DNA of 64,000 bases from Candidatus Rifleibacterium amylolyticum (GCA_009917695.1 JAACJG010000012.1:1-64000), one strand, 5' to 3'. Shown: positions 1 to 64,000, numbered from the stretch's first letter. Notes: generated from the letters alone by a model not told the origin. A program made the numbers and translations.

Positions 1-580
1 AAGTGTTTGCGCTCTGGTTTATCAGAATGTTTCTGGTGTTAACCGCCTGGCCATTTATGGCCAGTGTTATTTCTGTTAACGGGCTTTGAGAGAAAACCTC
101 GATGTTGAAATCTGGAAACAGGCTGCCAGCTTCGCCTTTCGGGCGACAGTCGATAATTGCAAGATCAGTGTTTGCAACGAAATGCGTGGGCACAAGCAGC
201 TTTTGCCCATCAAACATGATCTCGCGCTGTTCGACCTTTTTGCGACAGGTTTCGTTTTGCGAGAAAGCAACCTGCCGGGCTGTAGACATTCGGTCGAGAA
301 GAATCGTTTCAAAAGACTCGGCTTCGTTACTGCTGAGGCTGATTTCACCGTGCAGGGCGCGGAATTTGAGTAGTTTGGCGGCGGCAAGAGCTGATGGAAG
401 CTGATGTTCTGGGATTTGGGTTGCTACGCCGGTAAAATCGGTGATTTTACCGGATAGCAGCTCAACAACGGATTCAGGGAGGCTGTTCGTGTCGGCTGTT
501 GCGGATAGTCCGACAAAGTAGCAAAACACCAGCAGAATGGTCATAAAAGCAGTATGGGCTCTCAAGTTTGATAATATCAT
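1..580 (-). CDS. Exported protein of unknown function, cut by the left window edge
   Basis: This frame is open from an ATG at 580-578 leftwards off the window, giving at least 193 residues with no stop. The start has AGAGGAA a short distance upstream. The N-terminus is a typical signal peptide: a short basic stretch, a hydrophobic core at about residues 10-25, and a likely cleavage after an A-T-A at residue 28. The rest is soluble-looking, with two cysteines but no motif I recognise, and the family is unknown. It lies 86 bases downstream of the MBL-fold hydrolase gene on the same strand and may be the last gene of that cluster. Overlapping frames on either strand lack a signal peptide and a convincing ribosome binding site, so this is the best reading. 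Confidence 0.65.
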   Translation of the reverse strand, partial: MILSNLRAHTAFMTILLVFCYFVGLSATADTNSLPESVVELLSGKITDFTGVATQIPEHQLPSALAAAKLLKFRALHGEISLSSNEAESFETILLDRMSTARQVAFSQNETCRKKVEQREIMFDGQKLLVPTHFVANTDLAIIDCRPKGEAGSLFPDFNIEVFSQSPLTEITLAINGQAVNTRNILINQSANT

Positions 581-666
581 TCTCAGTTCCTCTTGTTTTT
601 ATTACCAGGCCATCATAGCACTGCCACTGGTTTGTGACAAGCCCCGAAAAACACAAATGGCACTGC

Positions 667-1317
667 TTATACGGTGAATTCGGCACTGAAGAAGGGGTTC
701 TCTGCTTTTTCTTCAGCGATGGTTGTTTCTGGGCCGTGTCCGGGAAAAACATAGCGGTCTGACAGCGTAAAAAGTCGGGCCTTGATGCCTTCGATCAGCT
801 GCCTGCCATCACCACCGGGAAAATCAGAGCGTCCGATCGAACCGGCAAAAAGAGTGTCGCCTGAAAAAACCATGCCGGGGAGAATCAGCGCCAGGCCACC
901 GGGAGTGTGCCCGGGAATGGCCGCGAGTTTCCCTCCGGGGCCAAAGCTGTCGTTGTCGTTGAGAATAATTTCGGCAGGAGCCAGCGAGATCGGTTCTCCC
1001 AGCCAGGTTGATAAATTGAGGTCAGGGTCTGTAAGCATATCGGCGTCTTCGCGCGATATTGCCACTTTGCAGCCCGGGATCTGTTTTCTGTAATAGCTTA
1101 CTCCTGCTATATGGTCGGCATGTCCGTGCGTCAAAAAAATCGTCACATCGGTCAAGTCCAGTTCTTTAATGCGGGCAAGAAGTGTTGCTGAATCTTCGGC
1201 CGGGTCTATCAGCCAGGCCTGCCGACCGTCGGCTTCATATAAAAGATAGCTGTTAACCTGTAATGAGCCCAGAATGAAGCGTTCGCAGATCAGATTGCCA
1301 CGTTTGAAAGTTACCAT
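667..1317 (-). CDS. MBL-fold metallo-hydrolase, glyoxalase II-like (YcbL type)
   Basis: A 216-residue metallo-beta-lactamase-fold hydrolase. The zinc-binding signature HGHADH is at residues 64-69. Further ligand positions are His137 (in GHTPG), Asp154 (in SGDTLF) and His194 (in PGHGP). Length and motif spacing fit the short glyoxalase II-like group, which lacks the long C-terminal substrate-binding domain of true GloB. The substrate is probably a thioester or similar and cannot be told from sequence. No signal peptide is present, so it should be cytoplasmic. It starts 11 bases after the hpt stop and is probably co-transcribed with hpt and the UDP-sugar decarboxylase gene. Confidence 0.9.
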   Translation of the reverse strand: MVTFKRGNLICERFILGSLQVNSYLLYEADGRQAWLIDPAEDSATLLARIKELDLTDVTIFLTHGHADHIAGVSYYRKQIPGCKVAISREDADMLTDPDLNLSTWLGEPISLAPAEIILNDNDSFGPGGKLAAIPGHTPGGLALILPGMVFSGDTLFAGSIGRSDFPGGDGRQLIEGIKARLFTLSDRYVFPGHGPETTIAEEKAENPFFSAEFTV

Positions 1318-1328
1318 GATCTATTCTC

Positions 1329-1883
1329 TTATTCGGCATATTCAGGCTTGACTACGCCTATATATGGGAGATTGCGCAGATAGCCCTTGAAATCGAGGCC
1401 GTAGCCGACGACAAATTCATCTTCGAGTTTGAATCCGCAATAATCTATGTGTACAAACTGCTGCTGGTTCGATGGTTTGTTGCACAATACGCAGATTTTG
1501 ATACTGGCCGGTTTCCGGTCGCCGAGGATCTTCATCAGATAAGACATGGTGAGGCCTGAATCGATAATGTCCTCGACAATAAGCACATGTTTGTCTTCTA
1601 TGCTCTCAGAAAGGTCTTTTTCGATTTTCACGATGCCCGAGCTTCTGGTTGAATGTCCGTAACTGCTGACAGCCATGAATTCAAGCTTCTGCGGCAGAGA
1701 GATATTGCGACAGAGATCAGATGTGAAAAGAAAAGCTCCTTTAAGAATACATACTACGACAAGCTCCTTGCCCTTATAGTCGTCGCTGATCTGCCGGCCC
1801 AGCTCAGCGATGCGCTGCTGAATCGCTTCCGGGTCGATGAGAATTCTGGCAATGTGTTTGTCGAGAAGGATTTTTTCAGACAT
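1329..1883 (-). CDS. hpt: Hypoxanthine phosphoribosyltransferase
   Basis: A 184-residue purine salvage enzyme that transfers phosphoribose from PRPP to hypoxanthine or guanine. The PRPP-binding signature, two acidic residues followed by DSGLT, is at about residues 104-112 (EDIIDSGLT). The LKGA pyrophosphate loop is at about 47-50, and a flexible loop with SSYG follows near 73. Length is typical for bacterial Hpt. The ATG at 1883 overlaps the last 8 bases of the upstream decarboxylase gene, which suggests translational coupling. In many bacteria hpt neighbours tilS and ftsH; that arrangement is absent here. Confidence 0.95.
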
Positions 1884-2805
1884 TGTTCTTCGCCCATTCT
1901 ATTGTTTTTTTCAGCCCTTCTTCGAGTGCGACGACAGGCTCCCATTGCAGCAGCGATCTGGCTCGCGAAATATCAGGCTGTCGGCGCTTCGGGTCATCCT
2001 GAGGCAGCGGCCCGAAACTGAGCTTTGCCTTTGAGTCGGTAAGTGCCATAATTCTCTCGGCAAATTCGCGAATGGTAATCTCTGCCGGGTTTCCAAGATT
2101 GATCGGGTTCTGGTCACCCTGTTCCATGACCTTTATCATACCTTGCACAAGATCGCTGACATAGCAGAAACTGCGTGTCTGGTTGCCGTCTCCGTAAACC
2201 GACAGATCTTCGCCTTTGAGAGCCTGGGAAATGAATGCCGGCACGACTCGACCGTCATTGAGGCGCATGCGTGGGCCGTAGGTGTTGAAAATTCGGATAA
2301 TTCTGGTATCGACTTTGTGGAAATCGCGATAGGCAACCACGAGTGCTTCGGCGAACCGCTTTGATTCGTCGTAACAGCCACGCGGTCCGACCGGATTGAC
2401 ATTACCCCAGTAGCCTTCGTGCTGCGGGTGTATTTCAGGGTCACCATAGACTTCTGAGGTCGAAGCCAGAAGAATTCGTGCATTCTGTGCCTTTGCCATG
2501 CCAAGCAGGTTATGCGTTCCGAGCGCTCCGACTTTAAGTGTCTGGATCGGCAGTTTCTGATAATCGATCGGGCTTGCGGGCGATGCCAGGTGATAGATGC
2601 GTTCTATTTTTTCGGCAAGAAAAATTGGCTTGGTAATGTCGTGCTCAACTATATGCAGGTTTTCACAAGTTGAGAGATGTTCGAGATTTTTGCGTGAGCC
2701 GGTAATGAAGTTATCGATAACGACAACTTTGTGTCCCTGTGCCAGTAATGTTTCTGTCAGATGTGAGCCAATGAATCCTGCTCCGCCAGTGACCACAATT
2801 CGCAT
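1876..2805 (-). CDS. uxs: UDP-glucuronate decarboxylase (UDP-xylose synthase), extended SDR family
   Basis: A 309-residue extended short-chain dehydrogenase. The NAD-binding GGAGFIG is at 7-13, the STSEVYGDP segment at 115-123 provides the catalytic Ser region, and the YDESK triad element has Tyr145 and Lys149. The following [10 protein letters not shown] segment and the RSFCYVSDL segment are characteristic of UDP-glucuronate decarboxylases, which make UDP-xylose from UDP-glucuronate for surface polysaccharides. Length matches bacterial Uxs without an N-terminal membrane anchor. It is the first gene of the minus-strand cluster, divergent from htrA across a 124-base gap. Another UDP-sugar epimerase activity is possible but less likely. 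Confidence 0.85.
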
Positions 2806-2872
2806 ATTTTGCTCCCAGACTTTAGGTAAAATCAGTTAATCACCTACTATTTAAAAGGTCAAGACGAAAGTT

Positions 2873-2900
2873 GGAACCTTTTTTTCATGTCAGCGGTCAA
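2873..2900 (+). promoter_or_regulatory. Candidate ECF/sigma-E-like promoter of htrA
   Basis: GGAACC at 2873-2878 and GGTCAA at 2895-2900 are separated by 16 bases. This resembles the GGAAC / GTC layout used by many extracytoplasmic-function sigma factors. The predicted start is only about 20 bases before the htrA ribosome binding site. No good housekeeping -35/-10 pair is seen at this place. No ECF sigma gene is present in the window, so the assignment rests on the motif and the gene's role. Confidence 0.35.
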
Positions 2901-2929
2901 TAAAAATGAAAGCAAACAGGAGGACCACC

Positions 2930-4396
2930 ATGAAGTTAAGGTTATCTTTTTTAATTGTTTCAGTGTTTTTATTAATCTGCGCGTTCGCACCGACAGTTTC
3001 TGCTCAGTCTGGCCTCGAGGCCGCCATGTCGATGCAGCAGGCTTTTGTTAATGTTGCAAGGGCACTTAAGCCCAGCGTCGTGAATATACAGGTTGAGAAA
3101 ACCATCAGTGGAGGTATTCGCTGGAGCGATCCGTCTGGCGATCCAGGTGAAAATTTTGAAGACTTTTTTAAGCACTTTTTCAGAGGGCCGCGCCGATTCA
3201 GTCCTGAGGAATTTAAAACTCAGGCAGCCGGTTCTGGACTGATAATAAATGCAGACGGAACCATTCTCACCAATAATCATGTCGTCAAAGATGCATCGAA
3301 GATAAAAGTTAAACTGCATGATGGCAGTGAGCTTGATGCAGAGATCGTCGGCCAGGATCCGCAAACAGATCTGGCTGTAATCAGAGTTAAGTCTAAAAGC
3401 GCTTTGAAGGCCGCTGAATTTGCTGATTCAGATAAGGTCGAAGCCGGGCAGTGGTGTATCGCCGTGGGGAACCCGCTTGGTCTTGAACAGACGGTTACCG
3501 TTGGCGTGGTAAGCGCCGTTGGGCGCTCAGGTATTGGTGCTACAGCAATTGAAGATTTTATTCAGACTGACGCCAGTATCAATCCAGGGAACTCGGGCGG
3601 TCCTCTGGTAGACCTGAATGGCAAAGTAATCGGAATCAACACACTCATTTTCAATGCGCCCGGATCTGGCATCGGTTTCGCGATTCCTTCCAGCATGGCT
3701 TCGCGAATCGCGTCTCAGATTGCCAGCGGAGGCAAGGTTGAGCGGCCGTATATTGGAATAAGCATGCAGGCTGTCACCGATGAACTCGCCGGGCATTTTG
3801 ATCTCAAAGATCGCGATGGTGCAGTGGTTATGGAAACTGCCAAAGGCGCCCCCGCTGATAAAGCAGGCGTCAGAGCCATGGATATCATCCGCAGGATCGA
3901 TGGCAGGGTTATGAAGAGTACCAACGATGTGCAGAAATATATATTGAGCCGAAGTGTCGGCTCCTCCGTCGATATAGAAGTTCTCAGAAACGGCAAAAAG
4001 GAGAATTACAGCGTTAAACTCGAACAGATGCCTGACAATTATGGTCTTGCACCATCTGAAAGTGTTCCCACGCCCTTGAGCAAAAAGGGTGGAGCCGGCT
4101 TGCTCGACGAATTCGGCATCAGATTGCAGAAACTTACCCCAGAAATGGCACGGTCACTAGACGTAAGCGGAAGTGAAGGTGTCGCTGTAACTGAAGTTAA
4201 AGCGGGATCGCCGGCAGACAAAGCCGGGCTCAAACTTGGCGATGTGATCACTCAGATCAACGGCGTCGAAGTGAAAGACGAATCTGAAGCTGAAAAGGCA
4301 CTCAAGGATGGCGGTCGCAATAACAGTTCGGTTCTTCTGGTAAATCGTTCGGGTACCCCGATGTTTCTTGTCGTACAGATTGATTCTAAAAACTGA
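2930..4396 (+). CDS. degP: Periplasmic Do/HtrA-family serine protease with two PDZ domains
   Basis: A 488-residue trypsin-like protease that degrades or refolds damaged envelope proteins. A signal peptide spans residues 1-25 (ending in VSA). The catalytic triad is His117 in TNNHVV, Asp147 in TDLAVI and Ser222 in GNSGGP. Two PDZ domains follow, at about 275-375 and 395-485. An ATG exists upstream at 2906, but AGGAGG at 2918-2923 lies 6 bases before the ATG at 2930, and that start gives a cleaner signal peptide. The gene is a single unit ending at a strong terminator. The symbol is used in the broad family sense, because DegP and DegQ cannot be separated by eye. Confidence 0.93.
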   Translation: MKLRLSFLIVSVFLLICAFAPTVSAQSGLEAAMSMQQAFVNVARALKPSVVNIQVEKTISGGIRWSDPSGDPGENFEDFFKHFFRGPRRFSPEEFKTQAAGSGLIINADGTILTNNHVVKDASKIKVKLHDGSELDAEIVGQDPQTDLAVIRVKSKSALKAAEFADSDKVEAGQWCIAVGNPLGLEQTVTVGVVSAVGRSGIGATAIEDFIQTDASINPGNSGGPLVDLNGKVIGINTLIFNAPGSGIGFAIPSSMASRIASQIASGGKVERPYIGISMQAVTDELAGHFDLKDRDGAVVMETAKGAPADKAGVRAMDIIRRIDGRVMKSTNDVQKYILSRSVGSSVDIEVLRNGKKENYSVKLEQMPDNYGLAPSESVPTPLSKKGGAGLLDEFGIRLQKLTPEMARSLDVSGSEGVAVTEVKAGSPADKAGLKLGDVITQINGVEVKDESEAEKALKDGGRNNSSVLLVNRSGTPMFLVVQIDSKN

Positions 4397-4428
4397 TTTC
4401 ATCCTGTTGATTGTCCCCTCCTCGCACT

Positions 4429-4457
4429 GGGTCGCACCGCCAGGGTGCGGCCCTTTT
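4429..4457 (+). terminator. Rho-independent terminator after htrA
   Basis: A 10-bp stem (GGGTCGCACC with GGTGCGGCCC, one G-T wobble) with a 5-base loop is followed by TTTT. It lies 33 bases after the htrA stop. Confidence 0.75.
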
Positions 4458-4549
4458 CATTTCCGGGTTATGTTGGCAGCATTGGGCTCATGCAAATCAC
4501 TCTGATTGCCGATAGCTATTCTGCAAAGAATCTGCAGGGAGTTTAAGGC

Positions 4550-4708
4550 ATGTTTAAAGAATTGACCATAGCTATCGCATTAACCGTAATATTTTCAATC
4601 GGGGTCGGCATACTTTTCGTAAGAACGCTGATTGAGATGCTCGAACTCTTCTTTAACGGTGAGATGGATAAAAACGAGCCTGCAGCTTCAAAGGGCAGAA
4701 ATAAGTGA
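4550..4708 (+). CDS. Small single-pass membrane protein, 52 residues
   Basis: A short frame with AGGGAG eight bases before the ATG. The product has one hydrophobic segment at about residues 6-24, then an amphipathic stretch, and a charged C-terminus rich in Lys, Glu and Asn. No family is recognised. It stands alone between the htrA terminator and the convergent gene at 4716. A frame of similar size on the opposite strand lacks a membrane segment and a ribosome binding site, so the plus-strand reading is preferred. The evidence is a good ribosome binding site plus a coherent hydrophobic profile; homology is not known. Confidence 0.5.
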   Translation: MFKELTIAIALTVIFSIGVGILFVRTLIEMLELFFNGEMDKNEPAASKGRNK

Positions 4709-4715
4709 CGGTATC

Positions 4716-5330
4716 TCAGTTTCGCAGAGTACCGTGGATCGAACAATGAAAGAGTCTTCTGCCGTCTTTATAGATAATTGAATATTTGCCCCCGCGCGGG
4801 CACTCGGGTATTTCCTGTAGTGCGCCGACTTCTACCAGCTTTTCGGCGCTGAACTTGGTCATGCGCGAACCAGTTTTGCGGTCGTAAAACAACACAGCAA
4901 GAATCAGCGATCGCATCCGCGCGAAACACTTTACCCTGAAATCTTTTTCGTACTCTTCAATCTTATTGAGTGAATCCTGGTAATCTGTTCTGGCCCGGGT
5001 ATATGGCTTGAAGAGATCACGGTCTTTTTGGATGTTTATTTTGGTTGTGTCGGTCTGGGAAATTTTTTGTATCAGCTCGAGATAAGATGTCTGATAGTTC
5101 TGGTGGACTTCCTGGAACCTTAACTGCTCAAAAAGTGTCTTCTCACCGACATCTTCGATTGCGATCGGATTGCCGCGATAGGCCTCCGGGTCGTAGTCGG
5201 ATATGGGAGTCTTCCATTGCAGCCAGTTTGCGGCAAAAGCAAAAACGGCCAGGAAAACGAAAAGCATTCCCAGCCAGTAAAGATGCTGTCCAGAAAAAAT
5301 TTCTTTGCTGTTCACTTGATTCAGGTTCAT
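4716..5330 (-). CDS. Single-pass membrane protein with a pseudopilin-like Cys/HG tail motif
   Basis: A 204-residue protein with a membrane segment at about residues 18-36, then a charged, coiled-coil-like middle. The C-terminal motif CPRGGKY, then about a dozen residues, then HCSIHG, resembles the CPxGG...CxxHG ending common in bacterial pilin-like and competence-pilin-like proteins. The N-terminus lacks a clear prepilin peptidase site: there is no Gly-Phe-x-x-x-Glu at the membrane segment. It may therefore be a pilin-associated protein or an unrelated one that shares the tail motif. It is a monocistronic-looking gene, divergent from the FHA gene. Confidence 0.7.
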   Translation of the reverse strand: MNLNQVNSKEIFSGQHLYWLGMLFVFLAVFAFAANWLQWKTPISDYDPEAYRGNPIAIEDVGEKTLFEQLRFQEVHQNYQTSYLELIQKISQTDTTKINIQKDRDLFKPYTRARTDYQDSLNKIEEYEKDFRVKCFARMRSLILAVLFYDRKTGSRMTKFSAEKLVEVGALQEIPECPRGGKYSIIYKDGRRLFHCSIHGTLRN

Positions 5331-5406
5331 ATCATAATATCTTTATCGCCGGCTGTCAATTTTAGCTCCAGCATTAGTCAGTGTTGCAAAAAGTTTTTTA
5401 TTGAGT

Positions 5407-5434
5407 TTGAAGAAACTTCGTCTTATGATATAAT
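5407..5434 (+). promoter_or_regulatory. Sigma-70 promoter with extended -10, driving the FHA/kinase/phosphatase operon
   Basis: TTGAAG at 5407 and a perfect TATAAT at 5429 are spaced by 16 bases, with TG one base upstream of the -10 hexamer. The predicted start near 5441 leaves a leader of about 26 bases with a strong G-rich ribosome binding site before the ATG at 5467. Confidence 0.7.
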
Positions 5435-5466
5435 CCGTGCTCATAAGTACACGGGGGGAAGTAAAA

Positions 5467-6645
5467 ATGTCTGACGAATCCAAAAAGACCGTCTTCAGAA
5501 AAGTTGTAGTTCCCGAGGAAATGAAAAAGAAGTTTCTTGTCGGGAATTCTGCACCATATTTGGGCAAGCCAATTGAGCTGCCTGCCGGTTCGTCTTTTAC
5601 TATTGGCCGCGAAGAAGGCAGGACCTTGCAGCTGCCCAGCGATATGGTTTCGCGACTTCACGCCACCATCGAATCTCGCGATGGTAAGATCGTTCTCATC
5701 GACCAGGAAAGCTCCAATGGCACCACCCTCAATGGTGAGCAGATAACCCCGCTCGACGCCTATGTGCTTTCTCACAAAGATGTAGTCAAGTTCGATACTT
5801 TTGAATTTATCTATGTCGATACTGCGGTTGGTGACATCTGGCAGACGCTCAAACCGCTTTCACGCGAAGGCTCTCAGATTGTTTCTTTCTATAGCCCCAA
5901 GGGTGGTAGCGGTATCAGCTCTATTGTCGTTAATCTTGCCTACATTCTTGCGAAAAAGTCTGAAAAGAAAGTTGCAATTGTCGATCTTGATCTGCGTTTT
6001 GGCGACATTCTAACTTTCATGAACGGTAAAATCGGTGCTTCGATAACTGAGCTGACCCGGGAAACCGAGATAACTCCCGAAAACATAGTAAATTATATGC
6101 ACAAGGGTCCGGATTTTGATTATCTGCCAGCTCCCAAGAAGTCTGAGCATGCAGATCTCGTGAACTCTGGCCATATAAAGTCAATTCTCTGGAGTCTGCA
6201 GTCAAAGTATGACTTTGTACTGGTCGATCTCAAGAGTGAAATCGATGATATCAGCATCACCAGCTGGGAACTCTCGAATCTGATTTTTCTGGTTGCATTA
6301 CCCGAAATCGGCCATCTGCTGGCCGCCCGCCGCGTTATCGAAATCATGAACACTTTCAAATATCCCGAAAGCAAGTTCAAGCTTCTGGTTAACAAGGTTG
6401 GCCGTGAGGGCGCAGTCAGTGCCGAAGAGGTAAAAGCTTTCCTCAAAAAGGATATTACCACTCTGGCCTATGCCCCGGAAGACTCGATTCTTACATCAAA
6501 CGGCGGCAAGCTGCTGTTGAACGAAAAGCCTTCGTCGCCTCTCACTCAGGGTTTGATAAACCTGAATCGTATGATTGTTGGAGAAGAGATGATTACCGAA
6601 GAAGGTGGCATCTTTTCTAAATTGAAATCGATGCTGGGTCTCTGA
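5467..6645 (+). CDS. FHA domain fused to a CpaE/TadZ/MinD-like ATPase domain with a degenerate Walker A
   Basis: A 392-residue protein. The FHA phosphothreonine-binding domain covers about residues 25-118, with GR at 47-48, SRLH at 62-65 and SNG at 83-85, the conserved phosphopeptide-binding positions. The ParA/MinD-like domain covers about 137-375. Its deviant Walker A reads KGGSGIS at 145-151, so the signature first Lys is kept but the phosphate-binding Lys is Ile150. Degenerate Walker A loops are known in TadZ/CpaE pilus-localising proteins. The ATG at 5467 is chosen over one at 5437 because GGGGGGAAG sits just before it. It is first in an operon with the kinase and PP2C genes. The FHA head most likely reads phosphorylation by that kinase, which is inferred from neighbourhood. 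Confidence 0.85.
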   Translation: MSDESKKTVFRKVVVPEEMKKKFLVGNSAPYLGKPIELPAGSSFTIGREEGRTLQLPSDMVSRLHATIESRDGKIVLIDQESSNGTTLNGEQITPLDAYVLSHKDVVKFDTFEFIYVDTAVGDIWQTLKPLSREGSQIVSFYSPKGGSGISSIVVNLAYILAKKSEKKVAIVDLDLRFGDILTFMNGKIGASITELTRETEITPENIVNYMHKGPDFDYLPAPKKSEHADLVNSGHIKSILWSLQSKYDFVLVDLKSEIDDISITSWELSNLIFLVALPEIGHLLAARRVIEIMNTFKYPESKFKLLVNKVGREGAVSAEEVKAFLKKDITTLAYAPEDSILTSNGGKLLLNEKPSSPLTQGLINLNRMIVGEEMITEEGGIFSKLKSMLGL

Positions 6646-6675
6646 TAATACTGAATCCTACCAGAGAGAATCTGT

Positions 6676-8475
6676 TTGGCTGACTATTCTAATAAACGGG
6701 CAGGAAACTATACCATCCTCAAAAAAATCGGCGATGGTGGTTTCGCGACCGTCTATCTCGCTCAGCATTCCGTGCTTGAGAAAAAGGCAGCGGTTAAGTT
6801 CTTGCTTGAGGACTGGGTTGATGAGGCTGATGTGGTGTCGCGCTTTTTTGACGAAGCCCGCACCATGGAGCGACTGCACGACAACCCGAATATAGTCAAG
6901 ATCATCGATATCGCAACTGTCGAAAAGTGTGCTGAAGAAGGTCTGCCGCCTTACTTCATCATGGAATATATCGACGGCCGCTCGCTTGAAGAATTTGTTA
7001 AATCTGACGAAGCGTTTACGCTCGAAGATATTGTAAAAATCATGTCCTGCGCTCTCTCAGCCCTGCAGCACTGTCATGATATGGGCGTCGTACACCGCGA
7101 TGTCAAGCCGAGTAATTTTATGATCACCAAAAGTGGTGATGTTAAGCTGACTGACTTCGGTATTGCCAAGGCAACGATCAACACCAGTAAAACCGGTGAG
7201 GGTTTGACTCTTGGTTCTACTGATTATATGTCGCCTGAACAGGCACTCGGCAAACGCGATCTTGATTATCGTTCAGACATTTATTCGCTGGGCGTTTCAC
7301 TTTATCAGATGGTCTGCGATCGTCTGCCCTTCATCGGGGACAGTCCGAACGCCATCGCCCTGATGCACATTCAGGAGAAGCTCGTTCCTCCGGTCGAGAT
7401 TATTCCTGATATTCCGATGCGACTCAATGACATTATCGTCAAAGCCATGGCTAAAGATCGCGAACATCGATTCCAGTCGTGCAATGAAATGCTTGAAGAA
7501 TTGCGTAAGCTCGATCAGCCTTATGAGCCGAGCCTGCAAATGCCGGCAGTAGATATTACCGGGATGCATGATGAATTGATCGAAGATCATATCACCGGCG
7601 TCCATTCAACAGCTGATGGAGCTACCACCTCACAGGTTGTGGCCACCAAACCACCGGCCTCGCTTATCAATGCTATTCGTGTCTTTCTGATTATCATTGG
7701 CTTTACCTTGCTGTTTCTGCTTGTATTCAAAGGATTGAACTACCTCACGCGCACTCGACTTATAATCGATACTTATCCGAAAGGCGCTGCCGTAATACTT
7801 AACAATGACCGGATAGGCAGCAGTCCGATAGATATCTACCTTCCACCCATGGGCTATCTCATAACTCTGAGCAAGCCTGGACATGCGACTTCAAGCTATT
7901 ACTACGAGCTTGCTGCCAGACAAACGCTTAACCTCAACCGCAAGCTGTTTGAGTTAGAACCGGCCGAACTGAAGGCCTTTGGCGGGAAACTGGCTGCTCT
8001 GGGAACAGCGCTTGAAAATCTGCCTGACGAAGCGCCAAAGAACAAGAGAGAGCTGCCTGAATATCAGCAGCAGCTTGCCGAAATCGAAAAATCCTGGGAA
8101 AGTCTCTTCGAAATTTTGCGTGACAACTGTGACGATGAGAGATTCAACCAGAGCTTTATCGATTTCTGTAAAAAGACTTCAGAGATCAGAAAGGCAGAGT
8201 CCTTTTATGACAGATTGCTCTTAGAAAAGCCCACTGCAATGGTTTACGCTTTCGCCGGCAGTCTGAAAATGCAGCAGAGGAACACCAAGGAAGCGCTCAG
8301 GCTTTACATGGAAGCCTGGACAAGAGATCAGAACAGCAGATATCTGTTAAATGCTCTCGGAGACTTCTTTATCGCCGATAAAAAGCTGGAAAAGGCAAAG
8401 CAATACCTTGAGATGTCTCTATTTCTTTATCCAGAACAGGATGAGATTCGTAAGAAACTGGCTGAAATGAATTGA
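6676..8475 (+). CDS. Membrane Hanks-type Ser/Thr protein kinase with PEGA and TPR domains
   Basis: A 599-residue kinase starting at TTG, 30 bases after the FHA gene. The kinase domain is at about 10-275: glycine loop GDGGFATVY at 19-27, Lys41 in AVKF, catalytic loop HRDVKPSN at 140-147, DFG at 160-162 and SPEQ near 186. All key residues are present, so it should be active. One membrane helix lies at about 330-352. It is followed by a PEGA-type beta domain at about 356-412, then a helical region with TPR-like repeats to the end. The kinase is therefore cytoplasmic, with an extracytoplasmic PEGA/TPR sensor. Its neighbours supply a phosphothreonine reader (FHA) and an eraser (PP2C). Confidence 0.92.
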   Translation: MADYSNKRAGNYTILKKIGDGGFATVYLAQHSVLEKKAAVKFLLEDWVDEADVVSRFFDEARTMERLHDNPNIVKIIDIATVEKCAEEGLPPYFIMEYIDGRSLEEFVKSDEAFTLEDIVKIMSCALSALQHCHDMGVVHRDVKPSNFMITKSGDVKLTDFGIAKATINTSKTGEGLTLGSTDYMSPEQALGKRDLDYRSDIYSLGVSLYQMVCDRLPFIGDSPNAIALMHIQEKLVPPVEIIPDIPMRLNDIIVKAMAKDREHRFQSCNEMLEELRKLDQPYEPSLQMPAVDITGMHDELIEDHITGVHSTADGATTSQVVATKPPASLINAIRVFLIIIGFTLLFLLVFKGLNYLTRTRLIIDTYPKGAAVILNNDRIGSSPIDIYLPPMGYLITLSKPGHATSSYYYELAARQTLNLNRKLFELEPAELKAFGGKLAALGTALENLPDEAPKNKRELPEYQQQLAEIEKSWESLFEILRDNCDDERFNQSFIDFCKKTSEIRKAESFYDRLLLEKPTAMVYAFAGSLKMQQRNTKEALRLYMEAWTRDQNSRYLLNALGDFFIADKKLEKAKQYLEMSLFLYPEQDEIRKKLAEMN

Positions 8476-8487
8476 CCGGGAGGAAAT

Positions 8488-9249
8488 GTGCGTTATTCGG
8501 CTTACGGTAATACGCATGTAGGAAAGGTCCGAGATCATAACGAGGATTCTTTTTTCGTTTCGGATGAAGGCGGATTTTTCATCGTAGCTGACGGCATGGG
8601 AGGCCTTGCCGCCGGCGAAGTCGCATCGAAAATAGCTAAAGATACTATTTCGAAGGCGCTGAAAAAGACTGGCGACTCAGCAACGCCTTTTGACAGAGTT
8701 TTACGCGAGGCTATTGAAGAAGCCAATGCCCGCGTCAGAGAAGCTCTGGTTGAAAATCCCTCCGCGAGAGGCATGGGCAGCACCTGTGTCGTGCTGGCTT
8801 TTAAAGACGGCGATTTTTATATTGCTTATGTTGGCGACAGCAGAATTTATCTGTTCCGCAACAACCATCTCAAGCAGATCACCCGCGATCATTCTTATGT
8901 TGAAGAATTGTTTCTACGCGGTCTGATTAGTGCGGAAGAAAAAGTCGACCATCCTTACAAGAGTTCAATTACCAGATATATTGGACATGCTGAAAAGATA
9001 GAAGTGGACATTACTTCAGGGCCATTGTCGAACGATGATGTTTTCCTGCTTTGCTCAGATGGTCTGACCGGAGAGGTTCCTGACAATCTTATAGAAGAGG
9101 TTCTCAAAACTACTCCCGATATCAAAGACGGTGTAGATAAGCTGATCGCGATGGCTCTCGAACATGGCGGCAATGACAATATAAGCGTCATTGCGGTCAA
9201 GGTCGAAAAGAAGAAGCCAGGATTCTTTAAAAAGCTCTTCAACTGGTAA
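8488..9249 (+). CDS. PP2C-family Ser/Thr protein phosphatase
   Basis: A 253-residue metal-dependent phosphatase of the PrpC/Stp type. Metal-binding and signature motifs are in the expected order: RDHNEDS near 15, ADGMGG near 35, GSTCV near 94, GDSR near 112, SDGLTGEV near 190 and GGNDNISV near 230. The length is that of a bare catalytic domain with no membrane segment. It begins with GTG at 8488, with GGAGG only four bases upstream, 12 bases after the kinase stop. It almost certainly reverses the action of the adjacent kinase, as in other bacterial kinase/phosphatase operons. The C-terminus is basic. Confidence 0.93.
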   Translation: MRYSAYGNTHVGKVRDHNEDSFFVSDEGGFFIVADGMGGLAAGEVASKIAKDTISKALKKTGDSATPFDRVLREAIEEANARVREALVENPSARGMGSTCVVLAFKDGDFYIAYVGDSRIYLFRNNHLKQITRDHSYVEELFLRGLISAEEKVDHPYKSSITRYIGHAEKIEVDITSGPLSNDDVFLLCSDGLTGEVPDNLIEEVLKTTPDIKDGVDKLIAMALEHGGNDNISVIAVKVEKKKPGFFKKLFNW

Positions 9250-9292
9250 CAATCAGTCACCAGTAAAAAGAGCCTGCGCTTTTGCAGAAAGT

Positions 9293-10510
9293 TCAGTTCA
9301 GCCCGAATACTTCCTTGATCAGCGAGAACATGTTCCAGGTGCCTTTTTCAAATTCTTCGCCGGTTAGAGTTGCGCACAGCTTTTTCATTGCCATCAGAAC
9401 ATCTGAACCTTCGCTGGTCTTTGATAAGACGAAAGGAATGCCTTTGTTAACCGATGGGACTACGATATTCCCTTCGCTGGGAATGAAATGACTGATGGCA
9501 TAGCGCAGTGATTTCTCTACCTTGGCGGGTTCCAGCCCCATTGATTTAAAGGCGCGATTCAGCACAACCTTGATTTTGTCGCGCGGAATTTTTATGCGTT
9601 GCAGCAGGTCGAGCAGCAATTTTGTATTTTTGATGAAAGTCAGTTCCATGGTCATCATCAACATGATCAGGTCGCTGATTTCCAGAATCTTGAGCTCAAG
9701 TTCTGAGAGCTGGTTGTGCGTATCTATAATAACAAAATCATAATTAGCTCTGAGAATATCAACTATATGCTCGACCAGCATCGGTTTTATCGTTTCAGCC
9801 AGTTCTGGCATCGGTGGTGGCAGCAATACCTTGAGGCCACTGGGGTGGGAAGTCAATTCCTTCTCGATGTGTGCCAGCTTGATTGGCGGCCTTTCGGTAA
9901 CCAGCTTGTGAATGTGATTATCAGAAGGCAGCCCGAGTAGAATAGCCTGATCGCCAAAAGCCAGGTTCATGTCGAGCAGCACAACTTTCTTTTTCCAGTA
10001 GCGTGCGAGCATTACGGCAGTGTTTGCTGCGATAACCGATTTGCCGGCGCCGCCTTTGACGTTGAAAAAGGTTATTACCTTGCCGGCCTGCGTCTTGCTC
10101 ATACCCTCTTCCAGCAGTTGTGGAGCCCGGCGGGTGTAAAGGTCGCGAGACTCTTTGGCAAAGCCGGGGTAGAGGCCGATCAGGCGCAGAAACTCATTTT
10201 TAGGAAGATACATCAGGTGAAATTCCTGATAACCTACCAGAGTGGCCAGCGAAGGAGTGCCGTTGAGTATCTCGACTTCTCCGTATGTGTCGCCAGGATC
10301 GAGATTGAAGAGGGTGTTTTTGCGCTGGCGATAGGTTTTGGTGACTGTCAGCTGCCCCTCTACAACAAATATGAGTTCATCTAGCGCTTCTTTTTCTTTG
10401 ATTATGACGGTGCCGGATGCGTATTTCTTGAAACGGCAGACCTTTTTCAGCTTCTCAATTTCTCGTGACGGAAGTGTGCTGAAGAATGGAAAAATCTTGA
10501 AATCAATCAT
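9293..10510 (-). CDS. cNMP-binding domain fused to a MinD/CpaE-like ATPase
   Basis: A 405-residue protein with a Crp-type cyclic-nucleotide-binding beta-roll at about residues 8-125 and no helix-turn-helix. A ParA/MinD ATPase domain follows at about 143-390. The Walker A is canonical, KGGAGKS at 152-158, and a Walker B-like LLDMNLAFGD lies near 183. It mirrors the FHA-headed gene in layout but has an intact nucleotide site. It is convergent with the kinase operon. Whether the roll binds cAMP, c-di-GMP or nothing is unknown, because the usual cAMP-contacting Arg context is not clear. The family suggests positioning of a complex at the membrane or pole, and the C-terminal helix is amphipathic. 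Confidence 0.85.
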   Translation of the reverse strand: MIDFKIFPFFSTLPSREIEKLKKVCRFKKYASGTVIIKEKEALDELIFVVEGQLTVTKTYRQRKNTLFNLDPGDTYGEVEILNGTPSLATLVGYQEFHLMYLPKNEFLRLIGLYPGFAKESRDLYTRRAPQLLEEGMSKTQAGKVITFFNVKGGAGKSVIAANTAVMLARYWKKKVVLLDMNLAFGDQAILLGLPSDNHIHKLVTERPPIKLAHIEKELTSHPSGLKVLLPPPMPELAETIKPMLVEHIVDILRANYDFVIIDTHNQLSELELKILEISDLIMLMMTMELTFIKNTKLLLDLLQRIKIPRDKIKVVLNRAFKSMGLEPAKVEKSLRYAISHFIPSEGNIVVPSVNKGIPFVLSKTSEGSDVLMAMKKLCATLTGEEFEKGTWNMFSLIKEVFGLN

Positions 10511-10583
10511 AGTGTTCTCACTTCATCAGGTATGTTTAATTTACTTACTGAGAAGAAAATACTTGTAAACGTAGAATTTTGCA

Positions 10584-10601
10584 AGAAAAGTAAACTTTTC
10601 T
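10584..10601. promoter_or_regulatory. Perfect inverted repeat in the divergent promoter region of the cNMP-MinD and SH3b genes
   Basis: AGAAAAGT-AA-ACTTTTCT is an exact 8-bp inverted repeat with a 2-base centre. It lies in an AT-rich gap of about 138 bases between divergent genes, just upstream of a possible -10 (TAAACT at 10614). It could be an operator. No terminator function is likely, as it is followed by A and not T on the plus strand. Confidence 0.3.
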
Positions 10602-10648
10602 AAAAAAATAGGGTAAACTAAAAATACATGTGTGAAGGGGGCCCTAAG

Positions 10649-11893
10649 ATGAACTTCTCTGCCAAAACCTTTATATTGCTGACTATGATACTGATGTGCG
10701 GGTTGCTGACGGCTGGTCAGAGCCCTTTCAGCTCAGACAAGGTCAGTGTGTCAGGATATGGCGATACATCTGGAGCAAGCCAGGCTCTATCGCCGGTTGT
10801 CGATGGCAAAAAAGAATCCGGAACCGTAGTCGTCGACGGCAGCCTGAATATTAGAAACAAGCCATGGGGTGACATCACCGGAAATCTCAAGAATGGTGCG
10901 AAAGTTACCATTATCGGTTCTCTTGGCGATTGGTACAAGGTTTCTGTTAACGGCAAAACAGCTTACGTGCACTCTGCTTACGTTAAGCGGCAGGGTGAAG
11001 GCGCCAAGTCATTTCCCAGCAGTGGCCGGGTTAACGCCAAAATCGGTCTCAATGTGCGCCGCGTTCCAAATGGTGACAAGGTTGGTGCCCTCAAATACAA
11101 TAGCAGCGTCACCATTCTTGGCGTAATTGGTGACTGGTACAAAATCAAATGGGGCAATAACGAAGCTTTCGTTCACAAGAATTACATCACTCCGACTTCA
11201 TCTTCGGCTCCTGTTGCTGCCACTCCATCTGATGGTGTACAGAAGCTTGATTTTACCGGCTATGTTACTGCTTCAGCGCTCAACGTCAGAAAATCGCCCT
11301 GGGGCGCAATTGACGGCACTCTTCCCAATGGTATCGCGGTTAAAGTCACCGGCAAAAAAGACGACTGGTATCGAATAGATTACAACGGCAAAATCAGATA
11401 CGTTCACAGCAAATATATTTCCAAAAGCAAGCCTGCAACCTCTTCTCCTGGCACTTCAACTCCTCCGGTTGCCGCAGGCAATCTACAGAAACGTATCGTG
11501 ACCGAAGCGCGCAGACTCATCGGCAGTACGGCCTTCAGAACCGCCGACGTTGGCTATGGCAATCTTGCCTGTGCCAAGGTCGTTACTACTGCTCTCAAGA
11601 ACGCCGGTGCTCTGAGTAAAGTTCATCTCAACGTGAGATCAACCGTTGCCGACCTCAAGTCGAAGGGATGGAAAGAAGTAAGAGTGCCACCTTTCAGAGA
11701 AGGCGATGTTATCACCTGGAAAACGTATGATTACACCGGTGACGGAGTTAAAGACCCAGACACCCACGTAGGTATTATGGTTAAAGAAGGCAACAGCTAT
11801 ATGGCAATGAACAATTCCTCGCGATTGCGCACGCCAAGGCTGGCTGATCCTTATTCTATCGGCCCGATCACCAGAGTTCTGAGAAAGGTTTGA
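10649..11893 (+). CDS. Exported protein with three SH3b domains and a C-terminal NlpC/P60-like or CHAP-like peptidase domain
   Basis: A 414-residue secreted protein. A signal peptide covers about residues 1-24. Three bacterial SH3 domains follow, each with an LN[IV]R core and DWYK/DWYR, at about 55-112, 122-180 and 202-262, joined by Ser/Pro-rich linkers. The C-terminal 140 residues contain YGNLACAKVV, with a candidate catalytic Cys, and DTHVGIMV, with a candidate His. This is the layout of cysteine peptidoglycan hydrolases. It probably binds and trims cell wall. The ATG at 10649 is preferred over 10628 because GAAGGGGG precedes it. It heads a run of three exported-protein genes. Confidence 0.8.
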   Translation: MNFSAKTFILLTMILMCGLLTAGQSPFSSDKVSVSGYGDTSGASQALSPVVDGKKESGTVVVDGSLNIRNKPWGDITGNLKNGAKVTIIGSLGDWYKVSVNGKTAYVHSAYVKRQGEGAKSFPSSGRVNAKIGLNVRRVPNGDKVGALKYNSSVTILGVIGDWYKIKWGNNEAFVHKNYITPTSSSAPVAATPSDGVQKLDFTGYVTASALNVRKSPWGAIDGTLPNGIAVKVTGKKDDWYRIDYNGKIRYVHSKYISKSKPATSSPGTSTPPVAAGNLQKRIVTEARRLIGSTAFRTADVGYGNLACAKVVTTALKNAGALSKVHLNVRSTVADLKSKGWKEVRVPPFREGDVITWKTYDYTGDGVKDPDTHVGIMVKEGNSYMAMNNSSRLRTPRLADPYSIGPITRVLRKV

Positions 11894-11899
11894 TACCAG

Positions 11900-12865
11900 A
11901 TGAGTCGTAGTAAGTTCTTAGCTTCTTTTGTAGCATGTTTTCTTGCCATAACCGTTATGACAAGCGCCCAACAATGGAACCTGGCGTATGGCAGTGGTCG
12001 CGATCAGGTAGCATTCTATAATGCAACCAGTCCGGGCTTCAGCGAAGATGCTCCTTATGGCCCGATGGCTTTCAGAGTGGTTAAAGATCAGCTCTGGGTG
12101 CTTGATTCGATCGGTGGTCGGCTTCTTGCTCTCGACAGCAAAAGCGCTGTAAAGAAAGAGATCAGGATTGCCGATCTGCCCGAAAACGTTCTCCTCGAAG
12201 ATTTTGCGCTGGTCGCAGGAGCGTCTGGCAACCTTGAGACCGCATGGGTTGCCGACGCATCCGACTGCAGTATACGCAAAATTTCATTGGCAAACGGCCG
12301 CGGCCTCGTAAAAATGTGCGGCAACGGTAATGAAAGCGGCAGATTTCTGCAGATAAGCCAGCTCGAGACTGACCGTGGCGGCCGCCTGTATGTCGGCGAC
12401 ATAGGTCGCCAGATTGTGGCCGTATTTACCCCTTATGGTGAATTGATAAGAGAAATGCCCTGCCAGCGCAGTGGTTTTGCCATAGATGCTGCCGGCAATA
12501 TGCACCAACTCGACTATCACGAAAAATATGGTTACATACACCGTGTTTACTCGCATCAAGGGCAGTTGCTCAGATTTCTTCATCTCGGCATGCACCAGTT
12601 TCAGAACCCTAAAATCAGGGGAATAAATGAGCGGGGCAGCCTGCTGGTTTCGTTTGTGCCCGAAAACGGCTTCGAGGGAAAGCTGAAGCTTTTTGAATTC
12701 GCTGATGATGCCTCTGTCCTGCGGCGGGGCGAACTGCCTCCAGTTAGATCGATGAACAGATTTGTGTCCCTGTCTGACCAGCAGCTGTGGCTGGCCGAGG
12801 CAGATTTTGCCGCGGCTCCTGCCGGGCAGTTCAAGGTAAAGAGTCTCGACTGGGATGTTAAGTGA
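11900..12865 (+). CDS. Exported beta-propeller-like protein, family unknown
   Basis: A 321-residue protein with a signal peptide (about residues 1-23, ending at a T-S-A). The rest has short strands separated by turns such as DQLWVLDS, GRLLALDS and GRLYVGDI, spaced like NHL/propeller blades. No catalytic motif is seen. It starts 6 bases after the SH3b hydrolase gene and its stop overlaps the next ATG as TGATG, so the three genes look like one operon. The similar fold of the next gene suggests the two products are a pair acting outside the cytoplasm. The function is unknown. Confidence 0.75.
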   Translation: MSRSKFLASFVACFLAITVMTSAQQWNLAYGSGRDQVAFYNATSPGFSEDAPYGPMAFRVVKDQLWVLDSIGGRLLALDSKSAVKKEIRIADLPENVLLEDFALVAGASGNLETAWVADASDCSIRKISLANGRGLVKMCGNGNESGRFLQISQLETDRGGRLYVGDIGRQIVAVFTPYGELIREMPCQRSGFAIDAAGNMHQLDYHEKYGYIHRVYSHQGQLLRFLHLGMHQFQNPKIRGINERGSLLVSFVPENGFEGKLKLFEFADDASVLRRGELPPVRSMNRFVSLSDQQLWLAEADFAAAPAGQFKVKSLDWDVK

Positions 12866-13701
12866 TGAAAAATAAAATATTTGCGGCGATATCTCTGATT
12901 GTATGTCTTCTTTTCATGACGAATTATGCTGGTGCACAGACTCAGGTCGATGCAGAACAGCTTTTCAAGGTGCCTTTGCCTGCCGATTCAGGTATTCTCG
13001 GCATGCGCGTTTCTGGCAGCAAGGTCTTTGTGGTTAACACTGGCGGTCGTTTTGTCAGATACGATCTTGAAACCCGCGAAGCACTCAATGGCCGTGCGCC
13101 TGCCGACAAAGTGCTTGATTTCGACGTGGTGCTTGGCCAGCTGGTTTATCTCGACGGCGAGGGTAAAGTAGGGGGGCGCGTTCGCCCGACCTGGCCCGAT
13201 CAAAGCTACTCTGCCTGCAGAATAGATGTGAGCACAGAAGGGCTGATTCTCTCTGGCGGAGTCAGGGCAGTATTTCTCGAAAAGAATGCTACAGAAGCGT
13301 TTTTTATCGATGATCTGGCCATGGTTCGGCCGATTGACAACGGTTATCTCTGGTCAGTGCAGATGCGCGGACGGCTGGGCCGCTGGAGCGCCGATCTCTA
13401 CGATTCTTACGGCAACCTGATGCACGAAGTATATGAGTTCTCTGATGAGTTCGCTCCATCCGGTCTCGAAATCGGCCCGATTGGCCCGGAAGGTGAACTG
13501 CTGGTGTCGGCTCTCGAAAACAATGTGCGCAAACTGGCGCTCATCGCCAGCAACGGCTATATGTTCTGGAAAATGGATGGCCCGCCGAAAAGGTTTCCGC
13601 GCGATATCGCTTTTGACAGCCAGGGAAACATGCTTGTTCTCGAAGTAACTAACAACGAAGTCTGGCTGTCACGCTGGAAACTGACTCATCCAGAAGGCTG
13701 A
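12865..13701 (+). CDS. Second exported propeller-like protein, family unknown
   Basis: A 278-residue protein with a signal peptide (about 1-24, ending AGA). Repeated beta-strand segments such as KVFVVNT, QLVYLDG and NMLVLEV occur. It looks like a shortened, diverged relative of the preceding gene product, but identity is too low to judge by eye. The ATG at 12865 shares one base with the previous stop. A GTG three bases earlier is possible. The operon ends here, convergent with the NamZ-like gene 18 bases away. Confidence 0.72.
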   Translation: MKNKIFAAISLIVCLLFMTNYAGAQTQVDAEQLFKVPLPADSGILGMRVSGSKVFVVNTGGRFVRYDLETREALNGRAPADKVLDFDVVLGQLVYLDGEGKVGGRVRPTWPDQSYSACRIDVSTEGLILSGGVRAVFLEKNATEAFFIDDLAMVRPIDNGYLWSVQMRGRLGRWSADLYDSYGNLMHEVYEFSDEFAPSGLEIGPIGPEGELLVSALENNVRKLALIASNGYMFWKMDGPPKRFPRDIAFDSQGNMLVLEVTNNEVWLSRWKLTHPEG

Positions 13702-13719
13702 GTCTCTGCTGGCATTTGT

Positions 13720-14877
13720 TCAATCGCGCCGGTAGAGGAAAAATCGCTGGCGTTGCCCTGCAAATTCCTTGCAGCCATCGCTGCTGTTTTCTATGATTAT
13801 ATTGGGCTTATCGCCAGAGATAAGCCCTTTTCTTATGCGGTCGGTTCCGGCAAGATAATCGATGAATGGATGTTCCAGTCCAGGCCGGCCGGTGAATTCC
13901 AATACTCCCGGGTGTGACTGCGCCAGCGACCACAGCGCTGCAACGCCGGTATAAACCGCATCATCAATCGGGTGTTCGCTGCTCAGCCTTATGCCAAAGC
14001 AGGTTTCGCCCGTGAATTTGCTGAATGTCGGAACAAAACTGCAGGTGGTTGCCGAAACCTTGTCTGACAGCAAAGGTTTGATGCATTCAAGCCATTTGTC
14101 GGCATTTATGAATGGTGCGCCAAGATTGCGGAAAGGGTGATCGCTGCCGCGTCCTTCTGAGATGTTGGTGCCTTCGAAGAGACAGGTGCCCGGGTACATG
14201 AGCGCAGTAGCAACATCGGGCATGCTTGGCGAAGGCTTGAACCATGGAAAATTGAGTTCGTCGAACTCTGTCGGGCAACGGTAGTCTTCACAACAGACAA
14301 CCGACAGTTCATTATTCATACCGTTTCTGGCATGCCACCATTTCGCCAGTTCTCCGGGAGTCAACCCATAGCGAAGGGCTATCGGCAGGTGTCCCACAAA
14401 CGAAGTGAATTCCGGCTCAAGCATCGGCCCTTCAACCGTACGGCCGCCCATTACATCGGGGCGATCGAGAATGATAACCGGGAGACCGACTTCGCTGGCG
14501 GCATCGAGAATGTTGCGCAGCGTCGATATGTAGGTGTAGAAGCGAACTCCGAGATCCTGTATGTCATAGATCAGCAGGTCGATGTCGTTGAGAAGTTCCC
14601 TGTCGGGCTTTTTGTTCGGGCCATAGAGACTGATAATCTCTACTCCGAGGTCACTTTCTCGACTGTCAGCGACATGTTCGCCGTCGGGAGCATCAGATGT
14701 AAAGCCATGTTCAGGCGTGAATATTCTTGTCAGTTGATAATTGCTGCTTGCGGCAAGCAGGTTGACGAGATGGCGGCCGTTGCGGTTGCGTCCGGTAAAG
14801 TTGGTTACGGCAGCAACTCGTCGCGATCCCCTGGTTGAGGGATTTTCAAAAAATACTTCGATTCCTGGCTTAAACAT
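13720..14877 (-). CDS. DUF1343 protein, exo-beta-N-acetylmuramidase NamZ-like
   Basis: A 385-residue DUF1343 (YbbC/NamZ) family protein. Members of this family, such as Bacillus subtilis NamZ, remove N-acetylmuramic acid from the non-reducing end of peptidoglycan fragments. Family hallmarks visible here are TPEHGF near residue 53, YDIQDLGVRFYTY near 104, ILDRPD near 135 and EGTNISEGRGSDHPF near 230. There is no signal peptide, so this copy would act in the cytoplasm on imported muropeptides. The start overlaps the last 8 bases of folC, so the two are co-translated. Confidence 0.85.
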   Translation of the reverse strand: MFKPGIEVFFENPSTRGSRRVAAVTNFTGRNRNGRHLVNLLAASSNYQLTRIFTPEHGFTSDAPDGEHVADSRESDLGVEIISLYGPNKKPDRELLNDIDLLIYDIQDLGVRFYTYISTLRNILDAASEVGLPVIILDRPDVMGGRTVEGPMLEPEFTSFVGHLPIALRYGLTPGELAKWWHARNGMNNELSVVCCEDYRCPTEFDELNFPWFKPSPSMPDVATALMYPGTCLFEGTNISEGRGSDHPFRNLGAPFINADKWLECIKPLLSDKVSATTCSFVPTFSKFTGETCFGIRLSSEHPIDDAVYTGVAALWSLAQSHPGVLEFTGRPGLEHPFIDYLAGTDRIRKGLISGDKPNIIIENSSDGCKEFAGQRQRFFLYRRD

Positions 14878-16147
14878 TTTTGTCGAACATCCGCAGTGCT
14901 TCAGAAATTAGATACAGTGAGCCGGTTATCAGCAGAGTGCCCGCATCTTTCTTACAGAATTCGCTGGCTGCATCGAGCTTGTCGAACCATTGCCAGCCTT
15001 GTGGGGCGAGTATTTCGGCAAATTCTTCGCGGGTCAGGGCGCGATTGCACCTGGGCGGGACAAAACACAGATGATTGCCAAAACGGGCAAGTTTTTCTCC
15101 CATTTCTCTGAGCGGTTTGTCCTGTAACGCGCCAAATATTATGTTAAGGGGGCGGGTTGGCGGAAATTTTTCGAGATAACTGGCAAGAGTTTCAATACCC
15201 TCGGCATTGTGGGCTCCATCGAGCAGTATCGGCGGTTCGCCGGCAATCCATTGCAGGCGGCCTGGCCAGCGGGCTTTACCAATGCCTTCAGCCACTGCGC
15301 TCGCTGGAATATCGAACCCGTTTTTGCGCAGCTGTTCAATAAGCGCAAGCGTGATGGCGAGGTTGTCAAGCTGATGATCTCCCGGAAGTGCCAGAAAAAC
15401 TGGTTCGGATATCTCGGGGATTTTCAGTAAATGGCCATCAGCGCGGCTTTCGATTAAATCGAAATAATCCTGTTGCCGGCACTTGATAAGAGGGCTCTGG
15501 TTTTCTTTGCAGACGCGCTCGAACTCAATCAGCACCTCTGGCTCCTTTTCGCCGGTGATCAGCGGTCGCTTTTTTCTGACAATTCCCAGCTTTTCGCGAG
15601 CTATCGCTATTTTTCCGGTGCCGAGGTATTCCTGATGATCGGTGCCTATATTGGTTATTACTGATATTTCAGGGTTCGTTGCGTTAGTCGCGTCGTAGCG
15701 GCCGCCCAGACCGACTTCGATGATTGCCAGATCAAGGTCGTTTTCGCGGAAAGCCCAGAAGGCAAGGCCGGCGACCGTCTCAAAAAAGCTGGCGGCGCCG
15801 AGCGAAGACTCTTTGTCCAGTATTTTGCAGACTTCCTGCATCTTTTTTACACCATTGATCCAGTATTTGTCGGCGAGAGGGCGACCCGAAATTTTTGTTC
15901 TCTCACGAATATCGACAAGGTGCGGAGAAGTCAGACTGCCAGTGACGTATTCAGGGCAGCATGCCATGATCGACTCGGTCACTGCCGTTACCGAGCCTTT
16001 GCCATTGGTGCCGCCGATAAGAACGCAGGCGTAATCACGCTGTGGGTTGTCAAGCTCTTCGAGAATGAATTTGATGCGGTCAAGGCCGTAGGGGCCAGTG
16101 CGTACTCCCCGTTGAAACAGCCAGGCAACAGCTTCTGATATTTTCAT
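14870..16147 (-). CDS. folC: Bifunctional folylpolyglutamate synthase / dihydrofolate synthase
   Basis: A 425-residue Mur-ligase-family enzyme that adds glutamate to folates and, in many bacteria, makes dihydrofolate from dihydropteroate. The ATP loop GTNGKGSVTA is near residue 46. It is followed by SPHLVDIRERTKI near 74 and by GLGGRYDATNA near 145. The C-terminal domain has LLDGAHN near 310. The ATG at 16147 is chosen because the family begins a few residues before the YGLDRI segment; a longer frame to 16213 adds 22 residues that look unrelated. It is co-directional and overlapping with the NamZ-like gene. Confidence 0.92.
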   Translation of the reverse strand: MKISEAVAWLFQRGVRTGPYGLDRIKFILEELDNPQRDYACVLIGGTNGKGSVTAVTESIMACCPEYVTGSLTSPHLVDIRERTKISGRPLADKYWINGVKKMQEVCKILDKESSLGAASFFETVAGLAFWAFRENDLDLAIIEVGLGGRYDATNATNPEISVITNIGTDHQEYLGTGKIAIAREKLGIVRKKRPLITGEKEPEVLIEFERVCKENQSPLIKCRQQDYFDLIESRADGHLLKIPEISEPVFLALPGDHQLDNLAITLALIEQLRKNGFDIPASAVAEGIGKARWPGRLQWIAGEPPILLDGAHNAEGIETLASYLEKFPPTRPLNIIFGALQDKPLREMGEKLARFGNHLCFVPPRCNRALTREEFAEILAPQGWQWFDKLDAASEFCKKDAGTLLITGSLYLISEALRMFDKNV

Positions 16148-16256
16148 GATAGATTTCCGTAATATGTCTTTTTTGTGCTGATAGTGCGTGCCGACACAAT
16201 ATAGCAGAAGCACTGCTGCAAAAAAAGAGATTTGTTGTTGAATCTTATTCGAACCC

Positions 16257-16286
16257 TTGAAAGTGCCGATGAACTTAGTGTACTCT
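16257..16286 (+). promoter_or_regulatory. Possible promoter of the PBP1A gene
   Basis: TTGAAA at 16257 and TACTCT at 16281 are spaced by 18 bases. The -10 is imperfect. It is the best pair in the 160-base divergent gap between folC and the PBP gene. Confidence 0.3.
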
Positions 16287-16307
16287 GTTAACAGGATGGT
16301 GTATTAA

Positions 16308-18725
16308 ATGGTTTTAAACAGCCCTGATCCTGATGAAATTTACGATCCAAATGAAGAAGACGAAGATTCTGAGACGATTACCCAGAAGGTGATCGGTTGG
16401 CTCTGGTTTTTTTTCAAACTTGGTTTTGTCTTGACGCTGATTACGATTGTTATCGTGACTGGCGCCGTAATTGGCATTGTCAAAGGCTTCTCCGAAAAAA
16501 TTCCAATTATCTCAGACAGCTCTTATCGGCCTAATCTGACTTCGCAGGTTTTTGACTGCAAAGGGCGGCTGCTGGCCAAGCTGCATGCCGAGGAAAACCG
16601 TACCCGTATTCTTTCGGCTAAAGAAATACCTGATAATATGAAGCATGCGGTTGTGGCCATTGAAGATGAACGTTTTTACAGCCACTACGGCATCGACATC
16701 GTGGGTATAACGCGTGCCATGGTCAAGAACATTCAGGCTGGCAGAGTTGTTCAGGGAGCTTCTACTCTGACACAACAGCTGGTCAAGAATGCTTTTCTGA
16801 CCAGCGAAAAAACCTTCAAACGCAAGGCCATAGAAGCTATGATGGCCTTTCAGATTGAACGTAAGTATTCCAAAGAAGAGATTCTGACTCTTTATCTCAA
16901 CGAAATTTATTTCGGCCACGGCGCTTATGGCCTTGCCGCTGCTGCCGAGATATATTTTGGCAAAGATCCCATGGAACTGACTATCTCTGAGTGTGCTATG
17001 CTGGCTGGTATTCCCAAGAGTCCGGTAGCTTATTCCCCGATCAGAAACCCGAAGAATAATGAGATTCGACGCGCGACCGTTCTTGCCAAAATGGTCGAGC
17101 TCGGCTTCATTTCGCCGGCAGAATACGAAGCAGCCAAAAGCGTAATCCCAACCGTCCGCAAAATCGAAGCTCAGGAATTTGCAGCGCCTTATTTTGTAAC
17201 CTATGTGCGCGATCAGCTGCTTGAAAAGTATGGTGCTAACCTGGTTTACAATGGCGGTTTAAAGATTTACACCACACTTGATTTCGATCTTCAGCAGTAT
17301 GCTGAAACGGCAATGGCTTCAGCCCCGATTTTCAAAGAGTACCCCATCGAAAAGTTTCCGGGTTTGAATGGTTCTCTGGTCTGCCTCGATCCTAAAAATG
17401 GCCACATTAAAGCAATGTATGGTGGTAGAAGCTTTGAGCAGTCGCAATTTAACCGGGTAACTCAGGCATATCGCCAGCCCGGCTCATCTTTCAAGCCTTT
17501 TGTTTATGCCGCAGCACTCGAAGAAGGTATGCTGCCAGGCGATACCGTAGTAGACGAATACATCGCCTACACCAACCCCTGGACCCGCAAGGTCTGGGCA
17601 CCCAAAAACTACGACCACAAGTATCACGGCACGGTCACTCTTATGAAAGCGCTGTGCCGAAGCTTCAACATCCCTGCGGTTAAGCTGATCGACCGCTTGA
17701 CACCGGCCAAGGTCATAAGATTCGCCAAACGCATGGGAATAACCGCACAGATGGAGCCAAACCTGTCTCTGGCTCTGGGTTCAGGCCAGTTTACCCCTCT
17801 GGAAATGGCGTCGAGCTACGGCGTTTTCGCCAATATGGGTATTCTCTGTCGCCCGCTTTCGATCCTGAAAGTGGAAGATCGTGACGGTAATATTCTTGAA
17901 GAGAACCTGCCGCGAGCCAAAGAAGTAATGAAGGCAGTCAACGCGGCCATGATATGCGATATGCTGCGAACCGCGGTTGAGCGAGGCACAGGAGCCAGGG
18001 CGCGGATTCCTGGCAAGGCGATTGCCGGTAAGACTGGTACGACTAATGACTACGTCGATGCCTGGTTCAACGGCATGTCACCCGATCTCGTGACCATTGT
18101 GCAGTTTGGCTTCGATATGCCCCGCACGCTTGGCAAAGGCAAGGCCGGCGGTTCTGTCGCTGGCCCGGTCTGGAAAGCATTTATGGAAAAAGCCCTCGAA
18201 CATCATCCGAATAAAGACTTCCCAGTGCCTGATGGTGCTGTTCGTACGCGCGTCTGCATGAGCAGCGGCAAGCTGGCTTCACGAAGCTGCCCGGGCAATG
18301 AGGTGGTAAGCCAGGTGTTTCCTATTGAGTCACAGCCCTTAACCGAATGCCGACACGGTGCTGTCGCTTATTCGCAGAGTGTTGCCGGCGAAGTCGAAGA
18401 TATGAGCCCGCAACAGGCAGAGGGCACTTTTTTGCCTGACCCAGACTTCTTTCACAGTAATTATCAGTCCGGACAGACTGCAGTTGCTGGAACACCCCAG
18501 GTAGTCAAGCCACCGGCAGTTCAGGGAGAGTGGATTTCACGCGACAACCCCGATCGCGCAGTTTTGCAGCGCTGGGGTGCCGATCGCCCGATTCCTGCTG
18601 ATGCTTTTATCGACGAAAGTCTGGCGGATGCTCCGGCAGTAGAAGAAGATTCTCCAGAGCCGGTCAGAGAGCCTGGAGTCGTTATCAACCCACCCGGCGT
18701 GGAGTTTCGCGACAGCTATCACTGA
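16308..18725 (+). CDS. mrcA: Class A penicillin-binding protein (PBP1A-type), transglycosylase/transpeptidase
   Basis: An 805-residue bifunctional peptidoglycan synthase. An N-terminal membrane helix lies at about 35-60. The GT51 glycosyltransferase domain has EDERFYSH near 117, GASTLTQQLVKN near 150 and KEEILTLYLNEIYFG near 190. The transpeptidase domain has the active-site SSFK at 393-396, SFN near 450 and KTGT near 575. All catalytic motifs are intact. The last 150 residues are a Pro-rich extension after a small Cys-containing segment. This is the main cell-wall polymerase in the window, next to the folC-namZ pair but divergent from it. Confidence 0.95.
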   Translation: MVLNSPDPDEIYDPNEEDEDSETITQKVIGWLWFFFKLGFVLTLITIVIVTGAVIGIVKGFSEKIPIISDSSYRPNLTSQVFDCKGRLLAKLHAEENRTRILSAKEIPDNMKHAVVAIEDERFYSHYGIDIVGITRAMVKNIQAGRVVQGASTLTQQLVKNAFLTSEKTFKRKAIEAMMAFQIERKYSKEEILTLYLNEIYFGHGAYGLAAAAEIYFGKDPMELTISECAMLAGIPKSPVAYSPIRNPKNNEIRRATVLAKMVELGFISPAEYEAAKSVIPTVRKIEAQEFAAPYFVTYVRDQLLEKYGANLVYNGGLKIYTTLDFDLQQYAETAMASAPIFKEYPIEKFPGLNGSLVCLDPKNGHIKAMYGGRSFEQSQFNRVTQAYRQPGSSFKPFVYAAALEEGMLPGDTVVDEYIAYTNPWTRKVWAPKNYDHKYHGTVTLMKALCRSFNIPAVKLIDRLTPAKVIRFAKRMGITAQMEPNLSLALGSGQFTPLEMASSYGVFANMGILCRPLSILKVEDRDGNILEENLPRAKEVMKAVNAAMICDMLRTAVERGTGARARIPGKAIAGKTGTTNDYVDAWFNGMSPDLVTIVQFGFDMPRTLGKGKAGGSVAGPVWKAFMEKALEHHPNKDFPVPDGAVRTRVCMSSGKLASRSCPGNEVVSQVFPIESQPLTECRHGAVAYSQSVAGEVEDMSPQQAEGTFLPDPDFFHSNYQSGQTAVAGTPQVVKPPAVQGEWISRDNPDRAVLQRWGADRPIPADAFIDESLADAPAVEEDSPEPVREPGVVINPPGVEFRDSYH

Positions 18726-18738
18726 AACATAAAACATG

Positions 18739-18772
18739 AAAGCCCCCGCTATAACATAGGCGGGGGCTTTTT
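18739..18772 (+). terminator. Rho-independent terminator after the PBP1A gene
   Basis: An 11-bp perfect stem AAAGCCCCCGC / GCGGGGGCTTT with a 10-base loop and a run of T. Because the arms carry A and T ends it can work in both directions, and it also ends the convergent gene at 18785. Confidence 0.85.
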
Positions 18773-18784
18773 GTTGTGAGAAAA

Positions 18785-19660
18785 TTATCTGCTGGCGATA
18801 TCCTGCTTTTCTTCGATAACGGCGAAGCTCGCCTCGGCTACGAACATTACTTCGCGGGCATAATCAAGTAATTGTCCGACTGTCAGGCTGTCGTTGATGC
18901 CGAAAACCGATTCGTCGCGCGCTATATGAACTCCCATCGAATTCATGGCGTTTGCCGGTACGGTGAGAAAGTGGAAGCGGGGAATGTCAGAGTATCTGCT
19001 TTCCTGCGAAAAATCGCGATACTTGAAGTCCAGCAGATCCGACAGAAAATGAAAGAGGATTACGGTCGTGCCGCCTCTTGTCATGCCTTTGCTTTTTGAA
19101 AAATTATGCAGTGTTTTTGCGTAAAGTCCGGCTGATTCAGCTGGCAGCCTGGTGGCACCAGCATTTTTGGCAACCGGGCGCAGATGCCTGATCAGCAGAT
19201 CAACTACTCTTGACAGATCTGTGAGATCGGCTTTTCGGTGTGGGTCAAGTTCGCGGCGGATTTCTCTGAGATCAGCTTCGAAACTCAGAGCGAATGGCTG
19301 GCTAAACTCGGCTTTCAGCTGCTGCTGATTGATGGCTATTGATGTTGTCGGCAAAATATCTTCGTCTGCCCGCATGCCCATTGAACCGAAGGCAAACAGA
19401 GCCAGTAAGCCGCCAAAAGCAGCTCCAGTCGCGAATTTTCGCAACCTGATCTTTTGTATGAAATCAATGTGTCGATTTATGACCTGCTGTATGCGCAGCT
19501 TGAGAGTCATTGCCTGACCGCAGCCACCGCAGAAACGCGAGGTTGGAATGTTGAAATGTCCGCATCCGTTGCATCTGGTGCGCAGGGTATAGCCGCACTG
19601 CATGCATTTTCCGGTGCTGTCCAGTTTTCCGTTATCGCATCTTGGACAAAGAGAAAACAT
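18785..19660 (-). CDS. Double zinc-ribbon membrane protein of unknown function
   Basis: A 291-residue protein. The N-terminal 50 residues hold four CxxC pairs (CPRC, CMQC, CNGC, CGGC), forming two zinc ribbons. A membrane helix lies at about 76-95. The C-terminal 195 residues are mostly helical and polar, and should be outside the cytoplasm. The extracytoplasmic part has no recognised motif. Cytoplasmic zinc ribbons joined through one helix to an external domain are common in poorly characterised envelope proteins. It is a single gene, convergent with the PBP gene. Confidence 0.75.
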   Translation of the reverse strand: MFSLCPRCDNGKLDSTGKCMQCGYTLRTRCNGCGHFNIPTSRFCGGCGQAMTLKLRIQQVINRHIDFIQKIRLRKFATGAAFGGLLALFAFGSMGMRADEDILPTTSIAINQQQLKAEFSQPFALSFEADLREIRRELDPHRKADLTDLSRVVDLLIRHLRPVAKNAGATRLPAESAGLYAKTLHNFSKSKGMTRGGTTVILFHFLSDLLDFKYRDFSQESRYSDIPRFHFLTVPANAMNSMGVHIARDESVFGINDSLTVGQLLDYAREVMFVAEASFAVIEEKQDIASR

Positions 19661-19725
19661 TTTACTGCCTCTATATTATAAAAATCACTAATCTATACAT
19701 CGGCAGTCTGGAGATAAGTGAATAC

Positions 19726-19753
19726 AAAAAAACCGCCTTGCGGCGGTTTTTTT
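19726..19753 (-). terminator. Rho-independent terminator after hfq
   Basis: Stem ACCGCC / GGCGGT, extended by A and T runs to 12 bp, with loop GCAA on the minus strand and a run of seven T. It abuts the hfq stop codon. Confidence 0.85.
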
Positions 19754-20130
19754 CAGTAGCGTTTGCTCGGTAATTTTTTTGGTGGTGGTGGATCTTCGAA
19801 ATCTTCATCAAAATCAGGGAATGGCCGTCTTTCCGGGGCCGGAGCATCGGAGTCTGGTCTTCTGCCTCGTGCCGGAGCGGCTGAGCGATTGTATGGTCTG
19901 CGGTCGCCCATGGGGGGGCGCAATGCTGGCAGTGCACTGATATAAATTATCGAAGATTTGTAGACGACTTCAACTTTGTCTTTGAAAGAGAGCGAAATTG
20001 AGAATTGGTCGTAGGCCTTGAGTTTTCCGCGCAAAACCGAACCGGTTTCGAGAATTACCTCGACCTTCATGTGCTTTTTGCGGGCCTGTGACAAGAACTG
20101 ATTCTGTACCTGTGATTTGTATTGAGACAT
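19753..20130 (-). CDS. hfq: RNA chaperone Hfq with a long disordered C-terminal tail
   Basis: A 125-residue protein. The Sm core is at about residues 5-68: the Q-x-x-F-L element, a strand containing DQFSISL, and the Sm2 motif VVYKSS. It should form the ring that helps small RNAs pair with mRNAs. The usual Sm2 YKH reads YKS here, so the pore-side His is replaced. The tail of about 57 residues is Pro/Arg-rich, then strongly acidic, then basic at the end. The ATG at 20130 is chosen because AGGAG sits seven bases upstream; a TTG two codons earlier is less likely. It is followed directly by a terminator. Confidence 0.88.
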   Translation of the reverse strand: MSQYKSQVQNQFLSQARKKHMKVEVILETGSVLRGKLKAYDQFSISLSFKDKVEVVYKSSIIYISALPALRPPMGDRRPYNRSAAPARGRRPDSDAPAPERRPFPDFDEDFEDPPPPKKLPSKRY

Positions 20131-20203
20131 TCTCAATCTCCTGGGGTTTGTAATCCAGCTTTATATTAACTGTTTTCGGGCAAAATTACAACCGCAGAAT
20201 TTT

Positions 20204-20890
20204 TTATCCGGCGATGGCCTTGGTCTTGGTCTGGAGATCCTGCAGCAGACCGTCGATCTTTTTCGCTTCCTGAGCGGAATCTTCGGCAAGCTTTTTCATC
20301 TCGGCAGCAACAACAGAGAATGCACGGCCGGCTTCTCCAACGCGCGCCGCTTCGATGGAGGCGTTGAGTGAGAGCAGATTGCTTTTGCGCGCAATTTTGG
20401 TGATAACTCTGATAACGTCTTCCATTTTATTGGTAGAAGCTTCGAGGTCTTTGAGGTGAATGTTAGTCGCACGCAGACGTTCGGTTGTCAGCTTGAGAAT
20501 CTGAAAGGCAATTTCGGGAACGTTTGCCAGCAGATTGCGAAAGTCGTCTTTGGTGAGAATCAGAAAAGCGGTGTCTTGTATTGTGGCTACTGATGCCGAC
20601 CTGGGCTGCTCATCGATAATGGCCATGTCGCCAATGACCGCTCCCTTGCCGAGAGCGACCAGAACCGAGTCTATGCCGGCGCTGTTGCGCTTGAGAATAT
20701 TTACCTTGCCGCTTTTGACTATATAAAGGGCGTCGCCCTTGTCGCCTTCTTTGAAAACTGTTGTTTTGGCAGGAAAAATCTGTTCAATCGTGACCGCAGC
20801 AAGATCGAGCAGGGCTTTTTCAGAGAGGCTCTTAAACAGCCCGACCTGTTGCAGAAATTGAATTTTTTCGATACTGGATTCGGAGGCCAT
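20204..20890 (-). CDS. Cyclic-nucleotide-binding-like domain fused to a chemoreceptor signalling-tip fragment
   Basis: A 228-residue soluble protein. Residues about 12-125 form a Crp-type cNMP-binding roll, with [15 protein letters not shown] near 47 and [14 protein letters not shown] near 92. Residues about 150-228 match the conserved hairpin tip of methyl-accepting chemotaxis proteins: [18 protein letters not shown] and then [15 protein letters not shown]. The long coiled-coil arms, membrane helices and methylation helices are absent. In chemoreceptors this tip binds CheA and CheW. Here it may be a minimal adaptor, or only a dimerisation hairpin. No che genes are in the window. Confidence 0.85.
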
Positions 20891-20923
20891 GTATTACTTC
20901 CAGGGGCGGTCAGATGAATATAT

Positions 20924-20952
20924 ATCGTAACATCGTTAGAATATTGTGTCAA
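20924..20952 (-). promoter_or_regulatory. Sigma-70 promoter of the cNMP/MCP-tip gene
   Basis: On the minus strand, perfect TTGACA (20952-20947) and TACGAT (20929-20924) are spaced by 17 bases, with TG one base before the -10. The start near 20917 leaves a 27-base leader. Confidence 0.7.
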
Positions 20953-20995
20953 TCGGCGTTCGGCGAAGAATTCATTAGCTTTGCCTGAAACTAAT

Positions 20996-22042
20996 TTATG
21001 TCGAAAAGAAGTCATGTCCTGTTTGCAGGACTACTTCCGGGTTACGTTCGTTGCACAGTGCATGGCGAAGGCGGGCGGCATTGGCGTGGCTTTTCAGATA
21101 GCCGAAAAGGTGCACCCTGAACAAAGGCACTGCTGTTGGCCCGTGTTCCATCAACATGTCGATCAGGTGGTGGCGAAAAATCTTCCATTGGATTTTATGG
21201 TCGAGAAAATAATCGTGCCCGAGGAGCTGCGAGAACAGCCAGGGCTTGCCGACACAGCCTCGGCCAATCATATAGCCATCGCAGCCGGTGCGTTCGTATA
21301 GCTGGCTGACATGTTCGGGTGAAGAGATGTCACCGTTGGCAATAAAGGGCACTGGTCCGCAGATATCCTTGATTCCTTCGAGATGATGCCATTGTGCTGT
21401 GCCAGAATAGCCGGCCTGTCTGGTTCTGGCATGGACGGTTACCGCCTCAGCACCGGCATCGACAACCGTTTTGACGAAATCACGCACGTTAATACTGTTT
21501 TCGCTCCAGCCGATGCGGCATTTAATGGTTACTGGCAGGCTGACTGCCTGTTTAACGGCTTTTACCAGAGTTGCAGCGAGTTCGGGAGTTTTCATCAGTG
21601 CTGAACCGGCACCTGTTTTTACTACCTTGGGAACAGGGCAGCCCATGTTGATGTCGATTGCGTCGCATATCTGCAGTTCTTCGATAAAAGCAGCCGCCCG
21701 GGCCATTATCTTCGGGTCGGCGCCAAAAAGCTGAACGGCATAAGGTCGCGCCTGACCCTGAAATCGCACCATATCGATGGTCTGTCGGCTTTTCATGGTG
21801 ATTGCTTTGGCACTTGCCAGTTCAGAAATGGTGAAGCCTGCTCCGAGGCGGGCGCAGAGAAGCCTGAACGAGCCATCGGTTACCCCGGCCATCGGGGCTA
21901 ATACCAGGTTGTTTGGCAATGTCAGCTTGCCAATCTGAAGGGGTTTGATCCGCTCGCTGGTCTGAATGGGCTGTTGCAGGGACGAGTCGAAAGCAGTTGC
22001 CGGAGATTCAAGCCAGGCCGGCTCAGATTGCAGAGAGGGCAT
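20996..22042 (-). CDS. dusB: tRNA-dihydrouridine synthase, DusB type
   Basis: A 348-residue FMN enzyme that reduces uridines in the tRNA D-loop. The barrel start LAPMAGVTDGSFR is near residue 48. The catalytic region is NMGCPVPKVVKTGAGSALM near 132, with the active Cys. IKCRIGW follows near 173 and VHARTRQAGYSG near 203, with RGCVGKPW near 262. Length and motifs fit DusB. The first 30 residues before KPLQIGKL look like a non-conserved extension. The ATG overlaps the stop of the diguanylate cyclase gene (TGATG), so it is translated from that operon. Confidence 0.92.
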   Translation of the reverse strand: MPSLQSEPAWLESPATAFDSSLQQPIQTSERIKPLQIGKLTLPNNLVLAPMAGVTDGSFRLLCARLGAGFTISELASAKAITMKSRQTIDMVRFQGQARPYAVQLFGADPKIMARAAAFIEELQICDAIDINMGCPVPKVVKTGAGSALMKTPELAATLVKAVKQAVSLPVTIKCRIGWSENSINVRDFVKTVVDAGAEAVTVHARTRQAGYSGTAQWHHLEGIKDICGPVPFIANGDISSPEHVSQLYERTGCDGYMIGRGCVGKPWLFSQLLGHDYFLDHKIQWKIFRHHLIDMLMEHGPTAVPLFRVHLFGYLKSHANAARLRHALCNERNPEVVLQTGHDFFST

Positions 22043-23847
22043 CAGGCATGTTCTTTGTCGGCAATACTGTCGTCATAAATGAACGAGCAGTTGCGGCCAC
22101 GATCCTTACATTCGTAAAGAGCCATGTCAGCTTTTTTGATCAAGACACTCTTTACGCTTGCGTGGTCTGGGAATGTGGCTATCCCAAGAGATACGGTAAC
22201 TTTTAGCGCCTGTTCCTGGCCCTGGAAATCGTGAGCTTCGATAGTTTTGCGCAGACGTTCGGCAACGAGATGAGCGCCTTTGGCATCGGTTTCAGGCAGA
22301 ATAATGGCAAATTCTTCACCGCCGTAACGGGCCGGGATATCGACGGTCTCACGAACCGTCTGTTTAACCAGTTTGGCGACTTCGATCAGCACGATGTCGC
22401 CCTGCTGGTGACCATAGGTGTCGTTGAATTTCTTGAAATGGTCGATATCGAAAAGAATGAGCGAGCAGGCGGTATGATAACGCCTTGCGCGAACCATTTC
22501 TTCTTCGAGACGACCCTGAAAATATCTATGGATAAAGAGTTTGGTGAGGCCGTCGGTAATTGCCAGTTCATAGAGTCGGACATGTTCAACTGCCATGGCC
22601 GCCTGTTGAGCCAGCGCTTCGAGAAGGCGCTGGTCCGCTTCGGTGAATGGTTCGTCGTTCAGCTTGTTAACGCCGTTGATAACACCGGTGACGCGGTCCT
22701 TGATCTTAAGGGGCACCGAGATCAGATTGACTATGCTCTTTTCAAAATCAGCGGTTGAATCAAAGCTTTTAAACAGAGGATCTTTATGACCTTCATTGAC
22801 GATAATGCTGTTCCCGGTTTTCAGAACGGTGCCGGCTACGCCCTCACCGGACTTGATTCTTATTGCTGTCTGTGGTGTTGACGCGGTATTAGCTGCTTCG
22901 GCGCCGAAGACGATCTTGGTTTCAAGCTCGTCGGTTCCCATTCCGGTCTGGAGCATTATTGAACAGCGCTGGGCACGGATAGCCTTGCCGGCCATTTCGA
23001 GAATCTGTTTTATCAGCTTGTCGGTGTCGCTCTGGAAGTTCATGGCCTGACTGGCCTTGAACAGAGTCTCAATTTCGAAAATCTTGCGGTCGAGAGCACG
23101 GTTATTGGCTTCGAGAGCGTCGAGCATCTCATTGAAGCGATGCGCGAGAGTCCCGATTTCGTCATTTGAAGATGCCCGGATTCGATAGCTGAGATCGCCG
23201 CTTTCAATTGCCTGGGTGCCTTCTATGAGGTTGTCGAGACCTTTGGTGATGAATTTGGCGAGAACTATCGAAAGAATTATGCCGGCCAGCAGGCCGATCA
23301 TCGCAATAAGATAAATATGTTTGCGGCTGACTTCCTTCGCTTCGCTCAGACGGTCGAAACTGAAGCGAAGAATGACGGTGCCGAATTTTGAAGTGCCAAC
23401 TTTGATCGGCGAGATATAGTCTACAAACAGGCCGTCGTCCGACAGCAGGCGTTGCGGGGTATCGAACTTTTCAATCTTTTTGCGCAGGGGCTCCGCAATA
23501 TACTCGCCCAACAGGCTGTCGGTGCTGTTTTTCAGGCGGTGCGCCAGATATTTGCCGTCAATATCAAGAATTGCGATTTCCTGTATGTCCTGGCCGCCGA
23601 CGATGATTCTTTCGGTGTAGGGAACCAGGGATTCGTAAGCCTGGCTGATAATTGGGTCCTGACAGGCAATCGCAAGAGTCGAAGACAGCAGCAGGCCTGA
23701 TTCGTCCATCGAAGTGGTCAGTAGAGATTCTTCCCTGAGGGAAGTATTGATCGAGTTCATTATGATTATGAGCCCTACCAGAAGGGCTATGCCGATAATG
23801 AACTTGATTTTTATCGAAAACTTGATGGCAGGTTCTGTTGCTTTCAC
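22042..23847 (-). CDS. Membrane diguanylate cyclase: sensor-HAMP-GAF-GGDEF
   Basis: A 601-residue c-di-GMP synthase. Membrane helices lie at about 14-32 and 178-198 and enclose a periplasmic Cache-like sensor. A HAMP domain follows at about 200-250, a GAF domain at about 270-425 and a GGDEF domain at about 435-590. The active-site motif is RYGGEEF, in the form known for active cyclases. The inhibitory RxxD site five residues upstream is not present (the segment reads RETVD). It sits between the PhnD-like lipoprotein gene, 16 bases upstream, and dusB. The periplasmic lipoprotein may feed signal to this sensor, which is inferred from gene order. Confidence 0.92.
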   Translation of the reverse strand: MKATEPAIKFSIKIKFIIGIALLVGLIIIMNSINTSLREESLLTTSMDESGLLLSSTLAIACQDPIISQAYESLVPYTERIIVGGQDIQEIAILDIDGKYLAHRLKNSTDSLLGEYIAEPLRKKIEKFDTPQRLLSDDGLFVDYISPIKVGTSKFGTVILRFSFDRLSEAKEVSRKHIYLIAMIGLLAGIILSIVLAKFITKGLDNLIEGTQAIESGDLSYRIRASSNDEIGTLAHRFNEMLDALEANNRALDRKIFEIETLFKASQAMNFQSDTDKLIKQILEMAGKAIRAQRCSIMLQTGMGTDELETKIVFGAEAANTASTPQTAIRIKSGEGVAGTVLKTGNSIIVNEGHKDPLFKSFDSTADFEKSIVNLISVPLKIKDRVTGVINGVNKLNDEPFTEADQRLLEALAQQAAMAVEHVRLYELAITDGLTKLFIHRYFQGRLEEEMVRARRYHTACSLILFDIDHFKKFNDTYGHQQGDIVLIEVAKLVKQTVRETVDIPARYGGEEFAIILPETDAKGAHLVAERLRKTIEAHDFQGQEQALKVTVSLGIATFPDHASVKSVLIKKADMALYECKDRGRNCSFIYDDSIADKEHA

Positions 23848-23863
23848 TTTCTTTTCCGGGGGA

Positions 23864-24838
23864 TCAGGGTTTACTATGCTCTTCCAGGAGTTTCTGGACT
23901 TTTTCTATGTAATCGTAGTCGGTATCTTTGGCAGGTAAGAATCCCTGAACATCAGTCAGGTCATCGAGAATCTCCTTGCCTTCAGGATTCTTAACATTAA
24001 GTTCAAGCAATGCTGATTTGATTTTTTCGATAAGGTCCGGTGGCAGGCTTTTGCGCACAACTATCGGTTCGTTCGAAATATCCTGAGTGGTGGCCAGAAT
24101 GGTAAGTTCGTCCATCTTTGCCTTTTCGCGCAGAGTGTTGCGGGCGTCATCATAACAGGCGCCGGCATCATATTTGCCGAGAAGCACGTTGAGTACAACT
24201 GCGTCATGTTTGTTAAGAAAGGCCGTTTCATCGGCAAAATCTTTGTCAGTATTGATGCCTGCTTCGAGCAGAAGAGCTTTTGGGAAAATGTAGCCGGAAG
24301 CCGACTCTGGCTCAACCCATGCGAATTTTTTGCCCTTGAGATCTTTGAGGTTGCGAATGCCGCTGTCCTGGCGGGCTATGATGATGCCACGGTAAGAAGT
24401 CGTGCCGAATCTTATGGGCTTGACCAGAAGTTCTATTTCAGGGTTTTTGCGTGCTTCGACCGAAGTCATGGTCGCAAGCCAGGCGATGTCGATCTTGCCT
24501 TCGATCAAAAGGTTCATAATTTCAGTGTAGTTCGATGCGGTCTGCAGGCGAACCTGTTTGACACCAAGCTTCCTGGTAAGATATTCGAGAAACTTGTTGT
24601 GCTTATGAACCATGGCGGTCGAGTTGGTAAAGGGTATTCGGCCAAGCTTGAGAACAGTATTGGCATATGGAGAGCTGGATGCCGGTTCGCCTGAACTGGC
24701 AGTCTGTGCCGGCTTGACATCGCCCTGAGGCGGCTTGTCAGTAGCTGGTTTGTCTTTGTCGGAGCCGCCACATCCATGCAGTAACATTGTCACAGCAAAA
24801 GCGACCAGTAAGAAAGCTATTACTGTTTTCTTCCCCAT
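23864..24838 (-). CDS. PhnD-like periplasmic substrate-binding lipoprotein
   Basis: A 324-residue lipoprotein of the phosphate/phosphite/phosphonate binding-protein (PhnD) superfamily. The lipobox LLHGC is near residues 19-23 and is followed by a Lys/Pro/Gly-rich linker to about 60. The binding domain has LKLGRIPFTNSTAM near 62, a TNYTEIMNLL-type hinge, and DSGIRNLKDLKGKKFAWVEP near 155-175, the classic PhnD pattern. No ABC permease or ATPase gene is adjacent. It is followed 16 bases later by the membrane diguanylate cyclase gene, so it may act as a ligand-binding partner of that sensor and not in transport. GGGAG precedes the ATG. Confidence 0.85.
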   Translation of the reverse strand: MGKKTVIAFLLVAFAVTMLLHGCGGSDKDKPATDKPPQGDVKPAQTASSGEPASSSPYANTVLKLGRIPFTNSTAMVHKHNKFLEYLTRKLGVKQVRLQTASNYTEIMNLLIEGKIDIAWLATMTSVEARKNPEIELLVKPIRFGTTSYRGIIIARQDSGIRNLKDLKGKKFAWVEPESASGYIFPKALLLEAGINTDKDFADETAFLNKHDAVVLNVLLGKYDAGACYDDARNTLREKAKMDELTILATTQDISNEPIVVRKSLPPDLIEKIKSALLELNVKNPEGKEILDDLTDVQGFLPAKDTDYDYIEKVQKLLEEHSKP

Positions 24839-24949
24839 CAGAGTTTCTCCCTTATAACAGAACTATCAGTTATGTATACCATAAACCTTTTTTCCAAGGC
24901 TACTACTTGTTTGAGCAAAAACCGTATTTCTTTGCGGAACTTCTTCAGA

Positions 24950-26320
24950 TCAGCGCTTCCTGCTTTGTTTTGGCGCCAGAGGTATCTCAAGCGAAAATTC
25001 AATTTCTGATGAAGACGCGCTGCTCTTAAGCACGAAATATTCTATATCCTCAAAGAATGTCAGGTTGGTTATTGGCGGAATTCCCTGTGAAGCCAGCACA
25101 GGCGACTGTAAGAGGCGTTGAAGCTGTGAATTGAAGTCATCTGTGCGGATTTTCCAGAACCTTTTCAGTTTTTCGGGTAATTCGACTGCTTTTTGCGAAC
25201 CGGTATCGACATTTTTGAGATGGGTCAGCTCGCTTGCAAGATTCTGCTGCGCAGTTGCAATAACGAGAAATCTGCCATACAGCCCGGCATAAACAGCCGC
25301 CTGTGGCAACATGAAGTAGCTCAGCTTTACCATCGGAAATTCGCTTTCAATAACATTTACGAAGATTCCAGTCTGCTGACACAGCTGTTTGAATTTATCA
25401 AGATTGCCGCGCAGTCTGTCTATGTCAGGTACCGGAGCGACAAATCTTATATCGGGAATGCCGCCGTCACCACTGGGCTCCAGGTTGACATAGAGTATGC
25501 TCTCGCGTGCAGTATTGGCGAGAATATCTTTTTCAAAGTCGATTCCAGCCGAAGCGACCATTGAGATTACTGTCGCTGATTGCGGAACCGCGGCGAGTTC
25601 TTTAAAAGCCTGCGCCGGGTTTTCGAGCGGATGTGTCTGGCAGAAGAACATCAGGGCGTTATGGTTGATGTATCTGCCTATGGTTATGTCGTGCTCTATT
25701 TTATCAGTATTCAACAGACCTTTGTCTGAGATGACCTTGAGTTTGCCGAAACAGCCATTTGCTGAGATTACCAGCGCACCGGCCAGATAATCCGATGCTT
25801 CTAAAATCGGCAGCAACTCATTTTTTGCCCGTTCGAGAGCGTTAATCTTGTCTGCTTTTACAGATGTTTTTGCTGACGGTTGAGCAAGAGCCTGCCTGAG
25901 AGAGAGGTTTTCACAGATTGCTCTTATAACTATGGCCTGAGATGCTGGTTTGCATTCGTCTACCAGCTTTTGAATGGCGGATTCATATTTTTTCAGCATG
26001 TTGGCTGCCGCTTTTTTCTGTTCACTTGAGAGCTGGGAGTCGGGCAGGGGCCTGAGAAAATCCGGCCCGCCGATTCCGGCTGAATCGAACAGAGATGCGG
26101 CCAGCAGCGAAGTTTGATTGGCTGTCCACTGGCTGTTGAGAGAGCGTCCGAGCCTTCGCAGGATTTCGACAGGATTATTGCCAGGCTCGTTCAGAAAATT
26201 TTCGGCGCGCTCGATCTGATAAGCGATAACTACCGGCAGTTCGGGCTTGTCGGCGAACGCCGAACTGACGAGTATGGTCACAAGAAGAACTGCGAGGGTG
26301 CACACCTTGCGGATTTTCAT
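24950..26320 (-). CDS. Exported protein of unknown function, 456 residues
   Basis: A signal peptide covers about residues 1-23 (ending SAFA). The rest alternates helical and beta regions with no motif I recognise. The middle has segments such as ATVISMVASAG and ESILYVNLEPSG that suggest a repeated domain of the DUF3352-like type, but this is only a resemblance. The gene has its own leader and lies 111 bases upstream of the PhnD-like gene on the same strand. The function is unknown. Confidence 0.75.
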   Translation of the reverse strand: MKIRKVCTLAVLLVTILVSSAFADKPELPVVIAYQIERAENFLNEPGNNPVEILRRLGRSLNSQWTANQTSLLAASLFDSAGIGGPDFLRPLPDSQLSSEQKKAAANMLKKYESAIQKLVDECKPASQAIVIRAICENLSLRQALAQPSAKTSVKADKINALERAKNELLPILEASDYLAGALVISANGCFGKLKVISDKGLLNTDKIEHDITIGRYINHNALMFFCQTHPLENPAQAFKELAAVPQSATVISMVASAGIDFEKDILANTARESILYVNLEPSGDGGIPDIRFVAPVPDIDRLRGNLDKFKQLCQQTGIFVNVIESEFPMVKLSYFMLPQAAVYAGLYGRFLVIATAQQNLASELTHLKNVDTGSQKAVELPEKLKRFWKIRTDDFNSQLQRLLQSPVLASQGIPPITNLTFFEDIEYFVLKSSASSSEIEFSLEIPLAPKQSRKR

Positions 26321-26459
26321 TACGACACCTCCAAGTGTTTATGGCTACCAGTTGATTTATCAGACAAACTAACAGCACTTGCCTGTTAATGCAACAGGCA
26401 TTATTGCCGCCATGTCTTGCCTGTTGAAAAATTGCATCATTTTCTGAGATAATGTCGTA

Positions 26460-26465
26460 TATAAT
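26460..26465 (+). promoter_or_regulatory. Possible -10 box of the minor-pilin operon
   Basis: A perfect TATAAT lies 44 bases before the chosen pilin start. No convincing -35 hexamer is found 16-18 bases upstream. Confidence 0.3.
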
Positions 26466-26508
26466 GATAGAGTTGTAAAAAATGCCTCAACAGATAAGTG
26501 AGTCGAAT

Positions 26509-28938
26509 ATGAGAATTTCACATCGGCGCGGTTTCATTCTTTACATTGTCATCACCGTGCTGCTTGGCCTGGCCATAATGGCTTTCGCCCTGAATACTTT
26601 CAAAACCGGCGCGGTAACACAGCTTTCGCGCAATGTTGACCAGAACAGACTGGCTTTACTGGCTCAATCTGCTAACGCAGAAGTCATCGCCATGTTAAAA
26701 AGTCATGTAAATCTGAACCCCTCAAGCCAGATATTTACCAGATTCCGCAGTGTTTTTCCGACTGAGACCAATCCAAATCCGACTTTACCTTTCACTGTCG
26801 ATATCATCCCTGTTTTTGAGCCGCAGACGACAGTGCAGCTGGCCAAGGTTGGCTACAATCTCAAAATACGCAGCAGCGCGGTGCTGACCGTTTATCGACG
26901 GTCAATATATAAGTCCATGTCGGCTTATAACGGTTATATCGACATCGTCTCGAAGGCCTGGCGGGAAGGGGCCGGCGAAATAACCATGGAAGCGCATGAG
27001 CGGCGCGACGTCAGGCTTGTCGATCTGCGCCATACCCTCGATAAATATGCTTTGTTCGTTAAGAATTACAGTAACGATTACAACAGCACCAGCCCGACAC
27101 CAGATCCTAACCCGCCTGATGAATATGATAACACTATTCGCCGTATGATTATTGAGGGCGTCAATGGCATGGGTTCGCATGATATTTCGCGTGTATTCAT
27201 AGGAACAGACAACTATCCTGACTGTGCCGATCCCCGCAAAGACATCTTTTTCGATCTGTTTTACCCTGAACACAAAGATCTTAAAGGCTTTACAGAAATT
27301 TTTGGCGGCAACCAGCTCGCTTCATTTCCATTCGCTCCAGAAACTCCGACATCTTATCCGGTGTTCAATCGCCTGTTCTACCGCAGCAAAAATGAATTCA
27401 CAAACCTTGGCGGAGTCAGCGTTAACATGTTCATCAAAAATAAGCAGGTCATGAACGAATACGAGCGTGTAATAAATCTTGCCGCCGACGCCTGTAAAGT
27501 CCAGGCTGGAGTGGCGACCGAACCATATATGGTTGCCGGTGCTCTCAAAGATAAGTGTGGGCGTTCAATTGCCAAACTCAATAATCCAAATGCCTACTCG
27601 CAGATGATGTGTCAGGATTTTTATGATAATGCCGATGGCGACGACTACTCAGATTGTGAAGAATTCAAAAAGCTTCTTGTCACCTGTCAGCAGAACTGGA
27701 TATATCGCTGGGGCTACACTGACGCGGCATCTTTGTGGAAAATTGACTTGGCCGGCCGGGCACCAAGAACGATAACTCTGCCTGAACGCTATGCCGGACT
27801 GTCTAACATCAGTATGGGGTCGGGCAACTATGGCCCATACATGGCTGAATACCGCGAACAGAAAGACGGCAAGCCTTATAATCCTGAACGCGCGCGCGTC
27901 GGGGCCATGCAGAGCTTCTATGGCCCAGATAATGACATTCCGGTTCTTATAGAGGGTAAGGCGTATCTCAGATTTTTTAAGATTGCTTATCTCGATGAGT
28001 TCACTGCGACCGTGCCTTTCGTGCAGCCGGCTCCGGTAAATATCCGCGTTATCACCAACACTTTTTTACGCAAAGACAAGCGTGATGATACCGGCAGCTA
28101 CCTGTTGGAGCCGCTTGGCGTCAATCTGGCACCGAATCTGTTTGGCGACTCATTGATGAAAAGCCGAGCTATCGACACTCTTTCGGCGAACGTTCTGTGG
28201 GGCGATAAGATTAAATGCTATGATGGCGACGGTCAGGAGATCGAATTCGATCCGCTGGCGAATCCTACTTCGGTTATCGAAAAGCCGGCACAGCCCTCTG
28301 GCAGCAATGTTGCCGCCACCAGATTCGGCCGGGCGGTTGATTTTAAAAATGCCAGCTGGAACTATATCTCGGCTCAGGATTTCCTCGATGAGCGTGCTCC
28401 CGGCGATGGCAAACTGCTTTATCTCGATGGCTTCATGTACATTATGGCTGGCGATCTCGATCTTTCAAAAGTCACCCATTTTCAGGGCAAAGGACTTATC
28501 TATATCGCCCGCGGCAACTGCAAGCTTGGCTCGATCGAACGCCTGAATGCTAAACCCACCAGCGATTCTCTCAGAATATATCTGCGTCAGGGTGACTTCA
28601 TCATCAGTTCACCCGATGAAGAGGTGTTTATCGAAGCTTCTCTGGCGGCACTGTATGATGATCCCCAGGGATCTGACGATCCTCTTCAACAGGGCAGCAT
28701 CATTCTCAACAACCGTAAACTTGTAAAAATATATGGTAATCTGCTGGTAGACTCTCTCGATCTCGAGGTTTCCGGTGGCAGCGCACTTGCGGATGGCGGA
28801 GTTTTACATATAATACATGACCCGGGCATCTATAATGCCGCAGCAACTCTTGATAGCACAGAGCTCGATCCTTATCATATCAGTATCGGGCCGGTTAAAA
28901 CCTCGTTTGCCTACCGCGCCGGAGGTGAAGAAAGCTGA
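26509..28938 (+). CDS. Large pseudopilin (PilX/GspK-like), 809 residues
   Basis: The N-terminus is a short basic leader ending in RRG, followed by a long hydrophobic segment that begins Phe-Ile-Leu-Tyr at about residues 9-30. This is a prepilin peptidase site without Glu at position 5, as in GspK. The remaining 770 residues form a large external domain with Cys pairs. Its C-terminal part contains a strand-rich region with many DG and GD turns. It is first in an operon whose later genes encode PilV- and PilW-like pilins. The ATG at 26509 gives a proper leader length. An ATG at 26482 is in frame but lies only about 10 bases from the predicted transcript start. Confidence 0.78.
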   Translation: MRISHRRGFILYIVITVLLGLAIMAFALNTFKTGAVTQLSRNVDQNRLALLAQSANAEVIAMLKSHVNLNPSSQIFTRFRSVFPTETNPNPTLPFTVDIIPVFEPQTTVQLAKVGYNLKIRSSAVLTVYRRSIYKSMSAYNGYIDIVSKAWREGAGEITMEAHERRDVRLVDLRHTLDKYALFVKNYSNDYNSTSPTPDPNPPDEYDNTIRRMIIEGVNGMGSHDISRVFIGTDNYPDCADPRKDIFFDLFYPEHKDLKGFTEIFGGNQLASFPFAPETPTSYPVFNRLFYRSKNEFTNLGGVSVNMFIKNKQVMNEYERVINLAADACKVQAGVATEPYMVAGALKDKCGRSIAKLNNPNAYSQMMCQDFYDNADGDDYSDCEEFKKLLVTCQQNWIYRWGYTDAASLWKIDLAGRAPRTITLPERYAGLSNISMGSGNYGPYMAEYREQKDGKPYNPERARVGAMQSFYGPDNDIPVLIEGKAYLRFFKIAYLDEFTATVPFVQPAPVNIRVITNTFLRKDKRDDTGSYLLEPLGVNLAPNLFGDSLMKSRAIDTLSANVLWGDKIKCYDGDGQEIEFDPLANPTSVIEKPAQPSGSNVAATRFGRAVDFKNASWNYISAQDFLDERAPGDGKLLYLDGFMYIMAGDLDLSKVTHFQGKGLIYIARGNCKLGSIERLNAKPTSDSLRIYLRQGDFIISSPDEEVFIEASLAALYDDPQGSDDPLQQGSIILNNRKLVKIYGNLLVDSLDLEVSGGSALADGGVLHIIHDPGIYNAAATLDSTELDPYHISIGPVKTSFAYRAGGEES

Positions 28939-29252
28939 TGGACAACGCCCGTTGGATGGTGATTTTATCAGTGGTAGTGAGCATGATGCTGACTTTGACC
29001 CTGCTCAATCGCTATGCCCGCAGTCAGCGCCCTGAAACGCCTGTTGTGGTTGAAGAGACCAGTCAGGCCGCGGCGCCAAGAGCTGCAGAGGTGCGCCGCC
29101 CGCAGGTTCATCATTCTTCACGAGGCGTGATACCGACTTATCACAAGGTCAGTTTTCCAAAACCAGCGGCCCATACTTTCGCGGTCGATCAGCCAAAGGA
29201 TGCTGAAAAAATGAAAGAATCTCTGAAGGTCGAAGGCAACATAATCAGATGA
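28938..29252 (+). CDS. Small membrane-anchored protein in the pilin operon
   Basis: A 104-residue protein with one N-terminal membrane helix at about residues 6-24 and a Pro/Ala/Arg-rich, probably disordered tail. Its ATG overlaps the stop of the large pseudopilin (TGATG) and its end overlaps the next gene by four bases (ATGA), so it is tightly coupled to the pilin genes. No prepilin site is present. It may be an assembly or anchoring factor for the pseudopilus, which is inferred from position only. Confidence 0.65.
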   Translation: MDNARWMVILSVVVSMMLTLTLLNRYARSQRPETPVVVEETSQAAAPRAAEVRRPQVHHSSRGVIPTYHKVSFPKPAAHTFAVDQPKDAEKMKESLKVEGNIIR

Positions 29253-29812
29253 ATTCGCTTAAAGATAGCGTACGCAGTGGCATAGGTTTTGTAGAAGTTC
29301 TTGTTGCGGTGCTCATCGCGGCCGTCAGCGCTGTTCCGGTCGTTTACATGGTTTCTTCTTCGCGAACCGACACCAGTAAAGCCATAAACTACCTGCGCGC
29401 GGTCGAGCTTGCCAACGAAGTCATCGAATGGGCTCAAGGTGTTGATTTTGACGATCTCGACAGTGTTACCTTTTCGACTTATGTCGGGACACTGGCCGAT
29501 GATTCTACCGGCGCGATTACTCCGATGCCGGTAGGCGCGGCTGTTCCGCCAAACCCCTATTGGGCTTCCGGCAATTTCTCAGCAGATAGCCTCAAATACT
29601 CTGAGCAATATGGCAATGCTTTCTTTTTTCGTGAGGTTGAATTCGAAGACGTTACCGGTTCGATGAACTTCAGCGACGGCATGATAAAAAGGATGACGGT
29701 GCGCGTAAAATGGAACGAAGGCAGCGCCCCTTCTTCTGTTTATAATTCCGAACGTGATCGTCAGGTTGAGCTTTCGGTTCTTCTGCTCAACGACGCGAAC
29801 ATGAACTATTAG
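29249..29812 (+). CDS. Minor type IV pilin, PilV/GspI-like
   Basis: A 187-residue prepilin-like protein. The leader ends at Gly12 or Gly14, followed by FVEVLVAVLIA, a class-III signal with Glu at position +3 of the hydrophobic segment. One long hydrophobic helix (to about 35) leads into a polar C-terminal domain. It overlaps the preceding gene by four bases and is followed nine bases later by a PilW-like gene. Together with the GspK-like gene this forms a minor-pilin set that would prime a type IV or type II pseudopilus. Confidence 0.8.
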   Translation: MNSLKDSVRSGIGFVEVLVAVLIAAVSAVPVVYMVSSSRTDTSKAINYLRAVELANEVIEWAQGVDFDDLDSVTFSTYVGTLADDSTGAITPMPVGAAVPPNPYWASGNFSADSLKYSEQYGNAFFFREVEFEDVTGSMNFSDGMIKRMTVRVKWNEGSAPSSVYNSERDRQVELSVLLLNDANMNY

Positions 29813-29820
29813 GTGACACC

Positions 29821-30519
29821 ATGACACATTCAGCTTATCAAGTGCGCCGACGCGGTTTTACTTTCGTTGAAATGGCAATGACGGTTGGCATTGCCCTGTT
29901 GGTTTTTCTCATGATCTATCGCTTCATGTCGAGTACCCGCATGCATTACATGTATGGCACCGTAAATCTGCAGAATCTCCAGGAAGCACGCATGGCGATC
30001 AACTATCTGCGTCGTGATTTCTCGTGTGCCACGCCTTACATCGCCGGTCAGGATCAGGTTGACTATATCAATATGCAGAAAGCCCAGAATTTTGTGTTTG
30101 AAACCCCGGGCTGGACGCCAATTCCCGACGTGAATCTGATTAAATGCGATACCGACAGTCTGAGTATTCCAAAATTCGCATTTGGATCGCCAGATGAAGA
30201 GCCCCGTATCGAATATGTCACCTATACCTACGAGCCTGGCAACATTCTCAGCCGCAAACTTCTCGATGCTACCGGCAATCTCAAGAAAGAAGTTCAGTTT
30301 TCCGGCATAGAAAATGTCGAGTTCAAACTTTATACGCACAAGTTGAATCCAGATGTCCCTGTGCTCTGGGTTAAACTGCTGATACATGACAAAAGCACCT
30401 ATGGCAGCGACGAAATCGGCAAGGCTCTCGAAGTTACCGCATCGATTTCCAGCCCCTTCATAACCAGTCTGGTCAATCATCGCAACTGGCGTTTTGAAAC
30501 CGGTCACAAGGAATTATAA
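29821..30519 (+). CDS. Minor type IV pilin, PilW/GspJ-like
   Basis: A 232-residue prepilin-like protein. The leader ends RRRG at residue 12 and is followed by FTFVEMAMTVGIALLVF, with Glu five residues into the mature chain, the classic prepilin signature. The rest of the sequence, with segments such as ARMAINYLRRDF and YTYEPGNILSRKL, resembles PilW/GspJ proteins. It is the last gene of the four-gene pilin operon. A frame of similar length lies antisense but has no pilin leader and no ribosome binding site. Confidence 0.85.
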   Translation: MTHSAYQVRRRGFTFVEMAMTVGIALLVFLMIYRFMSSTRMHYMYGTVNLQNLQEARMAINYLRRDFSCATPYIAGQDQVDYINMQKAQNFVFETPGWTPIPDVNLIKCDTDSLSIPKFAFGSPDEEPRIEYVTYTYEPGNILSRKLLDATGNLKKEVQFSGIENVEFKLYTHKLNPDVPVLWVKLLIHDKSTYGSDEIGKALEVTASISSPFITSLVNHRNWRFETGHKEL

Positions 30520-30600
30520 AAAAAATAATTTTTCTGCAACAAACTGCAACGGTCGGTCGTAAGTTTGGCAGAGTAACAATTTTCGAGGAGGAAGTTCAAA

Positions 30601-31455
30601 ATGATGCGACAAAAAATGATTTCGGCAGTTCTGTGTCTGGCTCTTTTGCTCAATCCGATTTTCTTTGAAATGGCGGCCTGGGCCGCTGAAGAACAACAGT
30701 CCCAGGAAGTGAAGAGCGAAGCCCTCGATGAATCTTCGACTCAGGCAGACAGTGCAGTTGCAGAAACCGAGAAGGCTGATGATCAGCTGAGTACCACCAA
30801 GAAGGCGAAGACCAAGTGGTATATGAGCAGCAGCACCAAGCGCAAGATCAGAGATGCCAATACCAAGCTCGATGACGCCAAAGGCCAGGTTTCTGGTGTA
30901 AAAGAAGACGCCAAGGGCGTTGGCGATGAAGTTAAGGGCATTGGCGATACCATCGAAGGCGACGGCAATGCTTTTGACAAAATGGCCGGCGTGGCCGCAG
31001 GCATCCAGAAAGCTCTGATCAAAGCAGGTCAGTTGCTGCAGAAGATCGGTAAGCTCCTCAAAACTGTCGGTCAGGCACTTATGGCCATCGGTCAGGTGCT
31101 CTCGGCAATCCCCTGGACAGCAGCCATAGGTAAGGCTCTTACTACTGTCGGCAAGTTGCTGGTCAAGGTCGGAACCGTACTCGACAAGGTCGGTCAGGCC
31201 ATCGAAAAGATTGGTAATGTGGCCAAGGGCGCCGATGCCAACTTCGGCGAAATGCTCGGCAATATCGGCACTGCTATCAAGGACGGCTGGTCAGAAGGTA
31301 GCGCTGAAGCTGATGCTTATGAACAGAAACTCAATGAAGATGCCGCAAAAGACAATGCTGCAGATGAGGGTGGCGCTTCTGAAACCAATGATGCCGCTCC
31401 GGATGACGGTTCTGGCACTGTAGAAGACGCTGATCAGGGTGTTGCAGACATCTAA
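30601..31455 (+). CDS. Exported protein with a glycine-marked heptad repeat region
   Basis: A 284-residue protein with a very strong ribosome binding site (GAGGAGG) and a signal peptide (about 1-29, ending AWAA). Residues 30-100 are acidic then basic. Residues about 132-210 form about ten near-perfect heptads of the pattern [IVA]-G-[KQT]-hydrophobic-hydrophobic-x-[KAT], for example IGKLLKT, VGQALMA, IGKALTT and VGKLLVK. The last 60 residues are highly acidic. The repeat would make a long amphipathic helix with Gly at the same place each turn-pair. No family is recognised. Surface, pore-forming or packing roles are all possible. Confidence 0.7.
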   Translation: MMRQKMISAVLCLALLLNPIFFEMAAWAAEEQQSQEVKSEALDESSTQADSAVAETEKADDQLSTTKKAKTKWYMSSSTKRKIRDANTKLDDAKGQVSGVKEDAKGVGDEVKGIGDTIEGDGNAFDKMAGVAAGIQKALIKAGQLLQKIGKLLKTVGQALMAIGQVLSAIPWTAAIGKALTTVGKLLVKVGTVLDKVGQAIEKIGNVAKGADANFGEMLGNIGTAIKDGWSEGSAEADAYEQKLNEDAAKDNAADEGGASETNDAAPDDGSGTVEDADQGVADI

Positions 31456-31477
31456 GCCGGAAATATTCGATAAAAAG

Positions 31478-31504
31478 ACCGCCTCCTTGTGAGGCGGTTT
31501 TTTT
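31478..31504 (+). terminator. Rho-independent terminator after the heptad-repeat gene
   Basis: An 8-bp perfect stem ACCGCCTC / GAGGCGGT with loop CTTGT and seven T. Confidence 0.85.
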
Positions 31505-31562
31505 ATCCGGGTATTGTCAAAAAAGATTCGGGTTGTTCCGATAGTGGCAGCGGAGTAAAAAT

Positions 31563-32102
31563 ATGCTTAAAAAAATGCTTACCTTTACTGCTGCCGCTCT
31601 GGTTGTTGTGGCTATGTTGCCCAGTATTTACAGCGGTGATCCGGGCATCACCGGCGCCATCGTCAAAGACCGCGAACGCTATTACCATCGCCTCAAGGAT
31701 ATGCGTGCCAAAGACCCGCAGAATGCAGAACTGAGTTATCAGATAGCCAATCTTTACTACAGCCTGCAGATGGAAGACGAAGCAATCAAGGAGTATCGCC
31801 GCACTCTGCGTGTGGACCCCAATCACAGTCATGCCAAATGGTTTTTAACCAGACTGCTGGTCAGTAAGGGCTATTTTGAAGAAGCTTTCTGGCTTGTTCG
31901 CGATCTGATCAGCGCTAACAGCGAGAATCCAGAATTCTATGCCCGCGCCGGAGAAATTTTGCTGAAGATGGACCAGCGCGAAGTTGCCAAAGAATACTTC
32001 AATCGTTACGACGAACTCAAATTCGGCGAAAAGAACGGTGCCGACCCGATGCAGTCTTTTTCAAAGCCGGTTCGCGGCACCTGGAAAGAATACTTTTACT
32101 GA
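31563..32102 (+). CDS. Exported TPR-repeat protein
   Basis: A 179-residue protein with a signal peptide or membrane anchor at about residues 6-24 and three TPR-like helical pairs, the clearest being AELSYQIANLYYSLQMEDEA near 56 and the adjoining DPNHSHAKWFL near 90. TPR proteins mediate protein-protein contacts, and the partner is unknown. GGAG precedes the ATG. It ends just before a dispersed palindromic repeat. Confidence 0.75.
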   Translation: MLKKMLTFTAAALVVVAMLPSIYSGDPGITGAIVKDRERYYHRLKDMRAKDPQNAELSYQIANLYYSLQMEDEAIKEYRRTLRVDPNHSHAKWFLTRLLVSKGYFEEAFWLVRDLISANSENPEFYARAGEILLKMDQREVAKEYFNRYDELKFGEKNGADPMQSFSKPVRGTWKEYFY

Positions 32103-32110
32103 TAATTTCA

Positions 32111-32181
32111 GTCATTGCGAGGAGCGTAGCGACGAAGTAATCTCTCTGACCCTGAGATTGCTTCGCTTCGCTCGCAATGAC
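32111..32181. repeat. Dispersed palindromic repeat, copy 1
   Basis: A 71-base imperfect palindrome with terminal arms GTCATTGCGAG / CTCGCAATGAC and inner arms around GAAGTAATCTC / GAGATTGCTTCG. It lies between the ends of two convergent genes. A second copy of the same design is at 55299-55376. It looks like a member of the widespread GTCATTGCGAG-type intergenic palindromes; mobility by an outside transposase cannot be told. Confidence 0.8.
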
Positions 32182-32213
32182 AGATAATTCCAAAAATCGG
32201 TGTTGCCAAAAAA

Positions 32214-32738
32214 TCAGCTGTTTTTGGCCTTGTCGAGCATCATTTCGATCTTGAGGCGGCAGTCGGCGGTAAACTCTATTTTGAAGCTGTCTTCGCTGAA
32301 TTTTTCGAGATAGCGGTTAAGCTGCATTTCGTTGCCGTAATCCTGATAGAGCCCGGAGAGCATGTTTTTCAGCTCGGCATTGCGCAATCGGCTTAGACTC
32401 TGCTGATAAGACAGTTCGAGCAGTTGCCTGCGACTCTTGAGATCTTCGTAAATCTGGCGCAATCTCTTTTCGGCCTCTCTCTCTGCCTGTAAAGAAGAGG
32501 CAAGCGCCGCCAGCCGTGTTTCTATATTTTCCCTTTCCGTCTCTTTGTCGGAGGGGGTGTTTGCTAACTGCGTTTTGTCCCGGTCTATCTGCTTTTGAAT
32601 GCCGTTGCCATGGGCAACGCAGTCGGCAACTCTGAGCTGAAGGTCGGCAAGCGCCAATTCGATCTGTCCCAGCAGTTGTTTGATCTTCTTTTCTGGTGAC
32701 TGCCCAAAAATTTTAGCAAACACATCTTTGAGGCTCAT
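32214..32738 (-). CDS. Coiled-coil protein of unknown function
   Basis: A 174-residue protein, nearly all helical, with heptads through about residues 15-125 and few aromatic residues. The start MSLKDVFAKIFG is short and amphipathic. A very distant PspA/IM30-like character is possible but not shown. It overlaps the upstream DUF3109 gene by four bases (ATGA) and is translated from the same message. Confidence 0.65.
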   Translation of the reverse strand: MSLKDVFAKIFGQSPEKKIKQLLGQIELALADLQLRVADCVAHGNGIQKQIDRDKTQLANTPSDKETERENIETRLAALASSLQAEREAEKRLRQIYEDLKSRRQLLELSYQQSLSRLRNAELKNMLSGLYQDYGNEMQLNRYLEKFSEDSFKIEFTADCRLKIEMMLDKAKNS

Positions 32739-33307
32739 TCAGTTTTCTCCTGGCTTGCTTCGAGTTCATACTGCTCTTTTACCTGTTCTATCCATTCTTT
32801 GCCGAAAAAATTTTCGAGCAGATCGGCAAAGCTCAGCAACAAGGGTGGGGGATCGCTCTGAGAACGGCAGAAATCAGGAATAAAACAGTTTATTGTCCAG
32901 CAGTCATCGATCTGTTTAATCAGAACCGGGAATAACGAACACCACAATGGCTTTACGTCGAGCAGCGGCAATGACTTCTCAAGCGCCAGGTCATGCAGAG
33001 AACAGAGTATGATGCCGTTTTCATCGGTGAAAGAGAGCGGGCATGGAGTGTTTGCGCGTATTTCGCGAATATGCAGAGTCCCCTTATAGGTTTCGCTGAT
33101 GCCAGCGCTGACAAACGCCTGATTCTGGCGGGAAAGCCTCGGCTTTATCTGATCGAGAACAGAAAGAATTTTTTGCTCTTCTTCGTCACATATTGGAGCG
33201 CCCAGATCGCCATACATGCAGCATCGACCGAGGCACTTTGACAAATCGCAGGCGAATCTGGTCTGCCAAGCTTCATCAGATATCAGAACATTACCTATCT
33301 GTCGCAT
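32735..33307 (-). CDS. DUF3109 family Cys-rich protein
   Basis: A 190-residue DUF3109 protein. The hallmark N-terminal FACDLSKCLGRCC with a following GDLGAPI is at about residues 18-38. Further Cys residues lie near 88, 96, 122, 140 and 147. The Cys pattern suggests metal or iron-sulphur binding, but no biochemical function is established for the family. It is followed by an overlapping coiled-coil gene. Confidence 0.8.
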   Translation of the reverse strand: MRQIGNVLISDEAWQTRFACDLSKCLGRCCMYGDLGAPICDEEEQKILSVLDQIKPRLSRQNQAFVSAGISETYKGTLHIREIRANTPCPLSFTDENGIILCSLHDLALEKSLPLLDVKPLWCSLFPVLIKQIDDCWTINCFIPDFCRSQSDPPPLLLSFADLLENFFGKEWIEQVKEQYELEASQEKTE

Positions 33308-33434
33308 TTATATTTCAGTACCCGTCACATACTAATTTTTTTACGCTGTTTATGCTATGTTAAATCCTGATAAATTGCAAAATTTTGTCAGACAGGGTAA
33401 AGATTTCGTAAGTCTCGGTCGATAGCAGGTTTCG

Positions 33435-35297
33435 ATGAATTACCTGGATTATATCATGCTGGGCGGTTTGATACTGCTTGCAGCGGTTGTCGTGATCAGA
33501 ATCTGGTTGTGGCGCAGGCAGTCGGCCGAACAGTTGGCTAACGCGGCGATAAAACAGCCACAGACCGCTGTTGTACGAGATTCGACAGTGGAAAGCAAGC
33601 GCAGCACTTCATTTACACCGCCACCAGCTACGGATGAGACAAGTGCTGCTCCGGCAGAGGCGGATAAACAGTCTGCTACACGTCCGGCGCCACCGCCAGT
33701 CCAACCAGAAATAACAGATCCGATTACTTTGATAAAAACCTTTTCTGCTCCGGTTGAGAAGCGACTGGTCGCGATAAAAAAGGCTGGTGAAGAAAAGAAC
33801 GCCCAGGCGGTGCCTGCCCTTATTGAAATTCTCTATGAACCCGATCAGGATATAGTGACCGCTGCTGCCGAGAGTCTTGGAGCCATAGGCGATTCGCGCG
33901 CCATAGAACCGCTGCTCGAAATTTCTCGACGCAGTGATATTCAGCTGATGAAAGAGATTGCCGACCGCCTCGACGAAAAAACTGTTGCCGAAATTTCTTC
34001 GGAAACAGCTCTGGCGGTGGTTTCACATCAGAGCCCCTACAATTTCAAGGAAATGGTGGTTTTCAAGATCGACCAGTTGCCGAAAGACTATTTTCAGCCC
34101 GATGGATCGCCGATTCCGCGCAAGGAACTGGTGGTCAGGGGGCTTAAAGATAACAGCCAGCAGATGCGCCAGATGGCGGCCAAAGCGGCTATCGGCCTCG
34201 ATCACGAAGAACTGGTTGAGCCGCTGATCGAAGCGCTTGGCAATCAGTTTGAAGTCGAATCGGTTCGTTTTATGGCTGCTGAGGCGCTTGGCGGCATGCA
34301 GAACGAGAAATCGGTCGATTCGCTGCTGGTTGCCCTCAAAGATGACAATGTTGCGGTCAGATACTCAGCTGCTGCCGCTTTGAGCGGTCGCAAGGATGAC
34401 CGGGTCGTTATGGCGTTGATCGAGCGACTGAATGACCCGGATCGTTATGTCAGATCTTCGGTCGCCTACGCCCTTGGAACTACCGGCGAACCGGCCGCTC
34501 TGGACGCACTTTTCAGCTGCTCAGAAGATGACAGCGAGGCGGTAAGGTTTTCTGCTGCCAAGGCAATAGCCAGTTTCAATCATGATGAAGTGCATGCCGA
34601 ACTGGGCAAGAGGCTTGATAAGGCCAGTCGATCGATGATTCTGCTCGCTGTCGAGATTCTCGCCAATATCAAAGATGCCAGGTCGGTAAAACTTCTGCGC
34701 GAGTATCTCAAGAGTAAAGACTCAGACATTTCTTATCGCGCTTCACTGGCTCTTGCCGGCACCGAAAATGCCGACATCATCGAAGATCTTATCGAAGCTG
34801 CCAGGCGTCTCGATGAAGAACTGGTGACATTGATGAAAGAGTCTGCCAATGACCTCAGCTCTTTTGTAATTCAGCCGCCAGCTGTCGGAGTCAGCGGCGA
34901 AGGCGCTGTTCGTGGTGTCTCTGCCAATCTTGCCAAACTTGCCAAAAAGCTGCATGATTCCAGTGCCAATATCAGAGGCAGCGCTGCCAACACCCTTGGT
35001 GATTTCAAGCTTCAGGAAGCCGTTGATATACTGGCAGGCGCAGTAAAAGATAAGAATGAGTTCGTCAGAGCCTCGGTCGTTGCCGCATTAGGGCGCATCG
35101 CCGATTTTGGGGCTCTGTGGCATGTTGTCAGCCTTGAAAAGGACAAGTCAGAAGAAGTCCGTTATGCGGTGGTTAAAGCTTTGGCGCCCTCGACCGAAGT
35201 GAGCGCGCTCGAATGCCTGCATCGCATGATGACTGACGACAAGTCCAAAAACATTCGACGGGCAGCCAAGCTGGCGCTCGAGCGCCGCAACAATTAA
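33435..35297 (+). CDS. Membrane-anchored HEAT-repeat protein
   Basis: A 620-residue protein with an N-terminal membrane helix at about residues 5-25, a Pro/Thr/Ala-rich linker to about 95, and then HEAT/PBS-lyase-type repeats to the end. Repeats carry the pattern AVPALIEILYEPD..VTAAAESLGAIGD.RAIEPLLE in several variants, with a non-repetitive insert around 190-225. HEAT arrays form solenoids that bind other proteins. The orientation of the solenoid relative to the membrane is not clear. It is a single gene, convergent with lepA. Confidence 0.8.
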   Translation: MNYLDYIMLGGLILLAAVVVIRIWLWRRQSAEQLANAAIKQPQTAVVRDSTVESKRSTSFTPPPATDETSAAPAEADKQSATRPAPPPVQPEITDPITLIKTFSAPVEKRLVAIKKAGEEKNAQAVPALIEILYEPDQDIVTAAAESLGAIGDSRAIEPLLEISRRSDIQLMKEIADRLDEKTVAEISSETALAVVSHQSPYNFKEMVVFKIDQLPKDYFQPDGSPIPRKELVVRGLKDNSQQMRQMAAKAAIGLDHEELVEPLIEALGNQFEVESVRFMAAEALGGMQNEKSVDSLLVALKDDNVAVRYSAAAALSGRKDDRVVMALIERLNDPDRYVRSSVAYALGTTGEPAALDALFSCSEDDSEAVRFSAAKAIASFNHDEVHAELGKRLDKASRSMILLAVEILANIKDARSVKLLREYLKSKDSDISYRASLALAGTENADIIEDLIEAARRLDEELVTLMKESANDLSSFVIQPPAVGVSGEGAVRGVSANLAKLAKKLHDSSANIRGSAANTLGDFKLQEAVDILAGAVKDKNEFVRASVVAALGRIADFGALWHVVSLEKDKSEEVRYAVVKALAPSTEVSALECLHRMMTDDKSKNIRRAAKLALERRNN

Positions 35298-35311
35298 AGC
35301 AGCAGAGTCGA

Positions 35312-37111
35312 TCAGTCTTCTGGCCTGAGAATCGCCATGAACGCCTTCTGTGGGATTTCTACATTGCCGACCATCTTCATGCGCTTCTTGCCCTCTTTCT
35401 GCTTTTCAAGCAGTTTGCGCTTGCGCGTGATATCGCCGCCGTAACACTTGGCGGTAACGTCTTTGCGCAGAGCTGAGATGTTTTCACGGGCGATAACCTT
35501 GGCTCCAATAGTTGCCTGTAGAGGAATCTGAAACTGATGACGGGGAATCAGCGAGCGCAGCTTGGTGATGACAGCTCTGCCCCTGTATTCCGCGCGCTCG
35601 CGGTGACACAGAAACGACAACGCATCGACACGTTCGCCGTTTACCAGAATATCGACACGGGAGATGTCGCCGGCACGGTAACCGATGTGCTCGTAGTCAA
35701 GCGAGGCGTAACCGCGGGTGCGGCTTTTCAGCTTGTCGTAGAAATCGACGATGATCTCTGACAGCGGCAGGTCGAACGACAGCGAGACGCGCTGCTCCGA
35801 GATGAATTCCATGTTTTTCATGATGCCGCGCCGTTCCTGGCCGAGCTCCATGATGGTGCCGATGTAATCTTTAGGCATAAAGATAGTGGCATGCACGAAC
35901 GGCTCGCGAATTTCGGCAAGCTTGGTCGGGTCCGGCAGTTTTGCCGGCGAATCGATCTCGAATGAGGTACCATCGTTGAGCAGCACTTCGTAAATAACGT
36001 TGGGTGCTGTTGTTACCAGGTCGAGGTCGTATTCGCGTTCGAGACGCTCCTGAATGATTTCCATGTGCAGCAGACCGAGAAAGCCGCATCTGAAGCCAAA
36101 GCCCAGCGCCAGCGAGTTTTCGGGAAAGTATGAAAGGCTGCTGTCATTGAGGGTGAGCTTTTCGATGGCATTGCGCAGTTCATTGAACTGATTGGTTTCT
36201 ACCGGATACAGACCGCAGAAAACCATTTGCTTGGCCTTCTGGAAGCCAGGTATCGGGCTGACGTTCGCAGATTTCTCAAGCACAATCGTATCGCCGATCT
36301 GCACCTTGCCCATATCTTTGATCGTTGCATGAAAAAAGCCGACCTGTCCGGTATCGATCGTATCCACTACCAGTGGCTTTGGCGTAAAAACACCGGTTTC
36401 GATTACTTCAAACACTGTTTCGGTAGCCAGAAACTTGATGCGGTCCTTTGCCTTGATCCTGCCGTCAACTACCCGGCAATAGACGATGACGCCCTTATAT
36501 GAATCGTAATTGGCGTCAAATACCAGAGCTCGCAGCGGTTGTTCGGTTTCGCCGCGGGGGGGTGGAATTCTCTCGACAATTGCTTCAAGCAGTTCGGGCA
36601 CGCCAAGGCCTTCTTTGGCCGATACCAGCAATGCATTCGAGCAGTCGACGCCGATGAGGTTTTCTATTTCTTCTCTAACTTTGTCAGGGTCAGCGGCTGG
36701 CAGATCAATCTTGTTGATAACCGGAATTATTTCGAGGTCGTGAGCGATGGCGAGTGTGGCATTTGCCATCGTTTGTGCTTCAACACCCTGACTGGCATCG
36801 ACAACCAGCAGAGCGCCCTCGCAGGCAGCGATAGAGCGCGACACTTCGTAGGAAAAGTCTACGTGGCCTGGGGTATCGATAAGGTTGAGCGTATATTCTG
36901 TTCCGCTTTTGCTCTGGTAGATCATGCGCACGGCCTGGGCCTTGATGGTAATGCCGCGTTCACGCTCAAGTTCCATCGAATCGAGCAGCTGGTCTTTCAT
37001 TTCCCGTTTGCTGACGGTGGCTGTCGATTCAATAAGGCGGTCGGCCAGAGTTGATTTACCGTGGTCAATGTGTGCGATGATACAGAAGTTGCGTATTTTA
37101 TTCAGTGACAA
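35312..37111 (-). CDS. lepA: Elongation factor 4 (LepA), ribosome-binding GTPase
   Basis: A 599-residue translational GTPase. The G1 motif [10 protein letters not shown] is near residue 13, G3 DTPGHVDF near 78 and G4 NKIDLP near 133. The LepA-specific C-terminal domain ends with the [14 protein letters not shown]-type basic helix, here [17 protein letters not shown]. Length is exactly that of the family. LepA back-translocates or rescues stalled ribosomes. It starts four bases from the stop of the NHL/TPR gene, so they form one minus-strand unit. Confidence 0.96.
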
Positions 37112-37115
37112 AGAG

Positions 37116-38516
37116 TTACTCCTGAGATTGAGTGAAAATATAACGGGAAATGAGGATCTTCAAAACCCAGATAAGAATCAGGCCGGCTATGGTAGCTATG
37201 ATGCCAAAAACTATGCTGGCAATCAAGCTTTGATTTACCGCCCAGAATATGGCGTCGAGTTTTTGCGGAATATTCGGGTCTTCAGGGCGATAGCGAAGAA
37301 TTCGGCGGTAATATTCTTCGGCCTTGTCATACTCGCGCTCGTTAAAAGCGCGGTTGCCGAAGAAATACAGGGCATTAACCATGAGTTCATGCGCTTCAGG
37401 GTTGTTCGGGGACAGGTAAAGAATCTGTTCTATGCGTGGCATTGCGCTTTCCCACTCATCTTTGAGCGCCATCTGTTTGATTTCGCGCAGCATGAGAGTA
37501 GTCTGGCCCGGCTGAAAGAAATGTATGCGGTTGTTGCCCTGATCTGAAATCACCAGCACTTCGTCGCGGTTAAGTGCCAGTCCGCGCGGGCTCAGCAGAG
37601 CACCTGGTTTTGAACCGCGCCGGCCATGGTGTTCAAAATACTTGCCGTCGCCGGTTATTTCGACTATGCGATTGTTGAGGGTGTCTGATATCAGCAGATT
37701 ATTGTTGAGTGCGGAAGTGATGAAAGACGGATTGTTGAGCATACCTCTGTCTGTGCCCTTGATTCCGCCGTAGCGCCAGAGAACCTGGCCGTCAGAAGGA
37801 TTCCAGCATACTACCTGATTGAAAGTCGGGTATGATACTACCAGTCTGCCGTCGCTGGTCCAGTGCACACCGCGCGGCGCTACCGGTGAAAGCCCGCCTC
37901 TTTTGGTTTCTTCCTGATAAATCAGTTCTTTGAGACATTTGCCTTCATCGTTCAGAATCTGCACGCGGCGGTTTCGCCATTCTGCAACAGCTATGCGCCC
38001 GTCATGGCTGACATCTACATCCATTGGCGCATACAATTCGCCCTGCGCCTTGCCTGATTTGCATAAAGTTCCGGTCAGGGCGCCGTTTCGTGGATCGATT
38101 ATCGCTATTTTGTCGGTTTCCATTGAAGTGACATAGAGTCGATCCTGGGCATCGAGTGCCAGGCCCACTGGCTTTTTCAATAACTTGCTGAGCTCATCAA
38201 GGTTTTGTTTGCGGGCTTCAATGGCGGCTGCGTCAAGTTTGCTCTCGTCTATTTTAGCGGTTCTAGGGATCTCGCCGACATAGTCGCCTTCTTTGCTCAA
38301 AACCTGAAGGCGGTTATTGCGATGGTCGGCTACGATTATCAAGCCATCTCTGGTGATGACAAGGTCTTCAGGGCTGGCGAACTCAAGCGGGCCCTTGCCC
38401 TCGAAGCCTTTGCTGCTGTAAACCGAAAAATCAAGAGAGGTCTGCGCACCGAGATGCGGTGTGCATGCCAGCAGAAGAGCAATTAAAAGAACTTTTGTGC
38501 GCAAACAGCTGATCAA
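37116..38516 (-). CDS. Exported NHL-propeller and TPR protein with a C-terminal membrane helix
   Basis: A 466-residue protein. A signal peptide covers about residues 1-24. A six-bladed NHL propeller (about 30-340) follows, with repeats such as [17 protein letters not shown] and [16 protein letters not shown]. Then come TPR-like helices near 355-425 and a membrane helix at about 435-456 with a short basic end. This is an envelope scaffold protein. It overlaps the VanW-family gene by four bases and precedes lepA. Confidence 0.82.
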
Positions 38517-39781
38517 TTGTTTGATTCCTCTATTCGATTGTAGGTGAGATACCTGTCTTTACTAAGTTTTTCTTCGCGGGTCTTTCCACCCATGGTAATT
38601 TGTCTGAACGCCTCGATGCTGTAACCATGCACTCCGGGGTGGACTATTTTGACTTCGCCCTTTTTAAGCTTCGAGTTAGTTTTTTTCTGTACCTTATAGG
38701 GATGTTGAACTTCATTCCTGGCTTCGAGCTTTATATCATCGAATGGCTTCTTTTCGGAATATATTCTTATTTCAACACTGCCTTTGCCAGAGCTGCAGGC
38801 TATCAACACAGGAATGTCGAGACTGTTGGTGAAGCGAAAATCTTTATAACCCCAGGCGACTGCTGCGTCAAATCCCCGCTTGGCATAGTTTATGCCATCG
38901 TAGATCGAATGATTGTGGCGCTCGTCGATTTTCATGCCGCTCATCAGAACAGCATTGTAAAGAGTTGTGCTGACCTGACAGATGCCGCCGCCAAGCCCCG
39001 GTATGACGCGGCCCTGTGAAATGACTCCGGCTTTTTTGAAACCGCACTTCTCTGTGCGTGGGCCGACGACCTTGTTAAAGCTGAATTTTCCGCCGGGAGG
39101 AATTATCAGTCCGTCAATTTTTTCGGCGGCAACGCGTAAATTTTCATTGCGGTTTTCATCATTGATGTGGTCTGCGTCGTGTGTGGTGGTATAAGATGCG
39201 ATAAGCTGGTTGAGTCCCATTTTTTTTGCCTGTTCTGTAAATCCTTCCTGTCCTTCGGTTTCGTTTATTATCAGTGGAATTTCGAATTTTTCGGCTTCGT
39301 GATTTGCTTTGATTTTTTCTTCAAACGCTGCCATGGTCTTTTCTTTGTCTACCGAATAGCCGGGTTCTCCTCTAACGATACGTGAAAACCCGCTTTGCTC
39401 CTTAGCCAGTCTGGCTGGAACCGGAGGTTTTTCTGATGTCAGTTCGGGCAGTCTGTCTACCAGTTCTCTTATCTTGTCGCCGTCGGCAATAACTTCCACT
39501 GGTTTGTCATTCTGATAGGTTACTTTGAACAGAGGAACCGCGCTGTATTCGAAAGTTTTATCTTCTGCCTTGAATGCGACATCAACCGAACGTTGCATGA
39601 CCTCGGTTTTGGGCGAAGCTGACGGAATCACGTCTGGAGCAGAGGGCTCTTTTTGGCCCATTGAGGTCACGCGGGGCAGGGAAGGGGTTTTGCCCTGAAA
39701 ATACATGATTGCAGCAAAAACTGCCGAAAGGGCAAAGACGACTCCTATTACCAGAAGTCCGGGTTTCAGTAGATTTTTCAT
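38513..39781 (-). CDS. VanW-family exported protein
   Basis: A 422-residue protein with an N-terminal membrane helix (about 8-28) and a polar linker. The VanW domain is near 210-350, with GGKFSFNKVVGPRT, GLGGGICQVSTTLYNA and RFTNSLDIPV. The C-terminal 60 residues resemble a G5-like beta domain. VanW proteins are found near cell-wall genes and their reaction is unknown. The stop overlaps the NHL/TPR gene start (ATGA). Confidence 0.85.
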   Translation of the reverse strand: MKNLLKPGLLVIGVVFALSAVFAAIMYFQGKTPSLPRVTSMGQKEPSAPDVIPSASPKTEVMQRSVDVAFKAEDKTFEYSAVPLFKVTYQNDKPVEVIADGDKIRELVDRLPELTSEKPPVPARLAKEQSGFSRIVRGEPGYSVDKEKTMAAFEEKIKANHEAEKFEIPLIINETEGQEGFTEQAKKMGLNQLIASYTTTHDADHINDENRNENLRVAAEKIDGLIIPPGGKFSFNKVVGPRTEKCGFKKAGVISQGRVIPGLGGGICQVSTTLYNAVLMSGMKIDERHNHSIYDGINYAKRGFDAAVAWGYKDFRFTNSLDIPVLIACSSGKGSVEIRIYSEKKPFDDIKLEARNEVQHPYKVQKKTNSKLKKGEVKIVHPGVHGYSIEAFRQITMGGKTREEKLSKDRYLTYNRIEESNN

Positions 39782-39799
39782 CAGTAACGCTCCAGCAAA

Positions 39800-40810
39800 T
39801 TAGTCGGTTTCGGCCTTTAAAGAACGACCCATCAGGTTGGCGGCCGCTACCGCGGGGGGGCAATTTTCAAAAAGAACCCTGCATAATTCTTCGGTAATTG
39901 GCAGCTGAAGGGTTAGTTTTTTGCCCCATTCGCTGCCAATTTTTGCAGCCTCAACGCCTTCTATTACCATCTTTGTCGAGCCCGTAAAATTTTGCAGACT
40001 GTCACCTTTTGCCAGGGCCATGCCAAGTCGGTGATTGCGCGAGAGAGGCGAAGAAGTCGTCGCCATAAGGTCGCCGAGCCCTGCCAGCCCGTAAAATGTT
40101 TGAGATTCACCACCCAGAGCGGTTCCAAGTCGCACCAGTTCATGCAAACTGCGCGTCAGATATGCCGCCTTGGCGTTGTCGCCGAGTTCGAGGCCATCAA
40201 CAATGCCGGCTCCAATTGCAAATATGTTTTTGAGAGTTCCGCCAAGCTCGACTCCTGTTCTGTCGTTCTGGCGATAAACCCTGAAATAGTTATTGGAAAA
40301 GCATTCCTGTAAAGTCTGCGATAGATACTGGCAGGGTGCTGCGATAACCGAGGCGCCGAGCTTTTTCTGGGCGACTTCATCCGCAAGGTTCGGGCCTGAG
40401 AGGCAGGCGATGTTGTCGTTGTCAGATTCCGGAGTAATTCCGAGAATATCGCAGATGACCTGCGATATGCGGCGACCGCTGCCGCGCTCAAACCCCTTGG
40501 CAACATTGACAATCCCTCGCAGACTTTTAAGTTCGGCTTTATATGGTTCTATCGCTGACCTGACAAAACCAGAGGGAATTGACAGCAGGGCGATTTCTGC
40601 GCCAGTTAGAGCTTCTGACAGATTCAGCGTGCATTCAAGGCTCTGGTTGAGTTCCAGGTGGCTCACAAAGAAGGGGTTGCGATGGCTTGAATTTATACCC
40701 GCCACGACTTCAGGTTCGCGGGCCCAGAGCTTGACCTGGTGACCGTTATCGCACAACAGATTGGCCAGAGTAGTGCCCCATGAACCGGCTCCGATTACTG
40801 CGAATTTCAT
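39800..40810 (-). CDS. gpsA: Glycerol-3-phosphate dehydrogenase [NAD(P)+]
   Basis: A 336-residue enzyme that makes sn-glycerol-3-phosphate for phospholipid synthesis. The nucleotide-binding GAGSWGTT is at residues 7-14, the active Lys segment NVAKGFE near 105 and the substrate segment GLAGLGDLMATTSS near 235. The ATG at 40810 is used because the family starts with MKFAVIGAG; a longer frame to 40870 adds unrelated residues. It overlaps plsY by four bases, and the two products act in sequence: GpsA makes the acceptor that PlsY acylates. Confidence 0.95.
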   Translation of the reverse strand: MKFAVIGAGSWGTTLANLLCDNGHQVKLWAREPEVVAGINSSHRNPFFVSHLELNQSLECTLNLSEALTGAEIALLSIPSGFVRSAIEPYKAELKSLRGIVNVAKGFERGSGRRISQVICDILGITPESDNDNIACLSGPNLADEVAQKKLGASVIAAPCQYLSQTLQECFSNNYFRVYRQNDRTGVELGGTLKNIFAIGAGIVDGLELGDNAKAAYLTRSLHELVRLGTALGGESQTFYGLAGLGDLMATTSSPLSRNHRLGMALAKGDSLQNFTGSTKMVIEGVEAAKIGSEWGKKLTLQLPITEELCRVLFENCPPAVAAANLMGRSLKAETD

Positions 40811-41463
40811 GCTGTTTTCTCCGTGACAGAAGCGGTTTCTCCAGCTGGTGCAGCAGCTTTGTTGCCCCATACGGTAGCTTCTTCACCCTTTAAAATGCGC
40901 TGTATATTGGCCTTGTGGCGGAGAATGACAAATACTGCCACTACAGCCGAAAAGCCGGTTATGTAAGAGTTGTATGCCGGTCCGAGCTCTTCGAACCAGT
41001 AGATGAAGAAGGGCAGGGCGGCCGCTGCAAGAATAGAGCCGAGTGAGACCATACCGCTTACTCCCAGAGTTGCCAGGAACAGCAGCAGACTGCATAGCGA
41101 CGCTTTGGTCGCAAGCGCCAGAAAAACGCCGAGACCTGTCGCTACGCCTTTCCCGCCTTTGAAGCGGACCCAGAAAGACAGCGTGTGACCTGCCATTGCT
41201 GCTGCGGCGGCGGTGAACGCCAGCGTCGGATTGTGCGGCATTATTTGTCTGACCATGATTACAGGCAGTGCGCCTTTTGCAATGTCTATCAAAAGCGTAA
41301 CTATACCGGGTCTCTTGCCGAGAACCCTGAATACATTCGTTGCACCCATGTTCTTGCTGCCGTGCTCGAAAATATCAAGGCGATAAAAAAAGCGACCGAT
41401 CCAGTATGCGGTTGGTATCGAACCGCAAAGATAGCCGATCAGAACGGCGTAAAGGTGTTCCAT
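40807..41463 (-). CDS. plsY: Glycerol-3-phosphate acyltransferase PlsY
   Basis: A 218-residue polytopic membrane enzyme that transfers the acyl group from acyl-phosphate to glycerol-3-phosphate. The family motifs GSIPTAYWIGR (about 15-25), GSKNMGATNVFR (about 36-47) and RFKGGKGVATGLG (about 98-110) are all present. The C-terminal 25 residues form an Ala/Thr-rich tail longer than usual. It sits between der (upstream, four-base gap) and gpsA (ATGA overlap), a common phospholipid gene pair. Confidence 0.95.
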   Translation of the reverse strand: MEHLYAVLIGYLCGSIPTAYWIGRFFYRLDIFEHGSKNMGATNVFRVLGKRPGIVTLLIDIAKGALPVIMVRQIMPHNPTLAFTAAAAAMAGHTLSFWVRFKGGKGVATGLGVFLALATKASLCSLLLFLATLGVSGMVSLGSILAAAALPFFIYWFEELGPAYNSYITGFSAVVAVFVILRHKANIQRILKGEEATVWGNKAAAPAGETASVTEKTA

Positions 41464-41467
41464 CAGA

Positions 41468-42805
41468 TCAATGTCCCGTATAGAGTTTTATCGGCCAGCC
41501 GTCAAAGGTTTCTTCCTGTTTTATGTGGTTGAGCAGGTAGCGTTGATACGAGAAGTGCACGCCCTTCGGCTCTGAACATTTCAGTTTAAATACGACTGGT
41601 GGGCCATCATACTGTATGAGCGATTTAAGTTTAACTTCGCGCCCGCGGAAGGTGGGGGGCGGCTGAATGGTCACGGCATCGTAAAGAATGGTTTTCAGCC
41701 GGTCATCGGCAATTCGGCGTCGACCGGTTTCCTGCACGTGGTCTATCATTTCGAAAAGCCGGTTGACGCGCAGACCAGTTTTTGCAGACGTTGAAAGCAT
41801 TGGTGCGAAGCTGAGCAGCGGAAATTCCTCGCGGGTCTGCTTGATAAGCTCGTCCCAGAAATGTTCGTCATGACGTGAGATATCCCATTTGTTCCAGACT
41901 ATTATACAGCCGGCACCACTGTCGATAACCCGACCGGCGATGCGCTTGTCCTGGTTGGTGATGCCGCCTTTCGAGGCGTCCATGACGAGAATGACCAGGT
42001 CGGTATCTTTAATCGCGCCGAGAGTACGGTAGACCGAAAACTGCTCGACGTTGTCCTTGTCGCGGTCGGGGCGGCGCAGACCAGCGGTATCGACAAAATT
42101 GTAGATTTTGCCGCTGCGGTGGAGCTTAACCTGTATGGTGTCGCGGGTTGTGCCGGGCACGTTATCGACGATCGAGCGGTGTTCGCCGATGAGGCTGTTG
42201 AAAAGAGACGACTTTCCGACATTTGGCTTGCCGACAATGGCAATGCGTTCAAGTTCGCGATCTTTGCGTGCTACGATCACCTCGTCATAGGTTTCGTTCC
42301 GCGGCAGGTCGGCGACCAGCAGGTCGAGAAAATCAGCAACGCCATGGCCGTGAATCGCCGAAATAGGATACATCTGCTCGATACCGAGTTCATAGAATTC
42401 AGCCAGCTGCGCCTCATCGTTTGGATTGTCGAGCTTGTTGATGACCACAAAAAGAGGATGCCCGGTCCAGTGCCGCCGTAAAAAGTTGAGAATCTGTTTG
42501 TCATCCGGTACCAGACCGGCTTTGCCATCGCAGATAAAAATTATCGCGTTGGCTTCGCGCAGCGCATAATCTACCTGCTGCTTGATTGACTGCATCAGCG
42601 GTTGACTGTCATCGGGGTCGAGGCCGCCGGTATCGACAAGATTAAAGCGTCTGCCGTTCCAGACGGCTTCTGCGTAGTTACGATCGCGGGTGACGCCGGG
42701 AGTCGCATCGACAATCGCATGCCGATAACCTACTATTCGGTTCATCAGAGAAGATTTGCCGACGTTGGGCCTGCCAACTATGGCGATTACGGGGATTGAC
42801 TCCAT
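41468..42805 (-). CDS. der: Ribosome-assembly GTPase Der (EngA)
   Basis: A 445-residue protein with two GTPase domains in tandem and a C-terminal KH-like domain. The first domain has GRPNVGKSSL near residue 11, DTGG near 57 and NKLD near 120. The second has GKPNVGKSSL near 191, DTAGLRR near 238 and NKWD near 305. The C-terminal domain begins near 355. Der acts in 50S subunit assembly. First gene of the der-plsY-gpsA cluster. Confidence 0.96.
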   Translation of the reverse strand: MESIPVIAIVGRPNVGKSSLMNRIVGYRHAIVDATPGVTRDRNYAEAVWNGRRFNLVDTGGLDPDDSQPLMQSIKQQVDYALREANAIIFICDGKAGLVPDDKQILNFLRRHWTGHPLFVVINKLDNPNDEAQLAEFYELGIEQMYPISAIHGHGVADFLDLLVADLPRNETYDEVIVARKDRELERIAIVGKPNVGKSSLFNSLIGEHRSIVDNVPGTTRDTIQVKLHRSGKIYNFVDTAGLRRPDRDKDNVEQFSVYRTLGAIKDTDLVILVMDASKGGITNQDKRIAGRVIDSGAGCIIVWNKWDISRHDEHFWDELIKQTREEFPLLSFAPMLSTSAKTGLRVNRLFEMIDHVQETGRRRIADDRLKTILYDAVTIQPPPTFRGREVKLKSLIQYDGPPVVFKLKCSEPKGVHFSYQRYLLNHIKQEETFDGWPIKLYTGH

Positions 42806-42935
42806 GGCTACCTCCAGATTTGGAAAAGAAGATTATAGCATTGTTTGTTCTCCGGGTCAATGCTGTTTGCAGCTAAACACTGATTAAATGCTGAATTTCA
42901 GGTGACCCGGCCGCTGCTCGGCCAACAGCATGTAA

Positions 42936-42964
42936 TTGACATGCGTCAGTGCTTCTGATAATGT
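42936..42964 (+). promoter_or_regulatory. Sigma-70 promoter of the zinc-ribbon coiled-coil gene
   Basis: Perfect TTGACA at 42936 and TAATGT at 42959, spaced by 17 bases, with TG one base before the -10. The start near 42971 leaves about 27 bases before the GTG at 42998. Confidence 0.7.
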
Positions 42965-42997
42965 ACAACCTCAATAATCCAAATCATGAGGTAACCC

Positions 42998-43711
42998 GTG
43001 ATTCAATGCAAGACGCTGATTCCACTGCAGGAGCTGGATCTCAAGATCGATGCGGCCAACGGACAGATAGAAGAAAAAAAACAGAAGGCTGCTCGAATGC
43101 ACAGCGAAATAGAAAGCGATGCCGCCCTTCTTGAGAAAAAACAGGCGCTTCTCAAAAAGATACAGCTGCGGCGGCGTGCGGCTGAAACTGAATTTGACAG
43201 TCTCAATACTGCGATCAAAAGCTCACAGGTCAAGCTGGAAAGTGCGGGCATGCCACCAGCGGCTTATTCAGCACTTGAGCGAGAACTGACAACGCAGAAG
43301 AGTAAAGCCTCAGAAATCGAAAGCAAAATTCTTGAGGACATGGAAAAAATCGAAACTCTTGAGACTGATATTGCCAAAGGCGAAAAAGTGGTTGCCGGGC
43401 GCAGAGAGCATCTGGCACAGGTAAAATCGCGCATTTCCGATGAAGTTCTTGTCGTCAAAAGAGAAATTGAAGAGCTTAAAACCCGGCGTGGCCAATGCAG
43501 CCTTACGATTGAAACCGGTATTCTCGAAAAATACGAAGAACTTCGCCAGAAACGTCGCGGACAAGTTTTGTTTCCGTTCGAGAATTCCTCCTGTCCGGCT
43601 TGCGGCATGGGTCTGCCGGCGGGATTCATGAGCTCGATCGTAACTCACGATGGCGCCGAAAGCTGTTCAAACTGCGGGGCGCTTCTTTACTGGACTGGTG
43701 TAAGAGATTAA
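42998..43711 (+). CDS. Coiled-coil protein with C4 zinc ribbon (DUF164-like)
   Basis: A 237-residue protein with a long coiled coil (about residues 5-175) and a C-terminal C4 zinc ribbon (CPACGMGLP near 200, CSNCGALL near 225). This is the layout of the C4-type zinc-ribbon family that includes DUF164/zf-RING_7 proteins, which are often near nucleic-acid genes and whose function is not established. Starts with GTG behind GAGG. The next gene begins one base after its stop. Confidence 0.85.
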   Translation: MIQCKTLIPLQELDLKIDAANGQIEEKKQKAARMHSEIESDAALLEKKQALLKKIQLRRRAAETEFDSLNTAIKSSQVKLESAGMPPAAYSALERELTTQKSKASEIESKILEDMEKIETLETDIAKGEKVVAGRREHLAQVKSRISDEVLVVKREIEELKTRRGQCSLTIETGILEKYEELRQKRRGQVLFPFENSSCPACGMGLPAGFMSSIVTHDGAESCSNCGALLYWTGVRD

Positions 43712-43712
43712 A

Positions 43713-44570
43713 ATGAAGCTATTGTCGACTAAATCCTGTGTGCTGTTGCTGGTCGCTTTTGTCCTGCTGGTAACTTCTTCTCTCATTGCACAGGAAAAAC
43801 CATCTGCAAAGGTTGATGCTTCCAACTATCTTGACGACCGTGCCGAACTGGTTAAGGCCGAGCTTCGCCAGCAGATTGTCGAAAACTGTCGTGAAATTGA
43901 AGAGAAGACCAGGATCAGGGTTCTGATAAAGACCATGCGCATCGCCAATCTGGCTGATGGCCAGACTCAGGTAGAGAATTTCTTTGCCGAATGGATCAGA
44001 AGTATCGGCATGGATAAAAGAGGTATTCTCATCTTTGCCCTGCTGCCAGAGGGCGCAGCCCATGGCAAGGTGCATCTGCGCGTGGGTATCGGTCTTAAAT
44101 ATCTGGTTACCCGTGAAATGGGCGAAAAGATACTTAATCAGGTAATCTTGCCCAACAATGCTATCAACAACGATGGAATGGGCTTTGTTGAAGGCGTAAA
44201 AGCGATCAGGCGCATGTTGCTGGATGAGCTTAAACGCGATGCGTCACGCGTTGGGGCTGGTTCTCAGACCTTCGACCTCAGAGGCTTCCTGTGGACCTCA
44301 AAAGAAATCGTGCTGGCTTTGCTGGTCGGACTGTTTCTTTGTTACATCATATTTTTTGTCGAACGTTGCCCGAGATGCAACGGCGCTCTCAAGGTAACAA
44401 GCGAGATACTTAAAGAACCAGGGGTTAATACCCTTGGTCTGCAGCGAAAAATATATGCGTGTGAACGTTGCGGGTTCTCAAGACGTAAGAAAGAGCCGGT
44501 TTATCCTGCGGGTAAGGCCGGCCTGATCATGCGTCTGACTGGAACCAGGCGCAACGTAAGAATTGAATAG
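43713..44570 (+). CDS. TPM-domain membrane protein with C-terminal zinc ribbon
   Basis: A 285-residue protein. A signal peptide lies at about 1-26. The TPM domain (about 35-190) contains the DKRGILIFALLP and RVGIGLKYLVT segments of the family. A membrane helix lies at about 206-226. A cytoplasmic CPRC...CERC zinc ribbon follows at about 228-262, then a basic tail. TPM proteins act in envelope maintenance and in photosystem repair in plants; the bacterial role varies. It is coupled to the zinc-ribbon coiled-coil gene and runs directly into rnpB. Confidence 0.85.
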   Translation: MKLLSTKSCVLLLVAFVLLVTSSLIAQEKPSAKVDASNYLDDRAELVKAELRQQIVENCREIEEKTRIRVLIKTMRIANLADGQTQVENFFAEWIRSIGMDKRGILIFALLPEGAAHGKVHLRVGIGLKYLVTREMGEKILNQVILPNNAINNDGMGFVEGVKAIRRMLLDELKRDASRVGAGSQTFDLRGFLWTSKEIVLALLVGLFLCYIIFFVERCPRCNGALKVTSEILKEPGVNTLGLQRKIYACERCGFSRRKKEPVYPAGKAGLIMRLTGTRRNVRIE

Positions 44571-44578
44571 CAGGAATT

Positions 44579-44947
44579 GCAGGGCAACCGGTCGGTCGCG
44601 TTTCCCCTCGGGGAAATGAGGAAAGTCCGGGCTCCACAGGGCATGGCGCTGGGTAACACCCAGGCTTCGGGAGAGAGATTTCCCGGGGACGGAAAGTGCA
44701 ACAGAAAATAAACCGCCGATGGTCGCGAGACACAGGCAAGGGTGAAAAGGTGCGGTAAGAGCGCACCGGAGCGTCTGGCGACAGCGCTTCTGGTAAACCC
44801 CGCCGGAGCAAGACCGAACAGGGGGATGAAACGGCCCGTTTCGATACTACCCCGGGTAGGTCGCTAGAGGTCAGAGGTAACTCTGATCCCAGATAGATGA
44901 CCGACACCTCTTCGGAGGCACAGAACCCGGCTTACAGGTTGCTCTGC
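44579..44947 (+). ncRNA. rnpB: RNase P RNA, bacterial type A
   Basis: The catalytic RNA of RNase P, which trims the 5' ends of pre-tRNAs. The P4 strands are clear: GAGGAAAGTCCGGGCTCC near 44619 and AGATAGATGACCGAC near 44890. The conserved stretches AACAGAAA..AAACCGCCGATGG, GGTGCGGTAAGAGCGCACC and ACAGAACCCGGCTTAC are in the expected order. The P1 ends pair: GCAGGGCAACC at 44579 with GGTTGCTCTGC at 44937. It is followed by runs of T (terminator-like). It begins 8 bases after the TPM gene stop on the same strand. Confidence 0.95.
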
Positions 44948-44973
44948 TTTTTCTGCTTTTTCAAATCTTCGCT

Positions 44974-45342
44974 TCAGGATTCTGTTATCTCGTCAGCGAC
45001 AAATTTAATAAAATTTGGATTATGCACAAGACAGCTGCCGAGTTCTATAGGCATATGCGGGTTAGCCTCGCGATATTTTTTTACTATCGCTGGAATATCT
45101 TCATCAATATGTGAGCCTGGCAGCAAAAACAGAGGGATAAGGCGCAGGCAGCTGCAGCCGTTGGCTATTGCCATTTCTATTGCCTCTTCAAGCGATGGCT
45201 TTGCTCCCCTGAGAAAACAGACGGAAAACTCAGCCATGCCATCGCGGGCCTTGAGTCTGTCGGCAAAAACAGTTGCCGCATTGCCTGCTGTTTCGCGCGC
45301 AGAACCATGAAAGATCAGCAGGGAATGCTTTCTGGCGGCCAT
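44974..45342 (-). CDS. CbiX-like small chelatase-family protein
   Basis: A 122-residue single-domain CbiX/SirB-type protein. The metal-chelatase signature HGSARE is at residues 12-17 and PGSHIDEDIP near 88. The small form makes dimers in the cobalamin and siroheme branch, inserting Co or Fe into sirohydrochlorin. No other tetrapyrrole genes are close, so its exact substrate is uncertain. Starts 13 bases after the TPR gene stop and is convergent with rnpB. Confidence 0.8.
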   Translation of the reverse strand: MAARKHSLLIFHGSARETAGNAATVFADRLKARDGMAEFSVCFLRGAKPSLEEAIEMAIANGCSCLRLIPLFLLPGSHIDEDIPAIVKKYREANPHMPIELGSCLVHNPNFIKFVADEITES

Positions 45343-45355
45343 GGCGTGCGTCAGG

Positions 45356-46378
45356 TCAGAAGCCCTTCTCTTTCATGTAGTCTTCCATGGTTTTGCCTTC
45401 TTTTTCGAGCTTCTTTTTGAGTTCTTCCTGGCCGGGCAGCTCGCCACGCTTCTGCTTTTCGATGATGGTAGCCTTGATTTCTTCAAGAACCGATTCGCGT
45501 TCTTCATCGGTTGAGGCGTTCTCAAGTTTTGAGCGGGCGTCGGTAATGATGTCTTCGATCTTCTGTTTGTCTTCTTCGCTTACCTTCTGGCTGCCGCTGC
45601 CGATAAGCTCTTCGAGGTCCTGGCGCGTGAAGTCGCCGGCTTCGATGGTGTCGAGAAGCTTTTCTTTGTTTGAGCGGTTGAGGTAGTCGAATTTGTGGGT
45701 GATGACGAATTCTTCGTTGGGATTTTCGACATAATCGAGAGCACGCATGTAGACTTCGGCGGCCTTGTCCTTTTTGTTGGCGATTTCGTAGAGAAAGGCC
45801 AGCTGCAGCATCGGTTCCTTCTGCCATTCACTGCCATCAAAAGACTTTTGCAGCGCACTTTCGTAGATGCCGATGATTTCTTCAAGCAGCTTGAAGTTGC
45901 GGTAACGCAGTGGCGGATTGAGTCTGAAAGCTTGAAAAACAGTGACGGCGAGTTTTAACTTCTGGTTGCTGTCCTTGTTCTTCTGGTAAATCTCGAAGCG
46001 CGCCTGACCGGCGGCGTTGAATTTTTCCTGAAGATCTTTGATTCTCTTTTTGTAGCCTTTGAGTTTGCTGTTGTATTCTTCGCCTTTATCCGGCGATGGT
46101 CGCGAACGTGATACTATCTCAAGGTTGTTCTTGGCTTCGAGGTGGTTTTCCTTCATGAACTGAACCTGGCCGAGAATGTAACGAAATACAGCGTTGTCCG
46201 GCTCAAGTTTTAGTGCTTCTGTCAGGTTTGTTTCAGCCTCGTCAAGATTCTTGCCAACGAAAGCCGACTCTGCTTTCTTGAAAAAATCAGCAGCTTCGGG
46301 GTTGAGTGCCAGCGCATACACGCCAGCCGCTACGGCAAGCAATATTGTTATGATAAAAGCCAAACCAGTCTTGTTCAT
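45356..46378 (-). CDS. Membrane-anchored TPR protein
   Basis: A 340-residue protein. A signal peptide or anchor lies at about residues 4-24. Two TPR repeats follow near 27-90 (AADFFKKAESAFVGKNLDEAE and LEPDNAVFRYILGQ) with a third near 185-220. The C-terminal third is a charged helical region rich in Glu and Lys. A protein-interaction scaffold. A promoter with ATGACA and TATCAT lies just upstream on the minus strand. Confidence 0.75.
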   Translation of the reverse strand: MNKTGLAFIITILLAVAAGVYALALNPEAADFFKKAESAFVGKNLDEAETNLTEALKLEPDNAVFRYILGQVQFMKENHLEAKNNLEIVSRSRPSPDKGEEYNSKLKGYKKRIKDLQEKFNAAGQARFEIYQKNKDSNQKLKLAVTVFQAFRLNPPLRYRNFKLLEEIIGIYESALQKSFDGSEWQKEPMLQLAFLYEIANKKDKAAEVYMRALDYVENPNEEFVITHKFDYLNRSNKEKLLDTIEAGDFTRQDLEELIGSGSQKVSEEDKQKIEDIITDARSKLENASTDEERESVLEEIKATIIEKQKRGELPGQEELKKKLEKEGKTMEDYMKEKGF

Positions 46379-46415
46379 GGTTCCCTCGTAAATTTTGCAG
46401 AGTTACTTCACTTTT

Positions 46416-46444
46416 ATGATACCAGATTATTGCTACCATGTCAT
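46416..46444 (-). promoter_or_regulatory. Sigma-70 promoter of the TPR/CbiX genes
   Basis: On the minus strand, ATGACA (46444-46439) and TATCAT (46421-46416) are spaced by 17 bases. The start near 46409 leaves about 31 bases before the ATG. Confidence 0.5.
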
Positions 46445-46497
46445 TATTGCAATATCATTCAGGGTGATTCTCTATCTTGCCATAACAGGAAGCACAG

Positions 46498-48594
46498 ATG
46501 ACTATGAACAGTGGTAGCAGTCGTGCGGGCAGACGATTTCAGCTCGTATTTTTTCTTGTTTTTGCCGTGATTCCATCATTTCTGGCCTATATTGGCTGGA
46601 CGTTCTACCGTGAACAGAGAATAGCAGCCTTTAGAAACGATTCGATACCTGATATTCGCCGCGAACTGCTGAGACTTCGGCGCGAGGGTGATGATCGCCT
46701 TCATATTCAGCGGCGCATTAACTTTTTGTATGGCAACATGGCTGAAGAAAACTTCGACGAAGCAACCATAGAAGCCAATTTGAACCGCTTTCGCGAAGAA
46801 GGGTTCGGCTTCGTCAACTTCAGATTTTTTAAAGAGGACGGCAGCTCTTTGAGTATTAAAGGGCAGTCTGAAAGTCGGCGGGCCGTGCTGCAGAAGATTT
46901 TTGAGGCCCTTCTTCTGCAGGAAACTACCGGTGATGGCTCTCTGCTGCAGCGAAACCGCCCGTTTTTCGATGCTCTGGTCGGCGGCATTACGCCTTCTGC
47001 AATCGCACAGGATAAGTCTTCACTGCTGCGCGTAATGATGAATGGGCGGCCGGGCTATTTTTACTGGAACACCATTTATTCGCCCGAGCCTTCGTCAAAA
47101 CTGCGCGGAGGCTTGGTAGCATGGTTTCGCGAGGCTGATATTCCCAATAACATGGCGCTTGGACAATTGCTCGATCAGATAAACGCTGAATGGCAGGGTC
47201 AGAGAGTATACGGATTGATAGACCTCGCCTCGTCAACGCGCTCACTGCCGGCAATTATAAAAACCGGCGCCGGCAGATTTTCACCCGCTGTTGTTGCCAG
47301 CCATCTGGTTCGTTTGCGTAATCAGTTTCAGTCGCAGTCAGAGCTTTCAGGCCATCTGCTGGTCAGCGAATTTTTTACTCCAGATCGAGTTCTGTTTTGT
47401 CTCGATCGCTTGCCGCACCGTTTTTACAATGATGTTTCCACCATGTTGAAAATATTTATTATCATCTGGCTGTTGCTTGTATCAAGGGCTGGCGCCGGCT
47501 TTTCCGTCAGCTGCCGGCAGGAATCGCCAGATATGATGAAACAGACCGTGTGTTTCGGCCTTACGCAAAAACAATTTTTTGTTATGTTCGCTGCAGTGCT
47601 GCCGGTGCTTACCATTCTTATGATAGGCTGTAATTACCGCGATGCCTTCGCCAAAATGTTGACTCAGGAGGCTTTTTCCGGTCTTACCGGCAAAATTGAG
47701 CGTGTCGATGAAAACTATCAGGTCGCAGTGCGCAATCTTGAGCACATCTATCGTAGAGTTGCGCGTTTGCCAGAGGTTCGCGCGCTCGATACTGCTGCCA
47801 TTGACAAGCTGGCAGATGAACTGCGGCGCAAGGATGCCATCAATCGTCTATACATTGCCGACCGCAGCGGTCGCATGCGCTACAGCTGGCCGACCGGTAA
47901 GAATTCTGGCGATGTTACCGCCAGAATAATGCCGGCGATTTCGCGGCGCATTTTTATCACGCAGCGCGGTGATGAAGAAAGCTTTCAGGACAAGGTCAGC
48001 GACATGATGATGGATTCATTTGCCGACAGCTTCTCAGATATGCTTGGCGATACCGGTACCAGTCTGTTGAGAACCTTTGAAAATCTCGACCAGGTCAATG
48101 AATTCTGGTTGGCAAACCGCCGCCATTACGTCTACACCAGCTTTGTCGAGCGCGGCACCGAAAAAGATCCGTGGCTTTTGTATATATGGCATGGCACGGT
48201 ATCTTTTGCGCAGCGCTATCTTCAGAGACAGATTCAGCGTAACGTCGATGAGCAGAACGATCTCGACAGCCCGATTCGCCTGGCAATGGTGCCGAGAGAA
48301 CGTAGTGAGTTGCCATTTCCGCGTGATTTTAACAAGTATCCTTTTGTTGCCCAGCTCTCAGACCAGGTTGTCAGCACAGAGATTCAGCAGAACCTCATCA
48401 GTTCGATGGCCGGCGAAAAATGGCTGATCGCCGCCGCGCCTCTTAAACGTGTTCCGGCTTATCTGGTGTTTGCGATGTACCCTTATCGCATTATCGAGCA
48501 GCAGACTTTTGCTCTGTCGATGATGATATATCTGGCCGCCTTACTTTGTCTTGTCGCCGCAATTGCTCTGACCACCGTAATCGACGACCTCTGA
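46498..48594 (+). CDS. Four-helix membrane sensor protein without an output domain
   Basis: A 698-residue protein. Helices lie at about 12-35, 314-330, 356-375 and 670-692. They enclose two large extracytoplasmic segments, 36-313 and 376-669. The second resembles a Cache-like sensor (helix, then ADRSGRMRYSWP, then a long helical insert). Proteins of this shape normally continue with HAMP and a kinase, cyclase or phosphatase domain. Here the chain stops three residues after the last helix, and no frame in the 98 bases before dnaG continues it. It may signal through a partner protein. The function is unknown. Confidence 0.72.
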   Translation: MTMNSGSSRAGRRFQLVFFLVFAVIPSFLAYIGWTFYREQRIAAFRNDSIPDIRRELLRLRREGDDRLHIQRRINFLYGNMAEENFDEATIEANLNRFREEGFGFVNFRFFKEDGSSLSIKGQSESRRAVLQKIFEALLLQETTGDGSLLQRNRPFFDALVGGITPSAIAQDKSSLLRVMMNGRPGYFYWNTIYSPEPSSKLRGGLVAWFREADIPNNMALGQLLDQINAEWQGQRVYGLIDLASSTRSLPAIIKTGAGRFSPAVVASHLVRLRNQFQSQSELSGHLLVSEFFTPDRVLFCLDRLPHRFYNDVSTMLKIFIIIWLLLVSRAGAGFSVSCRQESPDMMKQTVCFGLTQKQFFVMFAAVLPVLTILMIGCNYRDAFAKMLTQEAFSGLTGKIERVDENYQVAVRNLEHIYRRVARLPEVRALDTAAIDKLADELRRKDAINRLYIADRSGRMRYSWPTGKNSGDVTARIMPAISRRIFITQRGDEESFQDKVSDMMMDSFADSFSDMLGDTGTSLLRTFENLDQVNEFWLANRRHYVYTSFVERGTEKDPWLLYIWHGTVSFAQRYLQRQIQRNVDEQNDLDSPIRLAMVPRERSELPFPRDFNKYPFVAQLSDQVVSTEIQQNLISSMAGEKWLIAAAPLKRVPAYLVFAMYPYRIIEQQTFALSMMIYLAALLCLVAAIALTTVIDDL

Positions 48595-48615
48595 AATTCC
48601 CAACGCTATTGACTG

Positions 48616-48644
48616 TTGACTTTTCAGCGAAATTGCAATAAAAT
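48616..48644 (+). promoter_or_regulatory. Sigma-70 promoter of dnaG-rpoD
   Basis: TTGACT at 48616 and TAAAAT at 48639 with exactly 17 bases between. The start near 48651 leaves about 42 bases before the dnaG start. A direct repeat of AATTGCAA overlaps the -10. Confidence 0.65.
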
Positions 48645-48692
48645 TGCAAGTTCGTGTCGGGTTTTGTACGTTTTTAGGTCAGGGGTTTTTCT

Positions 48693-50465
48693 TTGGGCTT
48701 TATTTCAAACGAAATAATAGCGTTGATAAGAGAGAGAACCGATATCATACAGATTATCGGTGAGCATGTGCGGCTGATTCCGTCAGGGAACAGTTACAAG
48801 GCCCTGTGCCCTTTCCATAAAGAGAAGACCCCGAGCTTTCACGTTATTGCCGATAAGCAGATTTATCATTGTTTTGGCTGCGGGAAGGGCGGAGACGTAT
48901 TTCGTTTTTTGATGGAGCTTGAGCACCAGACCTTCCCCGAGGCCGTTCGCCATCTGGCAGCACGCTGTGGCGTGGCCATCCCCGAAGAACACGACCCCGA
49001 AATCGAAAAGCGCGCCGATCTTTATAACTTTCTCGATATGGCGAGCAAATATTACGAACAATGCCTGCACGACAGCGCCAGCGGTGCCCCTGCCAGAAAT
49101 TATCTGAAGAAGCGCGGCATTACTGATGAGACCGCGAGAAAATTCAGGATGGGCGTGGCTCCAGACGCCTGGGACTCAATCGCAAAGCGCTTTGGCCGTA
49201 GCCAGGAAGACCAGCAGAACCTCGAAAAGGCCGGTCTCGTGCGCCCGCGCAATCAGGGTGACGGCTACTACGATGTGTTTCGTAACCGTCTTATGATCCC
49301 TATTTTTGATGCGCACGGCAGGGTGGCCGGCTTTGGCGGACGCGTGCTGTCGGCCGAAGATGAACCCAAGTATCTCAACAGCGCAGAAGGCGAAACCTTC
49401 AACAAGCGCCGCATGCTCTACAACTTTCGCGAGGCCCTTCCGGCCATCAGACGCCTCAACGCCGCCATAGTCGTCGAAGGCTATCTCGATGTCATCAGTC
49501 TCTGGCAGAATGGCATAAAGAATGCCGTGGCTTCTCTGGGCACAGCGATATCCCCTGACCAGGTTCAGATGCTTGCCCGCAACTGCGAAACCATTTATTT
49601 CTGCTACGACGCCGACACGGCCGGGCAGCGTGCCACTCTGCGTGCCATATCGATGCAGAAGGATGCGCCGGTCAATGCCAGGGTCATCAGCTTTCCCGAC
49701 CCGGCTGACGACCCCGACAGTTTTGTCATGCGTGAAGGCGCTGAGAGCTTCAAAAAACTGCTTGAAAAAGCAGGTGATATATATACTTTTCTCATTGAGA
49801 CTCATACCCGTGGTTTGAAGCCTCCCCTCGAAATTACCGTAAAGGAAAAGCTTATTCAGGAATTCAAAGAGCTGGTCCCTGCTATTCACAGTTCAATTGC
49901 GAGAAGTGAAGTAACACGAAAAATCTCGAAACTGTTGGACGTGGATCCTCTTGTTCTTGAAAAGGAGTTTTCAGCTGGGGTTACGGCAGAGCCCGCAGAA
50001 CCTCAAAAGAGAAGAAACTTCGTCTCGCCCCGTCTGAACGCCGAAATTCAGCGTCAGGAATGGGTGCTCATGCATCTGCTCGAGCATCCCGAAGAGCTCG
50101 ATCGAGTAAGGGCGCTGCTAGGCCCTGATGATTTTTCCGACCCCCGCTTACGAATGATATTTGAAGCAATCAGTCTTCAACAGGAAGCGGCCGGTGGCTC
50201 GTTAAAACCAGCAGAAATTCTGGCAGCCCTCGACGATTCGACTCTGGTGTCGCGGCTCAGTGAGTTGATAACAACTCTCGGAGACCGGCCGCCCGAACCC
50301 TTCATGGAATGCGTGAAGGGCCTGGTGCGGCACCGTCTTGACCACGAATTGAAAACGTTGCAGCAGCACATCAGAGAAGCGGAAAGAGCTGGAGACGATA
50401 CTCTGATGGCGCAGCTGAGCATGGAGCAGATAGACATCAAGCGAAAAATGGATATGTTGTATTGA
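48693..50465 (+). CDS. dnaG: DNA primase
   Basis: A 590-residue primase that makes RNA primers for replication. The zinc-binding domain CPFHKEKTPS near residue 38 and CFGCGKGGD near 59, the TOPRIM VEGYLDVIS near 261, and the metal-binding YDADTAGQRA near 308 are all present. A C-terminal helical DnaB-interaction domain follows. Starts with TTG after AGGGG; the family usually begins within a few residues of I-P-x-x-x-I, which fits. First of the classic dnaG-rpoD pair. Confidence 0.95.
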   Translation: MGFISNEIIALIRERTDIIQIIGEHVRLIPSGNSYKALCPFHKEKTPSFHVIADKQIYHCFGCGKGGDVFRFLMELEHQTFPEAVRHLAARCGVAIPEEHDPEIEKRADLYNFLDMASKYYEQCLHDSASGAPARNYLKKRGITDETARKFRMGVAPDAWDSIAKRFGRSQEDQQNLEKAGLVRPRNQGDGYYDVFRNRLMIPIFDAHGRVAGFGGRVLSAEDEPKYLNSAEGETFNKRRMLYNFREALPAIRRLNAAIVVEGYLDVISLWQNGIKNAVASLGTAISPDQVQMLARNCETIYFCYDADTAGQRATLRAISMQKDAPVNARVISFPDPADDPDSFVMREGAESFKKLLEKAGDIYTFLIETHTRGLKPPLEITVKEKLIQEFKELVPAIHSSIARSEVTRKISKLLDVDPLVLEKEFSAGVTAEPAEPQKRRNFVSPRLNAEIQRQEWVLMHLLEHPEELDRVRALLGPDDFSDPRLRMIFEAISLQQEAAGGSLKPAEILAALDDSTLVSRLSELITTLGDRPPEPFMECVKGLVRHRLDHELKTLQQHIREAERAGDDTLMAQLSMEQIDIKRKMDMLY

Positions 50466-50489
50466 TTCACTCCAGAATGAGGCTAAATT

Positions 50490-51623
50490 ATGACTACTGA
50501 GCAGGCCGCACAGGCCAAAGGTAAGGTTGCTCGAAAAAAAGAAACGCTGACGCTCGAAGAAGTAAGAGCGGAGCTTGTAGAAATAGGTACCCGGCAGGGT
50601 TATCTGTCATACCAGGAAATCAACCGGCTTCTGCCGGATGGTCTGCCTACCGAAGCCTTCGAAGACATCATCAATGAGCTGATGGACAAGAACGTCGAGC
50701 TCGTCGATGACGATGAAGTAAGGCTCGACAAGAAGCTGCCGGTCGCCGAAGAGAAAAAGGAAGAAGAAGACAAGCAGCAGCAGGATTTTGACGATATCGA
50801 CGATTCGGTACGTGTTTACCTTCGCGAAATCGGCAAAATCAGACTGCTCACCATGCAGGAAGAAGTCACTCTCGCCAAGCGCATCGAGCACGGCGACGCC
50901 GAAGCGCAACGAAAGCTGATCGAAGCCAACCTCAGGCTCGTGGTTTCTGTTGCCAAGAAATACACCAAGCGTGGCCTTCTGTTCCTCGACCTTATCCAGG
51001 AAGGCAACCAGGGTCTGATCAGAGCTGTCGAAAAATTCAAATACCGCAAGGGTTACAAATTTTCGACTTACGCCATCTGGTGGATCCGCCAGGCGATCAC
51101 TCGCGCCATTGCCGATCAGGCTCGCACGATAAGAATTCCGGTGCACATGGTCGAGACCATCAACAAGCTGCGCAAAGCCTCGCGTAAGCTGGTTCAGAAG
51201 CTCGGACGCGATCCGGCAGTCGAAGAACTCGCCGTCGAAGTCGGTCTGCCGGTCGAAAAAGTCAAAAATATCATGAAGACCGCGATGGACCCGATTTCGC
51301 TCGAAACCCCGATCAATGGCGAAGAAGATTCGCATCTCGGTGATTTCGTCGAAGACAAATCGGCTCTGCCGCCGGCCGAAACCGCGTTCAATCTGATTCT
51401 CAAAGAACAGATCAACAAGGTTCTGGCAACGCTTACCGAACGCGAATCAAGAGTTATCAAATACCGTTTTGGTCTCGAAGATGGCTGGCAGCGCACTCTC
51501 GAAGAAGTCGGCCAGAAGTTCGGTGTTACCCGCGAGCGTATCAGACAGATTGAAGCCAAAGCATTGCGAAAACTCAGACATCCGAGCCGCTCGAAAAAGC
51601 TCAAAGAATTCTACATGGAATAA
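50490..51623 (+). CDS. rpoD: Primary sigma factor RpoD
   Basis: A 377-residue sigma-70. The short N-terminal region 1.1 is Glu/Lys-rich. Region 1.2 has [13 protein letters not shown] near 105. Region 2 has [14 protein letters not shown] near 149 and [13 protein letters not shown] near 192. Region 3 has [13 protein letters not shown] near 218. Region 4 carries the -35 binding helix with [30 protein letters not shown] near 335-363. There is no large non-conserved insert. It lies 24 bases after dnaG and is followed by the tRNA promoter. Confidence 0.97.
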
Positions 51624-51632
51624 AAAAAGTGC

Positions 51633-51661
51633 TTGCATGCAAAGGCGCACTATGCTACAAT
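51633..51661 (+). promoter_or_regulatory. Strong promoter of the tRNA cluster
   Basis: TTGCAT at 51633 and TACAAT at 51656 with 17 bases between, and TG one base before the -10. The start near 51668 lies just 8 bases before the first tRNA. Confidence 0.7.
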
Positions 51662-51675
51662 GAATGTCGCGTCGC

Positions 51676-51749
51676 GGGCCTATAGCTCAGTTGGTTAGAG
51701 CCTCCGGCTCATAACCGGATTGTCGCAGGTTCAAGTCCTGCTGGGCCCA
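51676..51749 (+). tRNA. tRNA with CAU anticodon, probably tRNA-Ile2 (or elongator tRNA-Met)
   Basis: All four arms fold. Acceptor GGGCCTA / TGGGCCC, D arm GCTC / GAGC, anticodon stem TCCGG / CCGGA with loop CTCATAA (anticodon CAT), T arm GCAGG / CCTGC with TTCAAGT. CCA is not encoded. C4-G69 and C5-G68 in the acceptor favour the lysidine-modified tRNA-Ile2, since TilS uses these pairs in E. coli. Elongator Met remains possible. Confidence 0.9.
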
Positions 51750-51771
51750 AGCTCGCGAAAATATTTGTCTG

Positions 51772-51844
<73 letters not shown>

Positions 51845-51887
51845 CTTCAGACAAACTGGCAACAGTTCGTCGCATTTAAAGTGTTTT

Positions 51888-51960
<73 letters not shown>

Positions 51961-51963
51961 TGC

Positions 51964-52000
51964 AGAAAAGAGACAGAGTCTTCGACTCCGTCTCTTTTCT
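51964..52000 (+). terminator. Terminator of the tRNA cluster
   Basis: A 17-bp hairpin with one A-C mismatch (arms AGAAAAGAGACAGAGTC and GACTCCGTCTCTTTTCT) around a 3-base loop TTC, followed by GGTTTT. Confidence 0.7.
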
Positions 52001-52067
52001 GGTTTTAGCGATAAAAAAAGCGATGAAGTTTCGTGTGGCAGGCCAAAGGCCGATGCCCGGGTATAAA

Positions 52068-52095
52068 TAGACAACAAAGTCGCTGTTTGTATAAT
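52068..52095 (+). promoter_or_regulatory. Sigma-70 promoter of the M36-like peptidase gene
   Basis: TAGACA at 52068 and a perfect TATAAT at 52090, spaced by 16 bases. The start near 52102 leaves about 63 bases before the ATG. Confidence 0.55.
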
Positions 52096-52164
52096 ATTTT
52101 ATTGCGGGTACCGGCTTGTGAGTGTTAAACTTATGCCATGTAATTAATTGGAGGAGTATGGAAT

Positions 52165-53796
52165 ATGAAGAAAGTTCTGGTTACTGTATTTGCAGCCGTC
52201 CTTTGTTGTACGCAGGCGTTCGCTTTTGACGTTTCGCCTACACAGATTAACACCGGCAAAAAAATTGCCAAGAAAGTGACTGTATCACAGGATTTCCTGC
52301 GCAAACTGTTCACCAATAAGTCGATGGTCGATGGTATCGAAATGCTTTCGGTGACTGACGACGGTAACAGACTTGCAAGTATAAGAGGCACGCTTTCTTC
52401 ACCGCTTAGCGGTAACATTGGCGTCGCCGCCAGAGATTACATCCAGGAAAATGCCGCCCTGTTCAATCTGCCCAGATCAGATGTCGATTTCCTGCGCATG
52501 ATGAAAAATTATGAAGTTGACGGCGTTACGCACCTGACCTGGAACATGATCATCGACGGCGTTTTCGTTCGCCATGCAACCATCGAACTGACCGTTGACA
52601 AAGACGGCGTTGTAACCCTGGCCCATGGCTCGTTGCCTGAAATCAACGAGATCGCCAACCAGATCACTCTCGAGCGCTATCAGGCTATTGGCCTCGCCAA
52701 ACAGGCGATCAAAGCCGACAAATTCCGCTCTGTGCCCGAAGCTGAACTTCAGATTGTCGCCGAAGAAGACGGCACCGCCAGAATGGCTTATGTCGCCAAA
52801 CTCGCCGTAGAAAATCCGCTGGGTGACTATGAAGTCGTGGTAGACGCCGAAACCGGCGAAATCATGCACATCAACAACGAAATGAACTTCCACACCGGTC
52901 TCGGTGCTGTCTATGTAACCAATCCTCTTCGCTGCGACATCACCAAAGAAGAGCTGCTGCATCTGACTGCAACAACCCCGACCGGAAAATATTGCGTTGT
53001 CGATAACGAAGATGGCCCTGAATCAGATCGCGAAGACAGCATTCATATCTATGAACCCGACAACACTCACTTTGAAGAAATCGGTATGTATAACTACATC
53101 ACCACTATTCATGACTTCTTCAAGACTCTGGGTCATGACAAGCTCGACCGGCCGATGAAAGCCGTTGTGCATCTCGGCGACAACTACGACAATGCTTATT
53201 TCAGCCCCTGGCAGGGTATGGTCGCTTTCGGCGACGGCAACAAGTTCAACTGTCTGGCCCGCGAAGCTTCGGTAGCCTATCATGAGTATTCACACGCGGT
53301 TCTCAACTCGATCAAATATTTTACCTACAGCGGTGAATCCGGAGCCATCAACGAAGGTCAGGCTGACTATTTCGCCTGCTCGGTAACTGATGACCCGCTT
53401 CTTGGTGAATGGGTCGTTGCCAAAATGGAAAAGCCTTTCCTGCGCAACGTCGAAAACGACCTGCACTATCCCGAAGACATTCATGGCGAAGTTCATGCTG
53501 ATGGCAAAATCTGGGGCGCCGTATTGTGGGATCTCAGAAAAGCCCTTGGCAAAGAAGTATCTGACCTTCTCATCTACACCAGCCACTATAATCTCAAGAG
53601 CAGCAGCTGCAAGTTCATCGATGGTTACAATGCCATCATCACAGCTGACAAGACCCTCAACGAAGACAAAAACATCGAAGCCATCGACAAAGTATTTGCC
53701 GCCCGTGGCATCATCGCCGCCAACTACAACGGCGCCGTTCTGACCGCCTCTGACATCAAAAAGATCGGCCAGTTCAAAGAAGCCCACAACGAATAA
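52165..53796 (+). CDS. Secreted FTP-PepSY-fungalysin/thermolysin-like (M36/M4) metallopeptidase
   Basis: A 543-residue exported zinc peptidase. The signal peptide is at about 1-20 (ending AFA). An FTP propeptide domain lies at about 40-110 and a PepSY-like segment at about 140-230. The catalytic domain has HEYSH at 373-377 (HExxH) and the third ligand Glu397 in NEGQADYF. The later HADGKIWGAVLWDLR segment is the kind found in M36 fungalysins. The propeptide keeps it inactive until cleaved. GGAGGAG lies 10 bases before the ATG. A terminator follows directly. Single gene. Confidence 0.88.
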   Translation: MKKVLVTVFAAVLCCTQAFAFDVSPTQINTGKKIAKKVTVSQDFLRKLFTNKSMVDGIEMLSVTDDGNRLASIRGTLSSPLSGNIGVAARDYIQENAALFNLPRSDVDFLRMMKNYEVDGVTHLTWNMIIDGVFVRHATIELTVDKDGVVTLAHGSLPEINEIANQITLERYQAIGLAKQAIKADKFRSVPEAELQIVAEEDGTARMAYVAKLAVENPLGDYEVVVDAETGEIMHINNEMNFHTGLGAVYVTNPLRCDITKEELLHLTATTPTGKYCVVDNEDGPESDREDSIHIYEPDNTHFEEIGMYNYITTIHDFFKTLGHDKLDRPMKAVVHLGDNYDNAYFSPWQGMVAFGDGNKFNCLAREASVAYHEYSHAVLNSIKYFTYSGESGAINEGQADYFACSVTDDPLLGEWVVAKMEKPFLRNVENDLHYPEDIHGEVHADGKIWGAVLWDLRKALGKEVSDLLIYTSHYNLKSSSCKFIDGYNAIITADKTLNEDKNIEAIDKVFAARGIIAANYNGAVLTASDIKKIGQFKEAHNE

Positions 53797-53806
53797 TTTC
53801 CGCTGC

Positions 53807-53840
53807 AAAAAACTGCCGGCTCTCCGCCGGCAGTTTTTTT
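53807..53840 (+). terminator. Rho-independent terminator after the peptidase gene
   Basis: A 9-bp perfect stem ACTGCCGGC / GCCGGCAGT, longer with A/T flanks, loop TCTCC, then seven T. Confidence 0.85.
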
Positions 53841-53850
53841 ATGCAAAGAC

Positions 53851-53879
53851 TTTAAAGCTGATCAGATTTGAGTTACAAT
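53851..53879 (+). promoter_or_regulatory. Possible promoter of clpX
   Basis: TTTAAA at 53851 and TACAAT at 53874 with 17 bases between. The start near 53886 leaves about 36 bases before the ATG. Confidence 0.4.
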
Positions 53880-53921
53880 ATAGGTTCCTGCTTGCAGGTG
53901 AATATCTGATTGGAGATTATC

Positions 53922-55253
53922 ATGAGTTACTGCGTGTTTTGCGGAAAAGACCTGCGTAAGGGTGGCGATTTTGTTCGAAATACTGAAGGCGCGCTGCTGT
54001 GCAAGAGCTGCGTTTCAACTGCCGGCGACATTTTTGTGCGCAAGGATGCCAGCGTAAAGAATTCGCTTAAATCGGGCGATCAGCCGAACAAGGTCGATCT
54101 CAAGAAGATCGTTCGCGAATACTCGCCGCGAAAGATTTTTGATGCACTTTCTGAATACGTTATCGGCCAGGAGACCGCCAAAAAGGTCATCTCGCTGGCT
54201 GTTTACAACCACTACAAGATCCTGTCGATGATCGACGACAGCGATGTCGAATTCGAAAAGTCCAATATTCTTCTGCTGGGTCCGACCGGCAGCGGCAAAA
54301 CTCTGTTGGCCCGTACCCTTTCGAAGATTCTGCAGGTGCCTTTTGCCATCGGCGACTGCACCAGCTTTACCGAAGCCGGCTATGTCGGTGACGACGTCGA
54401 AAACGTTCTGCTCTCTCTGCTGATCGACGCCAACTACGAAGCCGAAGAAGCCCAGAAGGGTATTGTTTATCTCGATGAAATCGACAAAAAGACCAAGACT
54501 TCGAGCAATGTTTCGATTTCGCGCGATGTCTCAGGCGAAGGCGTGCAGCAGGCTTTTCTCAAGCTGATTGAAGGCACCGTAGCCAATGTGCCTCTTACCG
54601 CCGGCCGCAAGAACCCGACTTCGCAGCAGGTTGTCAAAATGGATACCCGCCACATCCTCTTCATCTGCGGTGGCGCCTTTGTCGGCCTCGAGAAGATCAT
54701 CGAAAAGCGCACGCGCAAAGGTGCATTCATCGGCTTCAACAACGATCCGCAGCCCAAAGAAAAGGCCGATTACAGCTTGTTCCACCTTGCCGAAGCCGAA
54801 GACTTCATGGAATACGGTTTCATTCCTGAGTTTATCGGGCGACTGCCGGTCAAGGTTGCGCTCAACGGTCTGGGCAAAAAAGAATTCATGCGCATTCTGC
54901 GCGAACCGAAAAATGCCATCGTTCGCCAGTATGCCAAGCTCTGCGAACTCGACGGCTGTGAACTGACTTTTAAAGACTGCGGCATGGAGCGCATCGTCGA
55001 TATCGCACTCGAAAAGAAAACCGGCGCCCGCGGCTTGCGCGCCGTATTTGAACGTATTCTGCGCAACGATATGTTCATGCTGCGCGAAAACAATCGCAAA
55101 GAAATCGTAATTACGGCCGACTACGTTGACCGCCAGATGTCACAGCAGGAAGAAGATTTCATGCGCGAGTTGAATGAAGCCGCCGGCAAGCTTGAACCGG
55201 CAACCGAAAAAGCTCTGGCGCTCGAGGCCTCTGCTCACAAAGACGCCGCCTGA
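53922..55253 (+). CDS. clpX: ATP-dependent protease ATPase subunit ClpX
   Basis: A 443-residue AAA+ unfoldase. The N-terminal zinc-binding domain has Cys at 4, 7, 27 and 30. Walker A is GPTGSGKT near 121, Walker [10 protein letters not shown] near 178, and sensor-2 GARGLR near 374. The ClpP-docking loop IGF is present near 267 (GAFIGFNN). It therefore should work with ClpP, but no clpP is in the window. Starts at the ATG behind GGAG; a TTG four codons earlier is less likely. Confidence 0.94.
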
Positions 55254-55298
55254 TTCCGCCGATAGCCCGAATAGCAGTATTCAGCAATTCTCGGTCAG

Positions 55299-55376
55299 GT
55301 CATTGCGAAGGGCAAAGCCCTGAAGCAATCCCTTTTGACCATGAGATTGCTTCGTCGCTATGCTCCTCGCAATGAC
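55299..55376. repeat. Dispersed palindromic repeat, copy 2
   Basis: A 78-base palindrome with the same outer arms as the copy at 32111 (GTCATTGCGA / TCGCAATGAC) and the same inner GAGATTGCTTCG. It sits after clpX and before pckA, whose ends are convergent, the same kind of position as copy 1. Confidence 0.8.
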
Positions 55377-55446
55377 GACTTTTTACCCTGCAATTCAAAT
55401 GCGACAGATAACCAGTCTGAATTACAGAACTAAGAAAACATAATAA

Positions 55447-55483
55447 AAGCGGGGTCGTCTGGAACATCTGGACGGCCCCGCTT
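55447..55483 (-). terminator. Terminator of pckA
   Basis: On the minus strand AAGCGGGGCCGTCCAGA and TCTGGACGACCCCGCTT form a long stem with few mismatches, and a T-rich stretch follows. Confidence 0.75.
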
Positions 55484-55506
55484 ATTTCAGAAGGCTACAT
55501 TAAAGC

Positions 55507-57108
55507 TCAGGCGGTTGCTTCGGCGCGGACAATCGGGCCGGCATTGCAGACTTCCGGGCTCGACTGTGAAGCGTATTTTTTGAAGTTTTCGTTAAAGCGC
55601 ACTGCCAGGTCATTTGCGGTTCTGGTGAACTCGGATTTGTCATTCCAGGTGTTGACCGGCGTGAGAATTTCGGTTGGCACGCCCGGGCACTCTGCCGGGA
55701 CTTCCACGGCAAAGATCGGGTCTTTTTTGAATTCGACCTTATTCAACTGACCATCGAGGGCGGCTCTGAGCAATGCACGGGTATACTTTATCTTCATGCG
55801 GCTGCCGGTTCCGTAAGCGCCGCCGCTCCAACCGGTGTTTACCAGCCAGAGTTTTGTACCATGCTTTTTCATGCATTCGCCAAGCATTTTGGCATAGGTG
55901 AATGGGTGCAGCACCATGAAAGGCGCGCCAAAACATGCCGAGAATGTGGCGGTTGGTTCGGTGATGCCAGACTCAGTGCCGGCTAGTTTTGCAGTGTAGC
56001 CAGAAAGAAAATGATACATAGCCTGCTCGGGTGTCAGGCGGGCGATCGGGGGCAATACCCCAAAAGCATCGGCGGCGAGGAAAAATACATTTTTAGGATG
56101 TCCGCCAACTCCCTCCTGGACACAGTTATCTATGTGCTGAGTGGGGTAGGTGGCTCTGGTATTTTCAGTGATGGCATCTGAATCAAAATCAGGCACGCGG
56201 CGATCATCGACCACGACGTTTTCGAGAATAGAACCGAATCTGATGGCGTTGAATATCTGCGGTTCGGCTTCTTGAGAGAGCTTAATGCACTTGGCATAGC
56301 AGCCGCCTTCGAAGTTGAAGATACCATGGTCGTGCCAGCCGTGCTCGTCGTCGCCGATCAGGCGACGCTCAGGATCTGCCGACAGCGTGGTTTTGCCAGT
56401 GCCGGAAAGGCCGAAAAACAGCGCTGTGTCGCCATTCTGGTTGACATTGGCCGAGCAGTGCATCGGGAAAACGCCTTTTTTGGGCAGCAGGTAATTGAGT
56501 ACTGAGAAAATGCTTTTTTTGATTTCGCCACCATAATGTGAGCCGGCGATGAGAACTATCTTCTCGGCAAAATTGACGAGAATGGCGACTTCTGATTTGA
56601 GGCCCATGCTTTTCCATTCAGGCAGTCGCATGTCGGCGACATTCAGCACGGTAAAATCCGGGGTTTCCTTGAGTTCCGCCGGATTCTTGCTGTTGATGAA
56701 AAGTGTTTCGGCAAATAGCGCGTGCCAGGCTTTTTCGGCGACAACACGAACCTGCAGGCGATATTCTGGCGCGGCGCCGGCAAACCCGTCAAATACGAAT
56801 ACATCTCGATTCTTGAGATAATCTTTGGCAGCTTTAAAAACTTTCTGCCAGTTTTCCGGTTCGATCGAGCGGTTGATATCACCCCACCAGACATCTTCGG
56901 TACCAGGAGTCCTCACGATAAAGCGGTCATTGGGTGATCTGCCGAATCTTTCGCCGTTGTTGCGGTCTACCAGCAATGCACCATTTGAGGCAAGGCGGCC
57001 TTCTCCGGCGATAATGGCTCTTTCCACGAGTTCTGCTACCGGTCGGTTCAGATAAATGTTGCGGCAGCCGGTAACGCCAAGATAGTTGAGGCAGGTCTGT
57101 TCGGTCAT
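55507..57108 (-). CDS. pckA: Phosphoenolpyruvate carboxykinase (ATP)
   Basis: A 533-residue enzyme converting oxaloacetate and ATP to PEP, CO2 and ADP. The ATP loop GLSGTGKTTLS is near residue 241, followed by ADPERRLIGDDEHGW near 253. The PEP/oxaloacetate site and Mn-binding His (HYGGEIKKSIF near 205) are present, and an Arg-rich segment lies near 330. Length and motifs are those of the ATP-dependent form, suited to gluconeogenesis or anaplerosis. The ATG at 57108 is preferred: AAGGAG lies 8 bases upstream; a TTG two codons earlier is not needed. Followed by its own terminator. Confidence 0.96.
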   Translation of the reverse strand: MTEQTCLNYLGVTGCRNIYLNRPVAELVERAIIAGEGRLASNGALLVDRNNGERFGRSPNDRFIVRTPGTEDVWWGDINRSIEPENWQKVFKAAKDYLKNRDVFVFDGFAGAAPEYRLQVRVVAEKAWHALFAETLFINSKNPAELKETPDFTVLNVADMRLPEWKSMGLKSEVAILVNFAEKIVLIAGSHYGGEIKKSIFSVLNYLLPKKGVFPMHCSANVNQNGDTALFFGLSGTGKTTLSADPERRLIGDDEHGWHDHGIFNFEGGCYAKCIKLSQEAEPQIFNAIRFGSILENVVVDDRRVPDFDSDAITENTRATYPTQHIDNCVQEGVGGHPKNVFFLAADAFGVLPPIARLTPEQAMYHFLSGYTAKLAGTESGITEPTATFSACFGAPFMVLHPFTYAKMLGECMKKHGTKLWLVNTGWSGGAYGTGSRMKIKYTRALLRAALDGQLNKVEFKKDPIFAVEVPAECPGVPTEILTPVNTWNDKSEFTRTANDLAVRFNENFKKYASQSSPEVCNAGPIVRAEATA

Positions 57109-57152
57109 TTTCAATCTCCTTGTCCTTTTCCATGCTCTAATATAGTGAACAT

Positions 57153-57164
57153 ACTCAGCTGAGT
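57153..57164. promoter_or_regulatory. Perfect 12-bp palindrome in the pckA/radC promoter region
   Basis: ACTCAGCTGAGT lies in the 152-base gap between divergent pckA and radC, close to the expected -35/-10 area of pckA. It may bind a regulator. Confidence 0.25.
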
Positions 57165-57260
57165 TTAATCCTTTGCCCGAATTTCGGCAAGCCTTTTTAG
57201 CCTTAATTCACTTTATGCCGGTCGGCAATTTATGCTAGTATTTCTGTGAGAGGTAGTCGC

Positions 57261-57956
57261 ATGCAGACAAATGAAACCAACGATAATACCGGCCATCGCG
57301 AAAGGTTGCGTCGGCGCTTCGACGAGACCGGTCTCGACGGCTTCGCCGATCACGAAGTTCTCGAACTGTTGCTGTTCTATACCTTTGCCCGTAAGGACAC
57401 CAAGCCGGTCGCCAAGGCTCTGCTCAAAGAGCTGGGAAGCCTGGAAAAGGTATTGTCTGCTGATCTTCAACAATTGTGCAGTGTACCGGGAATGGGCGAA
57501 GCGTCGGCCCGTCTGTTTATCGTGCTGCGTGCGCTGATGCAGCGTGTTGGTCGAAATCGTCTGCTCGATACTGCCCCGGCGATTGCATCAGGTTCAGTGC
57601 TGATTGATTACCTTGGCACTTCAATGGAATCTTTGCCCGAAGAGCAGTTGCGGGTGATATTTGTCAACAATCTCAACCGGGTCATAAAAGACGAAGTTCT
57701 TTCATCTGGAACAGAAGACCAGACTGCCGTTTACCCGCGAAAAATAATGAAGCGGGCGATGGCACTTCATGCCACCGGTATAATAGTTGTACATAACCAC
57801 CCGACAGGTAATCTGCGCCCTTCAAATGCAGATATAAATATAACCCGCCAGCTGGTCGCCGCCGCTGCAACACTCGATCTGCGCTTCCTCGACCATGTTA
57901 TCGTCGGGCGCGAAGAAAAAGGCTATTTCAGTTTCAGAGAAAACGGCCTGCTTTAG
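57261..57956 (+). CDS. radC: RadC/JAB-domain protein
   Basis: A 231-residue RadC (DUF2466) protein. A helix-hairpin-helix region lies at about 50-90 (VPGMGEASA). The MPN/JAMM metal motif HNHPTGNLRPSNAD near 175-188 has HxH and SxxD. The true function of RadC is unsettled; a DNA-repair role was questioned, and the MPN domain suggests a peptidase-like or nucleic-acid role. The ATG at 57261 follows GAGAGG. Convergent with udk. Confidence 0.92.
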   Translation: MQTNETNDNTGHRERLRRRFDETGLDGFADHEVLELLLFYTFARKDTKPVAKALLKELGSLEKVLSADLQQLCSVPGMGEASARLFIVLRALMQRVGRNRLLDTAPAIASGSVLIDYLGTSMESLPEEQLRVIFVNNLNRVIKDEVLSSGTEDQTAVYPRKIMKRAMALHATGIIVVHNHPTGNLRPSNADINITRQLVAAAATLDLRFLDHVIVGREEKGYFSFRENGLL

Positions 57957-57965
57957 AGAACCGCT

Positions 57966-58604
57966 TTAAACGTCTTCTGAATTCTTGATAAAGCCGTCAG
58001 GTTTGTTGCCGGTAGAAAGCAGATCGCGGATTTTTCCGTAGAGAACTTCAAGGGCAACGAGATTGTTTGCTCCCTGCGGAATTATCAGGTCGGCCAGATA
58101 CCGAGACGGCTGTACCATGTTTATTGCCGCATCGCGAACTGTGCTCTCATACTGAGTGATGATGCTCTGTACCGTTCGACCGCGATCGCAATGGTCGCGT
58201 TTGATGCGGCGGATAATTGCCTTGTCGAGCGCAACATCGATATAGATCCGCAGGTCGAAGAGTGGCATGAGTTCAGGAATATTGAATATCAGCAGACCCT
58301 CTACGATAAGAATTGGTCTTGGCTCGACTTTTACCGTATCGCTGCGCCTGTCTGAAGCTTTGAAATCATATGTCGGCCTTTCGATTGCACGATTGTTTCG
58401 AAGTTCATTGATATGATTTATCAACAGGCTGGTTTCCAGTGCGTCGGGGTGGTCGTAGTTCTTGATCGTGGGTTTGTCTTTTTTTGCGTAGTAATACATG
58501 TCGTGTTCAAGAACGCAGATTTTCCCGGGAAACCTTTCGAGAACCGCTCTTGAGACACTGCTTTTGCCGGAACCTGATAAACCGCAAATTCCTATGATGT
58601 ACAT
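57966..58604 (-). CDS. udk: Uridine kinase
   Basis: A 212-residue P-loop kinase that phosphorylates uridine and cytidine in pyrimidine salvage. GLSGSGKSSVSR at residues 8-19 is the nucleotide loop. HDMYYY near 34, YDHPDALE near 50, PTYDF near 76 and ITQYESTVRDA near 148 are the expected substrate and lid elements. Length is normal. It lies downstream of a terminator-like hairpin at 58649-58679. Confidence 0.95.
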   Translation of the reverse strand: MYIIGICGLSGSGKSSVSRAVLERFPGKICVLEHDMYYYAKKDKPTIKNYDHPDALETSLLINHINELRNNRAIERPTYDFKASDRRSDTVKVEPRPILIVEGLLIFNIPELMPLFDLRIYIDVALDKAIIRRIKRDHCDRGRTVQSIITQYESTVRDAAINMVQPSRYLADLIIPQGANNLVALEVLYGKIRDLLSTGNKPDGFIKNSEDV

Positions 58605-58648
58605 GCTGCTAATTTACCATAAAAGCAGGTTTTAGCTACAAAAATGTT

Positions 58649-58679
58649 AAAAAAAAAGATCCGGGGTATTCCCGGACCT
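58649..58679 (-). terminator. Minus-strand terminator upstream of udk
   Basis: AGGTCCGGG / CCCGGATCT hairpin (one mismatch) followed by nine T on the minus strand. It does not end a protein gene, since transketolase has its own terminator 180 bases before it. Confidence 0.6.
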
Positions 58680-58826
58680 GAAAAATAAGGAGGCAAACAA
58701 ATCCATGAACCTTTTCGACCGCAAATGAAGTTTTGTTAACGCTTTTTTCGGCGATACAGACAGACAAAAACAGACAATGACAAACTTCAGACAGCCTTCT
58801 GCTCCCATCAGGTACAGCAGCACATC
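58650..58826 (-). ncRNA. Candidate small regulatory RNA
   Basis: Between two minus-strand terminators. Possible -10 TAAAAT at 58838-58833 gives a transcript of about 175 bases ending at the T-run. It contains possible stems and a single-stranded CCTCCTT just before the terminator, complementary to ribosome binding sites. No family match is recognised. The same bases read on the plus strand as AAGGAGG plus a micro-ORF, so this is a hypothesis. Confidence 0.25.
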
Positions 58827-58855
58827 TGAAATATTTTAAAAATTTTTTTGGCCAG

Positions 58856-58896
58856 AAGAAAACGGGCAGACGGGGTGGGGTACCCTGTCTGCCCGT
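58856..58896 (-). terminator. Terminator of transketolase
   Basis: On the minus strand a 10-bp perfect stem ACGGGCAGAC / GTCTGCCCGT with a 15-base loop, then TTTTC. Confidence 0.75.
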
Positions 58897-58911
58897 GTTT
58901 GTTTATTCGCG

Positions 58912-60777
58912 TTATCTGATAAGAGTTTTAAGTGTTTCTGTAATCTTGTCGGCCGAGAGGCCGAATGAAGCCAGCAGTTCTTCTGGAGTACCTGATCTGG
59001 GTACACTGGTGACGGCGACGTGCTTGAACGACTTGATGTCGCCGGCGAGCTTAAGTGCTACGGTAGCGCCGATGCCGCCTTCGATGGCATGTTCTTCAAA
59101 TACCGCGACGTTGCCGTTCGAGGCCTTGACGAGCTTGCTGAGTTCTTCGGTCGGGAATGGCTTGAGGCTGTAGAGATCGACCAGCTGTATCTTTTCGCTG
59201 CCTGGCAGATTTTTGATCGCCTTGAGAGCTTCGTGCACGATAACGCCGGCTGAAATGACTGTCAGTGCCGGTGCATCTGATTTTTTCAGTACTTTCAGTC
59301 CGCCGATCGGAAACTGCTCGTCGGCATCGTAAAGCACTTCTGAATTCGGGCGCGACAGCCTTATGTAGCCTGGGCCTTCGTGGCGGGCCAGATTGGCAAT
59401 GCAGTGGTAAGCCGATACTGCATCAGATGGATAAAACACGGCACCATTTGGCAATGTCGAGAATGATGCGAGATCTTCAAGAGCCATCTGTGACGGGCCG
59501 TCTTCGCCGATCGAAATGCCGGCGTGGGTGCCGATGAATTTAACTTTCAGGCCTGAGAGTGCTGCCATACGGATCTGGTCGAAAGCTCTGGCGAGAAATG
59601 CGCCAAAGGTGGTGGCAAAAGGAACCAGGCCGCGTGATGCCAGGCCTGCAGCCACTCCGGCCATATTCTGTTCAGCGATGAAGCATTCGACGAAGCGCTC
59701 TGGATAAGCTTCACCAAATTTCTGAGCGTAGGTTGAGTTCTGGGTGTCGCCATCGATAACCCAGATGCGTTCGTCGGCTTTGCCGAGATTGACCAGGGCC
59801 GGGCCCACAGCCTGACGTGTCGCTGCCTTGTCGCCTTTTTTGTAGGGGGCGGGATCAATTTTTGCTGCGACCGGGCCGCTGACGATTTTGCCCTTGATGT
59901 CTTCTGGCCGTGCTATTGCTGGCGCCGGCGGCGATTTCATGAGATCTTTTTCGACGTCAGCCAGAGCCTGTTCGAGCCCCTGACCTGGCATGACCGGTTT
60001 GCCGTGCCAGTTGTCCTTGTCGGCGATCTGGCTCAGGCCGCCGCCTTTGAAGGTTTTGACGATGACGCAGGCGGGTTTGCCTGACACGTGGGTTGCCTGT
60101 TCAAGGCCTTTGAGAACGGCTTCAATGTCATGGCCATCTTCGACAACTATGGCTTCCCAACCGAAAGCTTCAACCTTGCGGGCATAGGTGCGAATATCAT
60201 GGCCATGCATGGTTTCACGACTCTGGCCAAGTCGGTTGACATCGACAATAGCGACAAGGTTAGGTGTTTTGAGATTGTCTGCCAGGGCGAATGCTTCCCA
60301 GACTGAACCTTCGGCCATTTCTCCATCACCGAGCAGTACAAAAGTGCGGGCTCCATTTTGGACAACCTTTTTCTGCTGGAGCGAAATTCCGAGGCCGACT
60401 GACAGGCCTTGCCCAAGGGAACCGGTGGCAACATCGACGAACGGCAGACTCGGCATCGGGTGCCCTTCAATTCTTGAGCCCATTTTGCGCAGGGTAAAAA
60501 CTTCTTTTTCTTCAAGATAGCCAGCTTCGCACCAGGCCGCATAAAGAGCCGGAGCCGCATGACCCTTTGACATTACGAGGCGGTCATTGCTGTGCGCGCC
60601 AGGATTTTTTGGATCGTAACGCATTACTTTGAAAAAGAGTGCAGAAAGGATTTCGGCGCATGAGCAGCATGAGGTTGGGTGGCCAGAACCTGCTTCGGCA
60701 GTGGTTTTGAGTGATAACCATCTGATGCGGGCAGCGCGATGTTTGAGTTCTCTGATAAGTGAAGTGTCGTAGGACAT
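58912..60777 (-). CDS. tkt: Transketolase
   Basis: A 621-residue thiamine-diphosphate enzyme of the pentose phosphate pathway that moves two-carbon units between sugar phosphates. GSGHPTS near residue 30, SKGHAAPALYA near 69, the ThDP-binding GDGEMAEGSVWEA near 149 and the Glu of FVECFIAEQNMAG near 362 are present. It is the single-chain form of the size seen in metazoan-like and several bacterial enzymes. GGAGGG precedes the ATG. The gene stands alone. Confidence 0.94.
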   Translation of the reverse strand: MSYDTSLIRELKHRAARIRWLSLKTTAEAGSGHPTSCCSCAEILSALFFKVMRYDPKNPGAHSNDRLVMSKGHAAPALYAAWCEAGYLEEKEVFTLRKMGSRIEGHPMPSLPFVDVATGSLGQGLSVGLGISLQQKKVVQNGARTFVLLGDGEMAEGSVWEAFALADNLKTPNLVAIVDVNRLGQSRETMHGHDIRTYARKVEAFGWEAIVVEDGHDIEAVLKGLEQATHVSGKPACVIVKTFKGGGLSQIADKDNWHGKPVMPGQGLEQALADVEKDLMKSPPAPAIARPEDIKGKIVSGPVAAKIDPAPYKKGDKAATRQAVGPALVNLGKADERIWVIDGDTQNSTYAQKFGEAYPERFVECFIAEQNMAGVAAGLASRGLVPFATTFGAFLARAFDQIRMAALSGLKVKFIGTHAGISIGEDGPSQMALEDLASFSTLPNGAVFYPSDAVSAYHCIANLARHEGPGYIRLSRPNSEVLYDADEQFPIGGLKVLKKSDAPALTVISAGVIVHEALKAIKNLPGSEKIQLVDLYSLKPFPTEELSKLVKASNGNVAVFEEHAIEGGIGATVALKLAGDIKSFKHVAVTSVPRSGTPEELLASFGLSADKITETLKTLIR

Positions 60778-60878
60778 TCTACCCTCCGATAAAAGTATTC
60801 ATTTAAAACATACTATAGCTTTAAACAAAATCGGAGGCATAGTCAACCAGTAATCTGGGTAATGACGACTGACTGCGG

Positions 60879-61757
60879 TCAGGAGCTTTCTATCGCCTGT
60901 TGCGCAGTGGTTCTCACTGGCGCCTTTTGGCTTTCGTCTTTCTTTTCGACAGACGCATCTGGCAATGGATTTGCGCTTTTGTTATTCGTTCCGGCAGTGG
61001 CTGATCGGTCGATCTCTGACAGAACAGGTCGCACGGACTCATTACAGAAAAATAATTCGGGAATACGAGGTATCATGGTATATGCAACAAGAGCAGAAGA
61101 CCACAGCAGAAACATGGATACATCACTGGCCGGATTGGGGGCGACATTAACCGCCAGGCGCAGCAGTGAATGCAGCCAGAGCGAGGGAATGAGCATGCGC
61201 AGAAAGATTGCTGCCGCGGCCGGCATCAGTGTGCGGCTTAGATGCTTCTCGTCGGGCTGTATCATCGGAGTCAGATAATCTATGCTGCGTAATGGGTAGG
61301 CATAGTAAACCCTGCTCCAGAAAGCGAATTCCATGTGGCTTTCCTGGTTCTGCCAGAGCAGAGATTTAAGTCCGGGTTGCACGGATTTCTGGTATGCATC
61401 GCTGTCGGCCATTTTCCAGGCTCTGTGTATGCAGATTCTGGTGACGAAAACCTGACACAGGAAGGTTATGGTGAATGCCGGATAAAAACCTGAGACTATC
61501 ATAAGAAACGCGAAGGGCAGAAGTGACGGTATGCCGGTCAGCATCAGAATTGTGATGACAAAAAAGACAAGTGGCCAGACCCACAGGGGTTGAAATTCGG
61601 CTTGTACCGAAATGCCTGTCAGTTCGGCCTTCAGTCCGGCCTGGGTCAGAAATTCCGGGTTAGAGCCGGAAATCAGCCAGATCATGACTGCCATTCCGAA
61701 GATTGCCAGTATGAAATACACCCATCTTATCGCGATCTGATTTGAATATTTCCACAT
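60879..61757 (-). CDS. VTT/DedA-like multi-pass membrane protein
   Basis: A 292-residue protein with hydrophobic segments at about 10-30, 55-72, 75-100 and 215-235. The G-x-x-S-L-L-P-F-A-F-L-M-I-V-S-G-F run and the later SRVYYAYPLRSIDYLTP segment resemble the TVP38/TMEM64 (VTT) fold, a group linked to lipid scrambling or transport. The match is by pattern only. The C-terminal 50 residues are polar and disordered. The ATG at 61757 lacks a clear ribosome binding site; a TTG at 61823 would add 22 residues. Confidence 0.6.
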   Translation of the reverse strand: MWKYSNQIAIRWVYFILAIFGMAVMIWLISGSNPEFLTQAGLKAELTGISVQAEFQPLWVWPLVFFVITILMLTGIPSLLPFAFLMIVSGFYPAFTITFLCQVFVTRICIHRAWKMADSDAYQKSVQPGLKSLLWQNQESHMEFAFWSRVYYAYPLRSIDYLTPMIQPDEKHLSRTLMPAAAAIFLRMLIPSLWLHSLLRLAVNVAPNPASDVSMFLLWSSALVAYTMIPRIPELFFCNESVRPVLSEIDRSATAGTNNKSANPLPDASVEKKDESQKAPVRTTAQQAIESS

Positions 61758-61839
61758 GAGGCAGTCAATATATAAAGAATGTCTGAAATAGCAAGACGAA
61801 AGATTACTGTCTGTTTGTAGCAATTGATAATAAAGATTG

Positions 61840-61868
61840 TTGTTTATCTGAATTATTTGTGCTAATGT
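61840..61868 (+). promoter_or_regulatory. Promoter of the STAS/GGDEF operon
   Basis: TTGTTT at 61840 and TAATGT at 61863 with 17 bases between, and TG one base before the -10. The start near 61875 leaves about 70 bases before the ATG. Confidence 0.5.
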
Positions 61869-61946
61869 GTTATTGAGAAATTCCTCCAGCAGGACAGAGA
61901 CGGTATCAGGAAGAATTTAAGTTGCCAGGGAGCTTAACAAGCAATT

Positions 61947-62297
61947 ATGTCAGAAGAATTCTCTCTAACGCATCAGGTTGATGATAATGTGCTGATCATC
62001 AGAACCAATGGTTATTTGAACGACCTGGGCGCTGAGCAGGTTGACGAGATCTGTTCCGAGCATCTCGAAAAATCGATCAACAAAATCGTCATCAATCTTG
62101 AGCAGTCGCCGCTGATCAACAGTATAGGAATATCAATTCTGATAGGCGTCATAGAAGCGATCGAGGAATCGGAAGGTGCGCTGGCATTCACTAACTTAAC
62201 CCCAACTAACCGCAAAACTTTTGAAATGATGGGGCTTTTGCAGTTTGCACAGCCCTTCGATAAAGAAGAAGAAGCCGTAGCAAAATTTAAGGGTTAA
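61947..62297 (+). CDS. STAS-domain protein, anti-sigma-factor-antagonist-like
   Basis: A 116-residue single STAS domain of the SpoIIAA/RsbV type. The expected phosphorylation Ser is Ser59 in LINSIGISIL, with Asn in place of the usual Asp before it. Such proteins bind and release anti-sigma kinases in partner-switching systems. No anti-sigma kinase is in the window. It is followed by a GGDEF gene after five bases, so it may instead regulate that cyclase. Confidence 0.85.
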   Translation: MSEEFSLTHQVDDNVLIIRTNGYLNDLGAEQVDEICSEHLEKSINKIVINLEQSPLINSIGISILIGVIEAIEESEGALAFTNLTPTNRKTFEMMGLLQFAQPFDKEEEAVAKFKG

Positions 62298-62302
62298 GTC
62301 TC

Positions 62303-63883
62303 ATGTCTGAGCAGATGTCTGACCTTGAACAGAAAATGCAGCAGCAGGTGCTGCGCTATGAGTATGTTCTGGAAGCCCTCAGTGATATTGGCGATGAGCT
62401 TTGTCGCGTCAGCAGCTTTGATGCTCAGCTGAAGTCTCTTTTACACCTTCTTCTCGGCACCCTTGGCGTTCGCAAGGGAGGCATTTTTCTCTTCGAAAAC
62501 TATACGAAGAAGGTATCCCTGCGTTGCTCCTGGAAACTCGTTCACAAAACTTACGATTTTGAACTCGAGCAGGATGAAGTCAAACTGCTCGAAGACGAAT
62601 CCGCTGAAATCACGCATCGGGTCAAAGATTTCCCGCATCTTAAAAACTGTCTGCAGGATTTTACAGAAGACAATCTTGACTGTATCTCTGTCCTGAAGGT
62701 TAGAGAAAAGCTCATCGGTTTTCTCGTAGTCGGTCATAAACTCAAAGAAGTGCCTCTCACCGACAAAGAAATGAGCTTTCTCAAGACTCTTTCTCGAAAC
62801 ATTTCGGTTGCTATAAATAACTTTCTTCTTCTCTCTGAGCTGCGCGAAGCAAACGTAAGGCTCGACGAGAAGATCCAGGAAGTCAGTATTCTTTATCAGG
62901 CATCGCAGATGATTTCGTCAGAGCTGCAGTTGCAGGCTCTGCTCGATATGGCGATGAGTGCTATCTCTGAAATTACCGATATAGAGCGCGGTTCTACCTG
63001 GCTTTACGATGAAGAACATCGCTCGTTCAACCTGATGAGCCATCTTGGCGATGCAACAGAGCTGCCAGACGCCCTGTCGCTCGAAGATTCAGAAATATTA
63101 CAGATGGCACAGGACCGCAAAGAATCATTTGAATACGAGCAGGGCAGGTCAGAGAAGCCGGCAACGCTCAAACGCCTTGACGAGAAGGTTTTTGGCCGTT
63201 CATTTGTTGTCGTTCCAATTCTTAATCAGGGCGAGTTTCTTGGCCTCGTGCATCTGTGCGCTGCCGAATCGGCAAAAGGTTTTACCAATCGTGACATAAG
63301 GCTGATCAAGGTTTTTGCCGTGCAGCTGGGGGCTGCCGTTAAGAACGCGCAGCTTTATGAGCAGGCTATTACCGATGGTATGACCAAGCTTTATCTGCAC
63401 CGCTACTTCAAACAGCGCCTGCTCGATGAAATAAAGCGCGCTGCAAGATTCAAACGCAGTCTTGCTCTGATAATGGTCGATATCGATCACTTCAAGTGTC
63501 TGAATGACAATTATGGCCATCAGACCGGAGATGATGTACTGAGACATGTGGCAGCCATACTGCGCCGCGCTGTGCGTACACACGATCTGCCGGTTCGCTA
63601 TGGTGGTGAAGAATTTGCTCTGGTACTGCCAGAAACCGATATGACCGGGGCAGTTGCTGTAGCCGAGCGTGTGCGGCGTTCCATCGAAAACGATTATCTC
63701 GAAGTGTCTGGGGTCGTGCACAAGATCAGCGCGAGCTTTGGTGTTTCAGTGTTCCCTGACTGCGCTGACGATATGGATTCTTTGATAAAGGCTGCCGACG
63801 TTGCACTCTACTGGTCTAAAGAACACGGCCGCAACCAGGTTACCGCCGCCCCTTCGAAAGTATCGCGCGAGGCTGATATTTAA
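62303..63883 (+). CDS. Diguanylate cyclase with two GAF domains
   Basis: A 526-residue soluble protein. GAF domains lie at about 30-180 and 200-350. The GGDEF domain (about 360-515) has active-site RYGGEEF and a canonical inhibitory RxxD (RTHD) upstream, so product inhibition is likely, unlike the cyclase at 22042. It has no membrane segment, so it acts in the cytoplasm. It is co-transcribed with the STAS gene. Its stop codon overlaps the convergent partial gene at the right edge. Confidence 0.92.
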   Translation: MSEQMSDLEQKMQQQVLRYEYVLEALSDIGDELCRVSSFDAQLKSLLHLLLGTLGVRKGGIFLFENYTKKVSLRCSWKLVHKTYDFELEQDEVKLLEDESAEITHRVKDFPHLKNCLQDFTEDNLDCISVLKVREKLIGFLVVGHKLKEVPLTDKEMSFLKTLSRNISVAINNFLLLSELREANVRLDEKIQEVSILYQASQMISSELQLQALLDMAMSAISEITDIERGSTWLYDEEHRSFNLMSHLGDATELPDALSLEDSEILQMAQDRKESFEYEQGRSEKPATLKRLDEKVFGRSFVVVPILNQGEFLGLVHLCAAESAKGFTNRDIRLIKVFAVQLGAAVKNAQLYEQAITDGMTKLYLHRYFKQRLLDEIKRAARFKRSLALIMVDIDHFKCLNDNYGHQTGDDVLRHVAAILRRAVRTHDLPVRYGGEEFALVLPETDMTGAVAVAERVRRSIENDYLEVSGVVHKISASFGVSVFPDCADDMDSLIKAADVALYWSKEHGRNQVTAAPSKVSREADI

Positions 63884-63998
63884 CAGGTCAGCTTGCCAGT
63901 ATTCCCGCCAGAACTCTTTTGTAACAGCATTATCTTGCTGCGGCGTGGGGTAATCTCATCTTTCAGGATTCTCCAGCCTTTTTCCGGCAGTAAAGAAA
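63880..63998 (-). CDS. C-terminal fragment of a gene entering from the right edge
   Basis: A minus-strand frame is open from the right edge to a TAA at 63882-63880, giving 39 residues. The other two minus frames hit stops close to the edge. The residues are plausible (RILKDEITPRRSKIMLL) but no family is seen. Its stop overlaps the GGDEF stop by two bases on the other strand. Without the rest of the gene the call is tentative. Confidence 0.4.
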   Translation of the reverse strand, partial: SLLPEKGWRILKDEITPRRSKIMLLQKSSGGNTGKLTC

Positions 63999-64000
63999 GC

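Follow-up and report, generated by a model that had tools for sequence, protein, structure and literature searches.

Four neighbouring genes of a Riflebacteria genome, encoding an FHA-MinD fusion, a transmembrane Hanks-type Ser/Thr kinase, a PP2C phosphatase and a convergently transcribed MinD-type ATPase headed by a CRP fold, form one module, found in a single family of the Riflebacteria, as judged from sequence comparison across 40 surveyed genomes of this phylum. The comparison showed that these genes occur together and are lost as a block, with strong conservation of their catalytic residues and of the phosphothreonine pocket of the FHA domain. The reading that we prefer, with chances that we regard as evenly balanced, is that of a dedicated signalling module, in which kinase and phosphatase would switch FHA-MinD via Thr8 of its N-terminal tail and CRP-fold-MinD would be the catalytic partner.

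The window, i.e., the whole analysed stretch of 64,000 nucleotides, comes from contig 12 of a 5.39 Mb genome (labelled G000). All four genes are intact, span positions 5467-10510 and lie at the places and on the strands assigned to them in a preliminary description of this DNA (Table 1). Since the gaps within the FHA-MinD/kinase/PP2C trio are just 30 and 12 bp, the trio fits one operon, as had been proposed there, and 43 bp separate the phosphatase stop from the convergent CRP-fold-MinD gene. Domain assignments were reproduced by Pfam, which finds FHA (4e-17) and AAA_31 in FHA-MinD, Pkinase (4e-50), PEGA (1e-9) and TPR_19 in the kinase, PP2C_2 (9e-17) in the phosphatase and cNMP_binding (2e-14) together with AAA_31 (9e-13) in CRP-fold-MinD. 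Most orthologs of FHA-MinD start at ATG 5467, and a G-rich, ribosome-binding-like stretch GGGGGGAAG precedes it, which makes this ATG a more likely start codon than GTG 5437. The promoter-like site found further upstream coincides with the start coordinate (5407) given in the preliminary description.

Table 1. Features of the four-gene module and its flanks (positions counted within the window)
Feature	Position	Strand	Conservation or remark
Gene X, membrane-anchored, pilin-C-terminus-like; flanking neighbour outside module	4716..5330	-	kept where module absent
Promoter, sigma-70-like (TTGAAG-16-TATAAT), upstream of trio	5407..5434	+	consensus match only
FHA-MinD: N-tail, FHA domain, CpaE/TadZ-type MinD domain, C-terminal helix	5467..6645	+	
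Lys-Thr (Lys7-Thr8 from ATG 5467), predicted phospho-switch residue	5485..5490	+	invariant, kept in 18/18 orthologs
Walker A of FHA-MinD, atypical, KGGSGISS	5899..5922	+	GK catalytic lysine replaced by Ile/Leu in 18/18 orthologs; first lysine kept
C-terminal candidate membrane-targeting helix GGIFSKLKSMLGL of FHA-MinD	6604..6642	+	kept in orthologs whose C-terminus is present
Hanks-type Ser/Thr kinase, transmembrane: kinase domain, TM around residues 333-356, PEGA + TPR outside	6676..8475	+	
PP2C phosphatase, Stp1/IreP-type, C-terminal GFFKKLFNW tail	8488..9249	+	
CRP-fold(cNMP-like)-MinD, canonical deviant Walker A KGGAGKS	9293..10510	-	
C-terminal candidate membrane-targeting helix TWNMFSLIKEVFGLN of CRP-fold-MinD	9296..9343	-	TW[NS]MF pattern, 15/15 orthologs
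Phosphate-binding cassette YGEVEILNGTPSLAT of CRP-fold-MinD, cyclic-nucleotide-binder Arg absent	10241..10285	-	neither candidate position Arg, 15/15 orthologs
SH3_3-repeat secreted protein; flanking neighbour outside module	10628..11893	+	kept where module absent

FHA-MinD orthologs (48-88% identity) were detected in 18 genomes of 40, all from the window's own family (f1), and CRP-fold-MinD orthologs (57-88% identity) in 15, every one of them within these 18. The kinase gene directly follows FHA-MinD in all 16 genomes whose contig extends to the next gene, and the phosphatase gene comes next after the kinase in 15 of the 16, the exception being the divergent G009, where an adjacent PP2C is absent and the kinase is recognisable by its catalytic part only. 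CRP-fold-MinD is convergent with the trio wherever the contig is long enough, except in genus g6, in which the two ATPases are unlinked, yet both are kept. Within the family CRP-fold-MinD is present in 15/18 genomes with FHA-MinD and in 0/6 without it, or in 12/12 and 0/2, respectively, if genomes at least 90% complete are counted, these co-occurrence tests treating kin genomes as independent. The PEGA/TPR kinase ectodomain, weak TPR-like matches aside, is found in one copy per genome in 17 genomes and at the FHA-MinD locus only. One contig scan for FHA-MinD yielded four relatives; three carry the label Riflebacteria, and the fourth, under the label Methylomirabilis, matches a Riflebacteria contig. 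The preliminary description had named missing linkage in relatives as a refutation of its proposal and co-occurrence of FHA-MinD, the cNMP-headed MinD and the kinase as a check; the linkage, our strongest result, is clearly present, and the association was found. A writer, eraser and reader set around a MinD/CpaE-type ATPase, as proposed there, is the best reading.

The borders of the module are clean by the same comparison. In the window, gene X and the SH3 gene enclose about 5.3 kb holding exactly the four module genes, while in G014, G015 and G022, which are devoid of the module, the spacing between X and SH3 is 366, 369 and 295 bp, respectively. In a FastTree phylogeny of concatenated flanking genes, whose inner branches are weak, G022 is placed within its module-bearing genus and G014/G015 within a larger, well-supported module-bearing clade. 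Tree and gap pattern fit two separate losses, each apparently of all four genes together; G018 and G023 also have no module and are uninformative, as the region is absent there or interrupted by the end of a contig. Since one deletion removes adjacent genes, such joint losses speak more for linkage than for function. Gene X and the SH3 gene, both kept when the module is absent, are therefore neighbours only. The idea that gene X belongs to the module and ties it to a pilus was rejected on this ground, a fold search giving just a weak match to PilJ pilin (E 0.47).

Conservation in FHA-MinD points to a tail N-terminal to the FHA domain. Its motif in the window is K-T-V-F-R-K, and in the form KT[VI][FY]R[KR] it is unique to FHA-MinD among the seven FHA proteins of the genome. 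The phosphothreonine pocket is complete, with G-R, S-R-x-H and N-G invariant in the alignment of 18 orthologs, and the FHA part matches, among other PDB entries, chains of GarA, OdhI and DgcB. By analogy with these proteins, FHA-MinD is probably a self-binding switch. The resemblance has its bounds: the OdhI equivalog model of NCBIfam scores 19.3 bits against a cut-off of 200, the ETTS motif is absent, and the tail aligned on V-F-R stands one residue out of register with ETTSVFRAD of GarA. The motif carries Arg at +3 from Thr8; FHA ligands usually have Ile, Leu, Val or Asp at +3 of the Thr. A structure model of FHA-MinD built from a five-sequence alignment, of low confidence (pLDDT 53), adds no support for a docked tail.

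The same domain might instead read phosphothreonine on the kinase or elsewhere, FHA-MinD being a docking scaffold only and the tail Thr conserved for another reason. PknG recruits OdhI/GarA in this manner, by its own autophosphorylated N-terminal segment (PMC8546545), and Thr residues of the kinase activation loop (T178/T182) are invariant across orthologs together with catalytic K41, E60, D142, N147 and D160. Nevertheless, the juxtamembrane segment of the kinase has no invariant Thr, while the tail Thr of FHA-MinD is invariant in 18/18, and we regard docking alone as rather doubtful. Writer and reader are not forced to pair with each other, as the genome also holds about nine further kinase-domain matches and six further FHA proteins.

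The enzymes that would act on Thr8 are of recognisable types. The phosphatase, with D35, D117, D191 and D230 invariant, exceeds the cut-off of the NCBIfam Stp1/IreP equivalog (252.8 vs 230 bits), and for the kinase domain the best-fitting model is PknB/Stk1. PknB/Stk1 and Stp1 act on wall growth and division in Gram-positive bacteria, and MinD acts on the division site in many bacteria. A role of the module in cell-wall growth or in the choice of division site may be supposed from these kinships, from a PBP1A gene nearby (16308-18725), from the CRP-fold-MinD gene of genus g6, which adjoins PBP1A, and from the downstream SH3 protein, which appears wall-directed. However, PASTA repeats are absent from the kinase, PEGA/TPR standing in their place, and its PknB_PASTA score is 318.6 against a cut-off of 450; besides, the survival of the SH3 gene and X after module loss argues that the neighbourhood is independent of the module. 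A cell-wall role is thus considered unlikely, on a par with the pilus-type client weighed below.

The two ATPases differ in their P-loops. The MinD part of FHA-MinD retains the signature lysine and the aspartates of Walker A' and Walker B in the 18-ortholog alignment, and because its GK catalytic lysine is replaced in 18/18, the protein is a probable pseudo-ATPase of CpaE/TadZ type, which may still bind nucleotide. Its nearest solved structure, the ParA-family ATPase 3ea0 (E 2e-24), has a P-loop (KGGDGGSC) likewise without the GK lysine. The structure 3ea0 is the best match for CRP-fold-MinD as well, where the Walker A canonical for MinD is found in 15/15 orthologs, and NCBIfam minD_bact gives the module ATPases 59.0 and 62.0 bits against a cut-off of 212.9. 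A MinD-type membrane-targeting pattern occurs at the C-terminal ends of both ATPases and, in most genomes, of the phosphatase; hydrophobic moments of the helices are similar to those of known MinD tails and do not differ significantly from shuffled sequences, so that the candidate membrane helices are compatible evidence only.

The head of CRP-fold-MinD was described earlier as a cNMP-binding roll conveying a second-messenger input. The fold is backed by its Pfam match, and the input is not: in all 15 orthologs the phosphate-binding cassette has Ser, Ala, Cys or Thr at the PKA-type position and Leu directly after it, whereas an Arg is retained by other MinD paralogs with a cNMP head in this genome. 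As this Arg is missing in 15/15, a cyclic-nucleotide input is unsupported, and the CRP fold most likely senses something else or acts as a protein interface.

Taken together, the preferred reading implies that a membrane kinase and a phosphatase probably switch a membrane-bound, phosphothreonine-reading MinD-like protein. An envelope signal would reach the kinase through the PEGA/TPR domain outside the membrane, and the kinase would phosphorylate Thr8 in the tail of FHA-MinD; phosphorylated Thr8 could then be bound by the FHA domain of the same or a neighbouring subunit, like in GarA/OdhI and DgcB, and PP2C would undo the phosphorylation. The phospho-state may alter the assembly of FHA-MinD or its binding to a partner. 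In view of its missing catalytic P-loop lysine, FHA-MinD is probably a non-hydrolysing CpaE/TadZ-like membrane scaffold, and CRP-fold-MinD, whose P-loop is intact, may act as its catalytic partner, the two perhaps forming a mixed dimer. An extension to which we assign a low probability is a mixed membrane complex of non-hydrolysing FHA-MinD with hydrolysing CRP-fold-MinD, its composition set by the dedicated, surface-reading kinase and phosphatase; a Ser/Thr kinase would thereby directly control the place or the time of MinD-type action.

As for the process served, a type IV pilus, a Tad apparatus or a secretion machine may be placed or gated by the module, one input coming from the kinase and a second from a cyclic nucleotide. 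Consistent with such a client are the kinship of the MinD part to 3ea0, the architecture shared with CpaE/TadZ (a sensor head, a MinD domain and then a C-terminal helix), a prepilin cluster situated directly after CRP-fold-MinD in G012, and the type VI secretion system (T6SS) of Acidovorax, positioned by a kinase-FHA axis (PMC12607579). The minor-pilin operon 16 kb downstream, suggested earlier as a client, loses its weight in view of the density of prepilin motifs: the genome contains 126 N-methyl motifs, and among positions sampled on nine contigs 39% have such a motif no farther than 19 kb away. PilT-family ATPases, occurring in 40/40 genomes irrespective of the module, were discarded as a discriminator. 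Moreover, a Tad locus on contig C8 has its own REC-headed CpaE, identity of the module ATPases with the Tad CpaE being rejected on this account, and G014 keeps a Tad locus without the module; the Arg-less cNMP pocket speaks against the second input. A pilus or secretion client in this form is thus improbable, and the cell-wall role is its equal rival.

If the proposed steps are true, one compact gene unit would tie bacterial Ser/Thr phosphorylation directly to a spatial ATPase of MinD/CpaE type. The preferred reading pins down one residue (Thr8) and one pocket, and two naturally paired MinD proteins inherited together, one putatively hydrolysing and one putatively not, would offer a simple system for studying the control of such ATPases. 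In open-access literature we found neither an FHA-MinD fusion accompanied by a kinase, a phosphatase and a partner MinD, nor anything on FHA combined with CpaE/MinD or TadZ. The earlier statement that this is not a standard described system holds in part: the MinD fusion of the FHA protein and the partner ATPase are new here, but a kinase, PP2C and FHA set whose kinase-FHA axis positions a machine is already known from T6SS.

Among known systems, the CpaE/TadZ proteins of Tad pili, characterized by a deviant Walker A, an ATP-dependent dimer and a C-terminal amphipathic helix (PMC13170226), resemble the module ATPases in having an N-terminal sensor head, a MinD-type domain whose Walker A is deviant or atypical and, in the module as a candidate, the amphipathic C-terminal helix. 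However, the module heads are FHA or CRP-fold, that of Tad CpaE being REC, and the module lies outside the Tad locus and brings its own kinase and phosphatase. The T6SS threonine phosphorylation pathway (PpkA/PppA/Fha, TagH) likewise encodes a membrane kinase, a PP2C and an FHA reader together, and differs in that the module FHA protein is a MinD fusion and CRP-fold-MinD is extra; identity with this pathway was rejected, as a profile search of the genome found no sheath gene PF05943 (VipB/TssC). With GarA/OdhI and DgcB of Bdellovibrio, where the FHA domain binds its own phosphorylated N-tail (PMC8546545, PMC6733907), FHA-MinD shares a Thr in the N-tail before a pocket-complete FHA domain, the tail of the known proteins being phosphorylatable and disordered; in the module the output is MinD-type, K-T-V-F-R is out of the ETTS register and binding in cis is predicted. 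Finally, as in PknB/Stk1 and Stp1, a Hanks kinase domain adjoins an Stp1-type PP2C, but the module ectodomain is PEGA/TPR rather than PASTA, and FHA-MinD is encoded upstream in the same operon.

Sensor-headed MinD proteins of the genome from which the window derives (G000) represent an unusual expansion. Besides CRP-fold-MinD of the four-gene module, at least four more cNMP-headed MinD paralogs are encoded there (loci L094, L095, L096, and L098), the P-loop being degenerate in three of these further proteins and a long TPR tail being fused to one. Another island combining Ser/Thr kinases with FHA domains is located in the same genome (L156-L157). At locus L091, from genus g6, homologs of the STAS protein and the cyclase encoded in the window are found near CRP-fold-MinD and PBP1A. 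The public record at L010, labelled Candidatus Methylomirabilis, has the same gene content as contig 41 of the Riflebacteria-family genome G006 and is probably a mislabelled bin.

Features of the window and of G000 considered in this part
Feature	Location	Strand	Content
Gene X	window 4716-5330	-	neighbour gene of the module
Minor-pilin operon	window 29249-30519		
STAS/cyclase pair	window 61947-63883		STAS protein, then GAF-GAF-GGDEF diguanylate cyclase
L156-L157 island ORF	G000 C1:391.7-414.3 kb		cyclase-like N-terminus, FHA and kinase domains
L156-L157 island, other members	G000 C1:391.7-414.3 kb		further kinase; double-kinase ORF; membrane FHA protein

Gene X has no match in Pfam, and its product lacks a prepilin leader despite a C-terminus resembling pilin ends (CPxGGxYSI...CSxHG). 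Since this protein is anchored by a TM segment in some genera and has a lipobox-like sequence in others (G010, G011, G016, and G017), the anchor type appears to switch between genera. Over the whole 5.4 Mb of G000, the prepilin N-methyl motif gives 126 matches and PilT-family ATPase about 25; the minor-pilin operon of the window is one among many in this genome.
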